Origin: Isoptericola jiangsuensis
GTDB taxonomy: Bacteria > Actinomycetota > Actinomycetes > Actinomycetales > Cellulomonadaceae
Direction: 5' to 3'
Assembly (NCBI RefSeq): GCF_002563715.1
Contig: NZ_PDJJ01000001.1
Coordinates: 992,001 to 1,056,000 of the forward strand
DNA: 64,000 bases
A model generated the notes under the pieces. It made no database searches and was not told where the DNA came from. It saw only the letters and a list, made by a program, of their open reading frames with translations. Below are positions 1 through 64,000 of the stretch, in pieces (within the stretch, counting starts at the first letter, position 1; each line of letters opens with the position of its first letter). A program made the translations under genes and the position numbers.

Positions 1-576
1 CCCGGCGGTGGGGAGCTGCTGGAACAGCAGCGCCCGCATGGACGCGTACCCGGTGTCGGCGGCCTCCCAGAACGGCGACGACGCCGACAGGGCCTGCAGG
101 TGCGCGACGTACACCAGCAGCGAGCGGACGATCGGCAGCACCTTGGCGCGGTCCTCGATGCCGACGTGCACGTGCACCCCGTAGACGACCTGCTGGCGGC
201 CCCACACCTGGGTGCGGTCCACTACGGTGGCGTAGCGCTCCTTGTCGGTGACCCGCTGCTGCGACCAGTGCGCGAACGGGTGGGTGCCGGCGCCCATGAG
301 CTCGGCCCGCATGGGGGTGATGACGTCCTGGATCGCGGCGACGCCGGACGCGAGGTCGGCGGTGGCCTGCCCGACCGTCGTGCACACGCCCGAGACGACC
401 TCGAGGGTGTTGCGCAGGAATTCCGGCTTGACGTGCGTCGCGCGGGGGTCGCCGGCCAGGGCCGCCATCGCGGCCGGGGCGACCTGACGCAGGGTGCCCG
501 AGTCGGCGTCGACCAGCGCCAGCTCCCACTCGAGGCCGACGCTCGACCGGGGCGAGGACGCGAACTCCAGGACCAT
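1..576 (-). CDS. Glutamate-cysteine ligase, GCS2/YbdK type (C-terminus beyond window)
   Basis: Carboxylate-amine ligase of the GCS2 family, which joins glutamate and cysteine in an ATP-dependent step. The N-terminal half is visible: a VGLEWELALVD motif near residue 12 (the family's VGxExE glutamate/metal site), then KPEFLRNTLEVVSGVC, and a YGVHVHVGI segment near residue 130, all typical of YbdK-like ligases. The ATG at 576 gives the usual short lead into VGLEWEL. About 192 codons are present and the rest lies left of the window. A large palindrome (657-720) separates it from the upstream methyltransferase gene on the same strand. Family assignment is secure; the exact substrate (gamma-glutamylcysteine or another amide) is not settled by sequence. 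Confidence 0.88.
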   Translation of the reverse strand, partial: MVLEFASSPRSSVGLEWELALVDADSGTLRQVAPAAMAALAGDPRATHVKPEFLRNTLEVVSGVCTTVGQATADLASGVAAIQDVITPMRAELMGAGTHPFAHWSQQRVTDKERYATVVDRTQVWGRQQVVYGVHVHVGIEDRAKVLPIVRSLLVYVAHLQALSASSPFWEAADTGYASMRALLFQQLPTAG

Positions 577-656
577 GCGCTCATCGTTCCACGCCGGGTG
601 CCGGGCTGCTGCCGGGCCGCGACCGGTCCCGCGACGGGCGACCGTGTCCGGTGTCG

Positions 657-720
657 CATCGTCCGTGCTGGAACGGAACCTCATCGGCCAGGATGAGGTT
701 CGGATCCAGCACGGACGATG
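657..720. repeat. Dispersed palindrome, copy 1
   Basis: 29-base arms (657-685 and 692-720) match at 27 of 29 positions around a 6-base loop. The outer 14 bases, CATCGTCCGTGCTG, are shared with the palindrome at 21855-21918. The copy sits alone between two co-directional minus-strand genes. It could act as a terminator, but shared primary sequence with other copies argues for a mobile or REP-like element. Confidence 0.85.
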
Positions 721-735
721 CCGGACGGGGGTGGG

Positions 736-1989
736 TCAGCCGCCGAGCGGCTCCACGACGAGGACGTGCTGGCGTCCTGCGACCCGGGTGAGCACGATCG
801 TCGCGGTCGCGTCGCCGGACAGGGCGAGCTGGGAGCGGAGCTGCTCGGGGGTGACGGCGGTGCCGCGCTTCTTGATCGTGAGGCGGCCGACGCCGCGCTC
901 GCGCAGGTACGCCTTGAGCCGCTTCACGCTGAACGGCAGGACGTCGAGCACCCGGTAGCCAGTGGCGAGCGGCGCCTGCCCGGGCTCCGGAGCTGGAGCG
1001 GGGGCGTCGGTGGTGACGTAGGCGATGGTGCGGTCCACGAGGCGGCCGCCGAGCTCGGCGGCGGCGTGCGCGACCAGCCCGGCGCGCACCACCGCGCCGT
1101 CGGGCTCGTAGAGGTACGCGCCGACGGCGCCGACGTCCGGGACGAGGTCCGCGTCGTCGGGCCCGGTGCGCAGCAGGCGCGAGACGGTGCCCGACGCGCC
1201 GGTGCCGTGGGTCGGGTCGCCGCCGGTCGAGCGCAGGACGAGGGCCGAGCGTCCGGGGCCCTCGGGTGCGAGCGGACCGAACCACAGCCCGGCCTCGACG
1301 ACGTCGCCGTCGACGGACACCCACTGCGTCTCGGCGTCGTCGGGCAGCCCGGCGTGGGGGACCCCGGGGCCGATCTTGATGCCGAGCGCGGGGACCTGGT
1401 CGCGCAGCGCCCACACGGCGTCGAGCGGCGGGGCGTAGGCGGCAGGGTCGAAGATCCGCTTGCCGCCGCGGGTGCGCCGGGCGGGGTCGGCGTAGACGCC
1501 GTCGACGCCCTCGGCGGCGAGGTCGAGCGTGAGCCCGTCGGCGTGCCGCACCTCCGCCTCGGGGAAGGCCCGCAGGTTCACGGTGGCCAGGGCGGCGGTG
1601 GTCTCGTCGACGTCGGTGGCGAGGACCTGGAGGCCGACACCGGCGAACGCGAGAGCGTCGGCGCCCACGCCGCTGGTGAGGTCGGCGACCTTCGTCACCC
1701 CGGCGGCGAGGTAGCGGCGGGCGTGCAGCGCGGCGACGACGAGCCGGGTGGCCTGCTCGACGCCGTCGGGGGTGAAGAGCATGCCCTCGGCGAACGGCCC
1801 GAGCTTGGCGCGGGCCTTGGCGCGCAGCCGGGACTGGGTGAGGGCGGCCGCGGCGAGGTCGGGGTCCACGCCCTCGGCGCGCAGGCGCGTGGCCAGCGCC
1901 ATCGCGCGGGACTCGTCGTACGGGGGCAGCGCGTTGACCAGGGCCCAGCCCTCGGGGCTGAGGAGCTTGGCGAGCGACGAGGAGTCCAT
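736..1989 (-). CDS. Class I SAM-dependent methyltransferase with THUMP-like domain
   Basis: 417-residue protein conserved in actinobacteria. Residues about 95-200 form a Rossmann methyltransferase: VADLTSGVGADALAF is the SAM-binding glycine loop, VLATDVDE the acidic end of strand 2, and VYADPARRTRGGKRIF the DPxR-type active-site strand that resembles the DPPY/DPPR motif of nucleic-acid methyltransferases. The last ~75 residues (VLPFSVKRLKAYLRERGVG onwards) match the THUMP-like domain seen C-terminally in this family. RNA methylation is the likely role by family, but the substrate is not known. It reads toward the ligase gene at 576, with palindrome copy 1 between them. Confidence 0.85.
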   Translation of the reverse strand: MDSSSLAKLLSPEGWALVNALPPYDESRAMALATRLRAEGVDPDLAAAALTQSRLRAKARAKLGPFAEGMLFTPDGVEQATRLVVAALHARRYLAAGVTKVADLTSGVGADALAFAGVGLQVLATDVDETTAALATVNLRAFPEAEVRHADGLTLDLAAEGVDGVYADPARRTRGGKRIFDPAAYAPPLDAVWALRDQVPALGIKIGPGVPHAGLPDDAETQWVSVDGDVVEAGLWFGPLAPEGPGRSALVLRSTGGDPTHGTGASGTVSRLLRTGPDDADLVPDVGAVGAYLYEPDGAVVRAGLVAHAAAELGGRLVDRTIAYVTTDAPAPAPEPGQAPLATGYRVLDVLPFSVKRLKAYLRERGVGRLTIKKRGTAVTPEQLRSQLALSGDATATIVLTRVAGRQHVLVVEPLGG

Positions 1990-2014
1990 CGGACCATCGT
2001 CTCAGGTCCACTTG

Positions 2015-2041
2015 TTGGCACTCGACTTGTCAGAGTGCTAA
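2015..2041. promoter_or_regulatory. CIRCE operator of groES
   Basis: TTGGCACTC, nine bases, GAGTGCTAA matches the HrcA operator consensus TTAGCACTC-N9-GAGTGCTAA with one change. It overlaps the -35 box (TTGTCA, 2027-2032), so HrcA binding would block transcription. Confidence 0.93.
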
Positions 2042-2055
2042 CGGCTGCCTAGATT
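2027..2055 (+). promoter_or_regulatory. groES promoter
   Basis: -35 TTGTCA at 2027-2032, 17-base spacer, -10 TAGATT at 2050-2055. Transcription would begin near 2062, leaving a 5' UTR of about 90 bases, long compared with the leaderless genes around it. Confidence 0.7.
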
Positions 2056-2150
2056 GGTCGCAGCGCACTCGCTGTGCCGGCACCCGCGACGACGGACAGC
2101 GCTCGGGCGCGTCCCAGTCCAGCTAGTCATCGCGAACAAGGAGGTCCGAC

Positions 2151-2447
2151 GTGTCGGTCCCCATCAAGCCGCTCGAGGACCGGATCGTCGTCAAGGCCGT
2201 CGAGGCCGAGACCACGACCGCTTCCGGCCTGGTCATCCCGGACACCGCCAAGGAGAAGCCCCAGGAGGGCGAGGTCCTGGCCGTGGGCGAGGGCCGTTTC
2301 GACGACAAGGGCGCTCGCGTCCCGGTCGACGTGAAGGTCGGCGACAAGGTCATCTACTCCAAGTACGGCGGCACCGAGGTCAAGTACGGCGGCGTGGACT
2401 ACCTGGTCCTGTCGTCGCGCGACATCCTCGCCGTCGTCGTCGGCTGA
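2151..2447 (+). CDS. groES: Co-chaperonin GroES
   Basis: 98-residue Cpn10 that caps GroEL rings in cytoplasmic protein folding. The start [16 protein letters not shown] and the mobile-loop segment [17 protein letters not shown] are standard, as is the length. The GTG start at 2151 follows an AAGGAGG ribosome site at 2138-2144. CIRCE (2015-2041) covers the promoter, so heat-shock control by HrcA is expected. No groEL follows: the next gene is whiB on the other strand, so the chaperonin partner is elsewhere, as in many actinobacteria. Confidence 0.97.
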
Positions 2448-2473
2448 CCGTAGCCGCGACGTCCGTACGCACC

Positions 2474-2505
2474 GAGGCCCCGCATCGTCATCGATGCGGG
2501 GCCTC
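2474..2505. terminator. Bidirectional hairpin between groES and whiB
   Basis: A perfect 14-bp stem (2474-2487 with 2492-2505) and a 4-base loop lie between convergent genes. There is no T-run, as is common for actinobacterial terminators. Confidence 0.8.
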
Positions 2506-2534
2506 GTGCTGTGCGGGGGGTGGTGCGTCGGGCG

Positions 2535-2825
2535 TCAGCCGGTCTTGCGGTCGCGGCCGGCGAGGATGGCGGAGCGCTCGTCCTCGCTCAGGCCGCCCCA
2601 GACGCCGTAGGGCTCGCGGACGCGCAGCGACTGCTCGCGGCACTCCATCATGACGGGGCAGGCGCGGCAGATGGCCTTGGCGGCCTCGGCCCGTCGTCGT
2701 CGGGTGGATCCACGTTCTCCCTCGGGGTGGAAGAACAGGGTGTCGTCCGCGTCGCGGCACGAACCCTGGTACTGCCACTCCCACAGCTCCATGACCGGCC
2801 CGGGCAGTCTTGAGATCTCCGTCAT
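2535..2825 (-). CDS. WhiB-family iron-sulfur regulator, WhiB3/WhiD-like
   Basis: 96-residue Wbl protein. It carries four cysteines that bind a [4Fe-4S] cluster: one in QGSCRDADD, then CRACPVMMEC (CxxC-x5-C), followed by the GVWGGLSEDER turn. The LPGP-MELWEWQYQG start and the FFHPEGERG stretch resemble WhiB3/WhiD rather than WhiB1 or WhiB2. Wbl proteins bind the housekeeping sigma factor and respond to redox, nitric oxide or developmental cues. The ATG at 2825 fits a leaderless transcript (-10 TAGGTT seven bases upstream). Convergent with groES and divergent from the MerR gene. Confidence 0.93.
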   Translation of the reverse strand: MTEISRLPGPVMELWEWQYQGSCRDADDTLFFHPEGERGSTRRRRAEAAKAICRACPVMMECREQSLRVREPYGVWGGLSEDERSAILAGRDRKTG

Positions 2826-2832
2826 GGCGAAC

Positions 2833-2861
2833 AACCTACAAGTTGTGCAGAAGTTGTTCAA
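2833..2861 (-). promoter_or_regulatory. whiB promoter, leaderless
   Basis: On the minus strand, -35 TTGAAC (2856-2861), a 17-base spacer and -10 TAGGTT (2833-2838), then seven bases to the ATG. The region is much more AT-rich than its surroundings. It contains an inverted repeat GAACAAC...GTTGTTC (2829-2835, 2853-2859) that could be an operator. Confidence 0.6.
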
Positions 2862-3027
2862 GCCCGTGGTGCAAGTTGGGCATGCGGGACGGGTTGGACA
2901 CACCCTGAACGGCTTCCGAATCGGTTGCCTGCCGCACTGACCTGGTTCGACATGATTCATCGCATCGGATCGAGGCTCACCGCGGGGCGCGGTGGCGGCA
3001 CCCCTCACCCCTGGGCAGAATCGACGC

Positions 3028-4158
3028 ATGACCACATCGCGACCCGCCCAGGACTCGGGGGGCGCTCGCACGTCAGGCCCCGGGCTCGCGGTCGCCGCCG
3101 TGGCCCGCCGCCTCGGCGTCGCCCCCGCGACGCTCCGGACCTGGGACCGCCGCTACGGACTCGGCCCCTCGGGCCGCACCGCGGGGTCCCACCGTCGCTA
3201 CACCCCCGAGGACGTGGCACGACTCCTCGTCATGCGCCGGCTCACGCTCGAGGGCGTCGCCCCCGTGGACGCCGCCGAGGCCGCGCTCGAGGCCGACGTC
3301 GACGAGCTCGAGGCCGCCCACCGCGCCGGCCCGCCCACCGTCCCCGCCGAGGACACCGCCGAACCCGACGACAGCGGCGACGCCGCCGACGCCGGCGCCC
3401 GGCAGCGTGCGCACCTGCGTGCCCTGCCCGGCGGGGGCCAGGGCGGCCCGGGCGGCCCGGGCGGCCGCCCCGCCGGCAGCGCTCCCGGAGCTCCCGGCCA
3501 GAACACGTCCGGCCGGGTGTCGGCGGTCGTGGACTCCGCGCTCGCCTACGACCAGTCCCGCTGCGACGACCTGCTGCGCATCGGCCCGAACGGCGACCCG
3601 GCCCTGTGGTGGTCGCAGCTGGTGGACCCGGCGTGGAGCCGCCTCGCGGAGCGCACGGTGCTCGCCGGGCCGGGCGCCGTGCCGGAGCTCGTGCTCGCCA
3701 CCGCCGCCCTGCAGGCGCTGCGCAGCTTCACCGAGGCGCTCGAGCAGACGGTCGTGCAGAACGGCGGCCCGCCCGCGAACCACCCGAGCCGCATGCGCAA
3801 CATCGTGCTGATCTTCGCGGCGCCGGACGAGGTCGTGCCGCTGTCGGCGCACGCGCTCGCGGCGGCGCTGACGGCGAAGGGCAAGACGGCGCGGATCGTC
3901 ACCGGCCCGGCGAGCGTCCGCCGCTCGCTGGAGCTGATCACGATGGTGCGTCCGGCGGCGCTCGTCCTGGCGACCCTGCAGCGCCGCCCCGACCTCGACC
4001 TCGTCCATGCCGTCCACGAGGGCTTCCCGCAGCTCCCGATCTTCGTCGGGCTGCGGCGTGACGACGCCGCGGCCGAGCTGCCGCTGACCCCGCAGGTGCA
4101 GCGAGTGCGCTCCTTCACCGGCATGCTGCACGAGATCCTCGAGGTCGTCGGGAGCTGA
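3028..4158 (+). CDS. MerR-family transcriptional regulator
   Basis: 376 residues. Residues about 20-75 are a MerR winged helix (AVARRLGVAPATLRTWDRRYG, then SHRRYTPEDVARLLVMRRL). A low-complexity Ala/Gly/Asp linker (about residues 90-170) leads to a C-terminal half that looks like a degenerate helical plus Rossmann effector domain of the cobalamin-binding type (SFTEALEQTVV, then RIVTGPASVRRSLELI and alternating strands). I see no DxHxxG cobalamin motif, so the ligand is unknown. The ATG at 3028 is preferred over an upstream in-frame start at 2992, which has no ribosome site. It diverges from whiB. Confidence 0.8.
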   Translation: MTTSRPAQDSGGARTSGPGLAVAAVARRLGVAPATLRTWDRRYGLGPSGRTAGSHRRYTPEDVARLLVMRRLTLEGVAPVDAAEAALEADVDELEAAHRAGPPTVPAEDTAEPDDSGDAADAGARQRAHLRALPGGGQGGPGGPGGRPAGSAPGAPGQNTSGRVSAVVDSALAYDQSRCDDLLRIGPNGDPALWWSQLVDPAWSRLAERTVLAGPGAVPELVLATAALQALRSFTEALEQTVVQNGGPPANHPSRMRNIVLIFAAPDEVVPLSAHALAAALTAKGKTARIVTGPASVRRSLELITMVRPAALVLATLQRRPDLDLVHAVHEGFPQLPIFVGLRRDDAAAELPLTPQVQRVRSFTGMLHEILEVVGS

Positions 4159-4160
4159 CG

Positions 4161-4234
4161 TCCGGCCGGTCCCGCGCGGGCCGGCCGGAGCCCTCCGGGG
4201 CCGGTGCCGCTGTGACGGACACCGCCCCGGAGGG
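4161..4234 (+). terminator. Tandem hairpins after the MerR gene
   Basis: 4161-4189 folds on 9-bp arms around a GC palindrome. 4191-4206 pairs with 4220-4234 with one bulge. Both lie just after the MerR stop and before the guaB promoter. Confidence 0.6.
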
Positions 4235-4249
4235 TGCTCGCGGTCGCCG

Positions 4250-5779
<1,530 letters not shown>

Positions 5780-5792
5780 CGTCGCACGTCGA

Positions 5793-5830
5793 GAGGGCCG
5801 TCGTCACGGGTGACCGTGCCGGCGGCCCTC
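5793..5830. terminator. Hairpin between guaB and the exonuclease gene
   Basis: GAGGGCCG at 5793-5800 pairs with CGGCCCTC at 5823-5830, between convergent genes. Confidence 0.5.
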
Positions 5831-5861
5831 CGGCGTCCCCGGCGGCCGCACGCGGCAGGGA

Positions 5862-6584
5862 TCAGCCGGCGGCGCGCGGCTCGACGGGCCACGCGGGGGA
5901 GGCGCCCGGGCCGTCGAGCCCCTGGTCCCGACGCCACGCGTTGAAGCTCTCGGCCCAGGCGCGGTGCGCGTCGCGCTGCGCCAGGTGCAGGGCGTCGAGG
6001 GCGACGGAGCGCAGGTCGGGGTAGCGCAGCACCAGCGCCTCCAGCACGTCGAGCGTGGCGAGCACGTCGACGTCCGCGGTGTGCAGCTCGCCCTCGCCCG
6101 TCACCCCGTACAGCTCGACGAGGTCGCCGAGGCGACGCTTGCCCCGCCGGTAGCGGTCCTGCCAGCGGTCGATGACGAGCGGGTCCAGGACCGGCGACAC
6201 GGCGCGGCCCAGCCGCTCGGGCAGGGTGGGCAGACCGTGGCGCGCCAGCTCCGCGTCGAGCAGCGTGAGGTCGAACGCCGCGTTGTACGCGACCACCGGC
6301 ACCCCGGCGCGCACGTGCTCGGCGAGGAACACGGCGATCTCCTCCAGCGCCTCGGCCGGCGGGCGACCGTGGGCGCGGGCGTGCTCGGTGCTGACCCCGT
6401 GTATCGCGGCCGCCTCCGCGGGGATCTCCACGCCCGGGTCGACCAGCCAGGTCCGGACCTCCGTCGTGAGCGGCGTGCGCAGCACGACCGCCGCGGTGAC
6501 GATGCGGTCGGTGTGCACGTCGATCCCGGTGGTCTCGGTGTCGAAGCCGAGCAGTGGCCCCGCGGTCCAGCCCGTGTCGTCCAT
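5862..6584 (-). CDS. DnaQ-like 3'-5' exonuclease (DEDDh)
   Basis: 240-residue exonuclease domain protein. The motifs are in order: LLGFDTETTG (ExoI, residues about 12-21), VVAYNAAFDLTLL (ExoII, about 105-117), and HTADVDVLATLDVLEAL (ExoIII with the catalytic His and Asp). These define the DEDDh class of DNA polymerase III epsilon-like proofreaders and RNase T-like trimming enzymes. It is not fused to a polymerase or GIY-YIG domain, so its role could be DNA repair or RNA trimming. The ATG at 6584 follows a good AGGGAAGGAA ribosome site. It is convergent with guaB and divergent from guaB3. Confidence 0.88.
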   Translation of the reverse strand: MDDTGWTAGPLLGFDTETTGIDVHTDRIVTAAVVLRTPLTTEVRTWLVDPGVEIPAEAAAIHGVSTEHARAHGRPPAEALEEIAVFLAEHVRAGVPVVAYNAAFDLTLLDAELARHGLPTLPERLGRAVSPVLDPLVIDRWQDRYRRGKRRLGDLVELYGVTGEGELHTADVDVLATLDVLEALVLRYPDLRSVALDALHLAQRDAHRAWAESFNAWRRDQGLDGPGASPAWPVEPRAAG

Positions 6585-6683
6585 GGTGGTTCCTTCCCTG
6601 CGACGTCTGCCACGAAACGTCCCACGAGCCACCGACACGGCCCCGACCTGCGGACGTCGGCGGCCCCGCCGGCGCGGCGCCGG

Positions 6684-6689
6684 TAGTCT
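6684..6689 (+). promoter_or_regulatory. -10 box of guaB3, leaderless
   Basis: TAGTCT seven bases before the GTG at 6697, with no ribosome site between. Confidence 0.5.
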
Positions 6690-6696
6690 GGACCGC

Positions 6697-7821
6697 GTGA
6701 GCAACGAGATCGAGATCGGCCGTGGCAAGCGCGGGCGCCGCGCGTACTCCTTCGACGACATCGCCGTGGTGCCGTCGCGACGGACGCGCGACCCGAAGGA
6801 CGTCTCCACCGGCTGGCAGATCGACGCGTACCACTTCGACCTGCCGATCCTCGCCGCGCCGATGGACTCCGTGATGAGCCCGGACACCGCGGTGGCGCTG
6901 GGCCGCCACGGCGGGCTCGGCGTCCTCGACCTCGAGGGCCTGTGGACCCGCTACGAGTCGCCGGAGCCGCTGCTCGCGGAGATCCGCGACCTCCCCGCGG
7001 CGCAGGCCACCCGGCGCATGCAGGAGATCTACGACGAGCCCATCAAGCCGGAGCTCATCACGCAGCGCCTCAAGGAGGTCCGCGCCTCCGGCGTGACCGT
7101 CGCGGGCGCCCTGTCGCCGGCGCGCACGCAGGAGCACTACCAGACGGTCGTCGACGCGGGCGTGGACCTGTTCGTCATCCGCGGCACCACCGTCTCGGCC
7201 GAGCACGTGTCGGGCAACGCCGAGCCGCTCAACCTCAAGCGGTTCATCTACGAGCTCGACGTGCCCGTCGTCGTCGGCGGCGCCTCCACCTACACCGCCG
7301 CGCTGCACCTCATGCGCACCGGTGCCGCGGGCGTGCTCGTCGGGTTCGGCGGCGGAGCCGCGCACACCACCCGTGTGAGCCTCGGCATCCACGCGCCCAT
7401 GGCGACCGCCGTGTCCGACGTCGCCGCGGCCCGGCGGGACTACCTCGACGAGTCCGGCGGCCGGTACGTGCACGTCATCGCCGACGGCGGCGTCGGCCGC
7501 TCGGGCGACGTCGTCAAGGCCGTCGCGTGCGGTGCGGACGCCGTCATGCTCGGCGCCGCCCTGGCGCGCGCCTCCGAGGCCCCCGGCCGCGGCTGGCACT
7601 GGGGCCCCGAGGCGCACCACTCCCAGCTCCCGCGCGGCGAGCGCGTCGAGGTCGGCACCGCCGGCACCCTCGAGGAGATCCTCTTCGGGCCGGGCCACCA
7701 CGCCGACGGCACCACCAACCTCGTCGGCGCCCTGCGGCGTGCGATGGCGACCACCGGCTACTCCGACCTCAAGGAGTTCCAGCGCGTCGAGGTCGTCGTG
7801 TCGCCCTACCAGCCGCGATGA
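6697..7821 (+). CDS. guaB3: GuaB3-family IMPDH/GMP reductase-related protein
   Basis: 374 residues of the IMPDH/GMPR TIM-barrel superfamily without CBS domains. SFDDIAVVPSRRTRDPKDV at the start and the internal LAAPMDSVMSPDTAVALGR are GuaB3 hallmarks. The loop that carries the catalytic cysteine in IMPDH reads GFGGGAAHTTR here, with no cysteine. Actinobacteria usually carry this paralogue next to guaB; work on cyanobacterial GuaB3 reported GMP reductase activity. The activity here is unproven. The GTG at 6697 is leaderless. The gene overlaps the following acetyltransferase by ATGA. Confidence 0.92.
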   Translation: MSNEIEIGRGKRGRRAYSFDDIAVVPSRRTRDPKDVSTGWQIDAYHFDLPILAAPMDSVMSPDTAVALGRHGGLGVLDLEGLWTRYESPEPLLAEIRDLPAAQATRRMQEIYDEPIKPELITQRLKEVRASGVTVAGALSPARTQEHYQTVVDAGVDLFVIRGTTVSAEHVSGNAEPLNLKRFIYELDVPVVVGGASTYTAALHLMRTGAAGVLVGFGGGAAHTTRVSLGIHAPMATAVSDVAAARRDYLDESGGRYVHVIADGGVGRSGDVVKAVACGADAVMLGAALARASEAPGRGWHWGPEAHHSQLPRGERVEVGTAGTLEEILFGPGHHADGTTNLVGALRRAMATTGYSDLKEFQRVEVVVSPYQPR

Positions 7822-8291
7822 CCGGGGCGCCCGCCGCGCCGACGGGCACGTCCGCCCCGGCAGCGGCGGGCGACGCCGTCGTGATCGGCGAGATGCGTGA
7901 CGCCGACGTCGAGGGCGTCGTCGCGCTGTGGGAGGCCTGCGACCTGACCCGGGCGTGGAACGACCCGCACCGCGACGTCGCCGCCGCGCGCCGCAACCCC
8001 ACCTCCACGGTCCTCGTCGCACGCGACGGCGACACCGTCGTCGGCTCCGCGATGGCGGGCTACGAGGGGCACCGTGGCTGGCTGTACTACGTCGCCGTCG
8101 CCCCGGGACGCCGGGGCACGGGGCTCGGCCGGCAGGTGGTGACGGCCGCGGAGGACTGGCTGCACGCCGCCGGGGCGCACAAGGTGCGCCTCATGGTCCG
8201 CACCACCAACACCGCCGTGCTCGGGTTCTACGCCGGCCTCGGATACACCGACGCCGGGTGCACGGTGCTCGGCCGCGACCTGTCACGCTGA
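7818..8291 (+). CDS. GNAT N-acetyltransferase, YpeA-like
   Basis: 157 residues. After a loose N-terminal stretch, EMRDADVEGVVALWEACDL opens a GNAT fold. VAVAPGRRGTGLGRQVV is the acetyl-CoA pyrophosphate motif (R/QxxGxG/A), and NTAVLGFYAGLGY is the C-terminal alpha4-beta6 signature. The start ATG overlaps the guaB3 stop, so translation is probably coupled, but the acceptor substrate is unknown. Confidence 0.88.
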   Translation: MTGAPAAPTGTSAPAAAGDAVVIGEMRDADVEGVVALWEACDLTRAWNDPHRDVAAARRNPTSTVLVARDGDTVVGSAMAGYEGHRGWLYYVAVAPGRRGTGLGRQVVTAAEDWLHAAGAHKVRLMVRTTNTAVLGFYAGLGYTDAGCTVLGRDLSR

Positions 8292-8361
8292 CGGCGAACG
8301 ACCCGGACATCCCGGCACGGAGTCCACGTCCGCGTCACCGGCCCCGCGTAGGGTGTCGCCC

Positions 8362-9984
8362 ATGGCAACTGCGCACGAGAGCGACGGTGCTCTGGGCGAT
8401 GTGATCGACCCCGAGCTCCCCGCGTCCACCTACGTCCTCGAGCCCGAGGTCGTGGAACCCCTGGTCCGCCGGCTCGCGACCTCCCACGACGCGGGGGTGC
8501 ACCGCAGCACGCTGCCCTTCACGGGCGCCCCGCTGGCCGCGGTGCCGTTCTCGTCCGTCGCCGACGTCACCGAGGCCGTCACCCGCGCCCGCGCGGCCCA
8601 GCACGACTGGGCGGCCCGCCCGCTCCGCGACCGTCTGCAGGTCGTCGACCGCCTGGGCGTGCTCGTCCTGCAGCGGCAGTCCGAGATCCTCGACCTCATC
8701 CAGATGGAGTCCGGCAAGGCGCGCCGGTCGGCCTTCGAGGAGGTCGCGGACGTCGCGCAGACCTGCCGGCACTACGTCGTGCGCGGCCCGCGCTACCTCG
8801 CCGACCGCCGCGAGCCCGGCGCGCTGTCCGTCCTGACGGGCGTGCGCGTGCACCGCCGCCCCGTGGGCGTCGTCGGCGTCATCTCACCCTGGAACTACCC
8901 GCTCACCCTCGCCCTGGCCGAGGCGATCCCCGCCCTTGTGGCGGGCAACGCCGTCGTGCTCAAGCCGGACCCGCAGACCATGCTGTCCGCGCTGTGGGCC
9001 GCCGAGCTGTTCGCCGAGGCCGGCCTGCCCGACGACCTCCTCGCCGTCGTCGGCGGCGCCGGGGACGTCGGTGCCGCGCTCGTCGACCACGTCGACCACA
9101 TCGCGTTCACCGGTTCCACCGCGGTGGGCCGGAAGGTCGCGGCGCGCGCCGGCGAGCGGCTCATCGGCGCCACTCTGGAGCTCGGCGGCAAGAACCCCCT
9201 CTACGTCGCCGCGGACGCCGACCTCGACGCCGCGGTGCCCGGCGTCGTGCGCGCCTGCTTCTCCAACGCCGGTCAGCTCTGCATGTCGATCGAGCGGCTC
9301 GTCCTGCACGAGCGCATCGCCGACGCCTTCCTCGAACGGTTCGTCCCCGCCGTGCGCGAGCTGTCGCTCGGGCCCGGCCTCGACTACACCGCCGACGTCG
9401 GCTCGCTGGTCTCCGCCGACCAGCTCGCCAAGGTCGCCGAGCACGTCGACGACGCCCTCGCCAAGGGTGCGCACGCCCTCACCGGCGCCGTGCACCGCGC
9501 CGACATCGGCCCGTACTTCTACGCGCCCACCGTGCTGGACCACGTCCCCGACGACGCCGTCTGCCTGCGCGAGGAGACGTTCGGGCCCGTCGTGACGGTG
9601 TCCCGCGTCGCCAGCGACGACGCGGCCGTGGCCGCGATGAACGACACGGAGTTCGGCCTCAACGCGTCCGTCTGGACGTCCGACGTCGCCCGGGCCCGCC
9701 GGCTCGCCGCCCGCGTGGACGCGGGGACGGTCGTCGTCAACGACGGCTACGCCTCGGCCTGGGGCAGCGCGGGCGCACCCATGGGCGGCATGAAGTCCTC
9801 CGGCCTGGGCCGTCGGCACGGTCGCGAGGCGATCGACGCCGTCACCGAGGTGCAGACCGTGGCCGTGCAGCGTGGCCTCGGCGCCGGGGTGTCCCTGGAC
9901 ACCCTCTACCGGCTGGGCGGGGAGACCCCGAGCGCCGTCCTCACGACCGCGCTGCGGGCGATGCGCCGGCTGCGCATGCCCTGA
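8362..9984 (+). CDS. gabD2: Succinate-semialdehyde dehydrogenase-type aldehyde dehydrogenase
   Basis: 540-residue NAD(P)-dependent aldehyde dehydrogenase. ISPWNYPLTLALAEAIPAL is the cofactor-binding strand, FTGSTAVGRKVA the second nucleotide motif, LELGGKNPL carries the general-base glutamate, and FSNAGQLCMSIERL the nucleophilic cysteine. The SNAGQLCMS version and overall look match GabD2 proteins of actinobacteria, which oxidise succinate semialdehyde. The ATG at 8362 lies seven bases after TAGGGT (8349-8354), so it is leaderless. Specificity is inferred from family resemblance only. Confidence 0.85.
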   Translation: MATAHESDGALGDVIDPELPASTYVLEPEVVEPLVRRLATSHDAGVHRSTLPFTGAPLAAVPFSSVADVTEAVTRARAAQHDWAARPLRDRLQVVDRLGVLVLQRQSEILDLIQMESGKARRSAFEEVADVAQTCRHYVVRGPRYLADRREPGALSVLTGVRVHRRPVGVVGVISPWNYPLTLALAEAIPALVAGNAVVLKPDPQTMLSALWAAELFAEAGLPDDLLAVVGGAGDVGAALVDHVDHIAFTGSTAVGRKVAARAGERLIGATLELGGKNPLYVAADADLDAAVPGVVRACFSNAGQLCMSIERLVLHERIADAFLERFVPAVRELSLGPGLDYTADVGSLVSADQLAKVAEHVDDALAKGAHALTGAVHRADIGPYFYAPTVLDHVPDDAVCLREETFGPVVTVSRVASDDAAVAAMNDTEFGLNASVWTSDVARARRLAARVDAGTVVVNDGYASAWGSAGAPMGGMKSSGLGRRHGREAIDAVTEVQTVAVQRGLGAGVSLDTLYRLGGETPSAVLTTALRAMRRLRMP

Positions 9985-9997
9985 GCCCACGGTCGTC

Positions 9998-10025
9998 CGT
10001 GCGCCGACCCGCGAGTCGGCGCACG
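9998..10025. terminator. Hairpin between convergent genes, containing a 20-bp-array-like core
   Basis: 11-bp arms CGTGCGCCGAC and GTCGGCGCACG flank CCGCGA. The right half GCGAGTCGGCGCAC closely matches the first unit of the array at 54201 (GCGAGTCAGCGCAC). It probably terminates both flanking genes. Confidence 0.65.
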
Positions 10026-10032
10026 AGCGTGG

Positions 10033-10677
10033 TCACAGGGCCTCGCGGGCCGCGGCCTTCCAGGACGCCGGGACCTCGCGGACGCGCCACCACACGGCCT
10101 GCACGGGCGTCACGCTGGTCGCGGACACCCCGACGCCCGTGGCGTCGAGCCCGGCGCGGGCGCACGAGAACAGGGCGCGACGCAGGTGGTAGTCCTGCGT
10201 GACGACGACGGCGGTGCGGACGGCGTACTCGTCGTGGGCGCGGCGGCAGGTGGCGGTGGTGTCGTAGCCCTCGCGGTCCAGGACGAGGACGTCCGGCGGC
10301 ACGCCGAGCCCGACGATCCAGTCACGCATCGACGCGGGCTCGTCGTAGGGCGTGCCGTCCGCGCGGTCCGCGCCGTCGCCGGACAGCACGACGCGCGGTG
10401 CGGCGCCCGCCGCCCAGAGCTCCGCCGCCGCGGCGAGCCGGCGACGCAGGTACGTCGACGGGGTGCCGTCGGGGCGCAGGCCGGCCCCCAGCACGACGAT
10501 CGCGTCCACGGGGTCGGCCGCGGCCTCGGCGACCGAGCCGCGCACCCGCGCCTGTCCCGTGGCCTGCACCCACGCGACGGGCAGCAGCACCGCCAGCGCG
10601 AGCAGCACCGCGCCCCCGGCGAGCAGCCGGCGTCGGACGCGACGACGGGACGACGGGGCGGTGGGGGGTGCGGTCAC
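10033..10677 (-). CDS. YdcF/SanA-family (DUF218) membrane-anchored protein
   Basis: 214 residues with a basic N-terminus and one membrane segment (LLAGGAVLLALAVLLPVAW, residues about 18-36). The outside DUF218 domain carries DAIVVLGAGLRPDGTPS near residue 58, VVLSGDGADRADGTPYDEP, and VVVTQDYHLRRALF, the conserved strand ends of ElyC/SanA/YdcF proteins. These are linked to envelope integrity and cell-wall precursor handling, but the biochemical activity is unclear. The GTG at 10677 overlaps the stop of the upstream gene by GTGA, so it is the last gene of a GntR-led minus-strand operon. Confidence 0.88.
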   Translation of the reverse strand: MTAPPTAPSSRRRVRRRLLAGGAVLLALAVLLPVAWVQATGQARVRGSVAEAAADPVDAIVVLGAGLRPDGTPSTYLRRRLAAAAELWAAGAAPRVVLSGDGADRADGTPYDEPASMRDWIVGLGVPPDVLVLDREGYDTTATCRRAHDEYAVRTAVVVTQDYHLRRALFSCARAGLDATGVGVSATSVTPVQAVWWRVREVPASWKAAAREAL

Positions 10678-11609
10678 GGGCGCTCCTCGGTGAGTGCGGC
10701 GGCCTCGGCCCGCAGGTTGGCCCGGGCGGCCTCCGCCCAGCGGCGACGTCCCGCCGCGGTGCGGTACAGCCCGGGTCCGTCGGCCAGGGCGAGCAGGTGG
10801 TCGACGACGGCGGCACGTCCGGCGCGGAACGCGTCGTCCGGCACGTGCCCGTACTCGGCGCGGACCTGCGCGACGTAGCGGCGGTAGCGGTCCGGCGCGG
10901 AGCCGAGGACGGCCAGGTCGGCGTCGCTGACGAGGGCTCCGGTCGTGTCGTCGGGTGCGGGGTCGTGGCCCGCGGTGAGCCGCACGAGGCGGGCGGCCCC
11001 GGCCACGTCCTCCGAGGTCGGCGCGCCGCCCGGCGCCACGGCGAGCAGGGGCGTGAGCAGCACCTCGACGAGGGTGGCGGAGGCCTCCTCGTCGGCGGGC
11101 GTGGCGCCGTCGTGCACGGCGTCGTGGAACCAGAGCGCGACCGCCGCGTGCCACCGGGAGCCGGGGGCGCCGTCGGCGACGAGGTCGTCGAGCCGGTCGA
11201 GGACGTCCGCGAGGTGCAGGCGGGAGTGGTAGACGCGGTGCGGCTCGCGCCAGCGGTCCACGAGGTCCGCGCCGACCTCCGCGGCGCCCTCGACGTCGCC
11301 CCACAGGGTGGCCCACCGGTCCAGCAGCACGGCGCGGGCGGCGCGGCGCCGCTCGTGGCCGGGGACGCGCAGCCCCGACGTGGCCAGGCGCCGGGCGAGC
11401 GTGCGCCCGTCGACGGGGACGGCCCCGGCGGCGACCAGGTCGTCGTAGCGCTCGGCGGGGACGTCGTAGTGGTCGAGGTCGAACCCGCGGTCGGGGATCC
11501 CCGCGGCCCGCGCGAAGACGCGCAGCTCGTGCAGGGAGGTGTCGGACACGAGGTGGGACCAGAGGCGCTGGTGCGCGGGCCAGGCCGGCGGGTCGAGCAG
11601 CACGGTCAC
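10674..11609 (-). CDS. DUF4031 plus HD-domain phosphohydrolase-like fusion
   Basis: 311 residues in two parts. Residues 1-85 are a DUF4031 domain (LDPPAWPAHQRLWSHLVSD, then HELRVFARAAGIPDRGFDLDHYDVP). The rest is an HD-type predicted metal-dependent phosphohydrolase: YHSRLHLADVLDRL supplies the first His, LWFHDAVHDG the HD pair, then DEEASA and the final acidic residue in SDADLAVLG. DUF4031 proteins are usually separate small proteins. The 4-base overlaps on both sides (gntR before, ydcF-like after) indicate one operon. The substrate is unknown. Confidence 0.85.
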   Translation of the reverse strand: MTVLLDPPAWPAHQRLWSHLVSDTSLHELRVFARAAGIPDRGFDLDHYDVPAERYDDLVAAGAVPVDGRTLARRLATSGLRVPGHERRRAARAVLLDRWATLWGDVEGAAEVGADLVDRWREPHRVYHSRLHLADVLDRLDDLVADGAPGSRWHAAVALWFHDAVHDGATPADEEASATLVEVLLTPLLAVAPGGAPTSEDVAGAARLVRLTAGHDPAPDDTTGALVSDADLAVLGSAPDRYRRYVAQVRAEYGHVPDDAFRAGRAAVVDHLLALADGPGLYRTAAGRRRWAEAARANLRAEAAALTEERP

Positions 11610-12307
11610 CGGGCGGCCTCGCCGTCGGTGAGGGTGCGCTGGACCTCGCCGACGATGGCGCTCATGGCGGCCTGCGCGGCGGCCGGGTCGCCCGCGGCGA
11701 CGGCGCGGGCCACGGCCTCGTGCTGGTCGAGGGCCTCGGGGACGGGGGAGGCGGGCATGAGGCCGAGGTGGGTGCGCCCGGCGAGGACCTCGGCGACCAC
11801 GTCGGCGAGGCTGCCGAACATCTCGTTGCCGCTGGAGCGCAGGAGCAGCTCGTGCATGCGGACGTCGAGCGCGAGGAAGGTCTCGAGGTCGCCGTCCTCG
11901 CCGGTGCGGCGCATGCGCACGGCGAGGTCGAGGAGCTCGCCGCGCACGGCGGGGGAGGCGTGGCGGGCGGCGCCGGCGGCGGCCAGGGGCTCGACGGCGT
12001 GCCGGAGCTCGGTGAGGCTGCGGAGCTGGGCGTCACGTCCGGGGCCCTGGAGCCGCCAGCGGATGACGCGGGCGTCCAGGACGTTCCAGGACTCCATGCC
12101 GAGGACGACGATGCCGACGCGGCGGCGGGAGCGTACGAGGCCGAGGCCTTCGAGGGCACGCATGACCTCGCGGGCGACGGTCCGTGAGACGCCGTGCTCG
12201 GTGCTGATGCCCTCCAGCGTGAGCGGGGTGCCGGCGGGGACGTCGCCGCTGGTGACGGCGCGACCGATGGCGTCGAGCACGCTCTCGTGCAGCGCGGGGA
12301 CCGTCAT
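11606..12307 (-). CDS. gntR: GntR/FadR-family regulator, probable gluconate repressor
   Basis: 233 residues. The N-terminal winged helix (TLEGISTEHGVSRTVAREVMRALEGLGLV) is followed by an all-helical FCD effector domain (LTELRHAVEPLAAAGAARHA, DVRMHELLLRSSGNEMF, HEAVARAVAAGD) with the usual Asp/His metal-site pattern. The ATG at 12307 sits seven bases after -10 TAGGCT (minus strand, 12315-12320), so it is leaderless. It diverges from gntK across a perfect palindrome, which makes gluconate or gluconate-6-phosphate control of gntK-gntP and of itself the simplest reading. Confidence 0.88.
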   Translation of the reverse strand: MTVPALHESVLDAIGRAVTSGDVPAGTPLTLEGISTEHGVSRTVAREVMRALEGLGLVRSRRRVGIVVLGMESWNVLDARVIRWRLQGPGRDAQLRSLTELRHAVEPLAAAGAARHASPAVRGELLDLAVRMRRTGEDGDLETFLALDVRMHELLLRSSGNEMFGSLADVVAEVLAGRTHLGLMPASPVPEALDQHEAVARAVAAGDPAAAQAAMSAIVGEVQRTLTDGEAAR

Positions 12308-12342
12308 GGGGCCGAGCCTAGTGCGCGGCACCGCCGGCCACG

Positions 12343-12378
12343 ATTGGTAGCACCTTTCTTGCCAAAGGTGCTACCAAT
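12343..12378. promoter_or_regulatory. Double GntR operator between gntR and gntK
   Basis: Perfect 15-bp arms ATTGGTAGCACCTTT and AAAGGTGCTACCAAT flank CTTGCC. Each arm contains its own GGTnnnACC core, the FadR-subfamily operator pattern, so two dimers could bind on adjacent sites. A -35-like TTGCCA for gntK lies at the centre. Confidence 0.82.
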
Positions 12379-12449
12379 GAGTCATGCTCGGATCCGAGCG
12401 ACGACACGGCGCCGTCGCAGGACCACCCCGGACAAGGAAGTCGACCGCC

Positions 12450-13016
12450 ATGGACACCGACGTCACCCGCCCCGCGCCCACGGCGCGCGCGGCCAGCACA
12501 CCCCGGACCCAGCCCGCCGGTCACCTCGTCGTCATGGGCGTCGCCGGCTCCGGCAAGACCACGATCGCCGGGCTGCTCTCCGACCGGCTCGGCCTCACCC
12601 TCGCCGAGGCCGACGAGTTCCACCCCGCCGCCAACATCGCCAAGATGTCCGCCGGCACCCCCCTCACCGACGCCGACCGCGCCCCCTGGCTCGCCGCCAT
12701 CCGCGACTGGCTCAGCACCCAGGCCGACAGCGGGCACGCCGCCGTCGTCACCTGCTCCGCCCTCAAGCGCGACTACCGGGACGTCCTGCGCGCCGCCCAC
12801 GGCACCGTGCGGTTCGTCCACCTCGACGGCTCCGCCGCCCTGCTCGCCGACCGCATCCAGGAGCGCAGCGGGCACTTCATGCCGCCCGCCCTGCTCCCGT
12901 CCCAGCTCGCCGACCTCGAACCGCTCGCCGACGACGAGGACGGCCTGGTCGTCGACGTCGCCGCCGCGCCCGACGAGATCGTCGCGACCGTCCTGGCCTG
13001 GCTCCGCCAGGCCTGA
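12450..13016 (+). CDS. gntK: Gluconokinase
   Basis: 188-residue GntK/thermoresistant-type gluconokinase that phosphorylates gluconate to 6-phosphogluconate. VVMGVAGSGKTTIAGLL is the Walker A loop, ADEFHPAANIAKMSAGTPLTDADR is the gluconate-binding signature (in two runs: ADEFHPAANIAKM and GTPLTDADR), and TCSALKRDYRDVLR follows. The ATG at 12450 is preceded by AAGGAAG. It is the first gene of the gntK-gntP pair controlled from the palindrome at 12343. Confidence 0.95.
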   Translation: MDTDVTRPAPTARAASTPRTQPAGHLVVMGVAGSGKTTIAGLLSDRLGLTLAEADEFHPAANIAKMSAGTPLTDADRAPWLAAIRDWLSTQADSGHAAVVTCSALKRDYRDVLRAAHGTVRFVHLDGSAALLADRIQERSGHFMPPALLPSQLADLEPLADDEDGLVVDVAAAPDEIVATVLAWLRQA

Positions 13017-13070
13017 CCCGCCCCTCCACGCACCACCCGACCCGACCGCAACGACGCACCGGAGGTCCCC

Positions 13071-14450
13071 ATGACCGACGACTGGACACAGACCCTCTCC
13101 GCCGGCCCCCTGCTGGCCATCGCCGCAGCCGCCGTCGCCGTGCTGCTGATCCTCATCATCAGGTTCCGCCTGCACGCCTTCCTCGCCCTCGTGCTCGTCA
13201 GCCTGATGACGGCCGTCGCGACCGGGCTCCCCGCCGGGGGCGTCGTCGACGTCCTGCTCGGCGGGTTCGGCTCGACGCTGGCCTCGGTGGCGCTGCTCGT
13301 CGGCCTCGGCGCGATGCTCGGCCGCCTCATCGAGACCAGCGGCGGCGCCCAGGTGATGACCGACGTCCTCATCGACGTCTTCGGCGAGAAGCGCGCACCG
13401 CTCGCCCTCGGCGTCGCGTCCCTCATCTTCGGCTTCCCGATCTTCTTCGACGCCGGGCTCGTCGTCATGCTGCCCATCATGTTCTCCGTGGCGCGCCGCC
13501 TCGGCGGGTCCCTGCTGCTGTACGGCCTGCCCGTCGCGGGCGCGTTCTCCGTCATGCACATCTACGTGCCGCCGCACCCCGGTCCCGTCGCCGCGTCGGA
13601 GTTCCTCGGCGCGAACGTCGGCATGGTGCTCCTGCTCGGCCTCGTCGTCGCGATCCCCACCTGGTTCGTCACCGCGTACCTGTTCGGCCGGATCACCGGT
13701 CGGCGCATCGTCCTGCCCGTGCCCGAGATCCTCGGCCGCGCGGACGCCGTGCAGGAGGCGAACCCGCCGCGCTTCGGCACGGTCGTCGGGATCCTGCTGC
13801 TCCCGCTCGTCCTCATCTTCGCCAACACCGGCCTGGCCGCCGCGGCGTCCGCCGGCTGGGTCGACCCCGAGTCGACGCTCGTCGAGTGGGCCGGGCTGAT
13901 CGGCTCCACCCCCGTCGCCCTGCTCATCGCGGTGCTCGTGGCCGCCTGGGTCCTGGGCCGCCGCCGCGGCATCGAGAAGACCGCCCTGGAGAAGACCCTC
14001 GACGGCGCGCTCGGCCCCGTCTGCTCCGTCATCCTCATCACCGGCGCGGGCGGTATGTTCGGTGGCGTCCTGCGGTCCTCCGGCATCGGCGACGCGCTCG
14101 CCGAGTCCCTCGGCGACCTCGGGCTGCCCGTCATCGTCGCCGGGTTCGTCATCGCGGCGGTCCTGCGCGTCGCCCAGGGCTCCGCCACCGTCGCCCTCAC
14201 CACCGCCGCGGGCCTCATCGCGCCGGCCGTCGCCGCGGGCGGGTTCGGCGCCGTGGAGACCGCCGCGATCGTCATCGCCGTCGCCGCCGGGTCCGTCGTC
14301 CTCAGCCACGTCAACGACTCGGGCTTCTGGCTGGTCGGCCGGTTCTTCGACATGGACGTGCGCACCACCCTGAAGACCTGGACGGTCATGGAGACCGCGA
14401 TCGGCGTCATGGGCTTCGCGCTCGCCTGCGTCGCGTTCGCCATCGCCTGA
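13071..14450 (+). CDS. gntP: Gluconate:H+ symporter, GntP family
   Basis: 459-residue inner-membrane permease with about 12 hydrophobic segments. LVGLGAMLGRLIETSGGAQ and IFGFPIFFDAGLVVMLPI are GntP family landmarks, as is the late VVLSHVNDSGFWLVGRFFDM. It imports gluconate for gntK, 54 bases upstream. A GGAGG ribosome site lies just before the ATG. The terminator hairpin at 14482 ends the unit. Confidence 0.95.
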   Translation: MTDDWTQTLSAGPLLAIAAAAVAVLLILIIRFRLHAFLALVLVSLMTAVATGLPAGGVVDVLLGGFGSTLASVALLVGLGAMLGRLIETSGGAQVMTDVLIDVFGEKRAPLALGVASLIFGFPIFFDAGLVVMLPIMFSVARRLGGSLLLYGLPVAGAFSVMHIYVPPHPGPVAASEFLGANVGMVLLLGLVVAIPTWFVTAYLFGRITGRRIVLPVPEILGRADAVQEANPPRFGTVVGILLLPLVLIFANTGLAAAASAGWVDPESTLVEWAGLIGSTPVALLIAVLVAAWVLGRRRGIEKTALEKTLDGALGPVCSVILITGAGGMFGGVLRSSGIGDALAESLGDLGLPVIVAGFVIAAVLRVAQGSATVALTTAAGLIAPAVAAGGFGAVETAAIVIAVAAGSVVLSHVNDSGFWLVGRFFDMDVRTTLKTWTVMETAIGVMGFALACVAFAIA

Positions 14451-14481
14451 CCCGGAGCGGGACGACCCGCCCACCCTGCGC

Positions 14482-14515
14482 CGACGGCCCGCCCGGATCC
14501 CCGGACGGGCCGTCG
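14482..14515. terminator. Hairpin between gntP and ackA
   Basis: CGACGGCCCG (14482-14491) pairs with CGGGCCGTCG (14506-14515). It lies between convergent genes and probably serves both. Confidence 0.65.
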
Positions 14516-14537
14516 GCCGTTGCGCGGCGCGGGCGGG

Positions 14538-15809
14538 TCAGCCCGCGGTGACCGCCCGCGGCGGCTCGAGGCGGTCGACCGCCTCGACGCACTGCCGGGC
14601 GATCGCCAGCTCCTCCATGGTGGGCACCACCATGACGAGCGTCTTCGCCCAGTCGGGGGAGATGATCCGCTCCCCGCCGCGCCGCGCGTTGCGCTCGTCG
14701 TCGACGGCGATGCCGAAGCCCTCGAGGTCGGCGCACACCGCGGCGCGGACCACCTCGTCGTTCTCCCCGACGCCGGCCGTGAACGCGATGGCGTCCACCC
14801 GGCCCAGCAGCGCGGCGTACCCGCCCACGTACTTGCGCAGCCGGTGGATGTACACGTCGAACGCGAGCGCCGCGTCCGCGTCGCCGGCCTCGACGAGCCG
14901 GTGCAGCTCGCGGAAGTCGTTGACGCCCGACAGCCCCAGCACGCCCGACCGCTTGTTGAGCAGCGTGTCGAGCTCGTCCACGCCCATCCCGGCGTTGCGC
15001 GCCAGGTGGAAGACCACGGCGGGGTCGACGTCGCCCGACCGGGTGCCCATGACCAGGCCCTCCAGCGGCGTCAGGCCCATCGACGTGTCGATCGGCACCC
15101 CGCCCCGGACCGCCGACGCGGACGCGCCGTTGCCCAGGTGCAGCACGATCGTGTTGAGGTCCTGCACGCGCCGGCCGAGCACCCGGGCCACCTTGCCCGC
15201 CACGTACTGGTGGCTCGTGCCGTGGAACCCGTACCGGCGCACCCCGTGCTCGCGCGCCACGTCCTTGTCGATGGCGTACGTGTACGCCTCCGGCGGCAGC
15301 CCCTGGAAGAACGCGGTGTCGAACACCGCCACGTGCGGCACGTCGCCCAGCAGCTCGCGCGCGACCCGGATGCCCTGCACGTTCGCCGGGTTGTGCAGCG
15401 GCGCCAGCGGCACCAGCGCCTCGATCCGGTCGATGATGCCGTCGTCCACGACCACCGGCCCGGAGAACTCCGCCCCGCCGTGCACCACCCGGTGCCCGAC
15501 CGCGTAGATCCCCGCCTCGGACAGCCGCGGGCCCAGCTCGTCGAACAGGCCCAGCGCCAGGCGCAGCGCCGCCCCGTGGTCCGGCACCTCCAGCTCCCGG
15601 CGGGTCCTGTTCCCCGCGAACGTGTGCGTGACGATGCCGGACGGCTCGCCGATCCGCTCCACCGTGCCCGCCGCGATCGCCTCGCCCCCCACCGGGTTCA
15701 CCAGCTGGTACTTCAGCGACGACGACCCCGAGTTCAGCACGAGCACCGACCCGTGCGCCCCGTACGCGCTGTACGGGTTCGGCCGCTCCGACTCCGGGAC
15801 GATGCTCAT
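14538..15809 (-). CDS. ackA: Acetate kinase
   Basis: 423-residue ASKHA-fold kinase that makes acetate and ATP from acetyl-phosphate. [15 protein letters not shown] is the N-terminal phosphate loop, [15 protein letters not shown] and [10 protein letters not shown] line the active site, [11 protein letters not shown] and [15 protein letters not shown] follow, and [13 protein letters not shown] closes the family pattern. The ATG at 15809 overlaps the pta stop (ATGA), so the two are translationally coupled. Together with pta and xfp it completes acetate formation from sugar phosphates. Confidence 0.97.
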
Positions 15810-17920
15810 GCGGACTCTCCGTTCGTGGCGCCCTGCGCCTGGATCGCGGTGATGGCGACGGTGTTGACGATGTCGGCGACGAGCGCGCCGCGCGACAGGT
15901 CGTTCACCGGCTTGTTGAGGCCCTGCAGCACCGGCCCGACCGCGACGGCGCCGGCCGACCGCTGCACCGCCTTGTACGTGTTGTTGCCCGTGTTGAGGTC
16001 CGGGAAGACGAAGACGCTCGCCCGCCCCGCGACCGACGAGTCCGGCAGCTTCGACGCCGCGACGGACGCGTCCACCGCCGCGTCGTACTGGATGGGGCCC
16101 TCCACGCTGAGCTCCGGGTGGCGCTCGCGGACCAGCTCGGTGGCGGTGCGCACCTTGTCGACGTCGGCGCCCGACCCGGACGTGCCCGTCGAGTAGGACA
16201 GCATCGCGACGCGGGGCTCCACGCCGAACTGGGCGGCGGTCTGCGCCGACGACGCCGCGATGTCCGCGAGCTGCTCCGCCGTCGGGTCGGGGTTGACGGC
16301 GCAGTCGCCGTACGCGAGCACCCGGTCCGGCAGGCACATGAGGAACACCGACGACACCACGGACACCCCGGGCCTCGTCTTGATGATCTCGAACGACGGC
16401 CGGATGGTGTGGGCCGTCGTGTGCGCGGCACCCGAGACCATGCCGTCCGCGAGGCCGAGGTGGACCATCATCGTGCCGAAGTACGACACGTCGGTGACGA
16501 TCTCCCGGGCCCGCTCCACCGTCATGCCCTTGTGGGCGCGCAGCCGCGCGTACTCGGCGGCGAACTTCTCGACGTGCTCCTCGTCGGTGGGGGACAGCAC
16601 CCGCGCCGCGGAGATGTCCAGGCCCAGCGCGGCCGCGCGGGACCGGATCGCGGCCTCGTCGCCCAGGATCACCAGGTCGGCGATGCCGCGGGCCAGCACG
16701 GTGGACGCCGCGCGCAGGATGCGGTCGTCGTCGCCCTCCGGCAGCACCACGGTGCGGCGGTCGGCGCGCGCCCGCTCCACGAGCTCGTGCTCGAACATCA
16801 GGGGCGTCACCACGGGCGTGCGCTCCACCGCGAGACGCGCGAGGAGCTCGTCGCCGTCCACCCGCTGCTCGAACATCGCGCGCGCCACGTCGTGCTTGCG
16901 CTGCGCCGTCGCCGTCATCGCGCCCCGCGTGCGGCTCGCGGCACGCGCCACCTCGTACGTGTCCTTCGCCGTGAGGATGATCGGGACGTTCGGCTGCAGC
17001 GCGGCGGCGAGCTGGCCCGAACGTCCCGTCGGCCGGTAGCCGCCGGTGAGCACCACGCCCGCCAGCGACGGGAAGCGCGGCGCCGCCTGCACAGCCAGCA
17101 TGCCCAGCAGGACGTCCGTGCGGTCGCCCGGGGTGATGACGACCGTGCCGTCCGCGATCCGGCCCAGCAGGTTCTCGAACGTCATCGCCCCGACGATGAC
17201 GTCGAGCGCCTCGCGGGCCAGGAGGTCCTTGTCGCCCAGCAGCAGCGTGCCGTCCACCGCCTCGGCGAGCTGCGCGATCGTCGGCGCCGTGAGGAACGGC
17301 TCCTCCGGGATGACCCACGTCGGCAGGTCCTCGCCCGAGATCGCGGCCCGCGTCGCACGGTCCGCGTCGCCCACCGCGCCCTCGGCCCGGTTCACGACCA
17401 CCGCGATCGGCTGCGCGTGGTTGGCCCGCAGCTCCGCCAGGCTGAGCCGCGCCAGCGTCGTGACGTCGTCCAGGTCGCGGTCACGACCCGAGACGACCAG
17501 CAGCACGGGGGAGTCCAGGTTGGCCGCGACCCGGGCGTTGAACGCCAGCTCGGTCGCGCCCGACACGTCCGTGTAGTCCGTGCCCAGCACCACCACCGCG
17601 TCGCACTTCGCGGCCACCGCGTGATAGCGGTCCACGATCCGGGCCAGCGCGGCCTCCGGGTCGGCGTGCACCTCCTCGTAGGTGACCCCGACCGTCTCCG
17701 CGTACGTGAGGTCGACGCCGTCGTGCGCGAGCATCATCTCCAGGACGTGGTCGCGCACCTCACCGCCCGCCGCCGAGGGACGCTCCGGGACGCGGGAGAC
17801 CGCACGGAACACCCCCACCCGCTGGACCTGCCGGACCAGCAGCTCCAGGACGCCCAGCGCCACGGTCGACTTGCCGGTGTCCCCCTCGGGGGACGCGATG
17901 TAGATGCTGCGTGTGCTCAC
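15806..17920 (-). CDS. pta: Phosphate acetyltransferase (long form)
   Basis: 704-residue Pta interconverting acetyl-CoA and acetyl-phosphate. The N-terminal part begins [19 protein letters not shown], a P-loop-like domain, followed by a DRTGG-type regulatory region ([19 protein letters not shown]). The C-terminal catalytic domain has [32 protein letters not shown] and the final [19 protein letters not shown]. The GTG at 17920, with AGGTGG just upstream, is preferred over an in-frame ATG at 17959 because family members start near SIYIAS. First gene of pta-ackA. Confidence 0.95.
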
Positions 17921-18020
17921 TGGCCACCTGTCCTGATCGCCCTGGGTCGGTCCTCCCATTGCACCCCATCGTGCCCCGTCGCCGCGGAGCGCGCCGCGGT
18001 GAGAACCGTCACCAGGGTGC

Positions 18021-18053
18021 TGACGCCGCGGGTGCCGGGCACCCGCGGCGTCA
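18021..18053 (-). terminator. Terminator of xfp
   Basis: A perfect 14-bp stem (18021-18034 with 18040-18053) with a 5-base loop, nine bases after the xfp stop on the minus strand. Confidence 0.75.
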
Positions 18054-18061
18054 ACGGTCCG

Positions 18062-20554
18062 TCACTCGTTGTCGCCGCCCGTCGCCGCCGCGGCGTCGTA
18101 CTGCGGCCCGCCCGAGCCGGCCGCCGTGTCGCCGGCGTCCGGCCACACCCAGTCGCGCACCTCGGGGACGTCCTCCCCGTGCTCGCGGGTGTACTGCCGG
18201 GCCGCCAGCCGGGCGTCCACCATCCGCTGGCGCAGGCCCGCGACCTTCGAGCCCAGCTCCGGGACCCGGTCGATGACGTCGATCACCAGGTGGAACCGGT
18301 CGATGTCGTTCAGCATCGCCATGTCGAAGGGCGTCGTCGTGGTGCCCTCCTCCTTGTAACCCCGCACGTGGATGTTCGCGTGGTTGTTGCGGCGGTACGT
18401 GAGCCGGTGGATCAGCCACGGGTAGCCGTGGTAGTTGAAGATCACCGGCCGGTCCGGGGTGAACAGCCCGTCGAAGTCCTTGTCCGACAGGCCGTGCGGG
18501 TGCTCGTGCTCGTCCTGCAGGCGCATCAGGTCCACCACGTTGACCACCCGCACCTTGAGGTCCGGCAGCTCACGACGCAGGATGTCCGCCGCGGCCAGCA
18601 CCTCCAGGGTCGGCACGTCGCCGGCGCAGCCGAGCACCACGTCCGGGCTCTCGCCCGGCACCTCCGTGCCCGCCCACTCCCAGATGCCGAGGCCCCGCGT
18701 GCAGTGCGCCACCGCCTCCGGCATCGACAGGAACTGCGGCGCCGGCTGCTTGCCCGCCACCACGACGTTCACGTACTGGCGGCTGCGCAGGCAGTGCTCG
18801 TACGTGGACAGCAGCGTGTTCGCGTCCGGCGGCAGGTACACCCGCACGATCTCGGCCTTCTTGTTCACCACGTGGTCGATGAACCCCGGGTCCTGGTGGC
18901 TGAACCCGTTGTGGTCCTGCCGCCACACGTGGCTCGACAGCAGGTAGTTCAGGCTCGCGACCGGTCGGCGCCACGGGATGTGGTTGGTGACCTTCAACCA
19001 CTTCGCGTGCTGGTTGAACATCGAGTCGACGATGTGGATGAACGCCTCGTAGCTGGTGAACAGGCCGTGGCGCCCCGTCAGCAGGTAGCCCTCCAGCCAG
19101 CCCTGGCACTGGTGCTCGCTGAGCATCTCCATGACCCGCCCGGCACGCGCCATGTGCTCGTCGACGTCCGGCCCGTAGAACTCCGCGTTCCACTGCTTGT
19201 CCGTCACCTCGTAGACGGCCTGCAGACGGTTCGACGCCGTCTCGTCCGGCCCGAAGATCCGGAAGTTGTCCGGGTTGAGGCGCACCACGTCGGTCAGCCA
19301 CTGGCCCAGCACGCGCGTCGCCTCCGCGACCGCCCCGCCCGGCGCCGGGACGTCCACGCCGTACTCGCGGAAGTCCGGCAGGCGCAGGTCCTTGAGCAGC
19401 AGGCCGCCGTTCGCGTGCGGGTTGTCGCTCATCCGCAGCGCCCCCTCCGGCGCCAGCCCCGCGATCTCCGGGCGCAGGGCGCCCGCGTCGTCGAACAGCT
19501 CGTGCGGCCGGTACGACTCCAGCCAGCCGCGCAGCACCTCCAGGTGCTCCGGGGTGTCCCGCGCGCTCGCCAGCGGCACCTGGTGCGCCCGCCACGAGTC
19601 CTCCGTCTTGTGACCGTCGATCTCCGGCGGGCACGTCCAGCCCTTCGGCGTGCGGAACACGATCATCGGCCACGCCGGACGCGCGTCGTTCCCCGCCGCG
19701 GCGTCCGCCTTGATCCGCGCGATGTGCTCCAGCACCTCGTCGAGCAGCTTCGCGAACCGGCGGTGCACGGCCACCGGGTCCTCCCCGTCGAACCCGCCGA
19801 CGAAGAAGTACGGCGTGTGCCCGTACCCGATCATGAGGTCGCGCAGCTCGTCGTCGCTGATGCGGCTCAGCACCGTCGGGTTCGCGATCTTGTAGCCGTT
19901 CAGGTGCAGGATCGGCAGCACCACGCCGTCCGTGCGCGGGTTGACGAACTTGTTCGAGTGCCAGCTCGTCGCCAGCGGGCCCGTCTCCGCCTCCCCGTCA
20001 CCCACCACCGCCGCGACCAGCAGGTCCGGGTTGTCGAACGCCGCGCCGTACGCGTGGCTGAGCGCGTACCCCAGCTCACCACCCTCGTGGATCGAGCCCG
20101 GCGTCTCCGGCGCCACGTGGCTCGGGATGCCGCCCGGGAACGAGAACTGCCGGAACAGCCGGCGCAGACCCTCGTCGTCCTGGGTGATGTCCGAGTAGAT
20201 CTCCGAGTACGTGCCCTCCAGGTAGGTGTTCGCCACCAGGCCCGGACCGCCGTGCCCCGGCCCCGCCACGTAGATCGTCGACAGGTCGCGCTCCTTGATC
20301 GCGCGGTTCAGGTGCGCGTACAGGAAGTTCAGGCCCGGCGTCGTGCCCCAGTGGCCCAGCAGGCGGGGCTTGACGTGGTCCCGGGTGAGCTCCTCGCGCA
20401 GGAGCGGGTTGTCGAGCAGGTAGATCTGCCCGATCGACAGGTAGTTCGCGGCACGCCACCACTGGTCGAGGCGCTCGACGTCGGCATCCGACAGGTCGGC
20501 GACGCCCGTGGCGCGCCAGGTCTCGGAACCGGTGGACGTGGTGCTCGAGGTCAT
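18062..20554 (-). CDS. xfp: Xylulose-5-phosphate/fructose-6-phosphate phosphoketolase
   Basis: 830-residue thiamine-diphosphate enzyme that cleaves xylulose-5-P or fructose-6-P to acetyl-phosphate. Signatures include [56 protein letters not shown], and the TPP motif [16 protein letters not shown]. The C-terminal part has [15 protein letters not shown] and [18 protein letters not shown]. The ATG at 20554 follows AGGGAGTG. It lies directly upstream of pta-ackA on the same strand (141-base gap with a terminator), so its acetyl-phosphate can feed acetate kinase for ATP. Confidence 0.96.
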
Positions 20555-20940
20555 CACACACTCCCTGGTCTGCGGGGTCTTGCGATCGCTCTCATTCCAC
20601 CGCACCGGCCGTCCGGGCGCAGCATCTGGGCCCACGTGTCCTGCGTGACGTCGATCTGACTCACCGTCCACCTCCGCCCTCCGCGCTCCGGGCGACCGTC
20701 CCGACGCCGGTCGCCCCCGTGTCCCGCCGGCCCGCCGGCGCCCCTCCCGGTGGCCTCCGCTCCCGTCGGCCGCGCCGCCCGACGGCACGCCCTCCTGTCG
20801 CCCGTGCCCGACGACGCTCCCTCCCGTCCGGCGGTGCCGCCCTCCACCGGCCCGCGGCTCGCCCGGCAGCGCCGGTGCCAGGAGCGTGAGGTTGGCCACG
20901 CGGTTCCAGCGCCCGGCCCCACCCCCGCTACCGTGGTCCC
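20555..20940. other. Intergenic region, xfp to SURF1 gene
   Basis: 386 bases between divergent genes, GC-rich and without a convincing reading frame. It should hold the xfp promoter (no clear -35/-10 pair seen). At its right end a TACCGT -10 box (20929-20934) lies six bases before the SURF1 GTG. Confidence 0.5.
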
Positions 20941-21843
20941 GTGCCTGACGCCCCACCCGCCCGACGGTCGTTCTGGGCGGTCGCCCTCCAGCCGCGCATG
21001 CTCGCGATCCTGCTGCTCCTGCTGGCCGCCGCCCTCGTGTGCGGACGGCTCGGCGTGTGGCAGATCGACCGCGCCTACGAGCGCGCCAACCTCGCCGCCC
21101 AGCAGGAGGCCGCCGAGGCCGCTGCCACCGGACCCGCCGCCCTCGGCGAGCTCGTCGCCCCGCAGGCGTCGTTCCCCGGCGAGCTCGTCGGCCGCCAGAC
21201 GTGGGTCGAGGGCGAGTGGGAGCCCGACGGGCAGACGCTCGTCGCCGGACGCACCCTCGACGGCGTCGAGGGCTACCTCGTGCTCACCCCGCTGCGCGTC
21301 ACCGACGACGGCACCGGCGGCGCGTCCTGGGCCGGACTGTCCGGCGCGCCCGTGCTGCCCGTCGTGCGGGGCTGGGTCGAGTCGCCCACCCCCGACGCCG
21401 CCGCCCTCGACGTCCCCGACGGCGAGGTCCGCGTCGAGGGCTGGCTCCAGGCGTCCGAGTCCACCCTGCGCACCGGCGACGCCCCCGCCAACCCCGGCGG
21501 GCCGCCCCTCACCCAGGACATCGCCTCCTCGCACCTCGCCAACGTGTGGGACGGCCCCATCTACACCGGGTACGTCGTCCTCACCGGGTCCGACCCCGCC
21601 CAGCCCGCCGCCGCCGAGGGCGGTCCCGCGCCGCTGCCCCGCCCCGTCCTGGAGGGCGGCTCGGACGTCAACCTCCAGAACTTCTTCTACGCCCTGCAGT
21701 GGTGGGTGTTCGGGCTGTTCGCGTTCTCCCTGTGGATCCGCCTCGTCCGCGACGAGATGGCCGGCGGGCGGCGCGAGACCCGTCGTCGCGCCGACCGCAC
21801 CGACGACCCCGTCGGCCGCGGCATCGCGGGCCTGCCGTCCTGA
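20941..21843 (+). CDS. SURF1-family cytochrome oxidase assembly protein
   Basis: 300 residues with a transmembrane helix near each end ([22 protein letters not shown] at about 20-41 in two runs, [11 protein letters not shown] and GRLGVWQ; and [18 protein letters not shown] near 245-262), the SURF1 layout. [16 protein letters not shown] and [11 protein letters not shown] match the periplasm-facing domain, and [12 protein letters not shown] is the conserved C-terminal motif. SURF1 helps insert heme into cytochrome c oxidase. Leaderless GTG at 20941 with TACCGT six bases upstream. Confidence 0.92.
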
Positions 21844-21854
21844 CCCCTTTCAGC

Positions 21855-21918
21855 CATCGTCCGTGCTGACTTGGTACCTCAACTCTCCGTGTGAGGTACC
21901 AAGTCAGCACGGACGATG
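21855..21918. repeat. Dispersed palindrome, copy 2 (left border of DUF559 gene)
   Basis: Perfect 27-bp arms (21855-21881 and 21892-21918) around a 10-base loop. It shares CATCGTCCGTGCTG with copy 1 and TTGGTACCTCA with copy 3. The last three bases of the right arm are the ATG of the DUF559 gene. Confidence 0.93.
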
Positions 21919-22989
21919 CCGAAGCTGTGGATGACGCCGCCAAGGTCCGGCGCCACCTGCTCGGATGGGCGTGTGTCCAGACCCGTCGGCCCGCTTCCGC
22001 CCACGCTCGTCGGCGCCGCCCGCCGTCAGGAAGGGCTCGTCACCATCCGGCAGTGCCTGGAGTCCGGCATGTCCCGCCGACGGGTCCAGGGGCACGTCGA
22101 GCGCAAGGACTGGGAACGGCCGGCCCGCGGCGTGTACGACACCGGCCTCGTCGTCCCGACCTCCACGTCCGACGGCTTCGCCCACCGACGACGGCGCACC
22201 GCACTGCTGGGTCCGCTCAGTCACGAGGGCACGGTGGCCGTGGGCGTGAGCGCCCTCGTGCTCCACGGAGTCCAGGGTTCACCGGTCCGCTTCGTCCCGG
22301 AGGTGGCGGCACCGAGAGCCGCGCACCGGGCGCCGGACGGCCCGGTGCGGGTCCGCCGGATCCTCGTGACCGAGCCGGAACGGCTCGACGGGGTCCTCGT
22401 GGCACCCGTCGTCGACTCGCTCGCGCTCGCGATCCCGACGCTCAGCCGCGCCGACGCCGTGGCGATGATGGACTCCGCCCTGCACCAGGGCCTCGTCACG
22501 CCGGCCGGCATCGCCGGCGCGCGAGCACGGGCCACGGGCAGGCGCGGCGCGCGGCGGTGCGAACCGTGGTGGTCGGAGCCGGACGCGAGGTCGGAGTCGC
22601 CCGCCGAGTCGTGGGCACGGGTCACCTGCACGGCCGCCGGCGTGCCGCCCGACGCGGTCCAGCTCGTCGTCGTCCGGGGCGGGCAGGTCGTGGCGCGGGT
22701 CGACCTGGCGTGGATCCTGCCCGACGGCGTCGTCCTGCTGGTCGAGATCGACGGTCGTGACGTCCACTCCACCCCGGACGCGCTGCTGCACGACCGTCGC
22801 CGGCAGAACCGGATCGACACCCCGGTCACGATGATCCGCCGGTTCACCGGGACGGAGGCCAGGGACGGCACCGCCGCCCGGGAGGTGTCGGCGGTGCTGG
22901 CGCAGGCCCGCTGGCGTCCTCGGCCGGTGGCTCCCGGCCTCGCCTACTGCATCGAGCGTGCTGGGTTGGTACCTCAACCGAAGGTTTGA
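21916..22989 (+). CDS. AbiEi-like N-terminus with DUF559 nuclease-like C-terminus
   Basis: 357 residues. LVTIRQCLESGMSRRRVQGHVERKDWERPARGVY is the winged-helix start typical of actinobacterial AbiEi/DUF559 proteins (seen as LVTIRQCLESGMSRRRV and WERPARGVY). The C-terminal part has the Vsr-like PD-(D/E)xK pattern: ESPAESWARV (Glu 231), VARVDLAWIL (Asp 263), VLLVEIDGRDVHS (Glu 277 and Asp 279) and RRRQNRID. The ATG at 21916 is inside palindrome copy 2; a GTG at 21973 (codon 20) is an equally good start. The stop lies in palindrome copy 3. No other gene shares its transcript obviously. Function unknown; nuclease activity is inference from the fold. Confidence 0.82.
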   Translation: MPKLWMTPPRSGATCSDGRVSRPVGPLPPTLVGAARRQEGLVTIRQCLESGMSRRRVQGHVERKDWERPARGVYDTGLVVPTSTSDGFAHRRRRTALLGPLSHEGTVAVGVSALVLHGVQGSPVRFVPEVAAPRAAHRAPDGPVRVRRILVTEPERLDGVLVAPVVDSLALAIPTLSRADAVAMMDSALHQGLVTPAGIAGARARATGRRGARRCEPWWSEPDARSESPAESWARVTCTAAGVPPDAVQLVVVRGGQVVARVDLAWILPDGVVLLVEIDGRDVHSTPDALLHDRRRQNRIDTPVTMIRRFTGTEARDGTAAREVSAVLAQARWRPRPVAPGLAYCIERAGLVPQPKV

Positions 22990-23013
22990 GGTACCGACCC
23001 AGCACGGACGTTG
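22950..23013. repeat. Dispersed palindrome, copy 3 (right border of DUF559 gene)
   Basis: 28-base arms (22950-22977 and 22986-23013) match at 24 of 28 positions with an 8-base loop. The DUF559 stop codon (22987-22989) is at the start of the right arm. The ABC exporter gene ends 13 bases further on. Confidence 0.88.
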
Positions 23014-23025
23014 CGGAGCAGGGGG

Positions 23026-24798
23026 TCAGTCGGCCTGCCACGAGTGCCAGAGCCGGGCGTAGTCCCCGCCGGCGGCGACGAGCTCGTCGTGGGGGCCGAT
23101 CTCGGTGATGCGGCCACCGTCGACGACGGCCACGCGGTCGGCGTCGTGGGCGGTGTGCAGCCGGTGGGCGATGGCGACGACGGTGCGGCCGGACAGGACG
23201 GCGTTGAGGGACTGCTCGAGGTGCCGGGCGGCGCGGGGGTCGAGCAGGGAGGTGGCCTCGTCGAGGACGAGGGTGTGGGGGTCGAGCAGGACGAGCCGGG
23301 CGAGGGCGACCTGCTGGGCCTGGGCAGGGGTGAGGGGGTGCCCGCCGGAGCCGACCTCGGTGGCGAGGCCGTCGGGGAGGGCGGCTGCCCAGCCGCGGGC
23401 GTCGACGGCGCCGAGGGCGCCCCAGAGGGCGTCGTCGTCGGCGGTGGTGTCGGCGAGGCGCAGGTTCTCAGCCAGGGTCCCGACGAAGACGTGGTGCTCC
23501 TGGGTGACGAGGGCGACGTGCCCGCGCAGGTCCTCCAGCGGCAGGTCGACCAGCGGCACGCCGCCGACGGTGACGGTGCCGCCGGTGGGTGGGTGGATGC
23601 CGGCGAGCATGCGGCCGAGGGTGGACTTGCCGGCACCGGAGGGTCCGACGACGGCGAGGCGTTCGCCGGGGCGCAGGTCCAGGTCGATGCCGTGCAGGAC
23701 GTCCCGGCCGGGGGTGTAGGCGTAGCGGACGGCGTCGGCGCGGACGTCCTCGGCGGTGGGGACGGCGCCGGTGGCCTGCCGGTCGGGGGCGACGAGTCCG
23801 ACGCCGACGACGCGGGCGAGGGCGACGACGGCGACCTGGAGCTCGTCGAGCCAGAACACGAGGTCGAACACGGGGCCGCCCATCTGGTGGGCGTACATGG
23901 CGAGCGTCGCGACCGTGCCGACGGTGGTGAGGTCCTGGGAGACGAGCCAGGCGCCCCACAGGACGACGGCGATGGGGGCGACGGCGACGGCGGTGTCGAT
24001 GCCGGGGATGAGCCGCTGGCGCAGCCGCAGGGTGTGGGACTCGGCGTCGAACGTCTCGGCGAGGTCGCCGCGCAGCCGACGGCGCAGCCGGGTGCCGAGC
24101 CACAGCGCCTCGGTGGTGCGGGCGCCCTCGACGGTCTCGGTGATGGTGCCGTTGACGGTCGCGAACGCGGCGGACACGCGCAGGTAGCCGGGGGTGGCGC
24201 GCCGCAGGTACCAGCGCAGGGTGAGGACGATGACGGGCACGCCGACGAGCATCGCGACGGCGACGAGCGGGTCGGCGACGAACGACGCGACGAGGGTGAG
24301 GCTCAGGGTGACGACGCACACGAGCACGCGGGGGACGCCGAACCGGACGGCGTGCGCGAGCTTGTTGACGTCGTTGGTGGTGCGGGCGACGAGGTCGCCG
24401 GTGCCGGCCTTCTCCACGGTGGACAGGGGCAGCCTGGTGGCGGTGGTCAGGAACTCCTCGCGGAGCTCGGCGAAGACGCGCTCGCCGAACACCATGGAGA
24501 GGCGCTGGGCGTAGCGGGTGACGACGGCCTGGGTGACGACGGCGCACACGAGCACGACGGCGAGCGTGTTCACGCGGTCCAGGGTGGTGCCGGTGGTGGC
24601 CTCGTCGATGAACCGGCCCAGCAGGAAGGGTCCGGTGAGGCCGGCGAGCGCGGCGAGGGTGTGCAGGACGGCGATGCCGCCGAGGCTGCCGCGGTGGCGG
24701 CGGAAGAGCCGGGCGACGGTGCGCCGCACCTCGGTGGTGTCGGCGACGGGCAGCCGGCGCGGGTCGGCCGGTGCGGCCGACGGCGGGGTGGCGCTCAT
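23026..24798 (-). CDS. ABC exporter half-transporter, canonical ATP site, degenerate signature
   Basis: 590 residues: a six-helix exporter membrane domain (residues about 40-330) and an ATPase domain. Walker A (VGPSGAGKSTLGRML), the Q-loop (VTQEHHVFVG), Walker B with catalytic Glu (TLVLDEATSLLD) and the H-loop (AIAHRLHTAHD) are intact. The signature motif is LTPAQAQQVALARL instead of LSGGQ. The start ATG at 24798 overlaps the stop of the upstream partner by four bases, so the two are made as a heterodimer. The substrate (drug, lipid or peptide) cannot be told from sequence. Confidence 0.92.
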   Translation of the reverse strand: MSATPPSAAPADPRRLPVADTTEVRRTVARLFRRHRGSLGGIAVLHTLAALAGLTGPFLLGRFIDEATTGTTLDRVNTLAVVLVCAVVTQAVVTRYAQRLSMVFGERVFAELREEFLTTATRLPLSTVEKAGTGDLVARTTNDVNKLAHAVRFGVPRVLVCVVTLSLTLVASFVADPLVAVAMLVGVPVIVLTLRWYLRRATPGYLRVSAAFATVNGTITETVEGARTTEALWLGTRLRRRLRGDLAETFDAESHTLRLRQRLIPGIDTAVAVAPIAVVLWGAWLVSQDLTTVGTVATLAMYAHQMGGPVFDLVFWLDELQVAVVALARVVGVGLVAPDRQATGAVPTAEDVRADAVRYAYTPGRDVLHGIDLDLRPGERLAVVGPSGAGKSTLGRMLAGIHPPTGGTVTVGGVPLVDLPLEDLRGHVALVTQEHHVFVGTLAENLRLADTTADDDALWGALGAVDARGWAAALPDGLATEVGSGGHPLTPAQAQQVALARLVLLDPHTLVLDEATSLLDPRAARHLEQSLNAVLSGRTVVAIAHRLHTAHDADRVAVVDGGRITEIGPHDELVAAGGDYARLWHSWQAD

Positions 24799-26591
24799 CG
24801 GGCGGCTCCTTCCAGGGTGTCGGTGTCGTCGGCGGGCTCGGCGGCGGGCTCGTCGAGGGAGCGGCCGACGACGGCGCGGTAGGCGACCGCGGCGGTGTCG
24901 GTGCGGGCGAGCAGGTCGGCGTGGGTGGCGGTGGCCACGACGCGCCCGTCGTCGGACAGCAGTGCGACCTCGTCCACGTGGTCGAGCACGAGGGGGCTGG
25001 CGGTCACGACGAGGGTGGTGCGGCCCCGGCGTGCCTGGGCGACCCGTTCGGCGATGCGGGCCTCGGTGTGGGCGTCGACGGCGCTGGTCGGCTCGACGAG
25101 GACGAGGACCTCGGCGTCGGTGAGCAGGGCGCGGGCGAGCGCGACGCGCTGCCGCTGGCCGCCGGACAGCGACCGGCCCTTCTCGGGGAGCTCCCCGTCG
25201 AGGCCGCCGGGCACGGAGTCGAGGACGTCCTGCGCGTCGGCGGTCAGCAGGGCGGCCAGGAGCTCGTCGCGGGCGGCGCGGCCGCGGGCGTCGAGGGTGT
25301 CTGCGAGGACTCCGGAGAACAGGTGGGGGGTGGCCTCGGCGACGACGACGCGCTCGCGCAGGACGGACTTGTCGAGGTCGGCGAGGCGGACGTCGCCGAG
25401 GGTGACGTGGTGGTCCGCCTCGACGTCGTCGTCCAGCCGGCCGAGGCGGGTGGCGAGCGCCGCGGAGACGTCGGGGTCGGCGCAGACGAGCCCGACGACG
25501 CGGCCGGGCCGGAGCACGAGCCCGCTGGTGCGGTCGGCGAGGTCGGCGCCGCCCGGCGGCGCGGCGGCGGGCGTGGCGGCCTGCGGGGTGGCCTCGGTGA
25601 CCTGCAGGACGCCGAGGATCTTGCGGGCGGCGACGAGCGCGTTGGTGGTCATCTGGAGCATCTGGGTGGCCATCTGCACGGGCCACGACAGGAACGCGGC
25701 GTACCCGTAGAAGGTGACGAGCTCGCCGGGGGTGAGGTCGCCGGTGACGACGGCGCGCGCGCCGATCCACAGCACGAGGGCGACGAGGAGGCCGGGCAGG
25801 AGGACCTGCAGGCCGTCGAGGACGGACTGCACGGTGGCGACGCGCACGCCGCGGCGGCGCACCTCCTGGGACTGGGCGGCGTAGCGGGCGGCGAACACGT
25901 CCTCGCCGCCGATGCCGCGCAGGATGCGCAGCCCGGAGACGGTGTCGGCCCCGAGGGCGGTGAGGCGCCCGGTGGCCTCGCGGGCGGCCTGCTGGCGGGC
26001 CTGGAGCGGGCGGACGAGCAGGGCGAGGGCGGCGGCGACCACAGGGATGCCGAGGGCGACGACGAGCCCGAGGCGGACGTCCTGGGAGAGCAGCACCCCG
26101 GTGGCGACGGCGTACGCGACGACGCCGCCCAGGAAGCGTCCCGACATCGCGAACACGTCACCGACGCGCAGCGCGTCGTTCGCGACGGCCGCGACGACCT
26201 CCCCGGTGGGGAGCTTGCGCGTGACGGCGTGCCCGGCGCGCGTCGCCTTGTCCCCGACGAGCTCGGTGAAGGCGAAGGTGGCGCGCAGCCAGCTCTCCAC
26301 GTCCCAGGTGTGCGAGAAGACCCCGGACACGACGATCGTCGCGGCGGCGACACCCATCCACGCGACCTGCACGAGGAGCTCGGGCCCGAACCCGGCCGCG
26401 AGACCGGCGTCGACGGCGCGCCCCAGGAGCAGCGGCGACGCGGCGGACGCCAGCATCGACACGGTGCCCGCGAGGGCCGCGAGCGCGACGACGCCGCGCT
26501 GGCGGCCCGCCTGCCACAGCAGCAGGCGGGGGGCGGACGTCAGGGGCGGGGTGCCGGGGTCGGGCAGGGGGAGGGGGCGCACGGGCGTCAA
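24795..26591 (-). CDS. ABC exporter half-transporter, degenerate ATP site, canonical signature
   Basis: 598 residues with an exporter membrane domain (hydrophobic stretches at residues about 35-55, 70-90, 150-190 and 260-290) and an ATPase domain. Where Walker A should be, the sequence reads VVGLVCADPDVSAALATRL, lacking GxxGxGKST and its lysine. Walker B is LVLVEPTSAVD with Val for Asp. The signature LSGGQRQRVALARALL is intact, and the H-loop His is replaced (VTASPLVLDHVD). The degeneration complements that of the downstream partner. It is convergent on neither neighbour and diverges from the DUF3817 gene. Confidence 0.92.
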   Translation of the reverse strand: MTPVRPLPLPDPGTPPLTSAPRLLLWQAGRQRGVVALAALAGTVSMLASAASPLLLGRAVDAGLAAGFGPELLVQVAWMGVAAATIVVSGVFSHTWDVESWLRATFAFTELVGDKATRAGHAVTRKLPTGEVVAAVANDALRVGDVFAMSGRFLGGVVAYAVATGVLLSQDVRLGLVVALGIPVVAAALALLVRPLQARQQAAREATGRLTALGADTVSGLRILRGIGGEDVFAARYAAQSQEVRRRGVRVATVQSVLDGLQVLLPGLLVALVLWIGARAVVTGDLTPGELVTFYGYAAFLSWPVQMATQMLQMTTNALVAARKILGVLQVTEATPQAATPAAAPPGGADLADRTSGLVLRPGRVVGLVCADPDVSAALATRLGRLDDDVEADHHVTLGDVRLADLDKSVLRERVVVAEATPHLFSGVLADTLDARGRAARDELLAALLTADAQDVLDSVPGGLDGELPEKGRSLSGGQRQRVALARALLTDAEVLVLVEPTSAVDAHTEARIAERVAQARRGRTTLVVTASPLVLDHVDEVALLSDDGRVVATATHADLLARTDTAAVAYRAVVGRSLDEPAAEPADDTDTLEGAAR

Positions 26592-26635
26592 GCCTAGGTG
26601 GCGCAGCCGACACCGATCACCGCATTTTCGCCGCC

Positions 26636-26641
26636 TATCCT
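26636..26641 (+). promoter_or_regulatory. -10 box of DUF3817 gene
   Basis: TATCCT six bases before the GTG at 26648. The spacer GGAGGC also resembles a ribosome site, so leaderless and leadered starts are both possible. Confidence 0.5.
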
Positions 26642-26647
26642 GGAGGC

Positions 26648-27058
26648 GTGAGCACCGAGCAGCCCTCCGCCCCGACCGTGACCAGCGAGCAGGCGGCGAC
26701 CGCGATCCGCAAGGCCCGTGGTTCGCTGTCCCGCTACCGCGTGATGGCGTTGATCACGGGTGTGACGCTCCTGGTGTTCTGCGTGGAGATGCTCATCAAG
26801 TACGGCGTCGGCGCCCTGACGGACGTCGACGGCGTCATGGTGTACCTGGCGTGGATCCCGTTCGCGCACGGGTGGATCTACGTGCTGTACCTCATCACCG
26901 TGCTGGACCTGTGGGCGAAGATGCGCTGGGGGTACGGGCGGCTCACGGCCATGGTGTTCGCGGGCGTCGTCCCGGTGATGTCGTTCGTGCTGGAGAAGAA
27001 GATCCACGCCGAGGCCGACGTGAAGCTGGCGGCGCTGGCCGAGCGGTACGGCGCGTGA
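26648..27058 (+). CDS. DUF3817 integral membrane protein
   Basis: 136 residues with three hydrophobic segments (VMALITGVTLLVFCVEML at about 31-48, WIPFAHGWIYVLYLITVL at about 73-90, MVFAGVVPVMSFVLE at about 102-116). The HGWIYVLYL segment is the conserved heart of DUF3817. Function unknown. The stop overlaps the GTG of the moeZ-like gene (GTGA), implying co-translation. Confidence 0.88.
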   Translation: MSTEQPSAPTVTSEQAATAIRKARGSLSRYRVMALITGVTLLVFCVEMLIKYGVGALTDVDGVMVYLAWIPFAHGWIYVLYLITVLDLWAKMRWGYGRLTAMVFAGVVPVMSFVLEKKIHAEADVKLAALAERYGA

Positions 27059-28374
27059 CCTCGCTCCGCGCCGACGAGGGCGTGCGCGGCACCGACCGGC
27101 TGGCGCCGCTCGTCGCCCCGGCGCCGGGGCTGTCGGACGCCGAGGTCGCGCGGTACGCCCGCCACCTGGCGCTGCCGGGCCTGGGCGTGCAGGGGCAGCG
27201 TCGCCTGGCGGCGGCGCGGGTGCTCGTGGTGGGCGCGGGCGGGCTCGGCAGTCCCGCGCTGCTCTACCTGGCCGCGGCGGGCGTCGGCACGCTCGGGATC
27301 GTGGACGACGACGTCGTCGACGTGACGAACCTGCAGCGGCAGGTCGCGCACGGCGAGTCGGACGTCGGCCGGGCGAAGGTCGCCTCGGCGCGGGCGACGG
27401 TCGCGGAGGTCAACCCGCACGTCACCGTGGTCGAGCACCCGGTGCGGCTCACCCCCGACAACGTGCTCGACGTGCTGCGCGGCTACGACGTCGTCCTGGA
27501 CGGCGCCGACAACTTCCCGACCCGCTATCTGGTGTCCGACGCCGCGGAGGTGCTCGGGCTGCCGGTCGTGTGGGGCTCGATCGACCGGTTCGACGGCCAG
27601 GTCGCCGTGTTCTGGGGCGCGCCCCGCCACCTCGTGACGGGCGACGACGGCGCGCCGCGCGTCGAGACGCGCCGCGGCGTCACCTACCGCGACGTGTTCC
27701 CCGTCCCGCCGCCGCCCGGCACGGTGCCGGACTGCGCGACCGGGGGCGTGCTGGGCGCGATGTGCGGCACCATCGGGTCCGCGATGGCGGTGGAGGCCGT
27801 CAAGCTGGTCACAGGCGTCGGCCGCACCCTGCACGGCCGCCTCGCCGTCCACGACGCGCTCGGCCCCGAGTGGCGCGAGCTCACCGTGCTGCCCGACCCG
27901 ACCCGCGAGCCCGTCACCGCGCTGCTGCCCGGCGACGACGCCTACGCCGCGTTCTGCGGCCTGGCCCCGACCTCCGCGTCCGCCCCGAGCACCGACGCGA
28001 CCACGGCAGCGACCACCGCACCGACGGCCGGGCCGGCCGGCGACCCGCAGGTCAGCGGCGCCGAGGCGGCCGCGCTGCTCGCCGCCGACCCGCCCGCCGT
28101 CCTCGTGGACGTGCGCGAGGAGTGGGAGGCGCAGGTGCGTCCCCTGGCCGGGGCGCGGCTCGTGCCCAGCGGCACGTTCCTCGGCCGCGTCGGCGGGGCG
28201 GGGGAGCCCGGACCGGACGCAGCCGCGCGGGCGGCGCTCGCGGACCTGCCGACCGACCGTCCCGTGGTGCTGGTGTGCGCGGTGGGCGCCCGCTCGGCGC
28301 GCGTCGCCGCCGTGGCCCGCGAGGCCGGGATCGACGCACGGTCCGTCGTCGGGGGCCTGCCGGCGCTCGGGTAG
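27055..28374 (+). CDS. moeZ: MoeZ-like E1 adenylyltransferase with rhodanese domain
   Basis: 439 residues. The N-terminal E1 domain has YARHLALPGLGVQGQRRL, VVGAGGLGSPALLYLAAAG (ATP loop), DDDVVDVTNLQRQ and DCATGGVLGAMCG. After a Thr/Ala linker comes a rhodanese domain whose loop VVLVCAVGARSARVA carries the sulfur-accepting cysteine. This layout, including the AFCGL boundary, is that of mycobacterial MoeZ, which adenylates and thiolates small ubiquitin-like sulfur carriers such as ThiS, MoaD or CysO. It lies convergent to thiG/thiS, supporting a ThiS role. Confidence 0.92.
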   Translation: MTSLRADEGVRGTDRLAPLVAPAPGLSDAEVARYARHLALPGLGVQGQRRLAAARVLVVGAGGLGSPALLYLAAAGVGTLGIVDDDVVDVTNLQRQVAHGESDVGRAKVASARATVAEVNPHVTVVEHPVRLTPDNVLDVLRGYDVVLDGADNFPTRYLVSDAAEVLGLPVVWGSIDRFDGQVAVFWGAPRHLVTGDDGAPRVETRRGVTYRDVFPVPPPPGTVPDCATGGVLGAMCGTIGSAMAVEAVKLVTGVGRTLHGRLAVHDALGPEWRELTVLPDPTREPVTALLPGDDAYAAFCGLAPTSASAPSTDATTAATTAPTAGPAGDPQVSGAEAAALLAADPPAVLVDVREEWEAQVRPLAGARLVPSGTFLGRVGGAGEPGPDAAARAALADLPTDRPVVLVCAVGARSARVAAVAREAGIDARSVVGGLPALG

Positions 28375-28382
28375 CGCCCGCC

Positions 28383-28410
28383 CCGGGCTCCCCGCTGGCC
28401 GCGAGCCCGG
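28383..28410. terminator. Hairpin between moeZ-like gene and thiG
   Basis: CCGGGCTC at 28383-28390 pairs with GAGCCCGG at 28403-28410. It lies between convergent genes; the stem is short and the loop is 12 bases. Confidence 0.4.
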
Positions 28411-28443
28411 CGTGTGGTGGTCCGTGGCCCCGACGGCGGCCGG

Positions 28444-29514
<1,071 letters not shown>

Positions 29515-29518
<4 letters not shown>

Positions 29519-30747
29519 GGGCGGGCTCCGTCGGGGGTGCGGGGGTCGGTGTCCTGGCGGGTGAAGCGGCGGGGGTCGCAGGCGCGCAGCGCGGCGACGG
29601 TCGCGGCGGGGTCGGCGGCGGTGCGACCCACGTCGAACCAGGTGCCGGTGAGGCCCGCGACGACGACGTCGGCGGTCAGCGGCGCCATGAGGATGCCGTT
29701 GCGGTAGTGGCCGGTGGCGAGGTGCAGGCCGGGGACGTCGGTGGGGCCGACGGCGGGCAGGTGGTCGGGCGTGGTGGGGCGGGCGCGGGGCGTCACCTCG
29801 ACCAGCGCGGCCTCGTCGATCGAGGGCAGCAGCACCCGGGCGTCGCGCAGCAGCGCGTACACGCCGCCGGCGTCGGCGCGGCGGTCGTCGGGGCGTTCCA
29901 GGGAGGTGGCGCCGATGACGAGCTCGCTGTGCCCGGTCCACGGCCCGTCGGACGCGGTGGTGCGGGCCACGACGTACACGGGGCGGCCCTGCACGAGACC
30001 CCGCACGACGTGCGTCGGGGCGAGCATGGGGTCGGCCTGCAGCCGCAGGGTCTGCCCCTTGACGGGACGCACGGGCAGGCTGACGCCGCGGACCCCGGCG
30101 AGCAGGGGCGCGGACGCCCAGCCCGCGGCGACGAGGGTGGTGCCGGCGCGGTGGCGGTGCCCGGCGTCGTCGACGACGCCGACGACACGTCCGCCGGGCT
30201 CCTGCTCGAGGTGCACGGCGGAGCGGTGCACGAGCTCGCCGGCAGGGTGCTGCTCGACGGCGGCGCACAGCGCCCGGTGCGTGGCCCGCGGGTCGACGGC
30301 GTGGTCGCCGGGCACCCATGCGGCGGCGGCGAGGCGCTGCCCGAGCAGGGGCTCGTGGCGACGGGCCTCGGCCACGGTGAGCTCGTGCGAGGTGACCTGG
30401 TGACGGGCGTGCAGGTCGACGACGCGGCGCAGCAGGGCGGCGTCGGCCGCGTCGTACGCCAGGGTGAGGGTGCCGGACTCCCGCAGCCCGACGCCGATGC
30501 CGGTGGAGGCCTCGAGGTCGGCGGCGAACCGCAGCCAGTGCGACGCCCCGGCGAGGTGCAGGTGCAGCGCGGCGCTCTCGGCGAACTCCGCCTCGGTGGC
30601 GGGGGCGAGCATCCCGGCGGCCGCGTGGGTGGCGCCGTCGCCCGGGACGGGGTCGAGGACCGTGACGGCGAGCCCCGCCTCGAGGGCGCGCCAGGCCGCG
30701 GCGAGACCGATGATCCCGCCCCCGACCACGACGAGGTCGCGTTGCAT
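29515..30747 (-). CDS. thiO: Glycine oxidase ThiO
   Basis: 410-residue FAD-dependent oxidase producing the iminoglycine used by Thi[22 protein letters not shown] is the FAD dinucleotide fold (GxGxxG, shown by [13 protein letters not shown]). [23 protein letters not shown] and [19 protein letters not shown] match DAO-family ThiO. The TPP riboswitch lies in its leader, so the operon is shut off by thiamine pyrophosphate. Oxygen-dependent ThiO rather than ThiH implies aerobic thiazole synthesis. Confidence 0.95.
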
Positions 30748-30754
30748 GAGGTGC

Positions 30755-30840
30755 TCCCTTCGCTGGCATGACCCAGATCAGGTTCGACGGTCGGCGCCCA
30801 CGCGCCCTCTCAGCCCTGCGCAGGGCTCCCGTGCTCGGCC
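30755..30840 (-). ncRNA. TPP riboswitch (THI element)
   Basis: Read on the minus strand it has the invariant TPP core: ACGGGAGCCC, GGGCTGAGAGGG, and the right arm CCGTCGAACCTGATCTGGGT followed by CATGCCAGCGAAGGGA. The last part contains AAGGGAG, which is probably the thiO ribosome site, so ligand binding may hide it. Eight bases follow to the thiO ATG. Confidence 0.96.
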
Positions 30841-30841
30841 C

Positions 30842-30847
30842 ACCCTA
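30842..30847 (-). promoter_or_regulatory. -10 box upstream of the TPP riboswitch
   Basis: TAGGGT on the minus strand directly precedes the riboswitch core, so transcription would begin at about its first base. No clear -35 was seen. Confidence 0.5.
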
Positions 30848-30929
30848 CCGGCCCGCGTCGGGCCCGGTGACGTGGGCGGACGTCGACGGTGCCGGGGCGG
30901 CGGCCGGTGGCCCGCGCCGCGGACGACGC

Positions 30930-30935
30930 TAGGCT
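30930..30935 (+). promoter_or_regulatory. -10 box of thiE
   Basis: TAGGCT eight bases before the GTG at 30944, probably a leaderless transcript. If so, thiE itself is outside TPP riboswitch control. Confidence 0.5.
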
Positions 30936-30943
30936 CGCGGCTC

Positions 30944-31591
30944 GTGACCGCCGTCGACGCCCGCACCCGCCTGGCCGCCGCCCGCCTCTACCTGTGCACG
31001 GACGCCCGTGAGGAGCGCGGCGACCTCGAGGACTTCCTGCACGCCGTGCTCGCCGGCGGGGTGGACGTGGTGCAGCTGCGCGACAAGTCGTTGGACGTGG
31101 CCCGCGAGCTGGAGCTGCAGGAGGTCGTCGCCCGGGTCGCGGCGGAGCACGGCGCGCTGTGGGCGGTCAACGACCGGGCCGACGTCGCCGGGCTGACCGG
31201 CGCCCCCGTGGTCCACATGGGGCAGGGGGACCTGCCGACGTACGCCGTGCGCACGCTGCTCGGCCCGGACCCCGTGCTGGGCCGGTCCACGCACTCGGCC
31301 GCGCAGGCCGCCGCCGCGGACGCCGACCCGGGCGTCGACTACTTCTGCGTGGGGCCGCTGTGGGCCACCCCGACCAAGCCGGGCCGGGACGCCGTCGGGC
31401 TCGACCTGCTGCGCGCCGTCGCCGCCTCGGACCCGGCGACACCCTGGTTCGCGATCGGCGGGATCGACGCCGAGCGCCTGGACGCCGTGCTCGACGCCGG
31501 GGCGACGCGCGTCGTGGTGGTGCGGGCGATCACGCGGGCCGCGGATCCCGAGCGGGCGGCGCGCGAGCTGCGCGACCGCCTCGCCGGCTGA
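30944..31591 (+). CDS. thiE: Thiamine-phosphate synthase
   Basis: 215-residue TIM barrel that couples HMP-pyrophosphate to thiazole phosphate. [13 protein letters not shown] opens it, [20 protein letters not shown] is the QLRxK phosphate motif, [12 protein letters not shown] and [19 protein letters not shown] are the substrate and pyrophosphate loops, and [16 protein letters not shown] closes it. It diverges from thiO across a 196-base region holding the riboswitch. Confidence 0.96.
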
Positions 31592-31704
31592 CGTCGCCCC
31601 GGCGCCCCGACCGCCGCCGTCGCGCCACGGGCGGCCCGACCGGCGGGCCCGCGGGTATGACCGAACCGACGCCGGGACCGGCCGGAGGCGTGCGCGCGGG
31701 CGAC

Positions 31705-31710
31705 TATCCT
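31705..31710 (+). promoter_or_regulatory. -10 box of guaA
   Basis: TATCCT six bases before the GTG at 31717, marking a leaderless start. Confidence 0.5.
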
Positions 31711-31716
31711 GGTCCG

Positions 31717-33315
31717 GTGACGTCTCCCGCCACCACCCCCGACAGCGACCCGATCACGCCCCGGCCTGTTCTCGTCGTCGACTTCGGCGCCCAGTACGCC
31801 CAGCTCATCGCCCGCCGCGTGCGCGAGGCCAAGGTCTACTCCGAGATCGTGCCGCACACGTTCACGACGGAGCAGATGCTGGCCAAGGACCCGGCCGCGA
31901 TCATCCTGTCCGGAGGGCCGTCGTCGGTGTACGCCACGGGCGCGCCGTTCGTCGACCCGGCGCTGTTCGAGGCGGGCGTGCCCGTCCTCGGCATCTGCTA
32001 CGGGTTCCAGGCGATGGCGGCGGCGCTCGGCGGCACGGTCGCCCAGACCGGTGCCCGCGAGTACGGCGGCACCGAGGTCGAGGTGTGCTCCGCCGGCGTG
32101 CTGCTGGCCGGCACCCCCGAGCACCAGACCACGTGGATGAGCCACGGCGACGCCGTGCACGAGGCGCCCGCGGGCTTCGAGGTGCTCGCCACCTCGCCCG
32201 GCTCGCCCGTCGCCGCGTTCGAGGACGGTTCCCGCCGCCTCTACGGCGTGCAGTGGCACCCGGAGGTCAAGCACTCGGCGCACGGCCAGGCCGTGCTGGA
32301 GCACTTCCTCTACGAGGGCGCCGGCCTGGCGCCCGACTGGACGCCCGGCAACGTCATCGCCGACCAGGTGGCCGCGATCCGCGCCCAGGTGGGCGACTCC
32401 CGCGTCATCTGCGCGCTGTCCGGCGGCGTCGACTCGGCCGTCGCGGCCGCGCTCGTCCAGCGCGCCGTCGGCTCGCAGCTGACCTGCGTGCACGTCGACC
32501 ACGGCCTCATGCGGGCGGGCGAGGTCGAGCAGATCGAGCGCGACTTCGTCGCCTCCACCGGTGTCAACCTCGTCATCCGCGACGAGAAGGAGCGGTTCCT
32601 CGCCGCCCTCGCCGGGCACTCCGACCCGGAGACGAAGCGCAAGATCATCGGCCGCGAGTTCATCCGCGTGTTCGAGGACGCCCAGCGCGACATCGTCGCC
32701 GACGCCGGCGCGCACGGCGAGGAGGTCAAGTTCCTCGTCCAGGGCACCCTGTACCCGGACGTCGTCGAGTCCGGCGGCGGCGAGGGCGCGGCCAACATCA
32801 AGAGCCACCACAACGTGGGCGGCCTGCCCGACGACCTCCAGTTCGAGCTCGTCGAGCCGCTGCGCACCCTGTTCAAGGACGAGGTCCGCGCGGTGGGGCG
32901 TGAGCTCGGCGTCCCCGAGGAGATCGTCGCCCGCCAGCCGTTCCCCGGCCCGGGCCTCGGCATCCGCATCGTCGGCGAGGTGACGGCCGAGCGGCTCGAC
33001 ATCCTGCGCCAGGCCGACGCCATCGCCCGCGAGGAGCTGACGAAGGCCGGCCTCGACGGCGAGATCTGGCAGTGCCCCGTCGTGCTGCTCGCGGACGTCC
33101 GCTCCGTCGGCGTCCAGGGCGACGGCCGCACCTACGGTCACCCGATCGTGCTGCGCCCCGTGTCGTCCGAGGACGCCATGACGGCCGACTGGACGCGCCT
33201 GCCCTACGACGTGCTGTCGGTCATCTCGACCCGCATCACCAACGAGGTCAGCGAGGTCAACCGGGTCGTGCTCGACGTGACGAGCAAGCCGCCGGGCACC
33301 ATCGAGTGGGAGTGA
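31717..33315 (+). CDS. guaA: GMP synthase (glutamine-hydrolysing)
   Basis: 532-residue two-domain enzyme converting XMP to GMP. The class I glutamine amidotransferase domain (residues about 15-205) has [14 protein letters not shown] with the catalytic cysteine and QWHPEVKHS with the His and Glu. The ATP pyrophosphatase domain has [17 protein letters not shown], and the C-terminal dimerisation part ends [18 protein letters not shown]. The GTG at 31717 is favoured by the -10 position; an in-frame ATG at 31657 is the alternative. It works with guaB at 4262. Confidence 0.97.
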
Positions 33316-33357
33316 CCTCCCGCTCCCCGAGCACCGCGGCGCCCTGCGGAGCCGCCC

Positions 33358-33395
33358 ACGCACGCCCGGCCGGGTCCACCCGGCCGGGCGTGCGT
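33358..33395 (+). terminator. guaA terminator
   Basis: Perfect 18-bp stem (33358-33375 with 33378-33395), 43 bases after the guaA stop. Confidence 0.8.
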
Positions 33396-33511
33396 CGTCC
33401 CGGGACCCTGCGGACGTAGCCCCTGTTCGCAGCGCGGAATCGACCGTCACGGGCTACCTTGCTGAGTGAAGCACCTCACAGTTTCTTCACCAGCGACGAG
33501 AGGTATGAGCC

Positions 33512-34219
33512 ATGTCGAGCACCGTCACTGTCCGTCCTCCGAAGGGTGCCCGGGGGATCGGGCTGTTCTCCGTCATCGTCGGCATCGTCCTCATCGTGGC
33601 GGGTGCCGTCGTGTGGGTCGTGGTGTCGCAGACGCTCGCCGACGAGCAGATCACCGTCTCCGAGGACGCGAGCTTCCTCGCGGGCGACGAGGTGGACGGG
33701 CCGTTCTCCGCGTTCGCCCAGGCCGAGGTGATCAACAAGCACGCGCTCGAGGCCTCGGGCGGCATGACCTACGCCGAGCTGGACCAGGAGGACCCGACCC
33801 GCGCCACCGTCATGAACGCGTCGTTCCTGCGGGCGTCGCTGTTCACGTCGGTCGTCGCGTTCGGCGTGTGCGCCCTCGTCATCGGGCTGGGCCTGATGTT
33901 CATCCTCATCGGCGTCGCGCTACGGCGGCTCGCCGGCGGGTCGGAGGTGTCCGTCGAGTCGCCGACGTACGCCTCCAGCGGCTCCATGTCGCAGCCCGCC
34001 GCAGCCCCGGTGGCCCCGGCCGCGCCTGCCGCCGCCCCCGCCGCTGCCGCCGCTCCGCCCGCCGCCCCCGGCGCCCCGCCGCGGCACTCGGCGGTCACCG
34101 GCGACGAGTCCACCACGGACGCCGGCACGCGCCCGACCGCACCGGGGACGACGCCCCCGGTCGAGCAGACCGAGCCGGTGGACCCGAACCGTCGCGAGGA
34201 CGGCACCGACCGCACCTGA
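33512..34219 (+). CDS. Two-helix membrane protein of unknown function
   Basis: 235 residues that I do not assign to a known function. It has two membrane segments (LFSVIVGIVLIVAGAVVWVVV at about 18-38, in part IGLFSVIVGIVLIVAGAVVW; and SVVAFGVCALVIGLGLMFIL near 112-131) separated by an acidic ~75-residue outside domain. The C-terminus is a long Ala/Pro-rich cytoplasmic tail. Similar actinobacterial proteins are sometimes labelled LigA dioxygenase, which nothing here supports. The ATG at 33512 follows GAGAGG, with a TACCTT -10 box at about 33454. Confidence 0.75.
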   Translation: MSSTVTVRPPKGARGIGLFSVIVGIVLIVAGAVVWVVVSQTLADEQITVSEDASFLAGDEVDGPFSAFAQAEVINKHALEASGGMTYAELDQEDPTRATVMNASFLRASLFTSVVAFGVCALVIGLGLMFILIGVALRRLAGGSEVSVESPTYASSGSMSQPAAAPVAPAAPAAAPAAAAAPPAAPGAPPRHSAVTGDESTTDAGTRPTAPGTTPPVEQTEPVDPNRREDGTDRT

Positions 34220-34224
34220 GCCCC

Positions 34225-34276
34225 GCGCGCGAACGGCCTGGACGCCACCGTGGTGACGTCCAGGCCGTTCGCGCGC
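34225..34276. terminator. Bidirectional terminator
   Basis: Perfect 20-bp stem (34225-34244 with 34257-34276) and a 12-base loop between convergent membrane-protein genes. Confidence 0.8.
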
Positions 34277-34303
34277 GCCGGGCATCCGGCCGGGGCGTGC
34301 CGG

Positions 34304-35071
34304 TCAGTCGGCGGTGGGGCGGCGGCGCCGCCGGCGGGCCGCCCCCACCAGCGACCCGACGACCAGCAGCACGCCCGCGACGGCGAGCAGCAGGATCGTC
34401 GCGAGCTGGACGTCGATGGCGGCGCCCGCCGCCTGCGCGACCAGGCCCAGCCCGACCACCGCTACGACCAGGCCCCACACGACGGTGCTGGTCCGCGGGC
34501 CCGTGCTCACCAGCGGTGCCGTCGCCGTCGCGACCGGGGTCGTCGCGGCAGGTGTCGCAGGTGTCGCCGGGGCACCGCCGGCGTAGCCGGTGAACGCGTC
34601 CGCGGCAGGCGTGCCGGCGTCGGCGGAGACCGGCCGCGGCGGGTTCCACCGCTCCGGCTCCGGCTCCACGGACAGCGTCCGGGTGTCACCCGCCGCCTCG
34701 TCGCCCGCGCCGAGGACCTGCGTGTCCCCGGGTGCCGGCGCGGCGTCGGCGGGCAGGACCTGGGTGTCGCCCGGTCCGGCGTCGGGGGCGACGGCCTCCA
34801 GGAGCTGCGTGGACGGCGGCGGCTCCGGGGCCGATGCTGGCTCCTCGTCGGGCTCCCCGGCCTCGTCGACCGGCGCCGAGCCGTCGAGGGGCACGGTCTC
34901 CTCGCTCGTCGCCGTGTCGCCGTCGTGCGCCGCGCCGGCGGACGTGCCGGCCGGGCTCCCGGTGGACGCGTCAGCGGTGGGGGTGAGGTCCGCGTCGACG
35001 GTCTCCGGCGCGGTGGACGCCGGGTCGGCGTCCGGGTGCTCGGGCAGGTCGCGGGTCGGGTCGGTGCTCAC
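34304..35071 (-). CDS. Acidic-tailed membrane protein next to PspC gene
   Basis: 255 residues. The first ~170 are acidic and low in complexity, with GDTQVL or GDTRTL repeated three times (TQVLPAD, TQVLGAG, TRTLSVE) and no known domain. Two closely spaced membrane helices follow (VVWGLVVAVVGLGLVAQAA, then ATILLLAVAGVLLVVGSLVG) and a short Arg-rich end. The GTG at 35071 overlaps the stop of the PspC gene, so it is the second gene of that unit. No function can be assigned; a partner in envelope-stress sensing is only an inference from position. Confidence 0.75.
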   Translation of the reverse strand: MSTDPTRDLPEHPDADPASTAPETVDADLTPTADASTGSPAGTSAGAAHDGDTATSEETVPLDGSAPVDEAGEPDEEPASAPEPPPSTQLLEAVAPDAGPGDTQVLPADAAPAPGDTQVLGAGDEAAGDTRTLSVEPEPERWNPPRPVSADAGTPAADAFTGYAGGAPATPATPAATTPVATATAPLVSTGPRTSTVVWGLVVAVVGLGLVAQAAGAAIDVQLATILLLAVAGVLLVVGSLVGAARRRRRRPTAD

Positions 35072-36627
35072 TGGATCTCCTCGATGACGAGCTCTCCGGC
35101 GCGGGCGTCGACGTCGAGCAGCAGCACGACGCCTCCGTCGGACGCTTCGACGGTGCGGTAGGTGGCGGGCCCGCCGGTGAAACCGTTGACGGACAGGTAC
35201 TGGTTGTCGACGTCCCACGCGAAGTGGCCCGCGTTGAGGTCGACGACGGCCTCGACGGCGACGCCGTCGGGGATCTGGACGACGGCGCGTCCGCCCGTCA
35301 TCTCGACGGGCACGACCACCGGCGACCCCGGCTCGACACCGGCCAGGTCGAGCTCGGTGAGGTCGAGCGTGGCGTCGCCGAACTGGATGCGGTAGCCGCC
35401 GGCGGCGTCCTCGACCGTGCGGGGCGTCAGCTCGCCCTGCCCGAGGACGGTGCCCGACGAGGTGGCGACCTGCGGGCCGTCGACCCAGGACCAGTCGTCC
35501 CAGTCCCAGCGGTCGTGCGTGGCGGTGAAGGGCCACGTCACGGCCGCGGCGATCAGGCCGAGGACTGCCAGCGCGGTCAGCCCGCCGCCGCGTCGGCCGC
35601 GCAGGCCCGCGACGACGAGGCCACCGCCCAGCAGCACGAGCGTGCCGCCGAGCCACAGCGCCCACGCCGGGGCGGTGACACCGAGGACGACGGTGGCGGC
35701 GAGCATCCCCGCGCCGAGCAGCAGGGACAGGCCGACGACGACGCCCACGCTCGCGGCACCGGCCCGCGGCGTGCGGGGGCGGGGCGGGGGCGGCGGACCG
35801 ACGGGCGGCAGGGGTGCGGCGGGAGGCGCCGGCGGGACGGTGCCGGCGTCCCACGGCTGGGTGCCGCGGTCCCGGTGGTGCCGGGGCCGGGCCTGCTGGT
35901 CGCCGGCCCACCCGGGGGCGGGGGCCGCGGGCGCCGACGGCTCGGCCACGTAGTGCGCGCGGGGCGCAGGGGTGAACGCCTCGGCCGCGTGGGTCGTGCG
36001 ACCCGACGGCGCGTCAGCCGAGGCCACGGGAGGGTCCTGGAGGTCCGCCGTCCCGGGGGCGGCCGACGGCGTGGCGCCGGGGGTCCAGGCGGCAGGCGGC
36101 GGGCCGGTCGGTGACCAGTCCTGCGGGCGAGGTCCGGCGTCGCGTCGCCGCGAGCGGACCAGCCTGACGACGAGCCACACGACGGCGACCCAGAACGCGA
36201 TCCACAGCAGCCCGACGACCCACTCGGCCGGGCCGCCCCACCAGGGCCAGCTGCCGCTCCAGGTGAGGCCGACGACCAGCATGATGCCGGCCCCGACGAC
36301 GGCGACGTCGAACGTGCCGCGGAACGTCTCCTCCAGGTGGATGCGGCCGTCGGACCGCTCCGGCAGGAGCAGCCACGCCACGGCGTACAGCACCAGGCCG
36401 AGGCCGCCGAGGAACGCGCTGAGCACGAGCAGGCCACGCACGAGCAGCGGGTCGAGCCCGTAGCGCTCGCCGACCCCGGCGGCGACGCCGCCGATCCACC
36501 GGTCGTCGGAGCGGGCGACGCCCATGCGTCGCACGGAGTCGAAGAACTGGGCGCCGGCGGGGCGCCGTGGCGGGTTCTGCCCCGCCCCGGGCGGGACGCC
36601 GGGGTCGGAGGTCTCGTTCGTGGTCAT
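35068..36627 (-). CDS. PspC-domain membrane protein
   Basis: 519 residues. Residues about 30-90 are a PspC domain (GVARSDDRWIGGVAAGVGER, GLDPLLVRGLLVLSAFLGGLG, VLYAVAWLLLPE). A second helix pair, a Pro/Ala-rich linker, three more helices (about 320-400) and a C-terminal beta-rich domain of the LiaF/adhesin-like type (VVVPVEMTGGRAVVQIPDGV, then YLSVNGFTGG) follow. This layout suggests an envelope-stress component regulated with the divergent two-component system at 36754, whose kinase also begins with PspC. Confidence 0.87.
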   Translation of the reverse strand: MTTNETSDPGVPPGAGQNPPRRPAGAQFFDSVRRMGVARSDDRWIGGVAAGVGERYGLDPLLVRGLLVLSAFLGGLGLVLYAVAWLLLPERSDGRIHLEETFRGTFDVAVVGAGIMLVVGLTWSGSWPWWGGPAEWVVGLLWIAFWVAVVWLVVRLVRSRRRDAGPRPQDWSPTGPPPAAWTPGATPSAAPGTADLQDPPVASADAPSGRTTHAAEAFTPAPRAHYVAEPSAPAAPAPGWAGDQQARPRHHRDRGTQPWDAGTVPPAPPAAPLPPVGPPPPPRPRTPRAGAASVGVVVGLSLLLGAGMLAATVVLGVTAPAWALWLGGTLVLLGGGLVVAGLRGRRGGGLTALAVLGLIAAAVTWPFTATHDRWDWDDWSWVDGPQVATSSGTVLGQGELTPRTVEDAAGGYRIQFGDATLDLTELDLAGVEPGSPVVVPVEMTGGRAVVQIPDGVAVEAVVDLNAGHFAWDVDNQYLSVNGFTGGPATYRTVEASDGGVVLLLDVDARAGELVIEEIQ

Positions 36628-36664
36628 GTCAGCATCATGTCGCCGGGCGCGCGGGCGCGGCATG

Positions 36665-36712
36665 GGGTGATGCCCTGAAACCGTCCCTGATTCGCCGGGG
36701 GTGACACCCTCA
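36665..36712. promoter_or_regulatory. Paired palindromic elements between pspC and kinase genes
   Basis: GGGTGATGCCCTGA (36665-36678) and GGGTGACACCCTCA (36699-36712) are near-identical and 34 bases apart, in the divergent intergenic region. They are a candidate binding site for the LuxR-type regulator encoded at 38040. Confidence 0.5.
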
Positions 36713-36753
36713 GGACCGCACCGTGGGGCCTCGGGGCGTGACACGATCGGAGC

Positions 36754-38043
36754 GTGACCAGCACCGACCGTCCCGCCCGCCTGCCGTGGCGCCGTCCTCG
36801 TGACGGCCGCCTGGTCGGCGGCGTCTGCGCGGGGCTGGCCGTGCACCTGGGGGTGGCCGCCTGGCAGGTGCGGGTCGTGCTCGCGCTGCTGACCCTCCTC
36901 GGGGGAGCCGGCGCCGTGCTGTACGTGTTCTGGTGGCTGACGGTCCCCGCCGGGGACCCGCACGACGCGGCCGCGCAGGTGCGGCCCCCTGCGGTGTCCC
37001 GGCTGGCGCCGCGGCTGCGCCGGGACGCGACGTCCGGGTCCGGGCTGTCCACGCGGGACGTCGTGGTGGGGGCGGTGCTGCTGGTGGGGGCGGCGCTCCT
37101 GCTGGCGGTGCGCGCCGGGTGGGACCTGCCCACCACGTGGCTGCCCCTGGCGGTGGTCGCGGGGGGCGCGGCGCTGGCGTGGAGCCAGCTCGACGCCGTG
37201 CAGCGGGCGCGCGAGGCACCGGCCTCCCGCACCGGCGTGCTGCTGCGGCTCGTCGGCGGCCTCGTCATCGTCACGGCGGGCGTCCTGCTGCTGTTCGCGC
37301 AGGGCACGCCGGGGCGCGAGCTGCTGACGGTCACCCTGGCGTCGCTCGCGGTGCTCATCGGGGTCGCGCTCGTGCTGGCCCCGTGGTGGTTGCGGCTGGT
37401 GCGCGAGCTCGGCGACGAGCGCGCGGCCCGCGCCCGCGAGGCGGAGCGCGCCGACATCGCCGCGCACCTGCACGACTCCGTGCTCCAGACCCTGTCCCTC
37501 ATCCGGGCGCGCGCCGACGACGCCGAGGAGGTGGCCCGCATGGCGCGCGCCCAGGAGCGTGAGCTGCGGGAGTGGCTGTACGACGACCGGCCGCCCGCCG
37601 GGACCTCGCTCGCCGCCGAGCTGCGCACCCTCGTGGGGGAGGTGGAGGACGGCCGCGCCACCGAGTTCGAGACGGTGGTGGTGGGGGACTGCCCGCCCAC
37701 GGAGGCGACCACCGCGCTGCTCCAGGCCACCCGGGAGGCCCTCGTGAACGCGGTCGTGCACGGCGCCGCTCCCGTGACCGTCTACCTGGAGGTCACCGAC
37801 GCCGCCGCGGAGGTGTTCGTCCGGGACCGCGGTGACGGGTTCGCCATGGACGACGTCGCGCCCGACCGGTTCGGGGTGCGAGAGTCGATCCTGGGCCGCG
37901 TGCACCGTCGCGGCGGCACCGCCGAGGTCGTCTCCCGCCCCGGGTGGGGCACCGAGGTGCGACTGCGGATGCCGCGCACCGCCCGCAGCACGTCCAGCGC
38001 CGAGTCGCCCACGCCGGCGCCCACCGAAGGGACCCGACCATGA
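36754..38043 (+). CDS. Sensor histidine kinase with N-terminal PspC domain
   Basis: 429 residues. PspC domain (DGRLVGGVCAGLAVHLGVAA and VLYVFWWLTVPAG) at the start, then four more membrane helices (about 105-215). The HisKA_3 dimerisation motif ADIAAHLHDSVLQTLSLI carries His 240. An HATPase_c domain follows (ATREALVNAVVHGA N-box, VRDRGDGFAMDDV G1, GGTAEVVSRPGWGTEVRLR G2). This is the NarL-type kinase class. It overlaps the response regulator gene by ATGA. The PspC sensor suggests membrane or envelope stress as input. Confidence 0.93.
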   Translation: MTSTDRPARLPWRRPRDGRLVGGVCAGLAVHLGVAAWQVRVVLALLTLLGGAGAVLYVFWWLTVPAGDPHDAAAQVRPPAVSRLAPRLRRDATSGSGLSTRDVVVGAVLLVGAALLLAVRAGWDLPTTWLPLAVVAGGAALAWSQLDAVQRAREAPASRTGVLLRLVGGLVIVTAGVLLLFAQGTPGRELLTVTLASLAVLIGVALVLAPWWLRLVRELGDERAARAREAERADIAAHLHDSVLQTLSLIRARADDAEEVARMARAQERELREWLYDDRPPAGTSLAAELRTLVGEVEDGRATEFETVVVGDCPPTEATTALLQATREALVNAVVHGAAPVTVYLEVTDAAAEVFVRDRGDGFAMDDVAPDRFGVRESILGRVHRRGGTAEVVSRPGWGTEVRLRMPRTARSTSSAESPTPAPTEGTRP

Positions 38044-38729
38044 CCGACCCCCGTCCGACCGGCCCCGTCACGACCGGCGCCCCCGTGCCCGTCGTCCTCG
38101 TGGACGACCACCACATGTTCCGCACCGGCGTGCGCGCCAGCCTCGACGCCCGCGTCGTCGTGGTCGGGGAGGCCGCGGACGTCGACGAGGCCGTCGCCGT
38201 CGTGCACGAGCACACGCCGCCGGTCGTGCTGCTCGACGTCCACCTGCCCGGCGGCAGCGGCGGCGGTGGCGCCGAGGTCGTGCGGCGCTGCGCGGACCTC
38301 ACCGGCACCACCCGGTTCCTCGCCCTGTCGGTGTCCGACGCCGCGGAGGACGTGGTGGACGTCATCCGGGCCGGGGCGCGCGGCTACGTCACGAAGAACA
38401 TCTCGGCGTCCGACCTGTCGGGCGCGGTGGTGCGGGTCGCGGGCGGCGACGCCGTGTTCTCGCCGCGACTGGCCGGGTTCGTCCTCGACGCGTTCGGCAC
38501 GGCCGCGGGTGACGTCGCCGTCGCCGACGACGAGCTCGACCGCCTGTCCAAGCGGGAGCAGGAGGTCATGCGCCTCATCGCCCGCGGGTACACGTACCGC
38601 GAGGTCGCCGGGGACCTGTTCATCTCCGTCAAGACCGTCGAGACCCACGTGTCCGCCGTGCTGCGCAAGCTCCAGCTCTCCAACCGCAACGAGCTCACCC
38701 GGTGGGCCGCAGCGCGCCGACTCCTCTGA
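38040..38729 (+). CDS. LuxR/NarL-family response regulator
   Basis: 229 residues. The receiver domain has VVLVDDHHMFRTGVRASL at the start, the phosphoacceptor Asp 66 in VVLLDVHLPGG and a Lys in GYVTKNISASDL. The output domain has DRLSKREQEVMRLIARGYTY and SVKTVETHVSAVLRKLQL, a GerE-type helix-turn-helix. There is a short Gly-rich insertion after the phosphorylation loop. Partner of the kinase upstream. Confidence 0.94.
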   Translation: MTDPRPTGPVTTGAPVPVVLVDDHHMFRTGVRASLDARVVVVGEAADVDEAVAVVHEHTPPVVLLDVHLPGGSGGGGAEVVRRCADLTGTTRFLALSVSDAAEDVVDVIRAGARGYVTKNISASDLSGAVVRVAGGDAVFSPRLAGFVLDAFGTAAGDVAVADDELDRLSKREQEVMRLIARGYTYREVAGDLFISVKTVETHVSAVLRKLQLSNRNELTRWAAARRLL

Positions 38730-38748
38730 CCGCCCTGCCGGAGGAACT

Positions 38749-38763
38749 GTTATCAGTGATAAC
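38749..38763. promoter_or_regulatory. Operator of the MNT/HEPN pair
   Basis: GTTATCAGTGATAAC is a perfect 7+1+7 palindrome that overlaps the likely -10 box (GATAAC) eight bases before the ATG at 38772. It is the obvious site for autoregulation by the antitoxin's own helix-turn-helix domain. Confidence 0.72.
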
Positions 38764-38771
38764 GTCGAGGC

Positions 38772-39209
38772 ATGGTCGATCTGCGGGTGGAGCGTGAGGA
38801 AGCGGGCCTGACCCAGGCTCGCCTGGCCGAGCTCGCCGGCATCGCGCCGTCGAACCTGTCCGCCTACGAGTCCGGGAAGCGGTCGGCCTCGCCCGCGATG
38901 ATCGCGCGGATCCGCAGGGCGATGGTGCGCCCCTCGGACCGGCTGCAAGCCCACCGGGACGAGGTCGCCCGGATCATCGAGCGCAACGGTGGGCTCAACC
39001 CCCGGGTCTACGGGTCGGTGGCGCGTGGCGACGACACCCCGGCGAGCGACCTCGACCTCCTCGTGACCGTGCCGCCCGAGGCGGCCTGGACGTTCGTCTC
39101 CACGGCCCGCGAGCTCTCCGAGCTCCTCGGCGTCCACGTCGACGTGGTCAGTGACGGCGGGCTGAAGGAGAAGCACCAGCAGCTCCTCGACGAGGCCGTC
39201 CCGCTGTGA
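38772..39209 (+). CDS. HTH-MNT nucleotidyltransferase antitoxin (MntA-like)
   Basis: 145 residues. Residues 5-58 are an XRE helix-turn-helix (REEAGLTQARLAELAGIAPS, NLSAYESGKRSASPAMI). Residues about 75-145 are a minimal nucleotidyltransferase with PRVYGSVARGDDTPASDLD (GSxARG and DxD metal residues) and VDVVSDGG. In type VII systems the MNT partner AMPylates or otherwise silences the HEPN toxin. The HTH fusion, absent from many MntA proteins, suggests it also represses its own promoter at 38749. It overlaps the HEPN gene by four bases. Confidence 0.9.
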   Translation: MVDLRVEREEAGLTQARLAELAGIAPSNLSAYESGKRSASPAMIARIRRAMVRPSDRLQAHRDEVARIIERNGGLNPRVYGSVARGDDTPASDLDLLVTVPPEAAWTFVSTARELSELLGVHVDVVSDGGLKEKHQQLLDEAVPL

Positions 39210-39553
39210 CGCCACGCACCGAACGGCTGCTCCACGACCTCGTCGAGCACGCCGCCGCGGCCGCCCGCCTCGTCGACCGGGGCCGGCCCGCCTACGACGC
39301 CGACGAGATGCTGCGCTACGCGGCCGAGGACCTCCTCATCCGTCTGGGCGAGACGGTCGCGCGGATCGACCGGGACGACGACAGGTTCGTCGGGGCTCAC
39401 CCCGGCCTGGAGCTGCGGCGCCTCAAGGACGCACGCAACCTCGTCGCCCACGGGTACGACATCGTGGACCCCGCCCTCGTCTGGTCGATCCTCGAGCACA
39501 ACGTGCCCACCGTCGCCGAGCGGGTGCGGAGGCTGCTCGACGGTTCCGCCTGA
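39206..39553 (+). CDS. HEPN (DUF86/HepT) toxin
   Basis: 115-residue all-helical HEPN protein. LKDARNLVAHGYDIVDPALV carries the RX4H RNase motif (Arg-Asn-Leu-Val-Ala-His) and the tyrosine (YD) that MntA modifies in studied pairs. LRYAAEDLLIRLGETVARI is the paired helix typical of DUF86. The start overlaps the antitoxin stop, giving coupled expression with antitoxin first. RNase action is inferred from the family. Confidence 0.92.
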   Translation: MTPRTERLLHDLVEHAAAAARLVDRGRPAYDADEMLRYAAEDLLIRLGETVARIDRDDDRFVGAHPGLELRRLKDARNLVAHGYDIVDPALVWSILEHNVPTVAERVRRLLDGSA

Positions 39554-39635
39554 TCGCGCGCCTGTCGGTCCGCCGCGTCCCGGATGCCGTCCGTGAGCAG
39601 GTGACATGCAGTGCCGTCAGGTCCACGCCGCGGGA

Positions 39636-40019
39636 TCATCGAAGGACGGTCTGCCTATCCGTGGTCACGCCGTCGCGCTCCCCGGTGAAGGAGAGCGCGA
39701 GGGTCCCGTCCAGGCGGACGTCGCGCTCTCCCTCCGGGAACCCCGGTAGCCGGGTCGCGTCGAGCAGACGCCGCAGGACGTCGGGCCCGGGTTCGGCGGG
39801 GTCGGCCTGGAGGACGAAGGGCGGGCCGCCCGCGAACCGTGGCGTGGGTGCCGCGAGCCGGACGACCTCCTCCGCGACGACGACCCCGGCGACGGCTTGC
39901 AGGGCGTAGAAGCCACGGGCCGTGCGGATCGTCGGCGTCTCCACGGGCTCGGCGACGAGCTCGCTGAGGACCACCGCCCGACCGACGTCGAGCCCGCCGT
40001 CCCTGGCGGCGGCGAGCAC
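39636..40019 (-). CDS. Hypothetical protein at the end of the sulfate operon
   Basis: 127 residues, not recognised. The middle has a hydrophobic stretch (FYALQAVAGVVVAEEVVRLA) too short and charged for a sure membrane helix, followed by an acidic C-terminal domain (FVLQADPAEPGPDVLRRLL, DVRLDGTLALSF). The GTG at 40019 is the first standard start, but the frame is open upstream to the CbiX stop with only CTG codons, so the true N-terminus is uncertain. It lies about 78 bases after the CbiX gene on the same strand and may be cotranscribed. Confidence 0.5.
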   Translation of the reverse strand: MLAAARDGGLDVGRAVVLSELVAEPVETPTIRTARGFYALQAVAGVVVAEEVVRLAAPTPRFAGGPPFVLQADPAEPGPDVLRRLLDATRLPGFPEGERDVRLDGTLALSFTGERDGVTTDRQTVLR

Positions 40020-40096
40020 ACGGGCGAGCGCGTCGGTCGACTCCGGTGTCGTCGTGCCGGGATCGTCCCGCGACTCCGCCCGCAGGGCAACCGGTG

Positions 40097-40819
40097 TCAG
40101 TCGGCGGCGACGCCCGCGGCAGCCCGGTAGCGGTCCACGACGATGCCGACCAGCTCGACGGGTGGCGCCTCGTCGGCGGGTAGCAGGGGAGCGGTGGTGA
40201 CGTCGCCGCCGGCCTTCTCCGCGAGGGTCTGGAAGTAGCCGGGGGCGACGAGGTAGCTGGCGGTGACGATGCGGGCGCCCGGCCGGTCGGCGCGGACGGC
40301 GGCGACGACGTCGGGCAGCCGCGGCACGGCGTTGGCGATGTACCCGACGCGGACCTCGTGCCCGGTGCGCTCGGCGAGCAGGGCGCCGGTGCGCTCGCAG
40401 TCGGCGACGGCGCGGTCGTCGGACGACCCGGCGGCGGCGAGGACGACCACGTCGCCCGCCGCGAGCCCGGCAGCGCGCAGCCGCCGCTCCAGGAGGTCGA
40501 CCAGCCGCTCGTCGGGGCCCAGGGCCCCCGCGAGGTGGACGCTCTGCCCCGCCTGCGTGGCGGCGTCGACGTCCTCGCGCAGGTCGACGTGGACGTGGAA
40601 CCCGGCGGACAGCAGCAGGGGCACGATCACGGTCGCGGTGCCCGTCAGCGCGGCCAGGCAGGTGGGGACGTCGGGCTGCTGGACGTCGACGAACCCGCCG
40701 CGGACCGGGGCCTCGCCGTCCAGGCGGGCGGCGACGGCGTCGACGAGCCCGGCGACGGCTGCGGCGCCCGGCGCGGACGACGTGCCGTGCGAGATCGCGA
40801 GGAGGGTCGGGGCGGTCAT
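40097..40819 (-). CDS. Sirohydrochlorin chelatase, CbiX/SirB family
   Basis: 240 residues with two CbiX-like repeats. LLAISHGTSSAPGAAAVAGL is the N-terminal metal-site motif, VIVPLLLSAGFHVHVDL supplies the second histidine, and the C-terminal half repeats the fold (VVVLAAAGSSDDRAV, IVTASYLVAPGYFQTLAEKA). It inserts iron into sirohydrochlorin to finish siroheme for the sulfite reductase encoded upstream in the same unit. The ATG at 40819 is 56 bases after cysG. Confidence 0.9.
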   Translation of the reverse strand: MTAPTLLAISHGTSSAPGAAAVAGLVDAVAARLDGEAPVRGGFVDVQQPDVPTCLAALTGTATVIVPLLLSAGFHVHVDLREDVDAATQAGQSVHLAGALGPDERLVDLLERRLRAAGLAAGDVVVLAAAGSSDDRAVADCERTGALLAERTGHEVRVGYIANAVPRLPDVVAAVRADRPGARIVTASYLVAPGYFQTLAEKAGGDVTTAPLLPADEAPPVELVGIVVDRYRAAAGVAAD

Positions 40820-40875
40820 GCCCGTCACGCTACGCCGCGCACCTGTCGCGGTGGTGTCGGTGGTGTGACGCCGTG

Positions 40876-42162
40876 TCACGGGGTGCTCACCGGGGTCTCG
40901 CCGGCGGTGTGAGCCGTCCAGCCCGGGGCGAGGCGCACGACGTCCCCGATGACGGTGACGGCGGGCGGGCGGACCTGCGCGGCGGCGGCGCGCTCGCCGA
41001 TGTCGGCCAGCGTGCCGAACGTGGCGCGCTGACGCGGGCCGTACCCGTCCTCGACGACGGCGACGGGGGTGTCCGCGGGGCGTCCCGCGGCGACGAGCGC
41101 GGCCGCGGTCGTGGCGAGCCGGGTGACGCCCATGAGGAGCACGAGGGTGTGCTCGGGACCGCCGGGGACGTCGTCCACCGCCTCGTGCGCGGTGAGCACG
41201 CTGAACCCGGCGGCCACCTGGCGGTGCGTCACGGGAATGCCGACGGACGCGGGCACGGACACCGCGGACGTCACGCCCGGCACGACCTCGACCTCGACGC
41301 CCGCCGCGCGGCACGCGAGCACCTCCTCGCCGCCGCGGCCGAACACGTACGGGTCGCCACCCTTGAGCCGCACCACGTCCCGGCCCGCCAGGGCGTGCTC
41401 CACCAGGAGCTCGTTGATGCGTTCCTGGGGGACGGGGTGGTTGCCGGCGGTCTTGCCGACGTCGATCACCTCGACGTCGTCGGCGAGCGTCGCGAGCAGG
41501 TCGCGCGGCCCGAGCCGGTCGGTGACGACGACGTCGGCGGCCGCCAGGAGTCGCCGCCCTCGACCCGTGACGAGGCCCGGCGCGCCCGGCCCGCCGCCCA
41601 CGAGGGCCACCCGGCCCGGGCGGCCGGTCGTGCGGCCACGGCGCAGCGGCAGCTCCCCGGCGTCCAGGGCGGCCGCCACGGCGTCGCGCAGCCGGGTGGC
41701 GCGGCGCGGGTCACGGCCCGCGTGCACGGCCACGACGACCCCGCCTTCCCCGGGGGTCCCCGTGGCGTCGGATCCGTCGGTGGCGTCGACGGGGACGTCG
41801 TCGAGCCGGGCGACGGCGGGCACCCACGCGGTGGCGGCCGCGGCGTCCGAGGCCACCACGCAGAACGTGCGTGCCGCCTCGGCGTCGGCCGCCACGGCCG
41901 CGTCGACCTCGGGCACGCCCGTCGCGGTGTGCACGAGCCACGCGCCGTCGAGGTCGCCGGACGCGTACGGGCGGGCCACGTGCTCGACGTCGCCGGACGC
42001 CACGAGCGTCGCCAGCGGCTCGGTGAGGTCGGGGGCCACGACGCGCACGCGGGCGCCCGCGTCGAGGAGGCCGCGGGTGCGGCGCGCGGCGACCGGCCCG
42101 CCGCCGACGACGACGACGAGCCGGTCGCGCACGCGCAGGCCGAGGGGGTACAGGTCGGTCAC
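40876..42162 (-). CDS. cysG: Siroheme synthase fusion (precorrin-2 dehydrogenase plus uroporphyrinogen-III methyltransferase)
   Basis: 428 residues. The N-terminal Rossmann domain (LVVVVGGGPVAARRTRGLLD) resembles CysG-N/Met8 precorrin-2 dehydrogenase. The C-terminal SUMT domain has VALVGGGPGAPGLVTGRGRR, DRLGPRDLL, VRLKGGDPYVFGRGGEE and GIPVTHRQVAAG, the usual S-adenosylmethionine and substrate loops. It converts uroporphyrinogen III to precorrin-2 and sirohydrochlorin for siroheme. It lies 25 bases after cysH; the final iron insertion may be done by the adjacent CbiX protein. Confidence 0.93.
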   Translation of the reverse strand: MTDLYPLGLRVRDRLVVVVGGGPVAARRTRGLLDAGARVRVVAPDLTEPLATLVASGDVEHVARPYASGDLDGAWLVHTATGVPEVDAAVAADAEAARTFCVVASDAAAATAWVPAVARLDDVPVDATDGSDATGTPGEGGVVVAVHAGRDPRRATRLRDAVAAALDAGELPLRRGRTTGRPGRVALVGGGPGAPGLVTGRGRRLLAAADVVVTDRLGPRDLLATLADDVEVIDVGKTAGNHPVPQERINELLVEHALAGRDVVRLKGGDPYVFGRGGEEVLACRAAGVEVEVVPGVTSAVSVPASVGIPVTHRQVAAGFSVLTAHEAVDDVPGGPEHTLVLLMGVTRLATTAAALVAAGRPADTPVAVVEDGYGPRQRATFGTLADIGERAAAAQVRPPAVTVIGDVVRLAPGWTAHTAGETPVSTP

Positions 42163-42187
42163 GTCTCGATCTTCGCGCAGGAGGGGG

Positions 42188-43069
42188 TCAGATGTGCAGG
42201 CCGCACTCGGTCTTGTCCACGCCCGACCAGCGGCCGGCGCGGGGGTCCTCCCCGGCCGACACCCGCCGGGTGCAGGGCTCGCAGCCGATCGACGGGTAGC
42301 CGTCGTTGAGCAGCGGGTTGACCGTCAGCCCGTGCCGCAGCGCGTAGCCGACGAGCTGGTCGTCGCTCCACGCCGCGATCGGGTTGATCTTGACCAGGTT
42401 GTTGTTGTGGTCGAACGTCACCAGCGGGGCCTTGGCCCGGGTGCCGGAGTCCGCGCGGCGCAGGCCGGTGGCCCACGCCTCGTAGCCGCCGAGGATCTCG
42501 CGCATCGGCTCGACCTTGCGCATGCGGCAGCAGGACTCGGGGTCGCGGGCGAACAGGTCGGCGCCGTACGCCTCGTCCTGCTCGGCGACGCTGAGCCGCG
42601 GCCGGACGTCCACCACGGTGACCTCGATGGAGTGCGCGACGGCGTCCCGCGTGCCGAGCGTCTCGGCGAAGTGGTAGCCGGTGTCGCCGAACAGGACGTC
42701 GACCCAGGGGAGCTGGCGGCTGACCAGGTACGACAGCACCGAGTCGGTCATGGAGGACGCGACGGCGAGGGAGTCGCCGAACTGCTCGACGGCCCAGGCG
42801 ATGACGTCCTCGGCCGACGCCTCGTCGGGTGCGCCGATGCCGGAGCCGCCGAGCTCGGCCTGGCCGCGCCGGGCGATCTCGGACAGCTCCGCGATGGACC
42901 GCTGCCGGCGTTCGCGCCCGTCGACCCGGGCGTTGCGGCGGGCGCGGGACTGCTCGCGCTGGGCGGCCCGGCGGCGCGCCTCGGCGGCGGCACCGGCGAG
43001 CGACGACACGGGGGCGACGGCGGGCGCGGACGTCGGCGCGACGCCGAGGCTGACGGGGACGGCGGTCAT
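42188..43069 (-). CDS. cysH: Adenylyl-sulfate/PAPS reductase
   Basis: 293 residues that reduce activated sulfate to sulfite with thioredoxin. An Ala/Arg-rich N-terminal ~65 residues precede the ATP-sulfurylase-like core (SLAVASSMTDSVLSYLVSR, VLFGDTGYHFAETLGTRD). The cysteine pairs in ESCCRMRKVEP and GCEPCTRRV ligate a 4Fe-4S cluster, indicating an APS-type enzyme, and the C-terminal ECGLHI carries the catalytic cysteine. The start overlaps the sulfite reductase stop by four bases. Confidence 0.95.
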   Translation of the reverse strand: MTAVPVSLGVAPTSAPAVAPVSSLAGAAAEARRRAAQREQSRARRNARVDGRERRQRSIAELSEIARRGQAELGGSGIGAPDEASAEDVIAWAVEQFGDSLAVASSMTDSVLSYLVSRQLPWVDVLFGDTGYHFAETLGTRDAVAHSIEVTVVDVRPRLSVAEQDEAYGADLFARDPESCCRMRKVEPMREILGGYEAWATGLRRADSGTRAKAPLVTFDHNNNLVKINPIAAWSDDQLVGYALRHGLTVNPLLNDGYPSIGCEPCTRRVSAGEDPRAGRWSGVDKTECGLHI

Positions 43070-44799
43070 ACGAGCGCCTCCTCGTCGGCGCGCAGCGCCC
43101 ACGCGGCGAACGTCTCGCCGTCGGACCGCTGGTCGGCGAACCGGCGCACGACCCGGTCGACGTAGTCCGACAGCTCGGTGGCCGGGACCTTGAGGCCGCG
43201 GACCGTCCGGCCCAGGCCTCCGGCGTCCTGCCCGGTGCCGGCGAGGCTGCCGCCCAGGTGCACCTGGAACCCCGGCATCTGCTCGCCGTCCACGGTGATG
43301 ATCTGGCCCTTGAGGCCGATGTCGGCGGTCTGGATGCGGGCGCACGAGTTGGGGCAGCCGTTGACGTTGAGCGCGATGGGGACGTCCAGCTGCTCGGTGA
43401 CGTCCGCGAGGCGCTCCTCGAGCTCGTCGATGACGCGCGCCGCGGTGTCCTTGGTGTCGACGATCGCGAGCTTGCAGAACGCGATGCCGGTGCAGGCCAT
43501 CGTGGAGCGGCGGAACAGCGACGGCCGGGCGGTGAGGCCGAGCGGCTCCAGGCCCTCGACGAGCTCGTCGACGCGGTCCGCGGGCACGCCGAGGATCACG
43601 ATCTTCTGGTGGGCGGTCAGGCGCGCGGCGTCGGCGCCGACCTTCTCCAGGAGGTCGGCCAGGCCCGACAGCGTGTTGCCGCCCACGCGCCCCACGACGG
43701 GTGCGGCGCCGACGTAGTAGCGGCCGTCCTTCTGCTCGTGCACGCCGACGTGGTCGCCCGGCCGCGTGGCGGGTGCCGGGGGCGGGCCGTCGGCGAGCTC
43801 GTAGCCCAGGTACTCGTCCTGCAGCACCCGACGGAACTTGGCGGCACCCCAGTCGGCGAGCAGGAACTTCAGGCGCGCCTTGTTGCGCAGACGGCGGTAG
43901 CCGTAGTCGCGGAAGACGCTCGCCACGCCCTCCCAGACGGCGGGCGCCTGCTCGGGGGTGACGAACGCCCCGAGGCGCTCGCCCAGCCGGGGCGCGGTGG
44001 ACAGGCCGCCGCCGACCCACAGGTCGAAGCCGGGGCCCAGCTCGGGGTGCACGACGCCGACCAGCGCGATGTCGTTGATCTCGTGCGCGACGTCCAGGCT
44101 GGGGTGGCCGGAGATCGCCGTCTTGAACTTGCGGGGCAGGTTGGCGAGGTCCGGGTTGCCGATGAACCGGCGCTTGATCTCGGAGATGACGTCGGTGGCG
44201 TCGAGGATCTCGTCGGCCGCGACGCCCGCGACGGGGCTGCCGAGGAACGGGCGGGGCGAGTCGCCGCAGGCCGTCGTCGTCTCCAGCCCGACGGAGTCCA
44301 GGCGGCGCCAGATCTCCGGCATCGCCTCGACCTCGATCCAGTGGTACTGGATGTTCTGCCGGTCGGAGATGTCCGCGGTGCCGCGGCCGAACTCGGCCGA
44401 GATGCCGCCGAGCACGCGCAGGGCCGCCGGCGACAGGGCGGCACCGTCGGTGCGGACCCGCAGCATGAAGTAGCGGTCCTCGAGCTCGTGCGGCTCCAGG
44501 GTGGCGGTGCGGCCGCCGTCGATCCCGGGCTTGCGCTGCGTGTACAGGCCCCACCAGCGGAACCGGCCGTGCAGGTCGTCGCCGGGGATGGAGTCGAAGC
44601 CGTCGCGGGCGTAGATCGTCTCGATCCGCTCGCGCACCTCCAGCGGCGGGCCCTCCTGCTTGAACTCCTCGTTGTGGTTGAGGGGGGTGGTGCCGTCGAC
44701 CTTCCACTGGCCGTTCGGCCGGGGGGCGCGCGCCGGGCGGGCCGGGCGGGCCGGCGCCGCGGCGGCCTGGTCGTCAGGGGTCGTGGTCTGCGTCGTCAT
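43066..44799 (-). CDS. sirA: Ferredoxin-dependent sulfite reductase
   Basis: 577-residue siroheme protein reducing sulfite to sulfide. GRFRWWGLYTQRKPGIDGG, ADISDRQNIQYHWIEVE and TTTACGDSPRPFLGSPVAG are NirA/SirA landmarks. The cluster-siroheme cysteines are in MACTGIAFCKLA and NGCPNSCARIQ. Nitrite reductase is the sister family, but cysH, cysG and CbiX downstream favour sulfite. The leader region ahead (44800-45027) contains the poly-cysteine peptide, so cysteine should repress it by attenuation. Confidence 0.93.
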   Translation of the reverse strand: MTTQTTTPDDQAAAAPARPARPARAPRPNGQWKVDGTTPLNHNEEFKQEGPPLEVRERIETIYARDGFDSIPGDDLHGRFRWWGLYTQRKPGIDGGRTATLEPHELEDRYFMLRVRTDGAALSPAALRVLGGISAEFGRGTADISDRQNIQYHWIEVEAMPEIWRRLDSVGLETTTACGDSPRPFLGSPVAGVAADEILDATDVISEIKRRFIGNPDLANLPRKFKTAISGHPSLDVAHEINDIALVGVVHPELGPGFDLWVGGGLSTAPRLGERLGAFVTPEQAPAVWEGVASVFRDYGYRRLRNKARLKFLLADWGAAKFRRVLQDEYLGYELADGPPPAPATRPGDHVGVHEQKDGRYYVGAAPVVGRVGGNTLSGLADLLEKVGADAARLTAHQKIVILGVPADRVDELVEGLEPLGLTARPSLFRRSTMACTGIAFCKLAIVDTKDTAARVIDELEERLADVTEQLDVPIALNVNGCPNSCARIQTADIGLKGQIITVDGEQMPGFQVHLGGSLAGTGQDAGGLGRTVRGLKVPATELSDYVDRVVRRFADQRSDGETFAAWALRADEEALV

Positions 44800-44931
44800 G
44801 TGGGGGGAGATCCTCGGGTCCTCGGGGTGCGGGACGCGCGACGACAGGTGCTCAGCGGGACGGGCCGAGACCGACGGCGCGCGCCGGTGCTCAGGTCCGC
44901 GGGGTGCGGGTCGGGCTGAGGTGGGGCGCGA
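44800..44931 (-). promoter_or_regulatory. Attenuator region between poly-Cys leader and sulfite reductase
   Basis: 132 bases without an open frame. On the minus strand a CTGAGCACC element occurs twice, and several GC-rich inverted segments could pair in alternate ways. By analogy with mycobacterial poly-cysteine attenuators, ribosome stalling at the Cys codons should free the sulfite reductase ribosome site. I did not derive a specific fold. Confidence 0.55.
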
Positions 44932-45027
44932 TCAGCGACAGCAGCACTGACAGCTGCGCAGGCACATGCGCAGGCTCACCGACATCTCGCGACGCATCGC
45001 GAGGGGGGAGAGCGCAGCCGTGGTCAT
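44932..45027 (-). CDS. Poly-cysteine leader peptide
   Basis: 31-codon reading frame ending CLRSCQCCCR, with five cysteine codons in the last ten residues (a sixth hydrophobic-basic run precedes). Its ATG is seven bases after the -10 box TAGATT, so it is leaderless and is the first thing on the sulfate-operon mRNA. Leaderless poly-cysteine short ORFs upstream of sulfur genes act as cysteine-responsive attenuators in mycobacteria, and position, content and target genes here match. When cysteinyl-tRNA is scarce, ribosomes stall at the Cys run and downstream expression rises. Confidence 0.85.
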   Translation of the reverse strand: MTTAALSPLAMRREMSVSLRMCLRSCQCCCR

Positions 45028-45034
45028 GGAGAGG

Positions 45035-45040
45035 AATCTA
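45035..45040 (-). promoter_or_regulatory. -10 box of the sulfate operon
   Basis: TAGATT on the minus strand, seven bases before the leader-peptide ATG at 45027. Confidence 0.6.
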
Positions 45041-45171
45041 ACCCGCCGGGGCGACCGCGGGAAACCCCCGGTCCGCATCGTGGGACGATCTCACGAAGTG
45101 AGACTTGTGAAGTATGTCGCAAAGTTCGACGGAGGTTTCTGACACCGGTGTCACCTCGATACGCTGCCCCC

Positions 45172-45546
45172 ATGGAGTTCGTCTACAACCTGCTCGCGTT
45201 CCTCCACTTCGTCGGCTGGGCGATCGTCCTCGGCGGGTACCTCGCGTCGCTGCGCAGCCCCGGCCTCTACCGCGGTGTGTTCCACGGTGCCCTCGCCGCG
45301 CTCGTCGGCGGCGTCGGCATGGTCGGCGTCGCGGAGTCCAGCGGCCTGTGGGATGACGGCGGTCCCGACATGGCGAAGGTCGCCGTCAAGCTGACCTTCG
45401 CCCTCGTCATCGCCGTCCTCGCGTTCCTCGCCAAGCGGCAGGGCGCCAAGGGCGACAACGGCACCGGGGCCGTCGCCCCCGGTCTCAAGCACACCATCGG
45501 CGCCCTGACGATCGTCAACATCGTCGTCGCCGTCTTCTGGAACTGA
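45172..45546 (+). CDS. Small four-helix membrane protein
   Basis: 124 residues with four hydrophobic segments (LLAFLHFVGWAIVLGGYLA, GALAALVGGVGMVGVAE, VKLTFALVIAVLAFLAKR, IGALTIVNIVVAVFW). Conserved-looking in actinobacteria, but I cannot name a function. The ATG at 45172 is six bases after TACGCT (45160-45165), a leaderless start. It ends before a strong terminator at 45564. Confidence 0.8.
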   Translation: MEFVYNLLAFLHFVGWAIVLGGYLASLRSPGLYRGVFHGALAALVGGVGMVGVAESSGLWDDGGPDMAKVAVKLTFALVIAVLAFLAKRQGAKGDNGTGAVAPGLKHTIGALTIVNIVVAVFWN

Positions 45547-45563
45547 CACCCCCCGCTCCCCGC

Positions 45564-45605
45564 ACGACGACGCCCCGTGACCACGACGTCACGGGGCGTC
45601 GTCGT
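45564..45605 (+). terminator. Strong hairpin terminator
   Basis: Perfect 18-bp stem (45564-45581 with 45588-45605) with a 6-base loop. Confidence 0.8.
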
Positions 45606-45673
45606 CCCGTCCCCGCTCGTCCGCGGCAGCGCCGCTGGTGTCGTCGTCGGGGTGACGTGGGACAGTACGGCCC

Positions 45674-46156
45674 ATGAGCGTCCTCGGTGAAGTCCTCGTC
45701 GGCCTGGCCATCGCCGTCGGGCTCGTCGGCATCGTCGTGCAGATCCTGCCCGGCAACGCCCTCACCTTCACCGCGATCCTCGTGTGGGCGTGGGTCACCG
45801 GCGGCACCGCCGCGTGGGTCTGCTTCGCCGTCGCCGCCCTCGCCATCGGGCTCGCCGAGCTCGGCCAGTGGCTGCTGGCCGGCCGGCACATGCGCCGAGC
45901 CGAGGTCCCCTGGGGCGTCCTCGCCGTCGGCGGCCTCGCCGGTGTCGTCGGGTTCTTCGTCGTCCCCGTCGTCGGCCTGTTCCTCTTCTTCACGCTCGCC
46001 GTCATGATCCTGGAGTACCTGCGCCGTCGCGACGCCCGCGCCGCCTGGCGCGCCACCGTCGCCGCCCTGCAGGCCATGGCCATCACCATCGGCGTCCAGC
46101 TCCTCGGTGGGCTCGTCGCCGCCGGGGCGTGGGTCGTCGGGCTGATCGTCACGTGA
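45674..46156 (+). CDS. DUF456 membrane protein
   Basis: 160 residues, mostly membrane-embedded (segments at about 5-25, 35-60, 80-110 and 130-155). GIVVQILPGNALTF and the long Gly/Ala/Val-rich helices are the DUF456 pattern. Function unknown. The stop overlaps the GTG of the next gene. Confidence 0.85.
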   Translation: MSVLGEVLVGLAIAVGLVGIVVQILPGNALTFTAILVWAWVTGGTAAWVCFAVAALAIGLAELGQWLLAGRHMRRAEVPWGVLAVGGLAGVVGFFVVPVVGLFLFFTLAVMILEYLRRRDARAAWRATVAALQAMAITIGVQLLGGLVAAGAWVVGLIVT

Positions 46157-46683
46157 CCGCGCCCGACGACGTCGAGAGCATCTCCGACGCCGAGGTCGCG
46201 GACGGGTACTTCCGATTCTTGACGCTGTTCCATGGCGACCGGGCTGCACGGCTCGCCTCCGAGGAGCTCTCGCACTTCTACGACGCCGTGTGGGACCGGG
46301 CCGTGTTCAGCGCCGACCCGTTTCCCATGCTCGGTGCGCTGATCGACCGGGCCACCGACGACGAGCTCGGCCAGGTCGGGGAAGGGGTCATCGAATCGAT
46401 GATCGACCTGCCCCAGCACTGGCCCGGCCTGGAGGAGCGGTGCCGCCTGGAGCCCCGGTGGCGCGCGGCGCTCCGCTGCGTGTGCGCCGACGCCGACCTC
46501 GTCGCCCGGATGCCGCCCGTCCTGCGGGAGACGCTCACCCACGACCCGTGGGAGTTCGTCGACCTCACCGGCCTTCCGGAGGACGGGGAGCACGAGGAAG
46601 CAGAGGAGCACGGGCAGCGCGGGAGGCGGGGGAAGCGCAAGGACCGCGCGCCCCAGCGACGTCGACGCACCCGCGGTCGCTGA
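46153..46683 (+). CDS. Hypothetical protein with basic tail
   Basis: 176 residues, no confident family; the pattern of the first 130 (AEVADGYFRFLTLFHGD, YDAVWDRAVFSADPFPML, LPQHWPGLEERCRLEP) resembles small DUF6869-like immunity or helical proteins only loosely. The last ~30 residues are Arg/Lys-rich (RGRRGKRKDRAPQRRRRTRG), suggesting nucleic-acid or membrane-surface contact. The GTG at 46153 overlaps the DUF456 stop (GTGA). Confidence 0.65.
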   Translation: MTAPDDVESISDAEVADGYFRFLTLFHGDRAARLASEELSHFYDAVWDRAVFSADPFPMLGALIDRATDDELGQVGEGVIESMIDLPQHWPGLEERCRLEPRWRAALRCVCADADLVARMPPVLRETLTHDPWEFVDLTGLPEDGEHEEAEEHGQRGRRGKRKDRAPQRRRRTRGR

Positions 46684-46705
46684 GCGGCCGTCCGCGCGTG
46701 CGAGC

Positions 46706-47155
46706 ATGGGGGCCGTGCAGATCCTCACCCAGCCGCTCGACGCCCTCGACCCTCGGACCGCGTACGGGATGTGGCGGTTGCGGCAGGACGTGTTCGTCGT
46801 CGAGCAGGAGTGCGCGTACCCGGACCTCGACGGCCGCGACCTGGAAGCCGGGACCCGGCACGTGGTGCTGCTCGACGAGGGCCGGGTGGTCGGCACGGCG
46901 CGCGTGCTCGACGACGGCGACGTCCAGCGGATCGGCCGGGTCGTGTGCCACCCCGACGTGCGGGGGACCGGGGCGTCGGGCGAGCTGATGCGCGCCGCGG
47001 TCGACGCCGCGACGCAGGACGCGCCGGAGCAGGACGTCGTGCTGGGCGCGCAGTCGCCGCTGGTGGGGTTCTACGGGCGGTTCGGGTTCGTCGTCGACGG
47101 GCCGGAGTACCTGGAGGACGACATCCCGCACACCCCGATGCGGCTGCGCCGCTGA
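46706..47155 (+). CDS. ElaA-like GNAT acetyltransferase
   Basis: 149 residues. MWRLRQDVFVVEQECAYPDL is the ElaA signature, RIGRVVCHPDVRGTGASGEL the acetyl-CoA loop, and LVGFYGRFGFVVDGPEYLED the C-terminal motif with EDDIPHTPM, all typical of ElaA. The ATG at 46706 is chosen; a GTG at 46715 (codon 4) is possible. Acceptor unknown. Confidence 0.9.
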   Translation: MGAVQILTQPLDALDPRTAYGMWRLRQDVFVVEQECAYPDLDGRDLEAGTRHVVLLDEGRVVGTARVLDDGDVQRIGRVVCHPDVRGTGASGELMRAAVDAATQDAPEQDVVLGAQSPLVGFYGRFGFVVDGPEYLEDDIPHTPMRLRR

Positions 47156-47170
47156 GGTCCGGGCGGCCCG

Positions 47171-47548
47171 TCAGGCGGGCGGCTCCATGACGTACAGGGT
47201 GTTGCCGTCCGGGTCGCGCAGGGCGAACATCGGCGGCGCGGTGTCCCACAGCAGCAGGTCGCCGACGTCGACGCCGGCGGTGGTCAGGGTCGCGTGGTCG
47301 GCGGCGGCGTCGGCCGTCATGAGCCGGATGCCGGTGTCCCGCCCTGCGGCGAAGCCGTCCTCGGCGCGGACGAGGGCGAGCCGGACCGGGGTGTCCGGCA
47401 GCGCGACCTCGACCCAGCGGAAGTCGTCGGCGAGGTGCTCGTCGAGGCTGACGGTCAGTCCGAGGACGTCCCGGTAGAAGCCGAGGGCGGCGTCCTGGTC
47501 GGTCACGGGGATCGCGACGGCGTGCAGGCTGCGCAGGTGGGTGGTCAT
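47171..47548 (-). CDS. VOC-family (glyoxalase/dioxygenase fold) protein
   Basis: 125 residues of one VOC module pair. HAVAIPVTDQDAALGFYRDV and LGLTVSLDEHL begin the first beta-alpha-beta unit and FALRDPDGNTLYVMEP the last, with the family's D-P-DGN-x-L motif and final Glu metal ligand. Probably a small-molecule or antibiotic binding or isomerase-type protein, not assignable further. The ATG at 47548 follows GGAGGAG on the minus strand. Confidence 0.88.
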   Translation of the reverse strand: MTTHLRSLHAVAIPVTDQDAALGFYRDVLGLTVSLDEHLADDFRWVEVALPDTPVRLALVRAEDGFAAGRDTGIRLMTADAAADHATLTTAGVDVGDLLLWDTAPPMFALRDPDGNTLYVMEPPA

Positions 47549-47636
47549 GGGCGCTCCTCCCGGCCGCACGGTGCGGCCTCGTCCGGGCAGACCCTGCACG
47601 CCGCGGGGACTCATCGGTGGTCCGGCGGCGCGTCGG

Positions 47637-49277
47637 TCAGCCGGTGGTGGCGGGCAGGCGCTCGGTGACGACCGGGGTGACGGCGACCTCCACGGCCCAC
47701 GACCCGCCGAGGGCGTCGTCGAGCGCGGTGCGCAGGGCCGCGACGTCGGGCAGGTCGTCGGCGGGTCCGGTGAGGTCGACGGTGACGGTGTCCCCGGCGA
47801 CGGTGACGTCGGCGAGCCGCAGCGTGCTGTCCTGGCCGAGCCACGTGCCGACGGCGTCCTGCGCGGTGCGCTGCTGGCCCGTGGTGGTGAGCAGGCCGTC
47901 CGTGGTGAGCAGCAGCGGCAGCAGGATGAGCAGCGCGGCGGTGACGAACGGCGCGAGGGTGAGGACGATGCGGCGACCTCCCCGGCGCAGTGCGGCCGGG
48001 TCCGCGACGCCGGCGAGCACGAACACGACGGCGGCGGACAGCACGATGGAGACGAAGTTCGTGCCGAACAGCAGCAGGGCGCCCGCGGCGTCGTCGGGCC
48101 GCCCGGCACCGAGGGACACCCCGACGACGGACAGCGGCGGGACGAGGGCGACGGCGATCGCGACCCCGCCGAGGGAGGACGCGACCCGGCGGTCTGCGGT
48201 GGCGAACGCGCCGGCCGCGCCCGCGGCGAGGGCGACGAGCATGTCGAGCAGGGTGGGGCTGACGCGGGACGCGATCTGCGAGTTCGTCTCGAAGGGGACG
48301 ACGCTCGGCACCCAGGACGAGATGACGAACGCCAGGCCGACGGCGACGGCCGTCCCCGCGAGGATGAGGGCCAGGGAGCGCAGGGTGCGGGTCGCCCAGC
48401 CGGAGACGAGCGCCGCGGCGAGCCCCAGGATGGGGGTCATGAGGGGCGCGACGAGCATGGCCCCGATGACGACGGCCGTGGAGTCCTGGAGCACGGCGAA
48501 CGTCGCGATGGCGACGCTGAGCACGAGCATGGTCCACCACGCGACGCGCTTGGCCGCGACCTCGGGAGGTTCCAGGTACAGCTGCTCGGCGAGCTCGTCG
48601 CGGCGCTCGCCGCCGACGTCGGCGTGCTCCACCCACGACCAGAGGATCTCCGTGAACGACGGGTACAGGCCCTCGGGCTTCGGGACCCGCCCGCTGGCGA
48701 TGCGGTACCCGTACGCGAGGACGATGGTGCCGCCGACGATCGCGACGACGCCGACGAGGGCGGCGAGCCAGTCGGTGTAGACGCCCGGGGTGGCGACGAC
48801 GACCACCGACAGGGCGAGGCCGACGCCCGCGCTGGCGTACCGCGGGGCGCGGCGGGCGCGGTCCCGGCTCACGACGGCGAGCAGCAGGGTGAGCAGCGAG
48901 CGGACGAACAGGTACACGGCGCCGAGCAGGATCGTCGCGGCGAGCGCCACCTGGGAGTAGGCGAGGAAGACGGCGGCGAGCGCGAGCGAGACGAGGCCGC
49001 GCAGCGCGGACGCGACCCGGGTGACGACACGCAGGTGGCGTCGTCGCGCGGTGGTCCACAGGTCGTTGAGGCCGGAGGCGAGCAGGCCCAGTCCGACGAC
49101 GACCACGGTGATGTTGTGCGACAGGGCGGGCACGAGCACGAGGACGAGCCCCACGCCGAGGGCGACCGTGCCGCCGATCGTGGACGGGTTGACCAGGCGT
49201 GCCGGGTGCGCGAGCAGGTCCGACGACGCTGCCGGTGGCCCGGCGGGGGTCGCGTCCGCGGACGCCCGCTGCTCCAT
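47637..49277 (-). CDS. DUF389 membrane protein
   Basis: 546 residues. An N-terminal four- to six-helix region (residues about 35-200) precedes the DUF389 domain (VAWWTMLVLSVAIATFAVLQ, STAVVIGAMLVAPLMTPILG, then AVALVPPLSVVGVSLGAGR and LLLFGTNFVSIVLSAAVVFV). DUF389 proteins are integral membrane proteins of unknown function. The C-terminal ~90 residues form a soluble domain. The ATG at 49277 lies six bases after -10 TATGTT (minus strand, 49284-49289). Confidence 0.9.
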   Translation of the reverse strand: MEQRASADATPAGPPAASSDLLAHPARLVNPSTIGGTVALGVGLVLVLVPALSHNITVVVVGLGLLASGLNDLWTTARRRHLRVVTRVASALRGLVSLALAAVFLAYSQVALAATILLGAVYLFVRSLLTLLLAVVSRDRARRAPRYASAGVGLALSVVVVATPGVYTDWLAALVGVVAIVGGTIVLAYGYRIASGRVPKPEGLYPSFTEILWSWVEHADVGGERRDELAEQLYLEPPEVAAKRVAWWTMLVLSVAIATFAVLQDSTAVVIGAMLVAPLMTPILGLAAALVSGWATRTLRSLALILAGTAVAVGLAFVISSWVPSVVPFETNSQIASRVSPTLLDMLVALAAGAAGAFATADRRVASSLGGVAIAVALVPPLSVVGVSLGAGRPDDAAGALLLFGTNFVSIVLSAAVVFVLAGVADPAALRRGGRRIVLTLAPFVTAALLILLPLLLTTDGLLTTTGQQRTAQDAVGTWLGQDSTLRLADVTVAGDTVTVDLTGPADDLPDVAALRTALDDALGGSWAVEVAVTPVVTERLPATTG

Positions 49278-49350
49278 GCCGGAAACATAGCGGCAGGCGA
49301 CGTGCTCGGCGCGTCCAGATGTCCCCGGCACCGCCTACGCTGGGACAGCC

Positions 49351-51999
49351 ATGACTTCGCTCTTCGACAGCCTCTCCCTGCCCGGTCTCGACCCTGCCCG
49401 GACGAGCGGTTCCGCACCCCTGCCCACGACCGCCCCTCGGTGGGACGACGACGCGGCGGCGCCGGACTGGGTGCCGCACCCGGGTGCCGGCGCTCCCGGC
49501 GGCCCGGAGGACGGCGACGACGGCGGCGAGGAGGCCGCGGCGCTGCTCGACGGGCTCAACCCGGCGCAGCGCGACGCCGTGGTGCACGCGGGGTCGCCGC
49601 TGCTCATCGTGGCGGGCGCCGGGTCGGGCAAGACGCGCGTGCTGACGCACCGCATCGCGCACCTGCTGGCGACGCGCCGCGCGCGCCCCGGTCAGATCCT
49701 CGCGATCACGTTCACCAACAAGGCCGCCGCGGAGATGCGCGAGCGCGTGGAGCAGCTCGTCGGCCCGGCGGCGGGCCGCATGTGGGTGTCCACGTTCCAC
49801 TCGGCGTGCGTGCGGATCCTGCGGCGGGAGGCGAAGACGCTCGGGCTGCGCTCCAGCTTCTCCATCTACGACGCGGCGGACTCCCAGCGCCTCATCACGC
49901 TGGTGTGCCGCGAGCTCGACCTCGACATCAAGAAGTACCCGCCGCGGTCGCTCGCGAACAAGATCTCCGACCTGAAGAACGAGCTGGTCGACCCGGACGC
50001 GTACGCGCAGCGGTCCGCCGACGACGCCCCGGCGGGCGGCTGGCGGGAGCGCGCGCTCGCGGGCGGCGGCCTGGCCGACGGGGGCGACCGGTTCGACGCC
50101 GTCCTGGCCGACGTCTACCGGCGCTACCAGGCGCGGCTCGCGCAGGCGCACGCCCTGGACTTCGACGACATCATCATGACGACGGTGAACCTGCTGCAGG
50201 CGTTCCCCGCCGTGGCGGAGCACTACCGGCGCCGGTTCCGGCACATCCTCGTCGACGAGTACCAGGACACGAACCACGCGCAGTACGTGCTGGTGCGCGA
50301 GCTGACCGGCGTGCGCACCGAGGACGACGAGGGCTACGCGCTGGAGCCCGCCGAGCTGACGGTGGTGGGCGACGCCGATCAGTCGATCTACGCGTTCCGC
50401 GGCGCCACGATCCGCAACATCGTGGAGTTCGAGGAGGACTACCCCGACGCCCGCACGATCCTGCTGGAGCAGAACTACCGCTCGACGCAGAACATCCTGT
50501 CGGCGGCGAACGCGGTCATCGCCCGCAACGCGGGCCGCCGCGAGAAGCGGCTGTGGACGGACGCGGGCCCGGGGGAGAAGATCGTCGGCTACGTCGCCGA
50601 CGACGAGCACCACGAGGCCCGGTTCGTCGCGCAGGAGATCGACCGCCTCGGGGACTCCGACGGCGTGCGCCCCGGTGACGTCGCGATCTTCTACCGCACC
50701 AACGCGCAGTCGCGTGCGCTGGAGGAGGTGCTGATCCGCGTCGGGCTGCCGTACAAGGTGGTCGGCGGGACGCGCTTCTACGAGCGCCGGGAGGTCAAGG
50801 ACGCCGTCGCGTACCTGCGGGCGCTGGCCAACCCGGACGACGACGTGTCGGTGCGGCGCGTGCTCAACGTGCCCAAGCGTGGCCTGGGGGACCGGGCCGA
50901 GGCCCTGGTGGCCGGGTTCGCGGACGCCGAGCGGGTGTCGTTCGGCGCGGCGCTCGGCCGCGTGGACGAGATCCCCGGCATGACGACGCGCACCCTCAAG
51001 CCGCTGCGGGCGTTCGCCGAGATGATGGCGGAGCTGCGCGGCATGGTCGAGGCCGGCGCGACCCCGGCCGAGGTGCTGGGCGCCGTCCTGGACCGCACCG
51101 GCTACCTGGCGGAGCTGCGCGCCAGCGACGACCCGCAGGACGCCTCCCGCGTGGAGAACCTCGCCGAGCTGCACGCCGTCGCCGTCGAGTTCACGGAGGC
51201 CGACCCGGAGGGCGACCTCGGCGACTTCCTGGAGCGCGTGTCGCTCGTCGCGGACGCCGACCAGATCCCCGCCGAGGACGTCGCCGACGGCGGCGCGGAG
51301 CACGAGCACGACGCGGAGCCCGTCGAGGACCCGGGCGTCGTCACCCTCATGACGCTGCACACCGCCAAGGGCCTCGAGTTCCCCGTCGTCTTCCTCACCG
51401 GCCTGGAGGACGGCACGTTCCCGCACATGCGCTCCCTGCACGACGACGGCGAGCTCGCCGAGGAACGGCGCCTCGCCTACGTGGGCATCACGCGCGCCCG
51501 CCAGCGCCTCTACCTGTCCCGGGCGGGCACCCGGTCGGCCTTCGGCATGGCCAACGAGTTCCCGCCCAGCCGGTTCCTCGAGGAGATCCCCGCCGAGCTC
51601 CTCGACTGGCGCCGCGCCGAGTCCGCGACGCAGACGCTGCGTCGCGGCGGCTCCGCGTGGGGCGGCGGCGCACGGTCGGGCCAGGGCGCCGGGACCGGGT
51701 GGACCGGTGGCTCGGGTGCGACGTCCGGACGCGTCACCACCCGCCGCGAGACCCCTCGCCGAGCGGCCGCCGTCGCGTCGGGCGGCGGGACGGTCGCCGG
51801 GTTCGGGTCGGCGACCCCGCGCCAGGACGCCGACATCCCCTCGCTCGCCGTGGGGGACAAGGTCACCCACGACGCCTACGGCGTGGGGCGGGTCGTCGCG
51901 CTGGAGGGCGCGGGCCACAACGCGGTCGCGCGCATCGACTTCGGCGCGGACGGCACCAAGCGGCTCCTGCTGCGGTTCAGCCCCGTCACCAAGCTCTGA
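49351..51999 (+). CDS. pcrA: UvrD/PcrA-family DNA helicase
   Basis: 882 residues, superfamily 1A. All helicase motifs are visible: AGAGSGKTRVLTHRIAHLL (I), TNKAAAEMRERV (Ia), VDEYQDTNHAQY (II), VGDADQSIYAFRGA (III), LEQNYRSTQNIL (IV), TLHTAKGLEFPVVFLTG (V) and RRLAYVGITRARQRLYL (VI). The acidic insertion near residue 310 and the C-terminal Tudor-like tail (VGDKVTHDAYGVGRVVALEG) match actinobacterial PcrA. Works in nucleotide excision repair and replication-fork clearance. It diverges from the DUF389 gene. Confidence 0.96.
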   Translation: MTSLFDSLSLPGLDPARTSGSAPLPTTAPRWDDDAAAPDWVPHPGAGAPGGPEDGDDGGEEAAALLDGLNPAQRDAVVHAGSPLLIVAGAGSGKTRVLTHRIAHLLATRRARPGQILAITFTNKAAAEMRERVEQLVGPAAGRMWVSTFHSACVRILRREAKTLGLRSSFSIYDAADSQRLITLVCRELDLDIKKYPPRSLANKISDLKNELVDPDAYAQRSADDAPAGGWRERALAGGGLADGGDRFDAVLADVYRRYQARLAQAHALDFDDIIMTTVNLLQAFPAVAEHYRRRFRHILVDEYQDTNHAQYVLVRELTGVRTEDDEGYALEPAELTVVGDADQSIYAFRGATIRNIVEFEEDYPDARTILLEQNYRSTQNILSAANAVIARNAGRREKRLWTDAGPGEKIVGYVADDEHHEARFVAQEIDRLGDSDGVRPGDVAIFYRTNAQSRALEEVLIRVGLPYKVVGGTRFYERREVKDAVAYLRALANPDDDVSVRRVLNVPKRGLGDRAEALVAGFADAERVSFGAALGRVDEIPGMTTRTLKPLRAFAEMMAELRGMVEAGATPAEVLGAVLDRTGYLAELRASDDPQDASRVENLAELHAVAVEFTEADPEGDLGDFLERVSLVADADQIPAEDVADGGAEHEHDAEPVEDPGVVTLMTLHTAKGLEFPVVFLTGLEDGTFPHMRSLHDDGELAEERRLAYVGITRARQRLYLSRAGTRSAFGMANEFPPSRFLEEIPAELLDWRRAESATQTLRRGGSAWGGGARSGQGAGTGWTGGSGATSGRVTTRRETPRRAAAVASGGGTVAGFGSATPRQDADIPSLAVGDKVTHDAYGVGRVVALEGAGHNAVARIDFGADGTKRLLLRFSPVTKL

Positions 52000-52099
52000 G
52001 CCGGTCGTCGTCGTGCCTCCCGCGTCCTGACGCGGCGCGACGCTAGCCTGTCCCGCGACGGCGCGTCGCCGGACGTACCCCCTGGTCGCGGGAGCGCCC

Positions 52100-54178
52100 A
52101 TGGTCGTGGAGGTCGGGTCGGCACAGGACGGCTTCCGTCGTGTCCCTGACCGGGAGACCGCCTCGCGGCGCCCCCGGGCCCCGTACGGCTCGACCGCGCG
52201 GGCCGCCGCCGGCGCGGAGCGCGCCGGTGGCGCAGCGCGGCGTCGGCGCCGGCCCACGGCGACGTCGTCCGCAGCACGGGTCCTCGGCCTCGACGCGCTG
52301 CGCGCCCTCGCCGTGACGCTCGTCATCGTCTACCACGTCGCCCCGGCGTCCCTGCCGGGCGGGTTCCTCGGCGTCGACGTGTTCTTCGTCGTCAGCGGCT
52401 TCCTCATCACCACGCTGCTGCTGCACGAGCTGTCCACGACCCGTCGGGTCCGGCTGCGGGAGTTCTGGCGACGCCGCGCCCGGCGCCTGCTGCCCGCCCT
52501 CGCCGTCGTGGTGGTGGTGTGCGTCCTGGCCGCCCGCGTCGTGCAGCCCGACCTGCTGGTCGGCATCGGCCGGCAGGTGCTCGGCGCCGCGACGTTCAGC
52601 ACGAACTGGCTGGAGATCGCCGCCGGGCAGAGCTACTTCGACGACACGCAGCCGGTGCTGTTCCAGACGTTCTGGTCGCTGGCCGTCGAGGAGCAGTTCT
52701 ACCTGCTGTGGCCGGTGCTGCTCGTCGTCCTCATCGTCGTGACCCCCACGCCCCGGGCCCGCGTGCGCGTGGCTGCCGCCGGCGCGGTCGCCTCCGCCGT
52801 CGCGATGGCGGTCCTGTACGCCCCGGGCGGCGACCCGACCCGCGTCTACTACGGCACCGACACCCACGCGTTCGGCCTGCTGCTCGGCGTCGCCGCGGCG
52901 CTGCACGCGAGCACCGGCGCCCGGCTGCTGTCCGACCGGGCCGCCCGCTGGGCCGTCCCGGTCGGGCTCGGCGGCCTGGGCATCCTCGTGGCGACCCTCC
53001 ACGACGACACCGCGTGGCCATACCGCGGCGGAATCCTCGCCGCGTCGCTGCTCGCGCTGCTGCTGGTGGCGCGCTGCGCCGACGCGACCACCGACGAGGC
53101 CGTCTCCGGGCGCCGCACCGGCGGTGTGCGGCTCGCCGAGGCGCGGCCGCTCGTGTGGGTCGGGGCACGCTCCTACGGTCTCTACCTGTGGCACTGGCCC
53201 GTCATCCTGCTCGTCGACGCCGTCGTGCAGGCGCAGCCCGGCACCGTCCTGTGGTGGCGCGGCACCGCCGTCGCGATCGGCCTCACCGTGCTGGCGTCCG
53301 CGGCCTCGTACCGCTGGATCGAGACGCCGGTGCGGAGGCACGGGTTCCGGGGCACCGCCGTCCGGGTGCGCGCCGCGATCGACACGTTCGGTCGGCGGCC
53401 CGTGCTCGCCCGCACGCTCGCCGGGGCGGCCGGGCTCGCCGTCGTCGCGGCGGGTGTCGTCGTCGCGACCGCTCCCGCCGTCTCGCAGGCCGAGCTCGCG
53501 GTCGAGCAGGGGCAGGCGATGATCGCCGTGCAGGCGGCCGCCACCGCGCAGGACGGGTCCGACGGCGCGGAACCCGCCGGCACGAAGGCCGATCGGGACG
53601 GCAGCACGGCGTCCGGCGGGAAGCAGGGGGCGAAGGGCGGCGAGAAGACGGCGGAGGAGCCCGCCGACCGGCCTGCCATGCGGGCGAGGATCACCGGCGA
53701 CCAGATCTCCGCCTTCGGCGACTCCGTGCTCTCCGGCGCCGCGCCCGCCCTGTTCGAGAAGTTCCCCGGCATCGCGATCGACGGCGAACCCATCCGCAAG
53801 TGGGTCGACGCGCCCGCGATCATCGAGGCCGCCGACCGCCGCGGCGAGATCCGCGACGTCGTCGTCCTCCAGTTCGGCACCAACGGCGGGTTCGCGTGGG
53901 CCGGGGCCGAGGAGTCCCTCGACCAGATCCTCGACCTGCTCGGGCCCGACCGTGACGTCGTCCTCGTGGCCACCGTCGGCGTCAGCGACTGGGTGCCCAG
54001 CACCAACGAGCGGCTCGACCAGATCGCCGCGGAGCGGGACAACGTGTGGGTGGCGCCGTGGGACGACGTCGTCCGTGACCACCCCGGCCTGCTGCACGCC
54101 GACCGCACCCACCCGAACGTCGAGGGCACCTACGCGTACGCCAAGGTGCTCAAGCAGACGCTCGCGCAGATCGACTGA
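52100..54178 (+). CDS. OafA/OatA-type acyltransferase with SGNH domain
   Basis: 692 residues. Ten or so membrane helices form an acyltransferase-3 domain (LGLDALRALAVTLVIVYHV, GGFLGVDVFFVVSGFLITTL, FWSLAVEEQFYLLWPVLLV, GLYLWHWPVILLVDAV). A Lys/Glu/Gly linker (about 480-530) leads to an outside SGNH esterase-like domain with FGDSVLSGAAPAL, QFGTNGGFAW and the HADRTHPNVEG catalytic Asp-x-x-His. This is the architecture of peptidoglycan or polysaccharide O-acetyltransferases. The first ~55 residues are basic and disordered, so the ATG at 52100 is not certain. Confidence 0.9.
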   Translation: MVVEVGSAQDGFRRVPDRETASRRPRAPYGSTARAAAGAERAGGAARRRRRPTATSSAARVLGLDALRALAVTLVIVYHVAPASLPGGFLGVDVFFVVSGFLITTLLLHELSTTRRVRLREFWRRRARRLLPALAVVVVVCVLAARVVQPDLLVGIGRQVLGAATFSTNWLEIAAGQSYFDDTQPVLFQTFWSLAVEEQFYLLWPVLLVVLIVVTPTPRARVRVAAAGAVASAVAMAVLYAPGGDPTRVYYGTDTHAFGLLLGVAAALHASTGARLLSDRAARWAVPVGLGGLGILVATLHDDTAWPYRGGILAASLLALLLVARCADATTDEAVSGRRTGGVRLAEARPLVWVGARSYGLYLWHWPVILLVDAVVQAQPGTVLWWRGTAVAIGLTVLASAASYRWIETPVRRHGFRGTAVRVRAAIDTFGRRPVLARTLAGAAGLAVVAAGVVVATAPAVSQAELAVEQGQAMIAVQAAATAQDGSDGAEPAGTKADRDGSTASGGKQGAKGGEKTAEEPADRPAMRARITGDQISAFGDSVLSGAAPALFEKFPGIAIDGEPIRKWVDAPAIIEAADRRGEIRDVVVLQFGTNGGFAWAGAEESLDQILDLLGPDRDVVLVATVGVSDWVPSTNERLDQIAAERDNVWVAPWDDVVRDHPGLLHADRTHPNVEGTYAYAKVLKQTLAQID

Positions 54179-54200
54179 CGCCGCCCGGCGCCCCCTCCCG

Positions 54201-54310
54201 CGAGTCAGCGCACACCCCGCCGACTCAGCGCAGACGTCCGCGAGTCAGCGTTGGATCCGCCGAGTCAGCGCTGGCTTCGCCGAGTCAGCGTGCACATCTG
54301 CGAGTCGGCG
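54201..54310. repeat. 20-bp-period array A
   Basis: Six 10-base cores (CGAGTCAGCG; the second CGACTCAGCG, the last CGAGTCGGCG) start at 54201, 54221, 54241, 54261, 54281 and 54301, separated by five different 10-base spacers. The period is exactly 20. It starts just after the acyltransferase gene and ends 24 bases before the Clp_N gene. The core is the reverse complement of that in arrays B and C. Confidence 0.93.
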
Positions 54311-54333
54311 CCGCCCCGGAGGGCGTGTGCCGG

Positions 54334-54879
54334 TCACGCGGCCCGTTCGACGACGTCCCGCAGCGTGGGGACGTCGGAGCCGGCGTCGTGCAGCGCGGCC
54401 TCCAGCACCCGGCCCCCGGGGCAGTCGGCGCGCAGCAGGCCGAGGAGCAGGTGCCGCGTGCCGATGCTCCTGTCATGGAGGCGGACCGCCTCTCGCAGCG
54501 ACAGCTCGAGGGCCTTCTTCGCGTCGCGGGTGAACGGCACGTGGCCGCCGCGTCGGGCGGGACGGCGCCCGGCGCGGTCGAGCGCCCCCTCGCCGAACAG
54601 GCGGTCGGTCCGGCGACGCAGCGCGGCGACGTCGATCCCGACGGCGGCGAGGGCGTCGTCGTCGAGCGGGTCGCCGGAGGTGACGGCGCGTCGTGCACGG
54701 GCGGCGACGTCGGCGGGTGCCAGCCCCGTGTCGTGGACGGCGGCGAGGACGGGACCGGCGCCGTCGAGCATCGCGACCAGCAGATGGCGGGTGTCGATGG
54801 TGGCGGACCGGGTCTCGCGCGCCACCTGCTGGGCGCCGACGACGACCTCGCGGGCGTCGCGGGTGAACCTCTCGAACAT
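54334..54879 (-). CDS. Clp N-terminal domain protein without ATPase
   Basis: 181 residues made of two Clp_N repeats: MFERFTRDAREVVVGAQQVA with TRHLLVAMLDG, and PFTRDAKKALELSLREAVR with GTRHLLLGLLRAD. Clp_N modules bind adaptors or substrates of ClpA/ClpC. Without AAA+ modules this protein would act as a stand-alone adaptor or sensor. The ATG at 54879 shares a base with the stop of the HTH gene upstream (TGATG), so the two are coupled. Array A lies downstream. Confidence 0.9.
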   Translation of the reverse strand: MFERFTRDAREVVVGAQQVARETRSATIDTRHLLVAMLDGAGPVLAAVHDTGLAPADVAARARRAVTSGDPLDDDALAAVGIDVAALRRRTDRLFGEGALDRAGRRPARRGGHVPFTRDAKKALELSLREAVRLHDRSIGTRHLLLGLLRADCPGGRVLEAALHDAGSDVPTLRDVVERAA

Positions 54880-55085
54880 CAGGACCTCCGGGAGTGCTTC
54901 TTGTGGACCGCCTGCCGCGTCACGCCGAGGGCGTCGGCGATGTCCTGCCACGACCAGCCGAGGTCGCGGGCGCGTTCGACCTGCAGCACCTCCAGCCGGT
55001 CGGCGAGGTCGCGGAGCGCCCGGACGGCGCGCATGCCGTCGGCCGGGTCGTCCCCGGCGGCGGTGGCGATGGTCTTCTCCGTCAT
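54879..55085 (-). CDS. Small HTH regulator of the Clp_N gene
   Basis: 68 residues. An acidic N-terminus and coiled-coil-like helix (RALRDLADRLEVLQVERARD) precede WSWQDIADALGVTRQAVHKK, a sigma-70 region 4/Trp-repressor-like helix-turn-helix. Leaderless ATG at 55085, six bases after TAGGTT. The promoter is built from two palindromes of the same GTCAAC/GTTGAC type (55089-55104 and 55116-55133), so it very likely represses itself and the Clp_N gene. Confidence 0.85.
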   Translation of the reverse strand: MTEKTIATAAGDDPADGMRAVRALRDLADRLEVLQVERARDLGWSWQDIADALGVTRQAVHKKHSRRS

Positions 55086-55088
55086 GGC

Positions 55089-55133
55089 GTCAACCTAGGT
55101 TGACACCCGGGGGGCTGTCAACCTTCGTTGACA
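55089..55133 (-). promoter_or_regulatory. Promoter with two operators for the HTH/Clp_N pair
   Basis: On the minus strand, -35 TTGACA (55116-55121), 18-base spacer, -10 TAGGTT (55092-55097). The -10 sits in the perfect 16-bp palindrome GTCAACCTAGGTTGAC (55089-55104) and the -35 in TGTCAAC-CTTC-GTTGACA (55116-55133). The centres are 28 bases apart. Confidence 0.8.
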
Positions 55134-55143
55134 TCGGTGCTCA

Positions 55144-55253
55144 CGCCGACTCGCGCGATCTTGCGCTGACTCGGTGGGCCGTGCGCTGACTCGCGCGACG
55201 GTGCGCTGACTCGACGGATCCAGCGCTGACTCGCGGGAGCCTGCGCCGACGGC
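55144..55253. repeat. 20-bp-period array B
   Basis: Six cores (CGCTGACTCG four times, preceded by CGCCGACTCG and ending with CGCCGACGGC) start at 55144, 55164, 55184, 55204, 55224 and 55244. The period is exactly 20 and the orientation is opposite to array A. The array starts 11 bases beyond the HTH promoter. Confidence 0.93.
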
Positions 55254-55550
55254 CCTGACGTGCACCGACCCGGGACGCGGACCGCGACGTCGCGCCCGGC
55301 GGTACCGGTGGCCGCGGCCGTGCACCGCGCTGCACCGCGCTGCACCGCGCGGCGCCGGGGCCCGCGGAGTTCCCGTGCGAGGCCTGCTCTTCGTGTGGGA
55401 TCCGTCACCCGATCGGGGCATCTGGGGACCCGGGGTGCCGCCGCCCCCGCACACGCGGCTACTCTGGGCGGGGATGTCTTGACGTCGAGACATCGCCACA
55501 GGCCGGCCCTTGCCGACCCAGGGGCTCAACCGATGGAAGGACGCAGCAGG
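55254..55550. other. Region upstream of sucC
   Basis: 297 bases with no gene. It holds a 10-base tandem repeat TGCACCGCGC three times (55321-55350), a TACTCT -10 box at 55460-55465 and the palindrome at 55473-55494. The RNA leader before sucC would be about 85 bases. Confidence 0.6.
55473..55494. promoter_or_regulatory. Palindrome in the sucCD leader
   Basis: GATGTCT and AGACATC arms surround a central GACGTC, symmetric except for one base pair. It lies just downstream of the -10 box, suited to repression or roadblock control of the TCA-cycle genes. The regulator is unknown. Confidence 0.6.
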
Positions 55551-56720
55551 GTGGACCTGTTCGAATACCAGGCTCGCGACATCTTCGAGAAGCACGGTGT
55601 TCCCGTGCTCGGCGGTGTCGTCGCGACGACGCCCGAAGAGGCTCGCGCAGGCGCAGAGAAGCTGGGCGGCGGGACCGTCGTCGTGAAGGCCCAGGTCAAG
55701 ACCGGTGGCCGCGGCAAGGCCGGTGGCGTCAAGCTCGCGCACTCGCCGGCCGAGGCGCAGGAGAAGGCCGCCGAGATCCTCGGCATGGACATCAAGGGCC
55801 ACACGGTCCACCGCGTGATGATCGCGCAGGGCGCCAAGATCGCCGAGGAGTTCTACTTCTCCGTGCTGCTGGACCGCTCGAACCGCAACTACCTGGCCAT
55901 GTGCTCGGTCGAGGGCGGCATGGAGATCGAGCAGCTGGCCGTCGAGCGTCCCGAGGCCCTCGCCAAGGTGGCCGTCGACCCGATCGTCGGCATCGACGAG
56001 GCCAAGGCCGCGGAGATCGTCGACGCCGCGGGCTTCGCCGACGACCTCAAGGCCCCCGTCGCCGACGTCATCCGCAAGCTCTGGACGGTCTTCACGGCCG
56101 AGGACGCGACGCTGGTCGAGGTGAACCCGCTGGTCCGTACCGAGGACGGTGCGATCGTCGCCCTCGACGGCAAGGTCACCCTCGACGAGAACGCCTCCGA
56201 GGTCCGGCACCCGGACCACGCCGAGCTCGAGGACGCCGCGTCCACCGACCCGCTGGAGGCCAAGGCCAAGGCGAACGGCCTCAACTACGTCAAGCTCGAC
56301 GGCGAGGTCGGCATCATCGGCAACGGCGCGGGCCTGGTCATGTCGACCCTCGACGTCGTCGCCTACGCCGGCGAGGCGCACGGCGGCGTGAAGCCCGCCA
56401 ACTTCCTCGACATCGGTGGCGGCGCGAACGCGCAGGTCATGGCGAACGGTCTCGACGTCATCCTCAACGACCCGCAGGTCAAGAGCGTGTTCGTCAACGT
56501 GTTCGGCGGCATCACCGCCTGCGACGAGGTCGCCAAGGGCATCGTGGGCGCGCTGGAGATCCTCGGCGACGAGGCCACCAAGCCGCTCGTCGTCCGCCTC
56601 GACGGGAACAACGTCGCGCTCGGCCGCCAGATCCTGGCCGACGCCGCGCACCCGCTCGTGACCCTGGCCGAGACCATGGACGGCGGCGCCGACAAGGCCG
56701 CCGAGCTGGCCAACGTCTGA
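55551..56720 (+). CDS. sucC: Succinyl-CoA synthetase beta subunit (ADP-forming)
   Basis: 389-residue ATP-grasp subunit of the TCA-cycle enzyme making succinate, CoA and nucleoside triphosphate. [20 protein letters not shown] opens it, [20 protein letters not shown] is the nucleotide region, and [20 protein letters not shown] is the C-terminal CoA-ligase domain. The GTG at 55551 has AAGGACG upstream. sucD follows after 33 bases. Confidence 0.97.
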
Positions 56721-56753
56721 CCGCCGGAACCTGAGAGCAGAGACACCAACACC

Positions 56754-57650
<897 letters not shown>

Positions 57651-57664
57651 GTCGAGCAGCCCTG

Positions 57665-57740
57665 ACGCCGAGGCGTCGGGTCCGGTCGCGGCACCACCTC
57701 CGGGCGGTGCGCGGGACCGAACCCGGCGCCTCGGCGTTTT
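57665..57740 (+). terminator. sucCD terminator
   Basis: ACGCCGAGGCG (57665-57675) pairs with CGCCTCGGCGT (57727-57737), with a second inner stem, followed by TTTT, a classical rho-independent ending rare in this window. Confidence 0.8.
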
Positions 57741-57780
57741 GGTGCCCGACGACGGCGGGCGGACGGGCGACGATGGGGGC

Positions 57781-59031
57781 GTGAGCAGCACCTCCCGCAC
57801 CTCCCCGCCCCGGCTCCTCGAGCAGATGGCCGCCGTCGCCCCGTGGCGGGCCCGCCTCGCGCTCGCGTCGTCGGGCGTGTGGGCGGCGCTGCAGGCGGTC
57901 GGGCTGTCGTTCGCGGTGGTGGCCCTGTTCGCCGTCGTGGTGGTGCTCGACGCCCCGTCCACGTCCGGGACCGACGGCGGCCTGTCCGCCGGCGTGGGCG
58001 TCGCGACCGGTCTGTGGCTGCTCGCCCACGGCGTGCCGCTGTCCGCGGGCGCCGCGACGGTGACGCTGGTGCCCCTCGGGCTGACGGCGCTCCTGGTGTT
58101 CACCGCGCACGTGTCCGCGAAGCGGTCCGCCGCGCCGACGCTCGCCGCCTGGCTGGGCGGCACGGTCCTGTACACCGGGGCGGTCGTCGCGCTGACGGTC
58201 GCGCTCGACCTGGCGGGCACCGCCGCCCCCGACGGGGTCGGCGGGCTCGTCGTGCAGGTGGGCGCGGCCGTGCTCGGCGGCCTCGTCGTGGGGGGCGGCG
58301 GCATGGCGCTCGGCATGTTCTCCGCGCCGGACGGCCCACTGCTGGCGGGCATCACGCCCCGCCTGGACCCGTGGCTGCCGGACACCCTGCGCCTGGGCCT
58401 GCGCGCGGGGCTCGTGGGCGTGGCGCTGCTGGTCGGGCTCGCGGCGGTGCTCGTCGGGGTGTGGGTCGTCACGGGGCGGGACGCCGTCGCCCAGGTCGCC
58501 GACGGCCTCGGCGGGAGCTGGCTGGGCGTCACCCTGCTCGTCGTCGTGCAGCTCGTGCTGGTGCCCAACCTGGTGGTGTGGGCGTCGGCGTGGATCGCCG
58601 GGCCGGGCTTCGCCGTCGGGACGGGCAGCGCGTTCACCACGGCCGGGTCGCACGCGGAGGTCCTGCCCGCGGTGCCGCTCCTGGGTGCGCTGCCCGGCGA
58701 CGCGTGGAGCCCTTCGGTCGCGGTGTGGGCGCCGGTCCTGGTCGTGGCCTGCGGCGCGGCCGCCGGCTGGTTCGCGTGGCGCAACCTGGAGCCGGGCCTC
58801 GTCGGCGGGCGAGACGTCGCGTGGATCCTCGCGGGGACGACCCTGTCGGCGGGCGCCACGACGGTGCTGCTCCAGTGGCTCGCGGGCGGCGCCGCCGGTG
58901 CCGGCCGGCTGGCCGACGTCGGCGCCGACCCCTGGGTGACGGGCGGGGTCGTCGCCGCCGAGGTCGGGGGAGGAGCAGCCGTCGTCCTGGTCGCCGCGTG
59001 GGCCGTCGAGGCCCGTCGCCGGGCCGCGTGA
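57781..59031 (+). CDS. DUF6350 polytopic membrane protein
   Basis: 416 residues with about ten hydrophobic helices. The order of segments, the paired charged motif HVSAKRSAAPTLAAW, and NLVVWASAWIAGPGFAVGTG match the DUF6350 family of actinobacteria, often found between sucD and purN as here. Some members are annotated PerM-like. Function not established. The GTG at 57781 is chosen over an in-frame ATG at 57739, which lies in the terminator. Confidence 0.85.
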   Translation: MSSTSRTSPPRLLEQMAAVAPWRARLALASSGVWAALQAVGLSFAVVALFAVVVVLDAPSTSGTDGGLSAGVGVATGLWLLAHGVPLSAGAATVTLVPLGLTALLVFTAHVSAKRSAAPTLAAWLGGTVLYTGAVVALTVALDLAGTAAPDGVGGLVVQVGAAVLGGLVVGGGGMALGMFSAPDGPLLAGITPRLDPWLPDTLRLGLRAGLVGVALLVGLAAVLVGVWVVTGRDAVAQVADGLGGSWLGVTLLVVVQLVLVPNLVVWASAWIAGPGFAVGTGSAFTTAGSHAEVLPAVPLLGALPGDAWSPSVAVWAPVLVVACGAAAGWFAWRNLEPGLVGGRDVAWILAGTTLSAGATTVLLQWLAGGAAGAGRLADVGADPWVTGGVVAAEVGGGAAVVLVAAWAVEARRRAA

Positions 59032-59061
59032 CGGCCGGGTCGAGGGCCGCCGGGCGCCGCA

Positions 59062-59067
59062 TAGGGT
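59062..59067 (+). promoter_or_regulatory. -10 box of purN
   Basis: TAGGGT six bases before the GTG at 59074; leaderless. Confidence 0.5.
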
Positions 59068-59073
59068 AGGGCC

Positions 59074-59715
59074 GTGCAGACTCCGTCCGGCCATCCCGTC
59101 GCCCCCGCCCCCGGCGCCCGCCTCGTCGTCCTCGCGTCGGGCGGCGGCTCCAACCTCGCCGCGCTGCTCGCCGCGCACGACGACCCCGCCTACGGCGCCC
59201 GGGTCGTGGGTGTCGTCTCGGACAAGCCGGGCGCGGGCGCGCTCGACCTGGCGCGGGAGGCGGGCGTGGCGTCCGTCGTCGTCGCCCCGGCCGACTTCGC
59301 GGACCGCGCCGCCTGGAACGAGGGCGTCGCCGAGGCCGCAGCCGTGTTCCGGCCGGACTGGGTGGTGCTGGCGGGCTTCATGCGCATCCTCGCGCCGTCG
59401 TTCCTCGGCCGGTTCCCGGGGCGGGTGATCAACACCCACCCCGCGCTGCTGCCGTCGTTCCCCGGCGCGCACGGCGTGCGGGACGCGCTGGCCTACGGCG
59501 TGCGGCAGACCGGCTGCACGGTGCACGTCGTGGACAACGGCGTGGACACCGGCCCGATCATCGCCCAGGCCGCGGTGCCGGTGCTGGACGACGACGACGA
59601 GTCGTCGCTGCACGAGCGGATCAAGGTGGCCGAGCGGTCGCTGCTCGTCGAGACGGTCGGCCGGGTGGCACGTGAGGGCCTCACCGTGGAGGGTCGCCGC
59701 ACGCGGATCGGCTGA
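59074..59715 (+). CDS. purN: Phosphoribosylglycinamide formyltransferase
   Basis: 213-residue formyltransferase of purine synthesis step 3, using 10-formyl-tetrahydrofolate. LVVLASGGGSNLAALLAAHD is the phosphate loop, VVLAGFMRILAPSFLGRFPG precedes INTHPALLPSFPGAHGVRDA with the catalytic Asn and His, and GVDTGPIIAQAAVPV supplies the Asp. In many actinobacteria purH follows; here a convergent SDR gene follows. Confidence 0.96.
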   Translation: MQTPSGHPVAPAPGARLVVLASGGGSNLAALLAAHDDPAYGARVVGVVSDKPGAGALDLAREAGVASVVVAPADFADRAAWNEGVAEAAAVFRPDWVVLAGFMRILAPSFLGRFPGRVINTHPALLPSFPGAHGVRDALAYGVRQTGCTVHVVDNGVDTGPIIAQAAVPVLDDDDESSLHERIKVAERSLLVETVGRVAREGLTVEGRRTRIG

Positions 59716-59733
59716 CCCTCCGCCGGGACGGGG

Positions 59734-59773
59734 ACGGCCCGTGCCACCCGGGGCGTCGGGCGGCACGGGCCGT
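59734..59773. terminator. Hairpin between purN and SDR genes
   Basis: ACGGCCCGTGCC (59734-59745) pairs with GGCACGGGCCGT (59762-59773), between convergent genes. Confidence 0.7.
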
Positions 59774-59807
59774 GACCGTGAGGGCCGGTCCCGGCCCCGG
59801 GGTGACG

Positions 59808-60887
59808 TCAGGCGGCGGACCAGCCGCCGTCGGACGCCAGGACCTGCCCGTTGACGTTCGTCGAGTCCTTCGACAGCAGGAACGTGATCGACGCGGCGAG
59901 CTGCTCGGGCATGGCGATGTCCGCCATGATCCCCATGCCGGCCTGGACGCGACCCATGCCGAACTCGTCCACGTCCCGCGGCTGCATGCCGGTCGCGACC
60001 CCACCGGGCGCGACGGCGTTCACGCGCACGCCGGTGCCCGTGTACATGTAGGCGGCGTTCTTGGTGAGCCCGACGACGGCGTGCTTGGAGGCCGTGTAGG
60101 CGGCGCCGGCGGCCGAGCCGCGCAGGCCCGCCTCGGACGCGACGTTGACGACGCGCCCCTCGGCGGCCGCGAGCATGCCGGGCACGACGGCGCGCATGAG
60201 CTTCATCGTCCCGGTGACGTTGACGCCCAGGACCCGCTCCCAGGTGCCGTCGTCGACGGAGTGCACGGGCGCGAACCGGTCCATGATCCCGGCGACGTTG
60301 GCGAGGGCGTCGATGCGGTCCCCGGCGGCCTCCACGACGCGCGCGACGGCGGCGGAGTCGGTGATGTCGGCGACGACGGGCACGATCGCGGCGCCCTCGG
60401 GAAGCGTGGCGGCGAGGTCGGCGGCGAGCTCGTCGAGGCCGGACCGCGTCATGTCGACCGCGACGACGCGGCCGCCCTCGCGGGCGACGCGGGACGCGGT
60501 GGCGCGGCCGATGCCGGACGCGGCGCCGGTGACGACGACGGTCTGCCCGGTGAATCGGCCGGGGGTGATCTCCTCGACCCACTCGGCGGGTTCGGGCGCG
60601 ACGGTCTCGCTCGCGGGCGCGGCGGTCCCGGTGGCGGCGTCGGTCGCGGCGGGGGCGGTGTCGCCGGCGGCGCGGAGCTCGGCGGCGCGGGCGACGAGGG
60701 CGTCGGCGGCCTCGGCCGGGAACTTGCCGCGGGAGAGCTTGACGAGCCTGCCGAGGGAGAGGCGACGGGCCGGCGCGAGGGACGAGGGGGTGGTCCCGGC
60801 CTCCGCCAGCATCTCGGTGAGCACGCGCTCGCCGACAGGGTCGGCGAGCCACTCGGCGACGGTGTGCTTGAGGGTGAGCTCGGTCAT
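59808..60887 (-). CDS. SDR-family oxidoreductase with N-terminal helical extension
   Basis: 359 residues. Residues 115-359 are a short-chain dehydrogenase: VVVTGAASGIGRATASRVA (cofactor loop), ALANVAGIMD (NAG-like), VVNVASEAGLRGS and YTASKHAVVGLTK (catalytic Ser, Tyr and Lys), then VNAVAPGGVATGM. The first ~70 residues are a separate helical domain (VAEWLADPVGERVLTEMLAE, RRLSLGRLVKLSRGKFPAE) joined by an Ala/Thr linker. Substrate unknown. It diverges from the TetR gene with the operator between, so it is the probable target of that repressor. Confidence 0.88.
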   Translation of the reverse strand: MTELTLKHTVAEWLADPVGERVLTEMLAEAGTTPSSLAPARRLSLGRLVKLSRGKFPAEAADALVARAAELRAAGDTAPAATDAATGTAAPASETVAPEPAEWVEEITPGRFTGQTVVVTGAASGIGRATASRVAREGGRVVAVDMTRSGLDELAADLAATLPEGAAIVPVVADITDSAAVARVVEAAGDRIDALANVAGIMDRFAPVHSVDDGTWERVLGVNVTGTMKLMRAVVPGMLAAAEGRVVNVASEAGLRGSAAGAAYTASKHAVVGLTKNAAYMYTGTGVRVNAVAPGGVATGMQPRDVDEFGMGRVQAGMGIMADIAMPEQLAASITFLLSKDSTNVNGQVLASDGGWSAA

Positions 60888-60906
60888 CGGAGGTCCTTCG
60901 TCGGTA

Positions 60907-60924
60907 CCGGACACTGTTGTCCGG
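60907..60924. promoter_or_regulatory. TetR operator between SDR and tetR genes
   Basis: CCGGACA-CTGT-TGTCCGG, a perfect 7+4+7 inverted repeat, 11 bases upstream of the TACACT -10 box (60935-60940) of the TetR gene and close to the SDR start. Confidence 0.8.
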
Positions 60925-60946
60925 ATGTGGTCACTACACTAGCACC

Positions 60947-61531
60947 GTGACCACCGAGGCAGGCAGCAGCTCGCGCCGCAGCAACCCCGGCCCCCGGGCC
61001 GCGGCGCGCAACCGGGCGGCGCTCCTCGCCGCCGCCCGCGAGGTGTTCGCCGAGCACGGCGCGCACGCCCCGCTCAACGCCGTCGCCCGGCGCGCCGGCG
61101 TCGGCCAGGGCAGCCTCTACCGGCACTTCCCCGACCGCGTCGAGCTCGTCATCGCGCTCTTCGAGGAGCAGGTCGTCACCCTCGAGCAGCGCGGCGCCGA
61201 CCCGGACGCGCGCCTCGCCGACCTCCTCGGGCTCATCACCCGCCACGCCATGGACTCCGTCGTCAGCATCGACCTCGTGTCCGCCCGGCCCGAGGAGCGC
61301 CCCGACCCCCGGCTCACGGACCTGCGCTCCCGCGTCGCCGACGTCCTGGCGACCCGTGTCGACGACGCCGTCCGCACCGGCGCCGTCCCGCCCGGGACCA
61401 CCGTCGAGGACCTCCTGCTCGGCGTCGAGCTCGTCACCGCCGCCCTCACCCGCCGCCCCGCCGTCGAGCGCGCCGTCTACGCGGCGCGCGCCTGGGCGCT
61501 GCTCGGCTTCGAGGCCGCGCCCCCGCGCTGA
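60947..61531 (+). CDS. TetR-family regulator
   Basis: 194 residues. ARNRAALLAAAREVFAEHG, APLNAVARRAGVGQGSLYRHF and PDRVELVIALFEEQV are the TetR DNA-binding domain; the C-terminal ~130 residues are the ligand-binding and dimerisation part. The leaderless GTG at 60947 lies six bases after TACACT. It divergently faces the SDR gene across its likely operator. The stop TGA lies in a GCGCTGAGCG that looks like the first degenerate core before array C. Confidence 0.9.
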   Translation: MTTEAGSSSRRSNPGPRAAARNRAALLAAAREVFAEHGAHAPLNAVARRAGVGQGSLYRHFPDRVELVIALFEEQVVTLEQRGADPDARLADLLGLITRHAMDSVVSIDLVSARPEERPDPRLTDLRSRVADVLATRVDDAVRTGAVPPGTTVEDLLLGVELVTAALTRRPAVERAVYAARAWALLGFEAAPPR

Positions 61532-61555
61532 GCGGCGCCGTCCCGTGCCGGCGGG

Positions 61556-61704
61556 CACCGAGTCGGGATGCGTCGCGACGACTCCCGAGGCTCCGCGCGG
61601 ACTCGCGCCGTCGTGCGCTGACTCGCGTTGGCCTGCGCTGAGTCGCGTTCTCCCGCGCTGAGTCGCGCCGCCGTGCACTGACTCGCGGACCCTGCGTTGA
61701 CCTG
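61556..61704. repeat. 20-bp-period array C
   Basis: Cores at 61556, 61576 (both degenerate), 61596 (CGCGGACTCG), 61616 (CGCTGACTCG), 61636 and 61656 (CGCTGAGTCG), 61676 (CACTGACTCG) and 61695 (degenerate, 19 bases on). The period is 20 elsewhere and the core is oriented as in array B. It fills much of the tetR to sugar-transporter gap. Confidence 0.88.
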
Positions 61705-61930
61705 CACCGATGTCGGACCGCGCCGGACTGCGTTTTCCTCGCGCCGGGGCGTCGGCCGGGGCGTCCGGCCCTGCCCGGCGACGGCCGTTGCGGGCGTGTT
61801 GCGGTCTGGTAACAGTTAGAGAGGCGAGGTAGCAAAAAGGTCGAGCGATGGCCAGAGTGTGAGCCACACCACGTCCGAGGGTGGGTGGGGGCCGGTACCC
61901 GGGCGCCACCACGACGTCGAAGGAGCTCAC
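61705..61930. other. Upstream region of the sugar ABC operon
   Basis: 226 bases without a gene. An AT-richer stretch around 61800-61840 (GGTAACAGTTAGAG, then GCAAAAAGG) is the likely promoter region. No clear inverted-repeat sugar operator was found. Confidence 0.45.
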
Positions 61931-63211
61931 GTGAAGCGCACTCGTTCTCTCGCCGCGGTCGCGACCGCGGCGGCCGCCGCCCTGGTCCTCACCGCCTGCG
62001 GAGGCACCGACGACGACACCGCGGGCGGTGACGGCGACACCGGTGACCTGACGGTCTGGTTCATGGACGGCTCCGTGCCCGACGACGCGCAGGCGTGGCT
62101 CACCGACGAGTTCGCCGCGCAGAACCCGGGCTCGACGCTCACGATCGAGATCCAGCAGTGGGACGGCATCGTCGAGAAGCTCCAGACGGCCATGGCCTCG
62201 GAGTCCCAGACGCCCGACGTGGTCGAGGTCGGCAACACGCAGTCGCCGACGTACACGGCGGTCGGGGCGTTCGCCGACGTGACCGACGAGGTCGACGGCT
62301 GGGGCGGCGACGACCTCATCCAGTCGTTCATCGACATCGGGTCGGTCGACGACACCGTCTACACCGTCCCGTTCTACGCGGGGTCGCGCATCTTCTACTA
62401 CAACAAGGACCTGTTCGCGGCCGCCGGCGTCGAGCCGCCCACCTCCCTCGACGACTTCACGGAGGTCGTCTCCACCCTCACGGAGGCCAACCCCGAGGGG
62501 ACCGACGGGTTCCAGGGCGCCTACATCGCGGGCGTCGACCAGCACACCCTCGAGGCGTGGCTGTACACGAACGGCGGCCAGTACGCCGTGCAGGAGGGCG
62601 ACCAGTGGGTCGGCAACCTGTCGAGCCCCGAGTCGATGGCCGCCATCGAGCAGGTCGCCGCGCTCTACGAGGCCGGCGTGCTCGGCGCCGAGGACTCCGT
62701 CGACGCCGCGCAGGAGCCGTGGAACGACTTCAACGAGGGTCGCGTCGCGATGTTCTCCGGCCTGACCTGGTCGTACCCGAACATCGCCGAGGAGCTGCGC
62801 GAGAACGACAAGGTCGGCGTCTTCGCGGTGCCCGGCCTGGAGGACGGCACGCTCGGCAAGACGTTCGCGGGTGGCTCGAACCTCGGCATCGCGGCGAAGA
62901 GCCAGCACCCCGAGCTCGCCGCCAAGGTGCTCGACCTGGTCTACTCCGACGACTTCCAGATCATGATGGCGCAGAACGGCTGGGTGCCCGGCAACACGAC
63001 GTTCGCCGACGCGCAGGGCACGGCCGACAACGCGGCGCTCCTCGCCGAGGTCGCCGCGAACTCGCAGCTCACCCCGCCGGCCCGCTACTGGGCGCTCGTC
63101 GAGGGCGAGAACCTGGACAAGGACTTCTGGAAGGCGATCGCCACCGGGCAGGACCCGGCCACCGTGGCCGCGGACACCGACGCCCGCATGGAAGAGCTCC
63201 TCAACAAGTGA
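61931..63211 (+). CDS. ABC sugar transporter substrate-binding lipoprotein
   Basis: 426 residues. A basic start and hydrophobic stretch end in the lipobox LTAC with the lipidated Cys at 23. The mature protein is a family 1 solute-binding protein (LTVWFMDGSVPDDAQAWL, PDVVEVGNTQSPTYTAVGAF, VYTVPFYAGSRIFYYNKDLF, FNEGRVAMFSGLTW), the type that binds oligosaccharides or similar sugars. The GTG at 61931 follows AAGGAGC. The permease gene starts 71 bases later. Confidence 0.95.
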   Translation: MKRTRSLAAVATAAAAALVLTACGGTDDDTAGGDGDTGDLTVWFMDGSVPDDAQAWLTDEFAAQNPGSTLTIEIQQWDGIVEKLQTAMASESQTPDVVEVGNTQSPTYTAVGAFADVTDEVDGWGGDDLIQSFIDIGSVDDTVYTVPFYAGSRIFYYNKDLFAAAGVEPPTSLDDFTEVVSTLTEANPEGTDGFQGAYIAGVDQHTLEAWLYTNGGQYAVQEGDQWVGNLSSPESMAAIEQVAALYEAGVLGAEDSVDAAQEPWNDFNEGRVAMFSGLTWSYPNIAEELRENDKVGVFAVPGLEDGTLGKTFAGGSNLGIAAKSQHPELAAKVLDLVYSDDFQIMMAQNGWVPGNTTFADAQGTADNAALLAEVAANSQLTPPARYWALVEGENLDKDFWKAIATGQDPATVAADTDARMEELLNK

Positions 63212-63282
63212 CGTGACGACGCCGGGCGGGGCCGCGACGGTCCCGCCCGGCGTCGCCGTCCCCTCGTCACCCGGAGGTACCC

Positions 63283-64000
63283 GTGGCCGCACCCACCGCG
63301 CCGACACCACCCAGGACGACCCGTTCGTCACCCCGCCCCGCGCGACGCCGAGACCAGGGCTCGCGGCTGCCGTACGCGCTGCTCCTCGGGGCGACCGCCG
63401 TCGTGCTGCTCGCCCTCGGCTACCCGCTCGTGCGGCAGTTCGTCCTCGCGTTCCAGGACTACGGGCTGGAGCAGCAGTTCGGCGCCCCGGCCGAGTTCGT
63501 GGGGCTGGACAACTTCACCACCGTGCTCACCGACCCGTACACGTGGGAGGTGTTCGCCCGCTCCATCGTGTTCTGCCTCGTCACGGCCGCGGTGACGATC
63601 GTCGTCGGCGTGTTTGTCGCCGTCGTCATGATGCGGATGTCCGGGTGGGCGCGCCTGCTGCTGCAGACGGTGCTCCTGCTCGTCTGGGCCGTCCCGATCG
63701 TGTCGTCGCTGACGGTGTGGCAGCTGTTGTTCGACACCCGCTTCGGCGTCGTCAACTGGGTCCTGGAGCGCGTCGTGCCGTGGTGGCCCGACGACTACAA
63801 CTGGCTGGGCCAGGCGACCGGCATGCTCACCATTGCCTCGATCATCATCATCTGGATGTCGGTGCCGCTGGTCGCGTTCATGGCGTACGCGGGCCTGAGC
63901 CAGGTCCCCGAGGAGGTCCACGAGGCCGCCGAGCTCGACGGCGCCGGGGTGTGGGCCCGCTTCTTCGGGGTCACCGTGCCGATGGTCGCCCCCGTGCTGC
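63283..64000 (+). CDS. ABC sugar transporter permease, MalF-like (C-terminus beyond window)
   Basis: 239 codons visible and open to the window end. A Pro/Arg-rich cytoplasmic start precedes a helix (YALLLGATAVVLLALGYPLV), an outside segment (FVGLDNFTTVLTDPYTWEVF) and further helices. The EAA loop EAAELDGAGVWARFFGVTVP, which docks on the ATPase, is just complete at the edge. The GTG at 63283 has GGAGG six bases before. The second permease is expected to follow. Confidence 0.93.
   Translation, partial: MAAPTAPTPPRTTRSSPRPARRRDQGSRLPYALLLGATAVVLLALGYPLVRQFVLAFQDYGLEQQFGAPAEFVGLDNFTTVLTDPYTWEVFARSIVFCLVTAAVTIVVGVFVAVVMMRMSGWARLLLQTVLLLVWAVPIVSSLTVWQLLFDTRFGVVNWVLERVVPWWPDDYNWLGQATGMLTIASIIIIWMSVPLVAFMAYAGLSQVPEEVHEAAELDGAGVWARFFGVTVPMVAPVL

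Follow-up and report, generated by a model that had tools for sequence, protein, structure and literature searches.

A palindrome-bounded nuclease gene of Isoptericola jiangsuensis as a candidate REP/RAYT-like element with an unrelated nuclease

Introduction

The stretch of DNA analysed in our study, hereafter the window, comprises 64,000 nucleotides of the Isoptericola jiangsuensis genome and contains a gene for a nuclease-like protein that lies between two copies of one palindrome, a further copy of which stands alone elsewhere in the same stretch. An earlier note, made from the letters of the window, had drawn attention to this arrangement, and our analysis found all three copies in place (Table 1). 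The question that the locus raises is whether the gene and its palindromes belong together and, if they do, what kind of unit they form.

Results

The unit and its boundaries

Table 1. Features of the nuclease locus, in positions of the window
Feature	Position	Strand	Description
Solo palindrome, copy 1	656..721	.	Hairpin scan and covariance-model match
Left neighbour, SURF1 family	20941..21843	+	Pfam SURF1, E 1e-29
Upstream flanking palindrome, copy 2	21855..21918	.	27-nt perfect arms, 10-nt loop; hairpin scan
Longest open frame	21916..22989	+	Begins at the ATG of copy 2 and ends within copy 3
Probable gene, starting at GTG, 338 aa	21973..22989	+	Predicted AbiEi-like winged-helix N-terminal part and Vsr/PD-(D/E)xK-fold C-terminal nuclease
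Downstream flanking palindrome, copy 3	22949..23014	.	29-nt arms, 86% complementary, 8-nt loop
Right neighbour, ABC transporter, convergent	23026..24798	-	Pfam ABC_membrane and ABC_tran

The matched palindromes measure 64-66 bp here and the whole unit about 1.16 kb; the outer arm GCATCGTCCGTGCTG is common to the solo copy and to copy 2. Folded as single-stranded DNA, copies 2, 3 and 1 reach -35.3, -28.1 and -33.8 kcal/mol, which correspond to z values of -13.1, -8.8 and -11.9, and none of 200 shuffles equalled any of them. The core pattern of the palindrome has three matches in the window, two of which are both strands of one copy, against none in 100 shuffles, and copy 1 matches a covariance model of the window type in which it is itself one of the rows. 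The 64 kb contain 31 hairpins with a score of at least 11 and a single pair of similar hairpins spaced 700-1800 bp apart, namely the pair around the nuclease gene. Further strong hairpins at 34224-34277, 33358-33395 and 45564-45605, unrelated in sequence by eye, are perhaps terminators.

The earlier note had described the gene as exactly bounded by the palindromes. Its coordinates hold: copy 2 ends with the first ATG (21916-21918), and the stop codon (22987-22989) lies within copy 3, into which the final codons of the gene extend. The two ends are not of equal value, since the gene likely starts at the GTG at 21973 and not at the ATG in copy 2, a preference that rests on the same-site orthologues in two related genomes (G139 and G140), which have an ATG at the matching place. 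The meeting of ATG and palindrome is thus probably coincidental and carries no weight as evidence for a cassette. The 3' overlap of gene and palindrome is common to loci of the same type: at L024, L054, L055, L056 and L063 the stop codon lies 63 bp past the profile match, and the downstream hairpin begins at +22 to +25 in four of them, another hairpin having been scored at L056.

An AbiEi-like protein with a predicted Vsr-like nuclease domain

Compared with Pfam, the window protein matches AbiEi_4 (PF13338) at E 4.4e-6 and REase_MTES_1575 (PF18741) below the cut-off; the AbiEi models of PADLOC match it at E 5e-12, and no NCBIfam family was matched. Among 50 family members, AbiEi_4 is found in 44 and REase_MTES_1575 in 30 at E <= 0.01. 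An AF2 model built on 50 aligned homologues has a mean pLDDT of 93.4, and among solved structures Foldseek gave it a single match at E <= 0.001, to the AbiEi antitoxin 6y8q (E 6e-4). The C-terminal domain is similar to that of the homing endonuclease I-Bth0305I (3r3p), with a TM of 0.67 of the target at a weak E of 0.64. Residues E212, D244, E258, D260 and H265 are invariant across the 50 homologous sequences, and we take them to be the acidic and histidine residues typical of the EDxHD/Vsr-like nuclease fold. The earlier family label DUF559 was rejected because the protein does not reach PF04480: this Pfam family has no match in the protein's own genome and is absent for the protein at E <= 1. 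Judging from its profiles and predicted fold, the protein is better named an AbiEi-like, Vsr/MTES_1575-like nuclease.

Three other identities were tried and rejected. No known RNA family of Rfam matched any of six loci at the gathering score, the unit had no match in plasmid records by megablast, and the protein had no relative in phage records at E 1e-5, so that neither plasmid nor phage cargo is retained. A third homologue in the window's own genome (hereafter G000), at locus L275 (C1:965171-965521, about 26 kb left of the window), is matched at profile positions 90-205 only and is probably decayed; around it stand three palindromes that belong to a different type (CGAGCATGCG and similar). 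A second lineage of the gene lies at C1:3554102 in this genome.

Matched palindromes flank homologous genes

The search covered 221 genomes of the host family, and 122 of them have a homologue at E <= 1e-20. From this list, 90 better-scoring loci were sampled (30, and 60 further down; lower-scoring rows were left out and two rows, G124 C406 and G119 C2, were skipped), and ten loci of the genus were added later, so that the resulting 100 loci represent the better-scoring part of the list, with close relatives over-represented. A matched hairpin pair with a score of at least 20 is found at 66 of these 100 loci, whereas draws across loci, with orthologues allowed among them, gave one in 15 of 400 cases; the 34 loci without a matched pair at the cut-off used include, as misses, 19 without candidate hairpins on both sides. 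With three of the 90 loci dropped for short flanks, hairpins scoring at least 14 within 450 bp occur on both sides at 40 of 87 loci and at none of the 87 adjacent control intervals, and on the single sides at 56 and 54 of the 87 loci versus 6 and 3 controls; L022-L051 stood in contig orientation in this test, which leaves the both-sides counts unaffected. When the window was taken together with nine homologous loci (143 kb), all five matched pairs spaced 700-1800 bp apart bracketed a nuclease gene, the pair being absent in five of the nine other loci. The association of the nuclease gene with matched flanking palindromes is firm.

The same arrangement reaches beyond the host family. In a sample of the order, 104 of 396 genomes have a match, and matched pairs scoring at least 24 occur at 29 of 53 loci of its other families (1/1, 11/21, 7/11, 1/7 and 9/13), the low value of 1/7 belonging to family f18. 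In a sample of the phylum, 60 of 396 genomes have a match and 12 of 29 loci a matched pair, against hairpins on both sides in none of 29 controls; the cut-off here was 22, with a looser candidate search, where the order families and the second subfamily described below were held to 24, and one of the 12 positives (L324) comes from the host's own order. Two loci of distant families in this sample, L327 and L325, carry matched palindromes of 68-97 nt with similarity scores of 89 and 50.

A second, distant subfamily, which shares 26% identity with the window protein across 273 positions, came to light as the occupant of the space between the SURF1 and ABC transporter genes in the sister species G136. 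It is present in 157 of 220 genomes, and matched pairs flank 20 of 30 of its loci (one of the 30 genes, L302, was placed by an open-frame scan), with long hairpins on both sides of none of the 30 controls. Other long palindromes, with GAGGTAGTACC arms, occur at L206 (G136) and L169 (G143) and perhaps belong to this second nuclease subfamily; at the place of L206, the window's genome holds a different palindrome. The earlier note had named two findings that would refute a tie between gene and palindrome, homologues nearly always without palindromes and palindromes equally common around unrelated genes. Neither was borne out: matched pairs are frequent in the family, order and phylum samples, and the adjacent control intervals of the family, second-subfamily and phylum loci never had long hairpins on both sides.

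Each palindrome follows its gene lineage

Palindrome similarity was compared among 61 loci with a matched pair scoring at least 24. The two flanks of one gene have a similarity of 0.64 and orthologues of at least 70% protein identity one of 0.60 (43 pairs), whereas paralogues in the same genome stand at 0.16-0.21 (18 pairs), equal to background, and genes of different genomes with less than 50% identity at 0.17-0.20. Gene and palindrome similarity are correlated (Mantel rho 0.283; none of 999 permutations was as high). Since paralogues are unlike and orthologues alike, the palindrome tracks the lineage of its gene, not the genome or its base composition. No pair of genes in the same genome is at least 70% identical among the 61 loci, and therefore the gene itself does not appear to multiply.

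Dispersed copies in the genomes

Genome-wide counts cover two palindrome families in one genus. The first, the CTCTG type, accompanies the gene in five genomes, where it has 14 (G000), 8 (G134), 18 (G136), 10-11 (G139) and 8-10 (G140) copies, strand counts of the exact pattern differing slightly. Thirteen other genomes, counted as lacking a CTCTG-type gene on the basis of listed homologues, have 0-3 copies, and the reversed-pattern control gave 0 in all 18. The difference in copy number is significant when kinship is ignored (Mann-Whitney p 0.0006); it is important to note that the five gene-bearing genomes are mostly close kin, so that copy number and gene may have been inherited together. 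The inner arms are specific to the genome, AAAGTCCGGC in G000, TTCCTCAGGA in G139 and TCCGTCAGGA in G140, and looser in G134 and G136. Their identity is 0.72 within genomes and 0.475 between them (0 of 2000 permutations), as calculated from 70 forward-strand copies with three reverse-strand-only copies omitted, among them the upstream flank of L053.

The second family, the window-type palindrome, has about 22 sites in G000 according to the covariance model, which took the place of the pattern CGTGCTG-N-CAGCACG, rejected as too loose because reversed controls were about as frequent as its matches or more so. With matches counted over both strands and divided by two, and each genome assigned according to the palindrome next to its gene, the mean is about 11.9 sites in seven genomes with the gene and 5.3 in eleven others (p 0.012). 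G134 and G136 have no window-type gene and keep about 10 and 12 sites. The window-type palindrome is thus more loosely tied to its own gene than the CTCTG type. Three copies of G000, at 6326, 4031542 and 4041089 (C1; L001, L007 and L008), lie in repeats near contig ends, and the true number may be smaller. The sequences of L001 and L007 agree completely over 3028 bp, and that of L008 appears by eye to be near-identical and inverted, although a 100-base probe had no exact match in it; a terminal repeat or an assembly duplication would account for this.

Placement and turnover of solo copies

Of 17 solo copies in G000 (L001 and L007 being identical), 14 lie within 60 bp of the 3' end of a called gene, the calls failing for L118, L197 and L199; these statements on neighbours are approximate, as the gene calls come from a simple codon-usage caller that mis-called the nuclease gene itself. 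Seven of the solos were compared with G136 and, where found, with G134. The L002 solo is missing in G136 and has another palindrome family in its stead in G134, the L190 solo is missing in both, those at L191 and L193 are present in G136 and missing in G134, and those at L118 and L138, compared with G136 only, are present there; the L195 site holds another palindrome family in G136 and none in G134. Solo copies therefore differ between sister species, and the flanks at the seven aligned sites are too diverged to show borders or target-site duplications.

The space between the SURF1 and ABC transporter genes was compared in 17 genomes. It holds a window-type unit in G000, G139 and G140; G136 and G134 have there a gene of the second subfamily, with palindromes of its own. 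In G137 (L172) and G135 (L173), the order is palindrome, GyrI-like gene, palindrome, nuclease gene, palindrome; the palindromes on both sides of the GyrI-like gene are of the same kind as those of the nuclease gene, and this neighbour may have been bracketed or carried. At this site, none of the 17 genomes lacks the gene and has exactly one cognate palindrome.

Discussion

Taken together, these results suggest that the 1.16-kb unit is, with somewhat better than even probability, a small selfish element resembling REP/RAYT systems with an unrelated nuclease, and of the readings that remain this nuclease-driven one is the best. According to excerpts of PMC7319586, the promoters of AbiEi-type proteins contain paired 23-bp inverted repeats, separated by 3 or 13 bp, to which the proteins bind, and the two 27-nt arms and 10-nt spacer of copy 2 come close to such a site. 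By analogy with AbiEi at its inverted repeats, two molecules of the nuclease protein might bind both arms of the palindrome as double-stranded DNA. The nuclease would then cut or nick inside or beside the palindrome, and repair of the break from another copy would homogenise the palindromes of a genome and occasionally seed a new one. Solo copies would persist at gene ends, where a hairpin is harmless or useful, possibly as a terminator without a U-tract, and the upstream copy may double as the operator of the gene. In mycobacteria, terminators without a U-tract are found within 50 bp of the stop codon, as described in excerpts of PMC12288462, and the host may retain solos as terminators irrespective of the nuclease.

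Some of the same facts can be read as regulation alone, in which the palindromes are AbiEi-type operators and terminators and the nuclease moves nothing: the upstream copy would serve autorepression, the downstream copy would end the transcript, and the solos would be a small regulon or ordinary terminators. The promoter repeats bound by AbiEi and the mycobacterial terminators near stop codons (excerpts of PMC7319586 and PMC12288462) agree with this, as do the grouping of the N-terminal half with AbiEi by PADLOC and Foldseek and the position of most solos at gene 3' ends in our crude calls. Even so, we regard this reading as unlikely: an operator needs no matching copy 3' of its gene, the solos are at gene ends and not at promoters, terminators of independent origin would not have in common one sequence that occurs across the genome in step with the presence of one gene, and the gene is adjoined by SURF1 and ABC transporter genes, not by an AbiEii-type toxin. 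Weak hairpins do abound in GC-rich genomes, and the number found in the window is an example. Generic hairpins of GC-rich intergenic DNA are nevertheless rejected as next to impossible, given the both-sides counts at homologous loci and their empty control intervals, the excess of pairs matched in sequence over cross-locus draws, the lone matched pair in 64 kb, and the loci of the second subfamily.

A homing gene would treat a solo as its empty target, where cutting and repair copy the whole gene in between two palindromes, so that solos are vacant or vacated sites instead of mobile repeats. The weak structural likeness to I-Bth0305I, the closest homing enzyme, points this way, and so does the recurrence of elements with different genes at the SURF1-ABC spot of several species. 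The expected gene-less genome with one cognate palindrome is missing among the 17 compared at that site, the genes have not been duplicated into solos at the 61 loci, and we therefore hold homing to be improbable, more so than regulation. Still less probable is a defence system whose nuclease attacks invading DNA while the palindromes serve to mark self or to control the system, since a single gene stands between SURF1 and the ABC transporter gene and phage records contain no relative of the protein at E 1e-5; gene-specific palindromes across a chromosome are, to our knowledge, foreign to known defence systems. On the other side are the match to the AbiEi models of PADLOC and the occurrence of Vsr-like nucleases of the MTES_1575 kind in conflict proteins, as reported in excerpts of PMC3710099.

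The selfish, nuclease-driven reading can be extended, tentatively and at somewhat less than even probability, to a broader proposal: AbiEi-Vsr-like genes within their own palindromes may form a phylum-wide selfish class independent of REP/RAYT, in which double-strand arm binding and break repair replace hairpin transposition, and may be a main source of the U-tract-free hairpins behind stop codons in these bacteria. An actinobacterial gene family that is common and unexplained would thereby acquire a role together with a target site in the DNA; as every gene lineage has its own site, legible in the genome sequence, binding and cleavage could be assayed directly. The genes and their palindromes moreover provide a collection of matched proteins and DNA sites for the study of specificity. 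If the proposal is true, evolution produced the lifestyle of REP/RAYT systems twice, the second time from an unrelated nuclease, and hairpins 3' of genes in GC-rich bacteria would have an explanation of their origin. The earlier note had supposed that a link of such proteins to palindromes was undescribed; in agreement with this, none of the openly licensed papers listed connected flanking and dispersed palindromes with DUF559, MTES_1575 or AbiEi proteins. Among the matches listed, no paper was by its title or the start of its abstract on repeated hairpins of mycobacteria, and those for the string GAGCAGACGC appeared unrelated.

Comparison with known systems

Several known systems share single features with the unit. 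In its N-terminal fold and profile and in the paired inverted repeats of its putative operator, the unit is like AbiEi of the type IV AbiE system (6y8q; excerpts of PMC7319586); it differs in the added C-terminal nuclease domain and in the matching palindrome 3' of the gene and elsewhere, and the gene for the AbiEii nucleotidyltransferase toxin is absent beside the window gene. With I-Bth0305I, an EDxHD/Vsr-like enzyme, it may have in common the weakly matched fold of the catalytic domain, and acidic and histidine residues of that kind are invariant; unlike that enzyme's gene, it lies outside any intron, intein or conserved gene, is bounded by palindromes and carries an AbiEi-like DNA-binding part. 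REase_MTES_1575 is a family that most of its relatives reach and the window protein itself does not. The near-identical copies of a whole unit within one genome that mark insertion sequences were not found at the 61 loci at 70% identity or above.

The resemblance to REP elements and their RAYT nucleases, put forward in the earlier note, holds for the layout and not for descent. RAYTs are HUH tyrosine (Y1) nucleases that act on single-stranded REPs tagged with GTAG (excerpts of PMC3116915 and PMC3733652), whereas the enzyme here is predicted to join an AbiEi-type domain to a nuclease domain of Vsr/PD-(D/E)xK fold. The protein showed no sign of a HUH tyrosine nuclease: its Pfam matches are AbiEi_4 and MTES_1575 and its best structures are AbiEi and PD-(D/E)xK-type folds. 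Neither of the two palindrome families counted carries a GTAG tag. GTAG or CTAC inside or within 8 bp of the hairpin was found at none of the 17 solos of G000 and at one of the three window copies, where it adjoins copy 3 in the coding frame; both hairpins contain it in 6 of 61 matched pairs of other loci (L033, L046, L054, L058, L064 and L065), which may be chance. The palindromes here, of about 50-95 bp and with copy numbers of about 10-20, also set the unit apart from REP/RAYT. On the side of likeness, in the REP/RAYT systems (REPtrons and REPINs) and in TIRtrons, as portrayed in those excerpts, a single-copy nuclease gene likewise lies between palindromes or inverted repeats, a family of cognate palindromes is dispersed mostly 3' of coding regions, several independent gene-palindrome pairs share a genome, and the RAYT gene stays single-copy while its palindromes spread; the concerted evolution of the palindromes is a further point in common. 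As judged from sequence, the unit is by homology no REP/RAYT system and by layout a REP/RAYT analogue.
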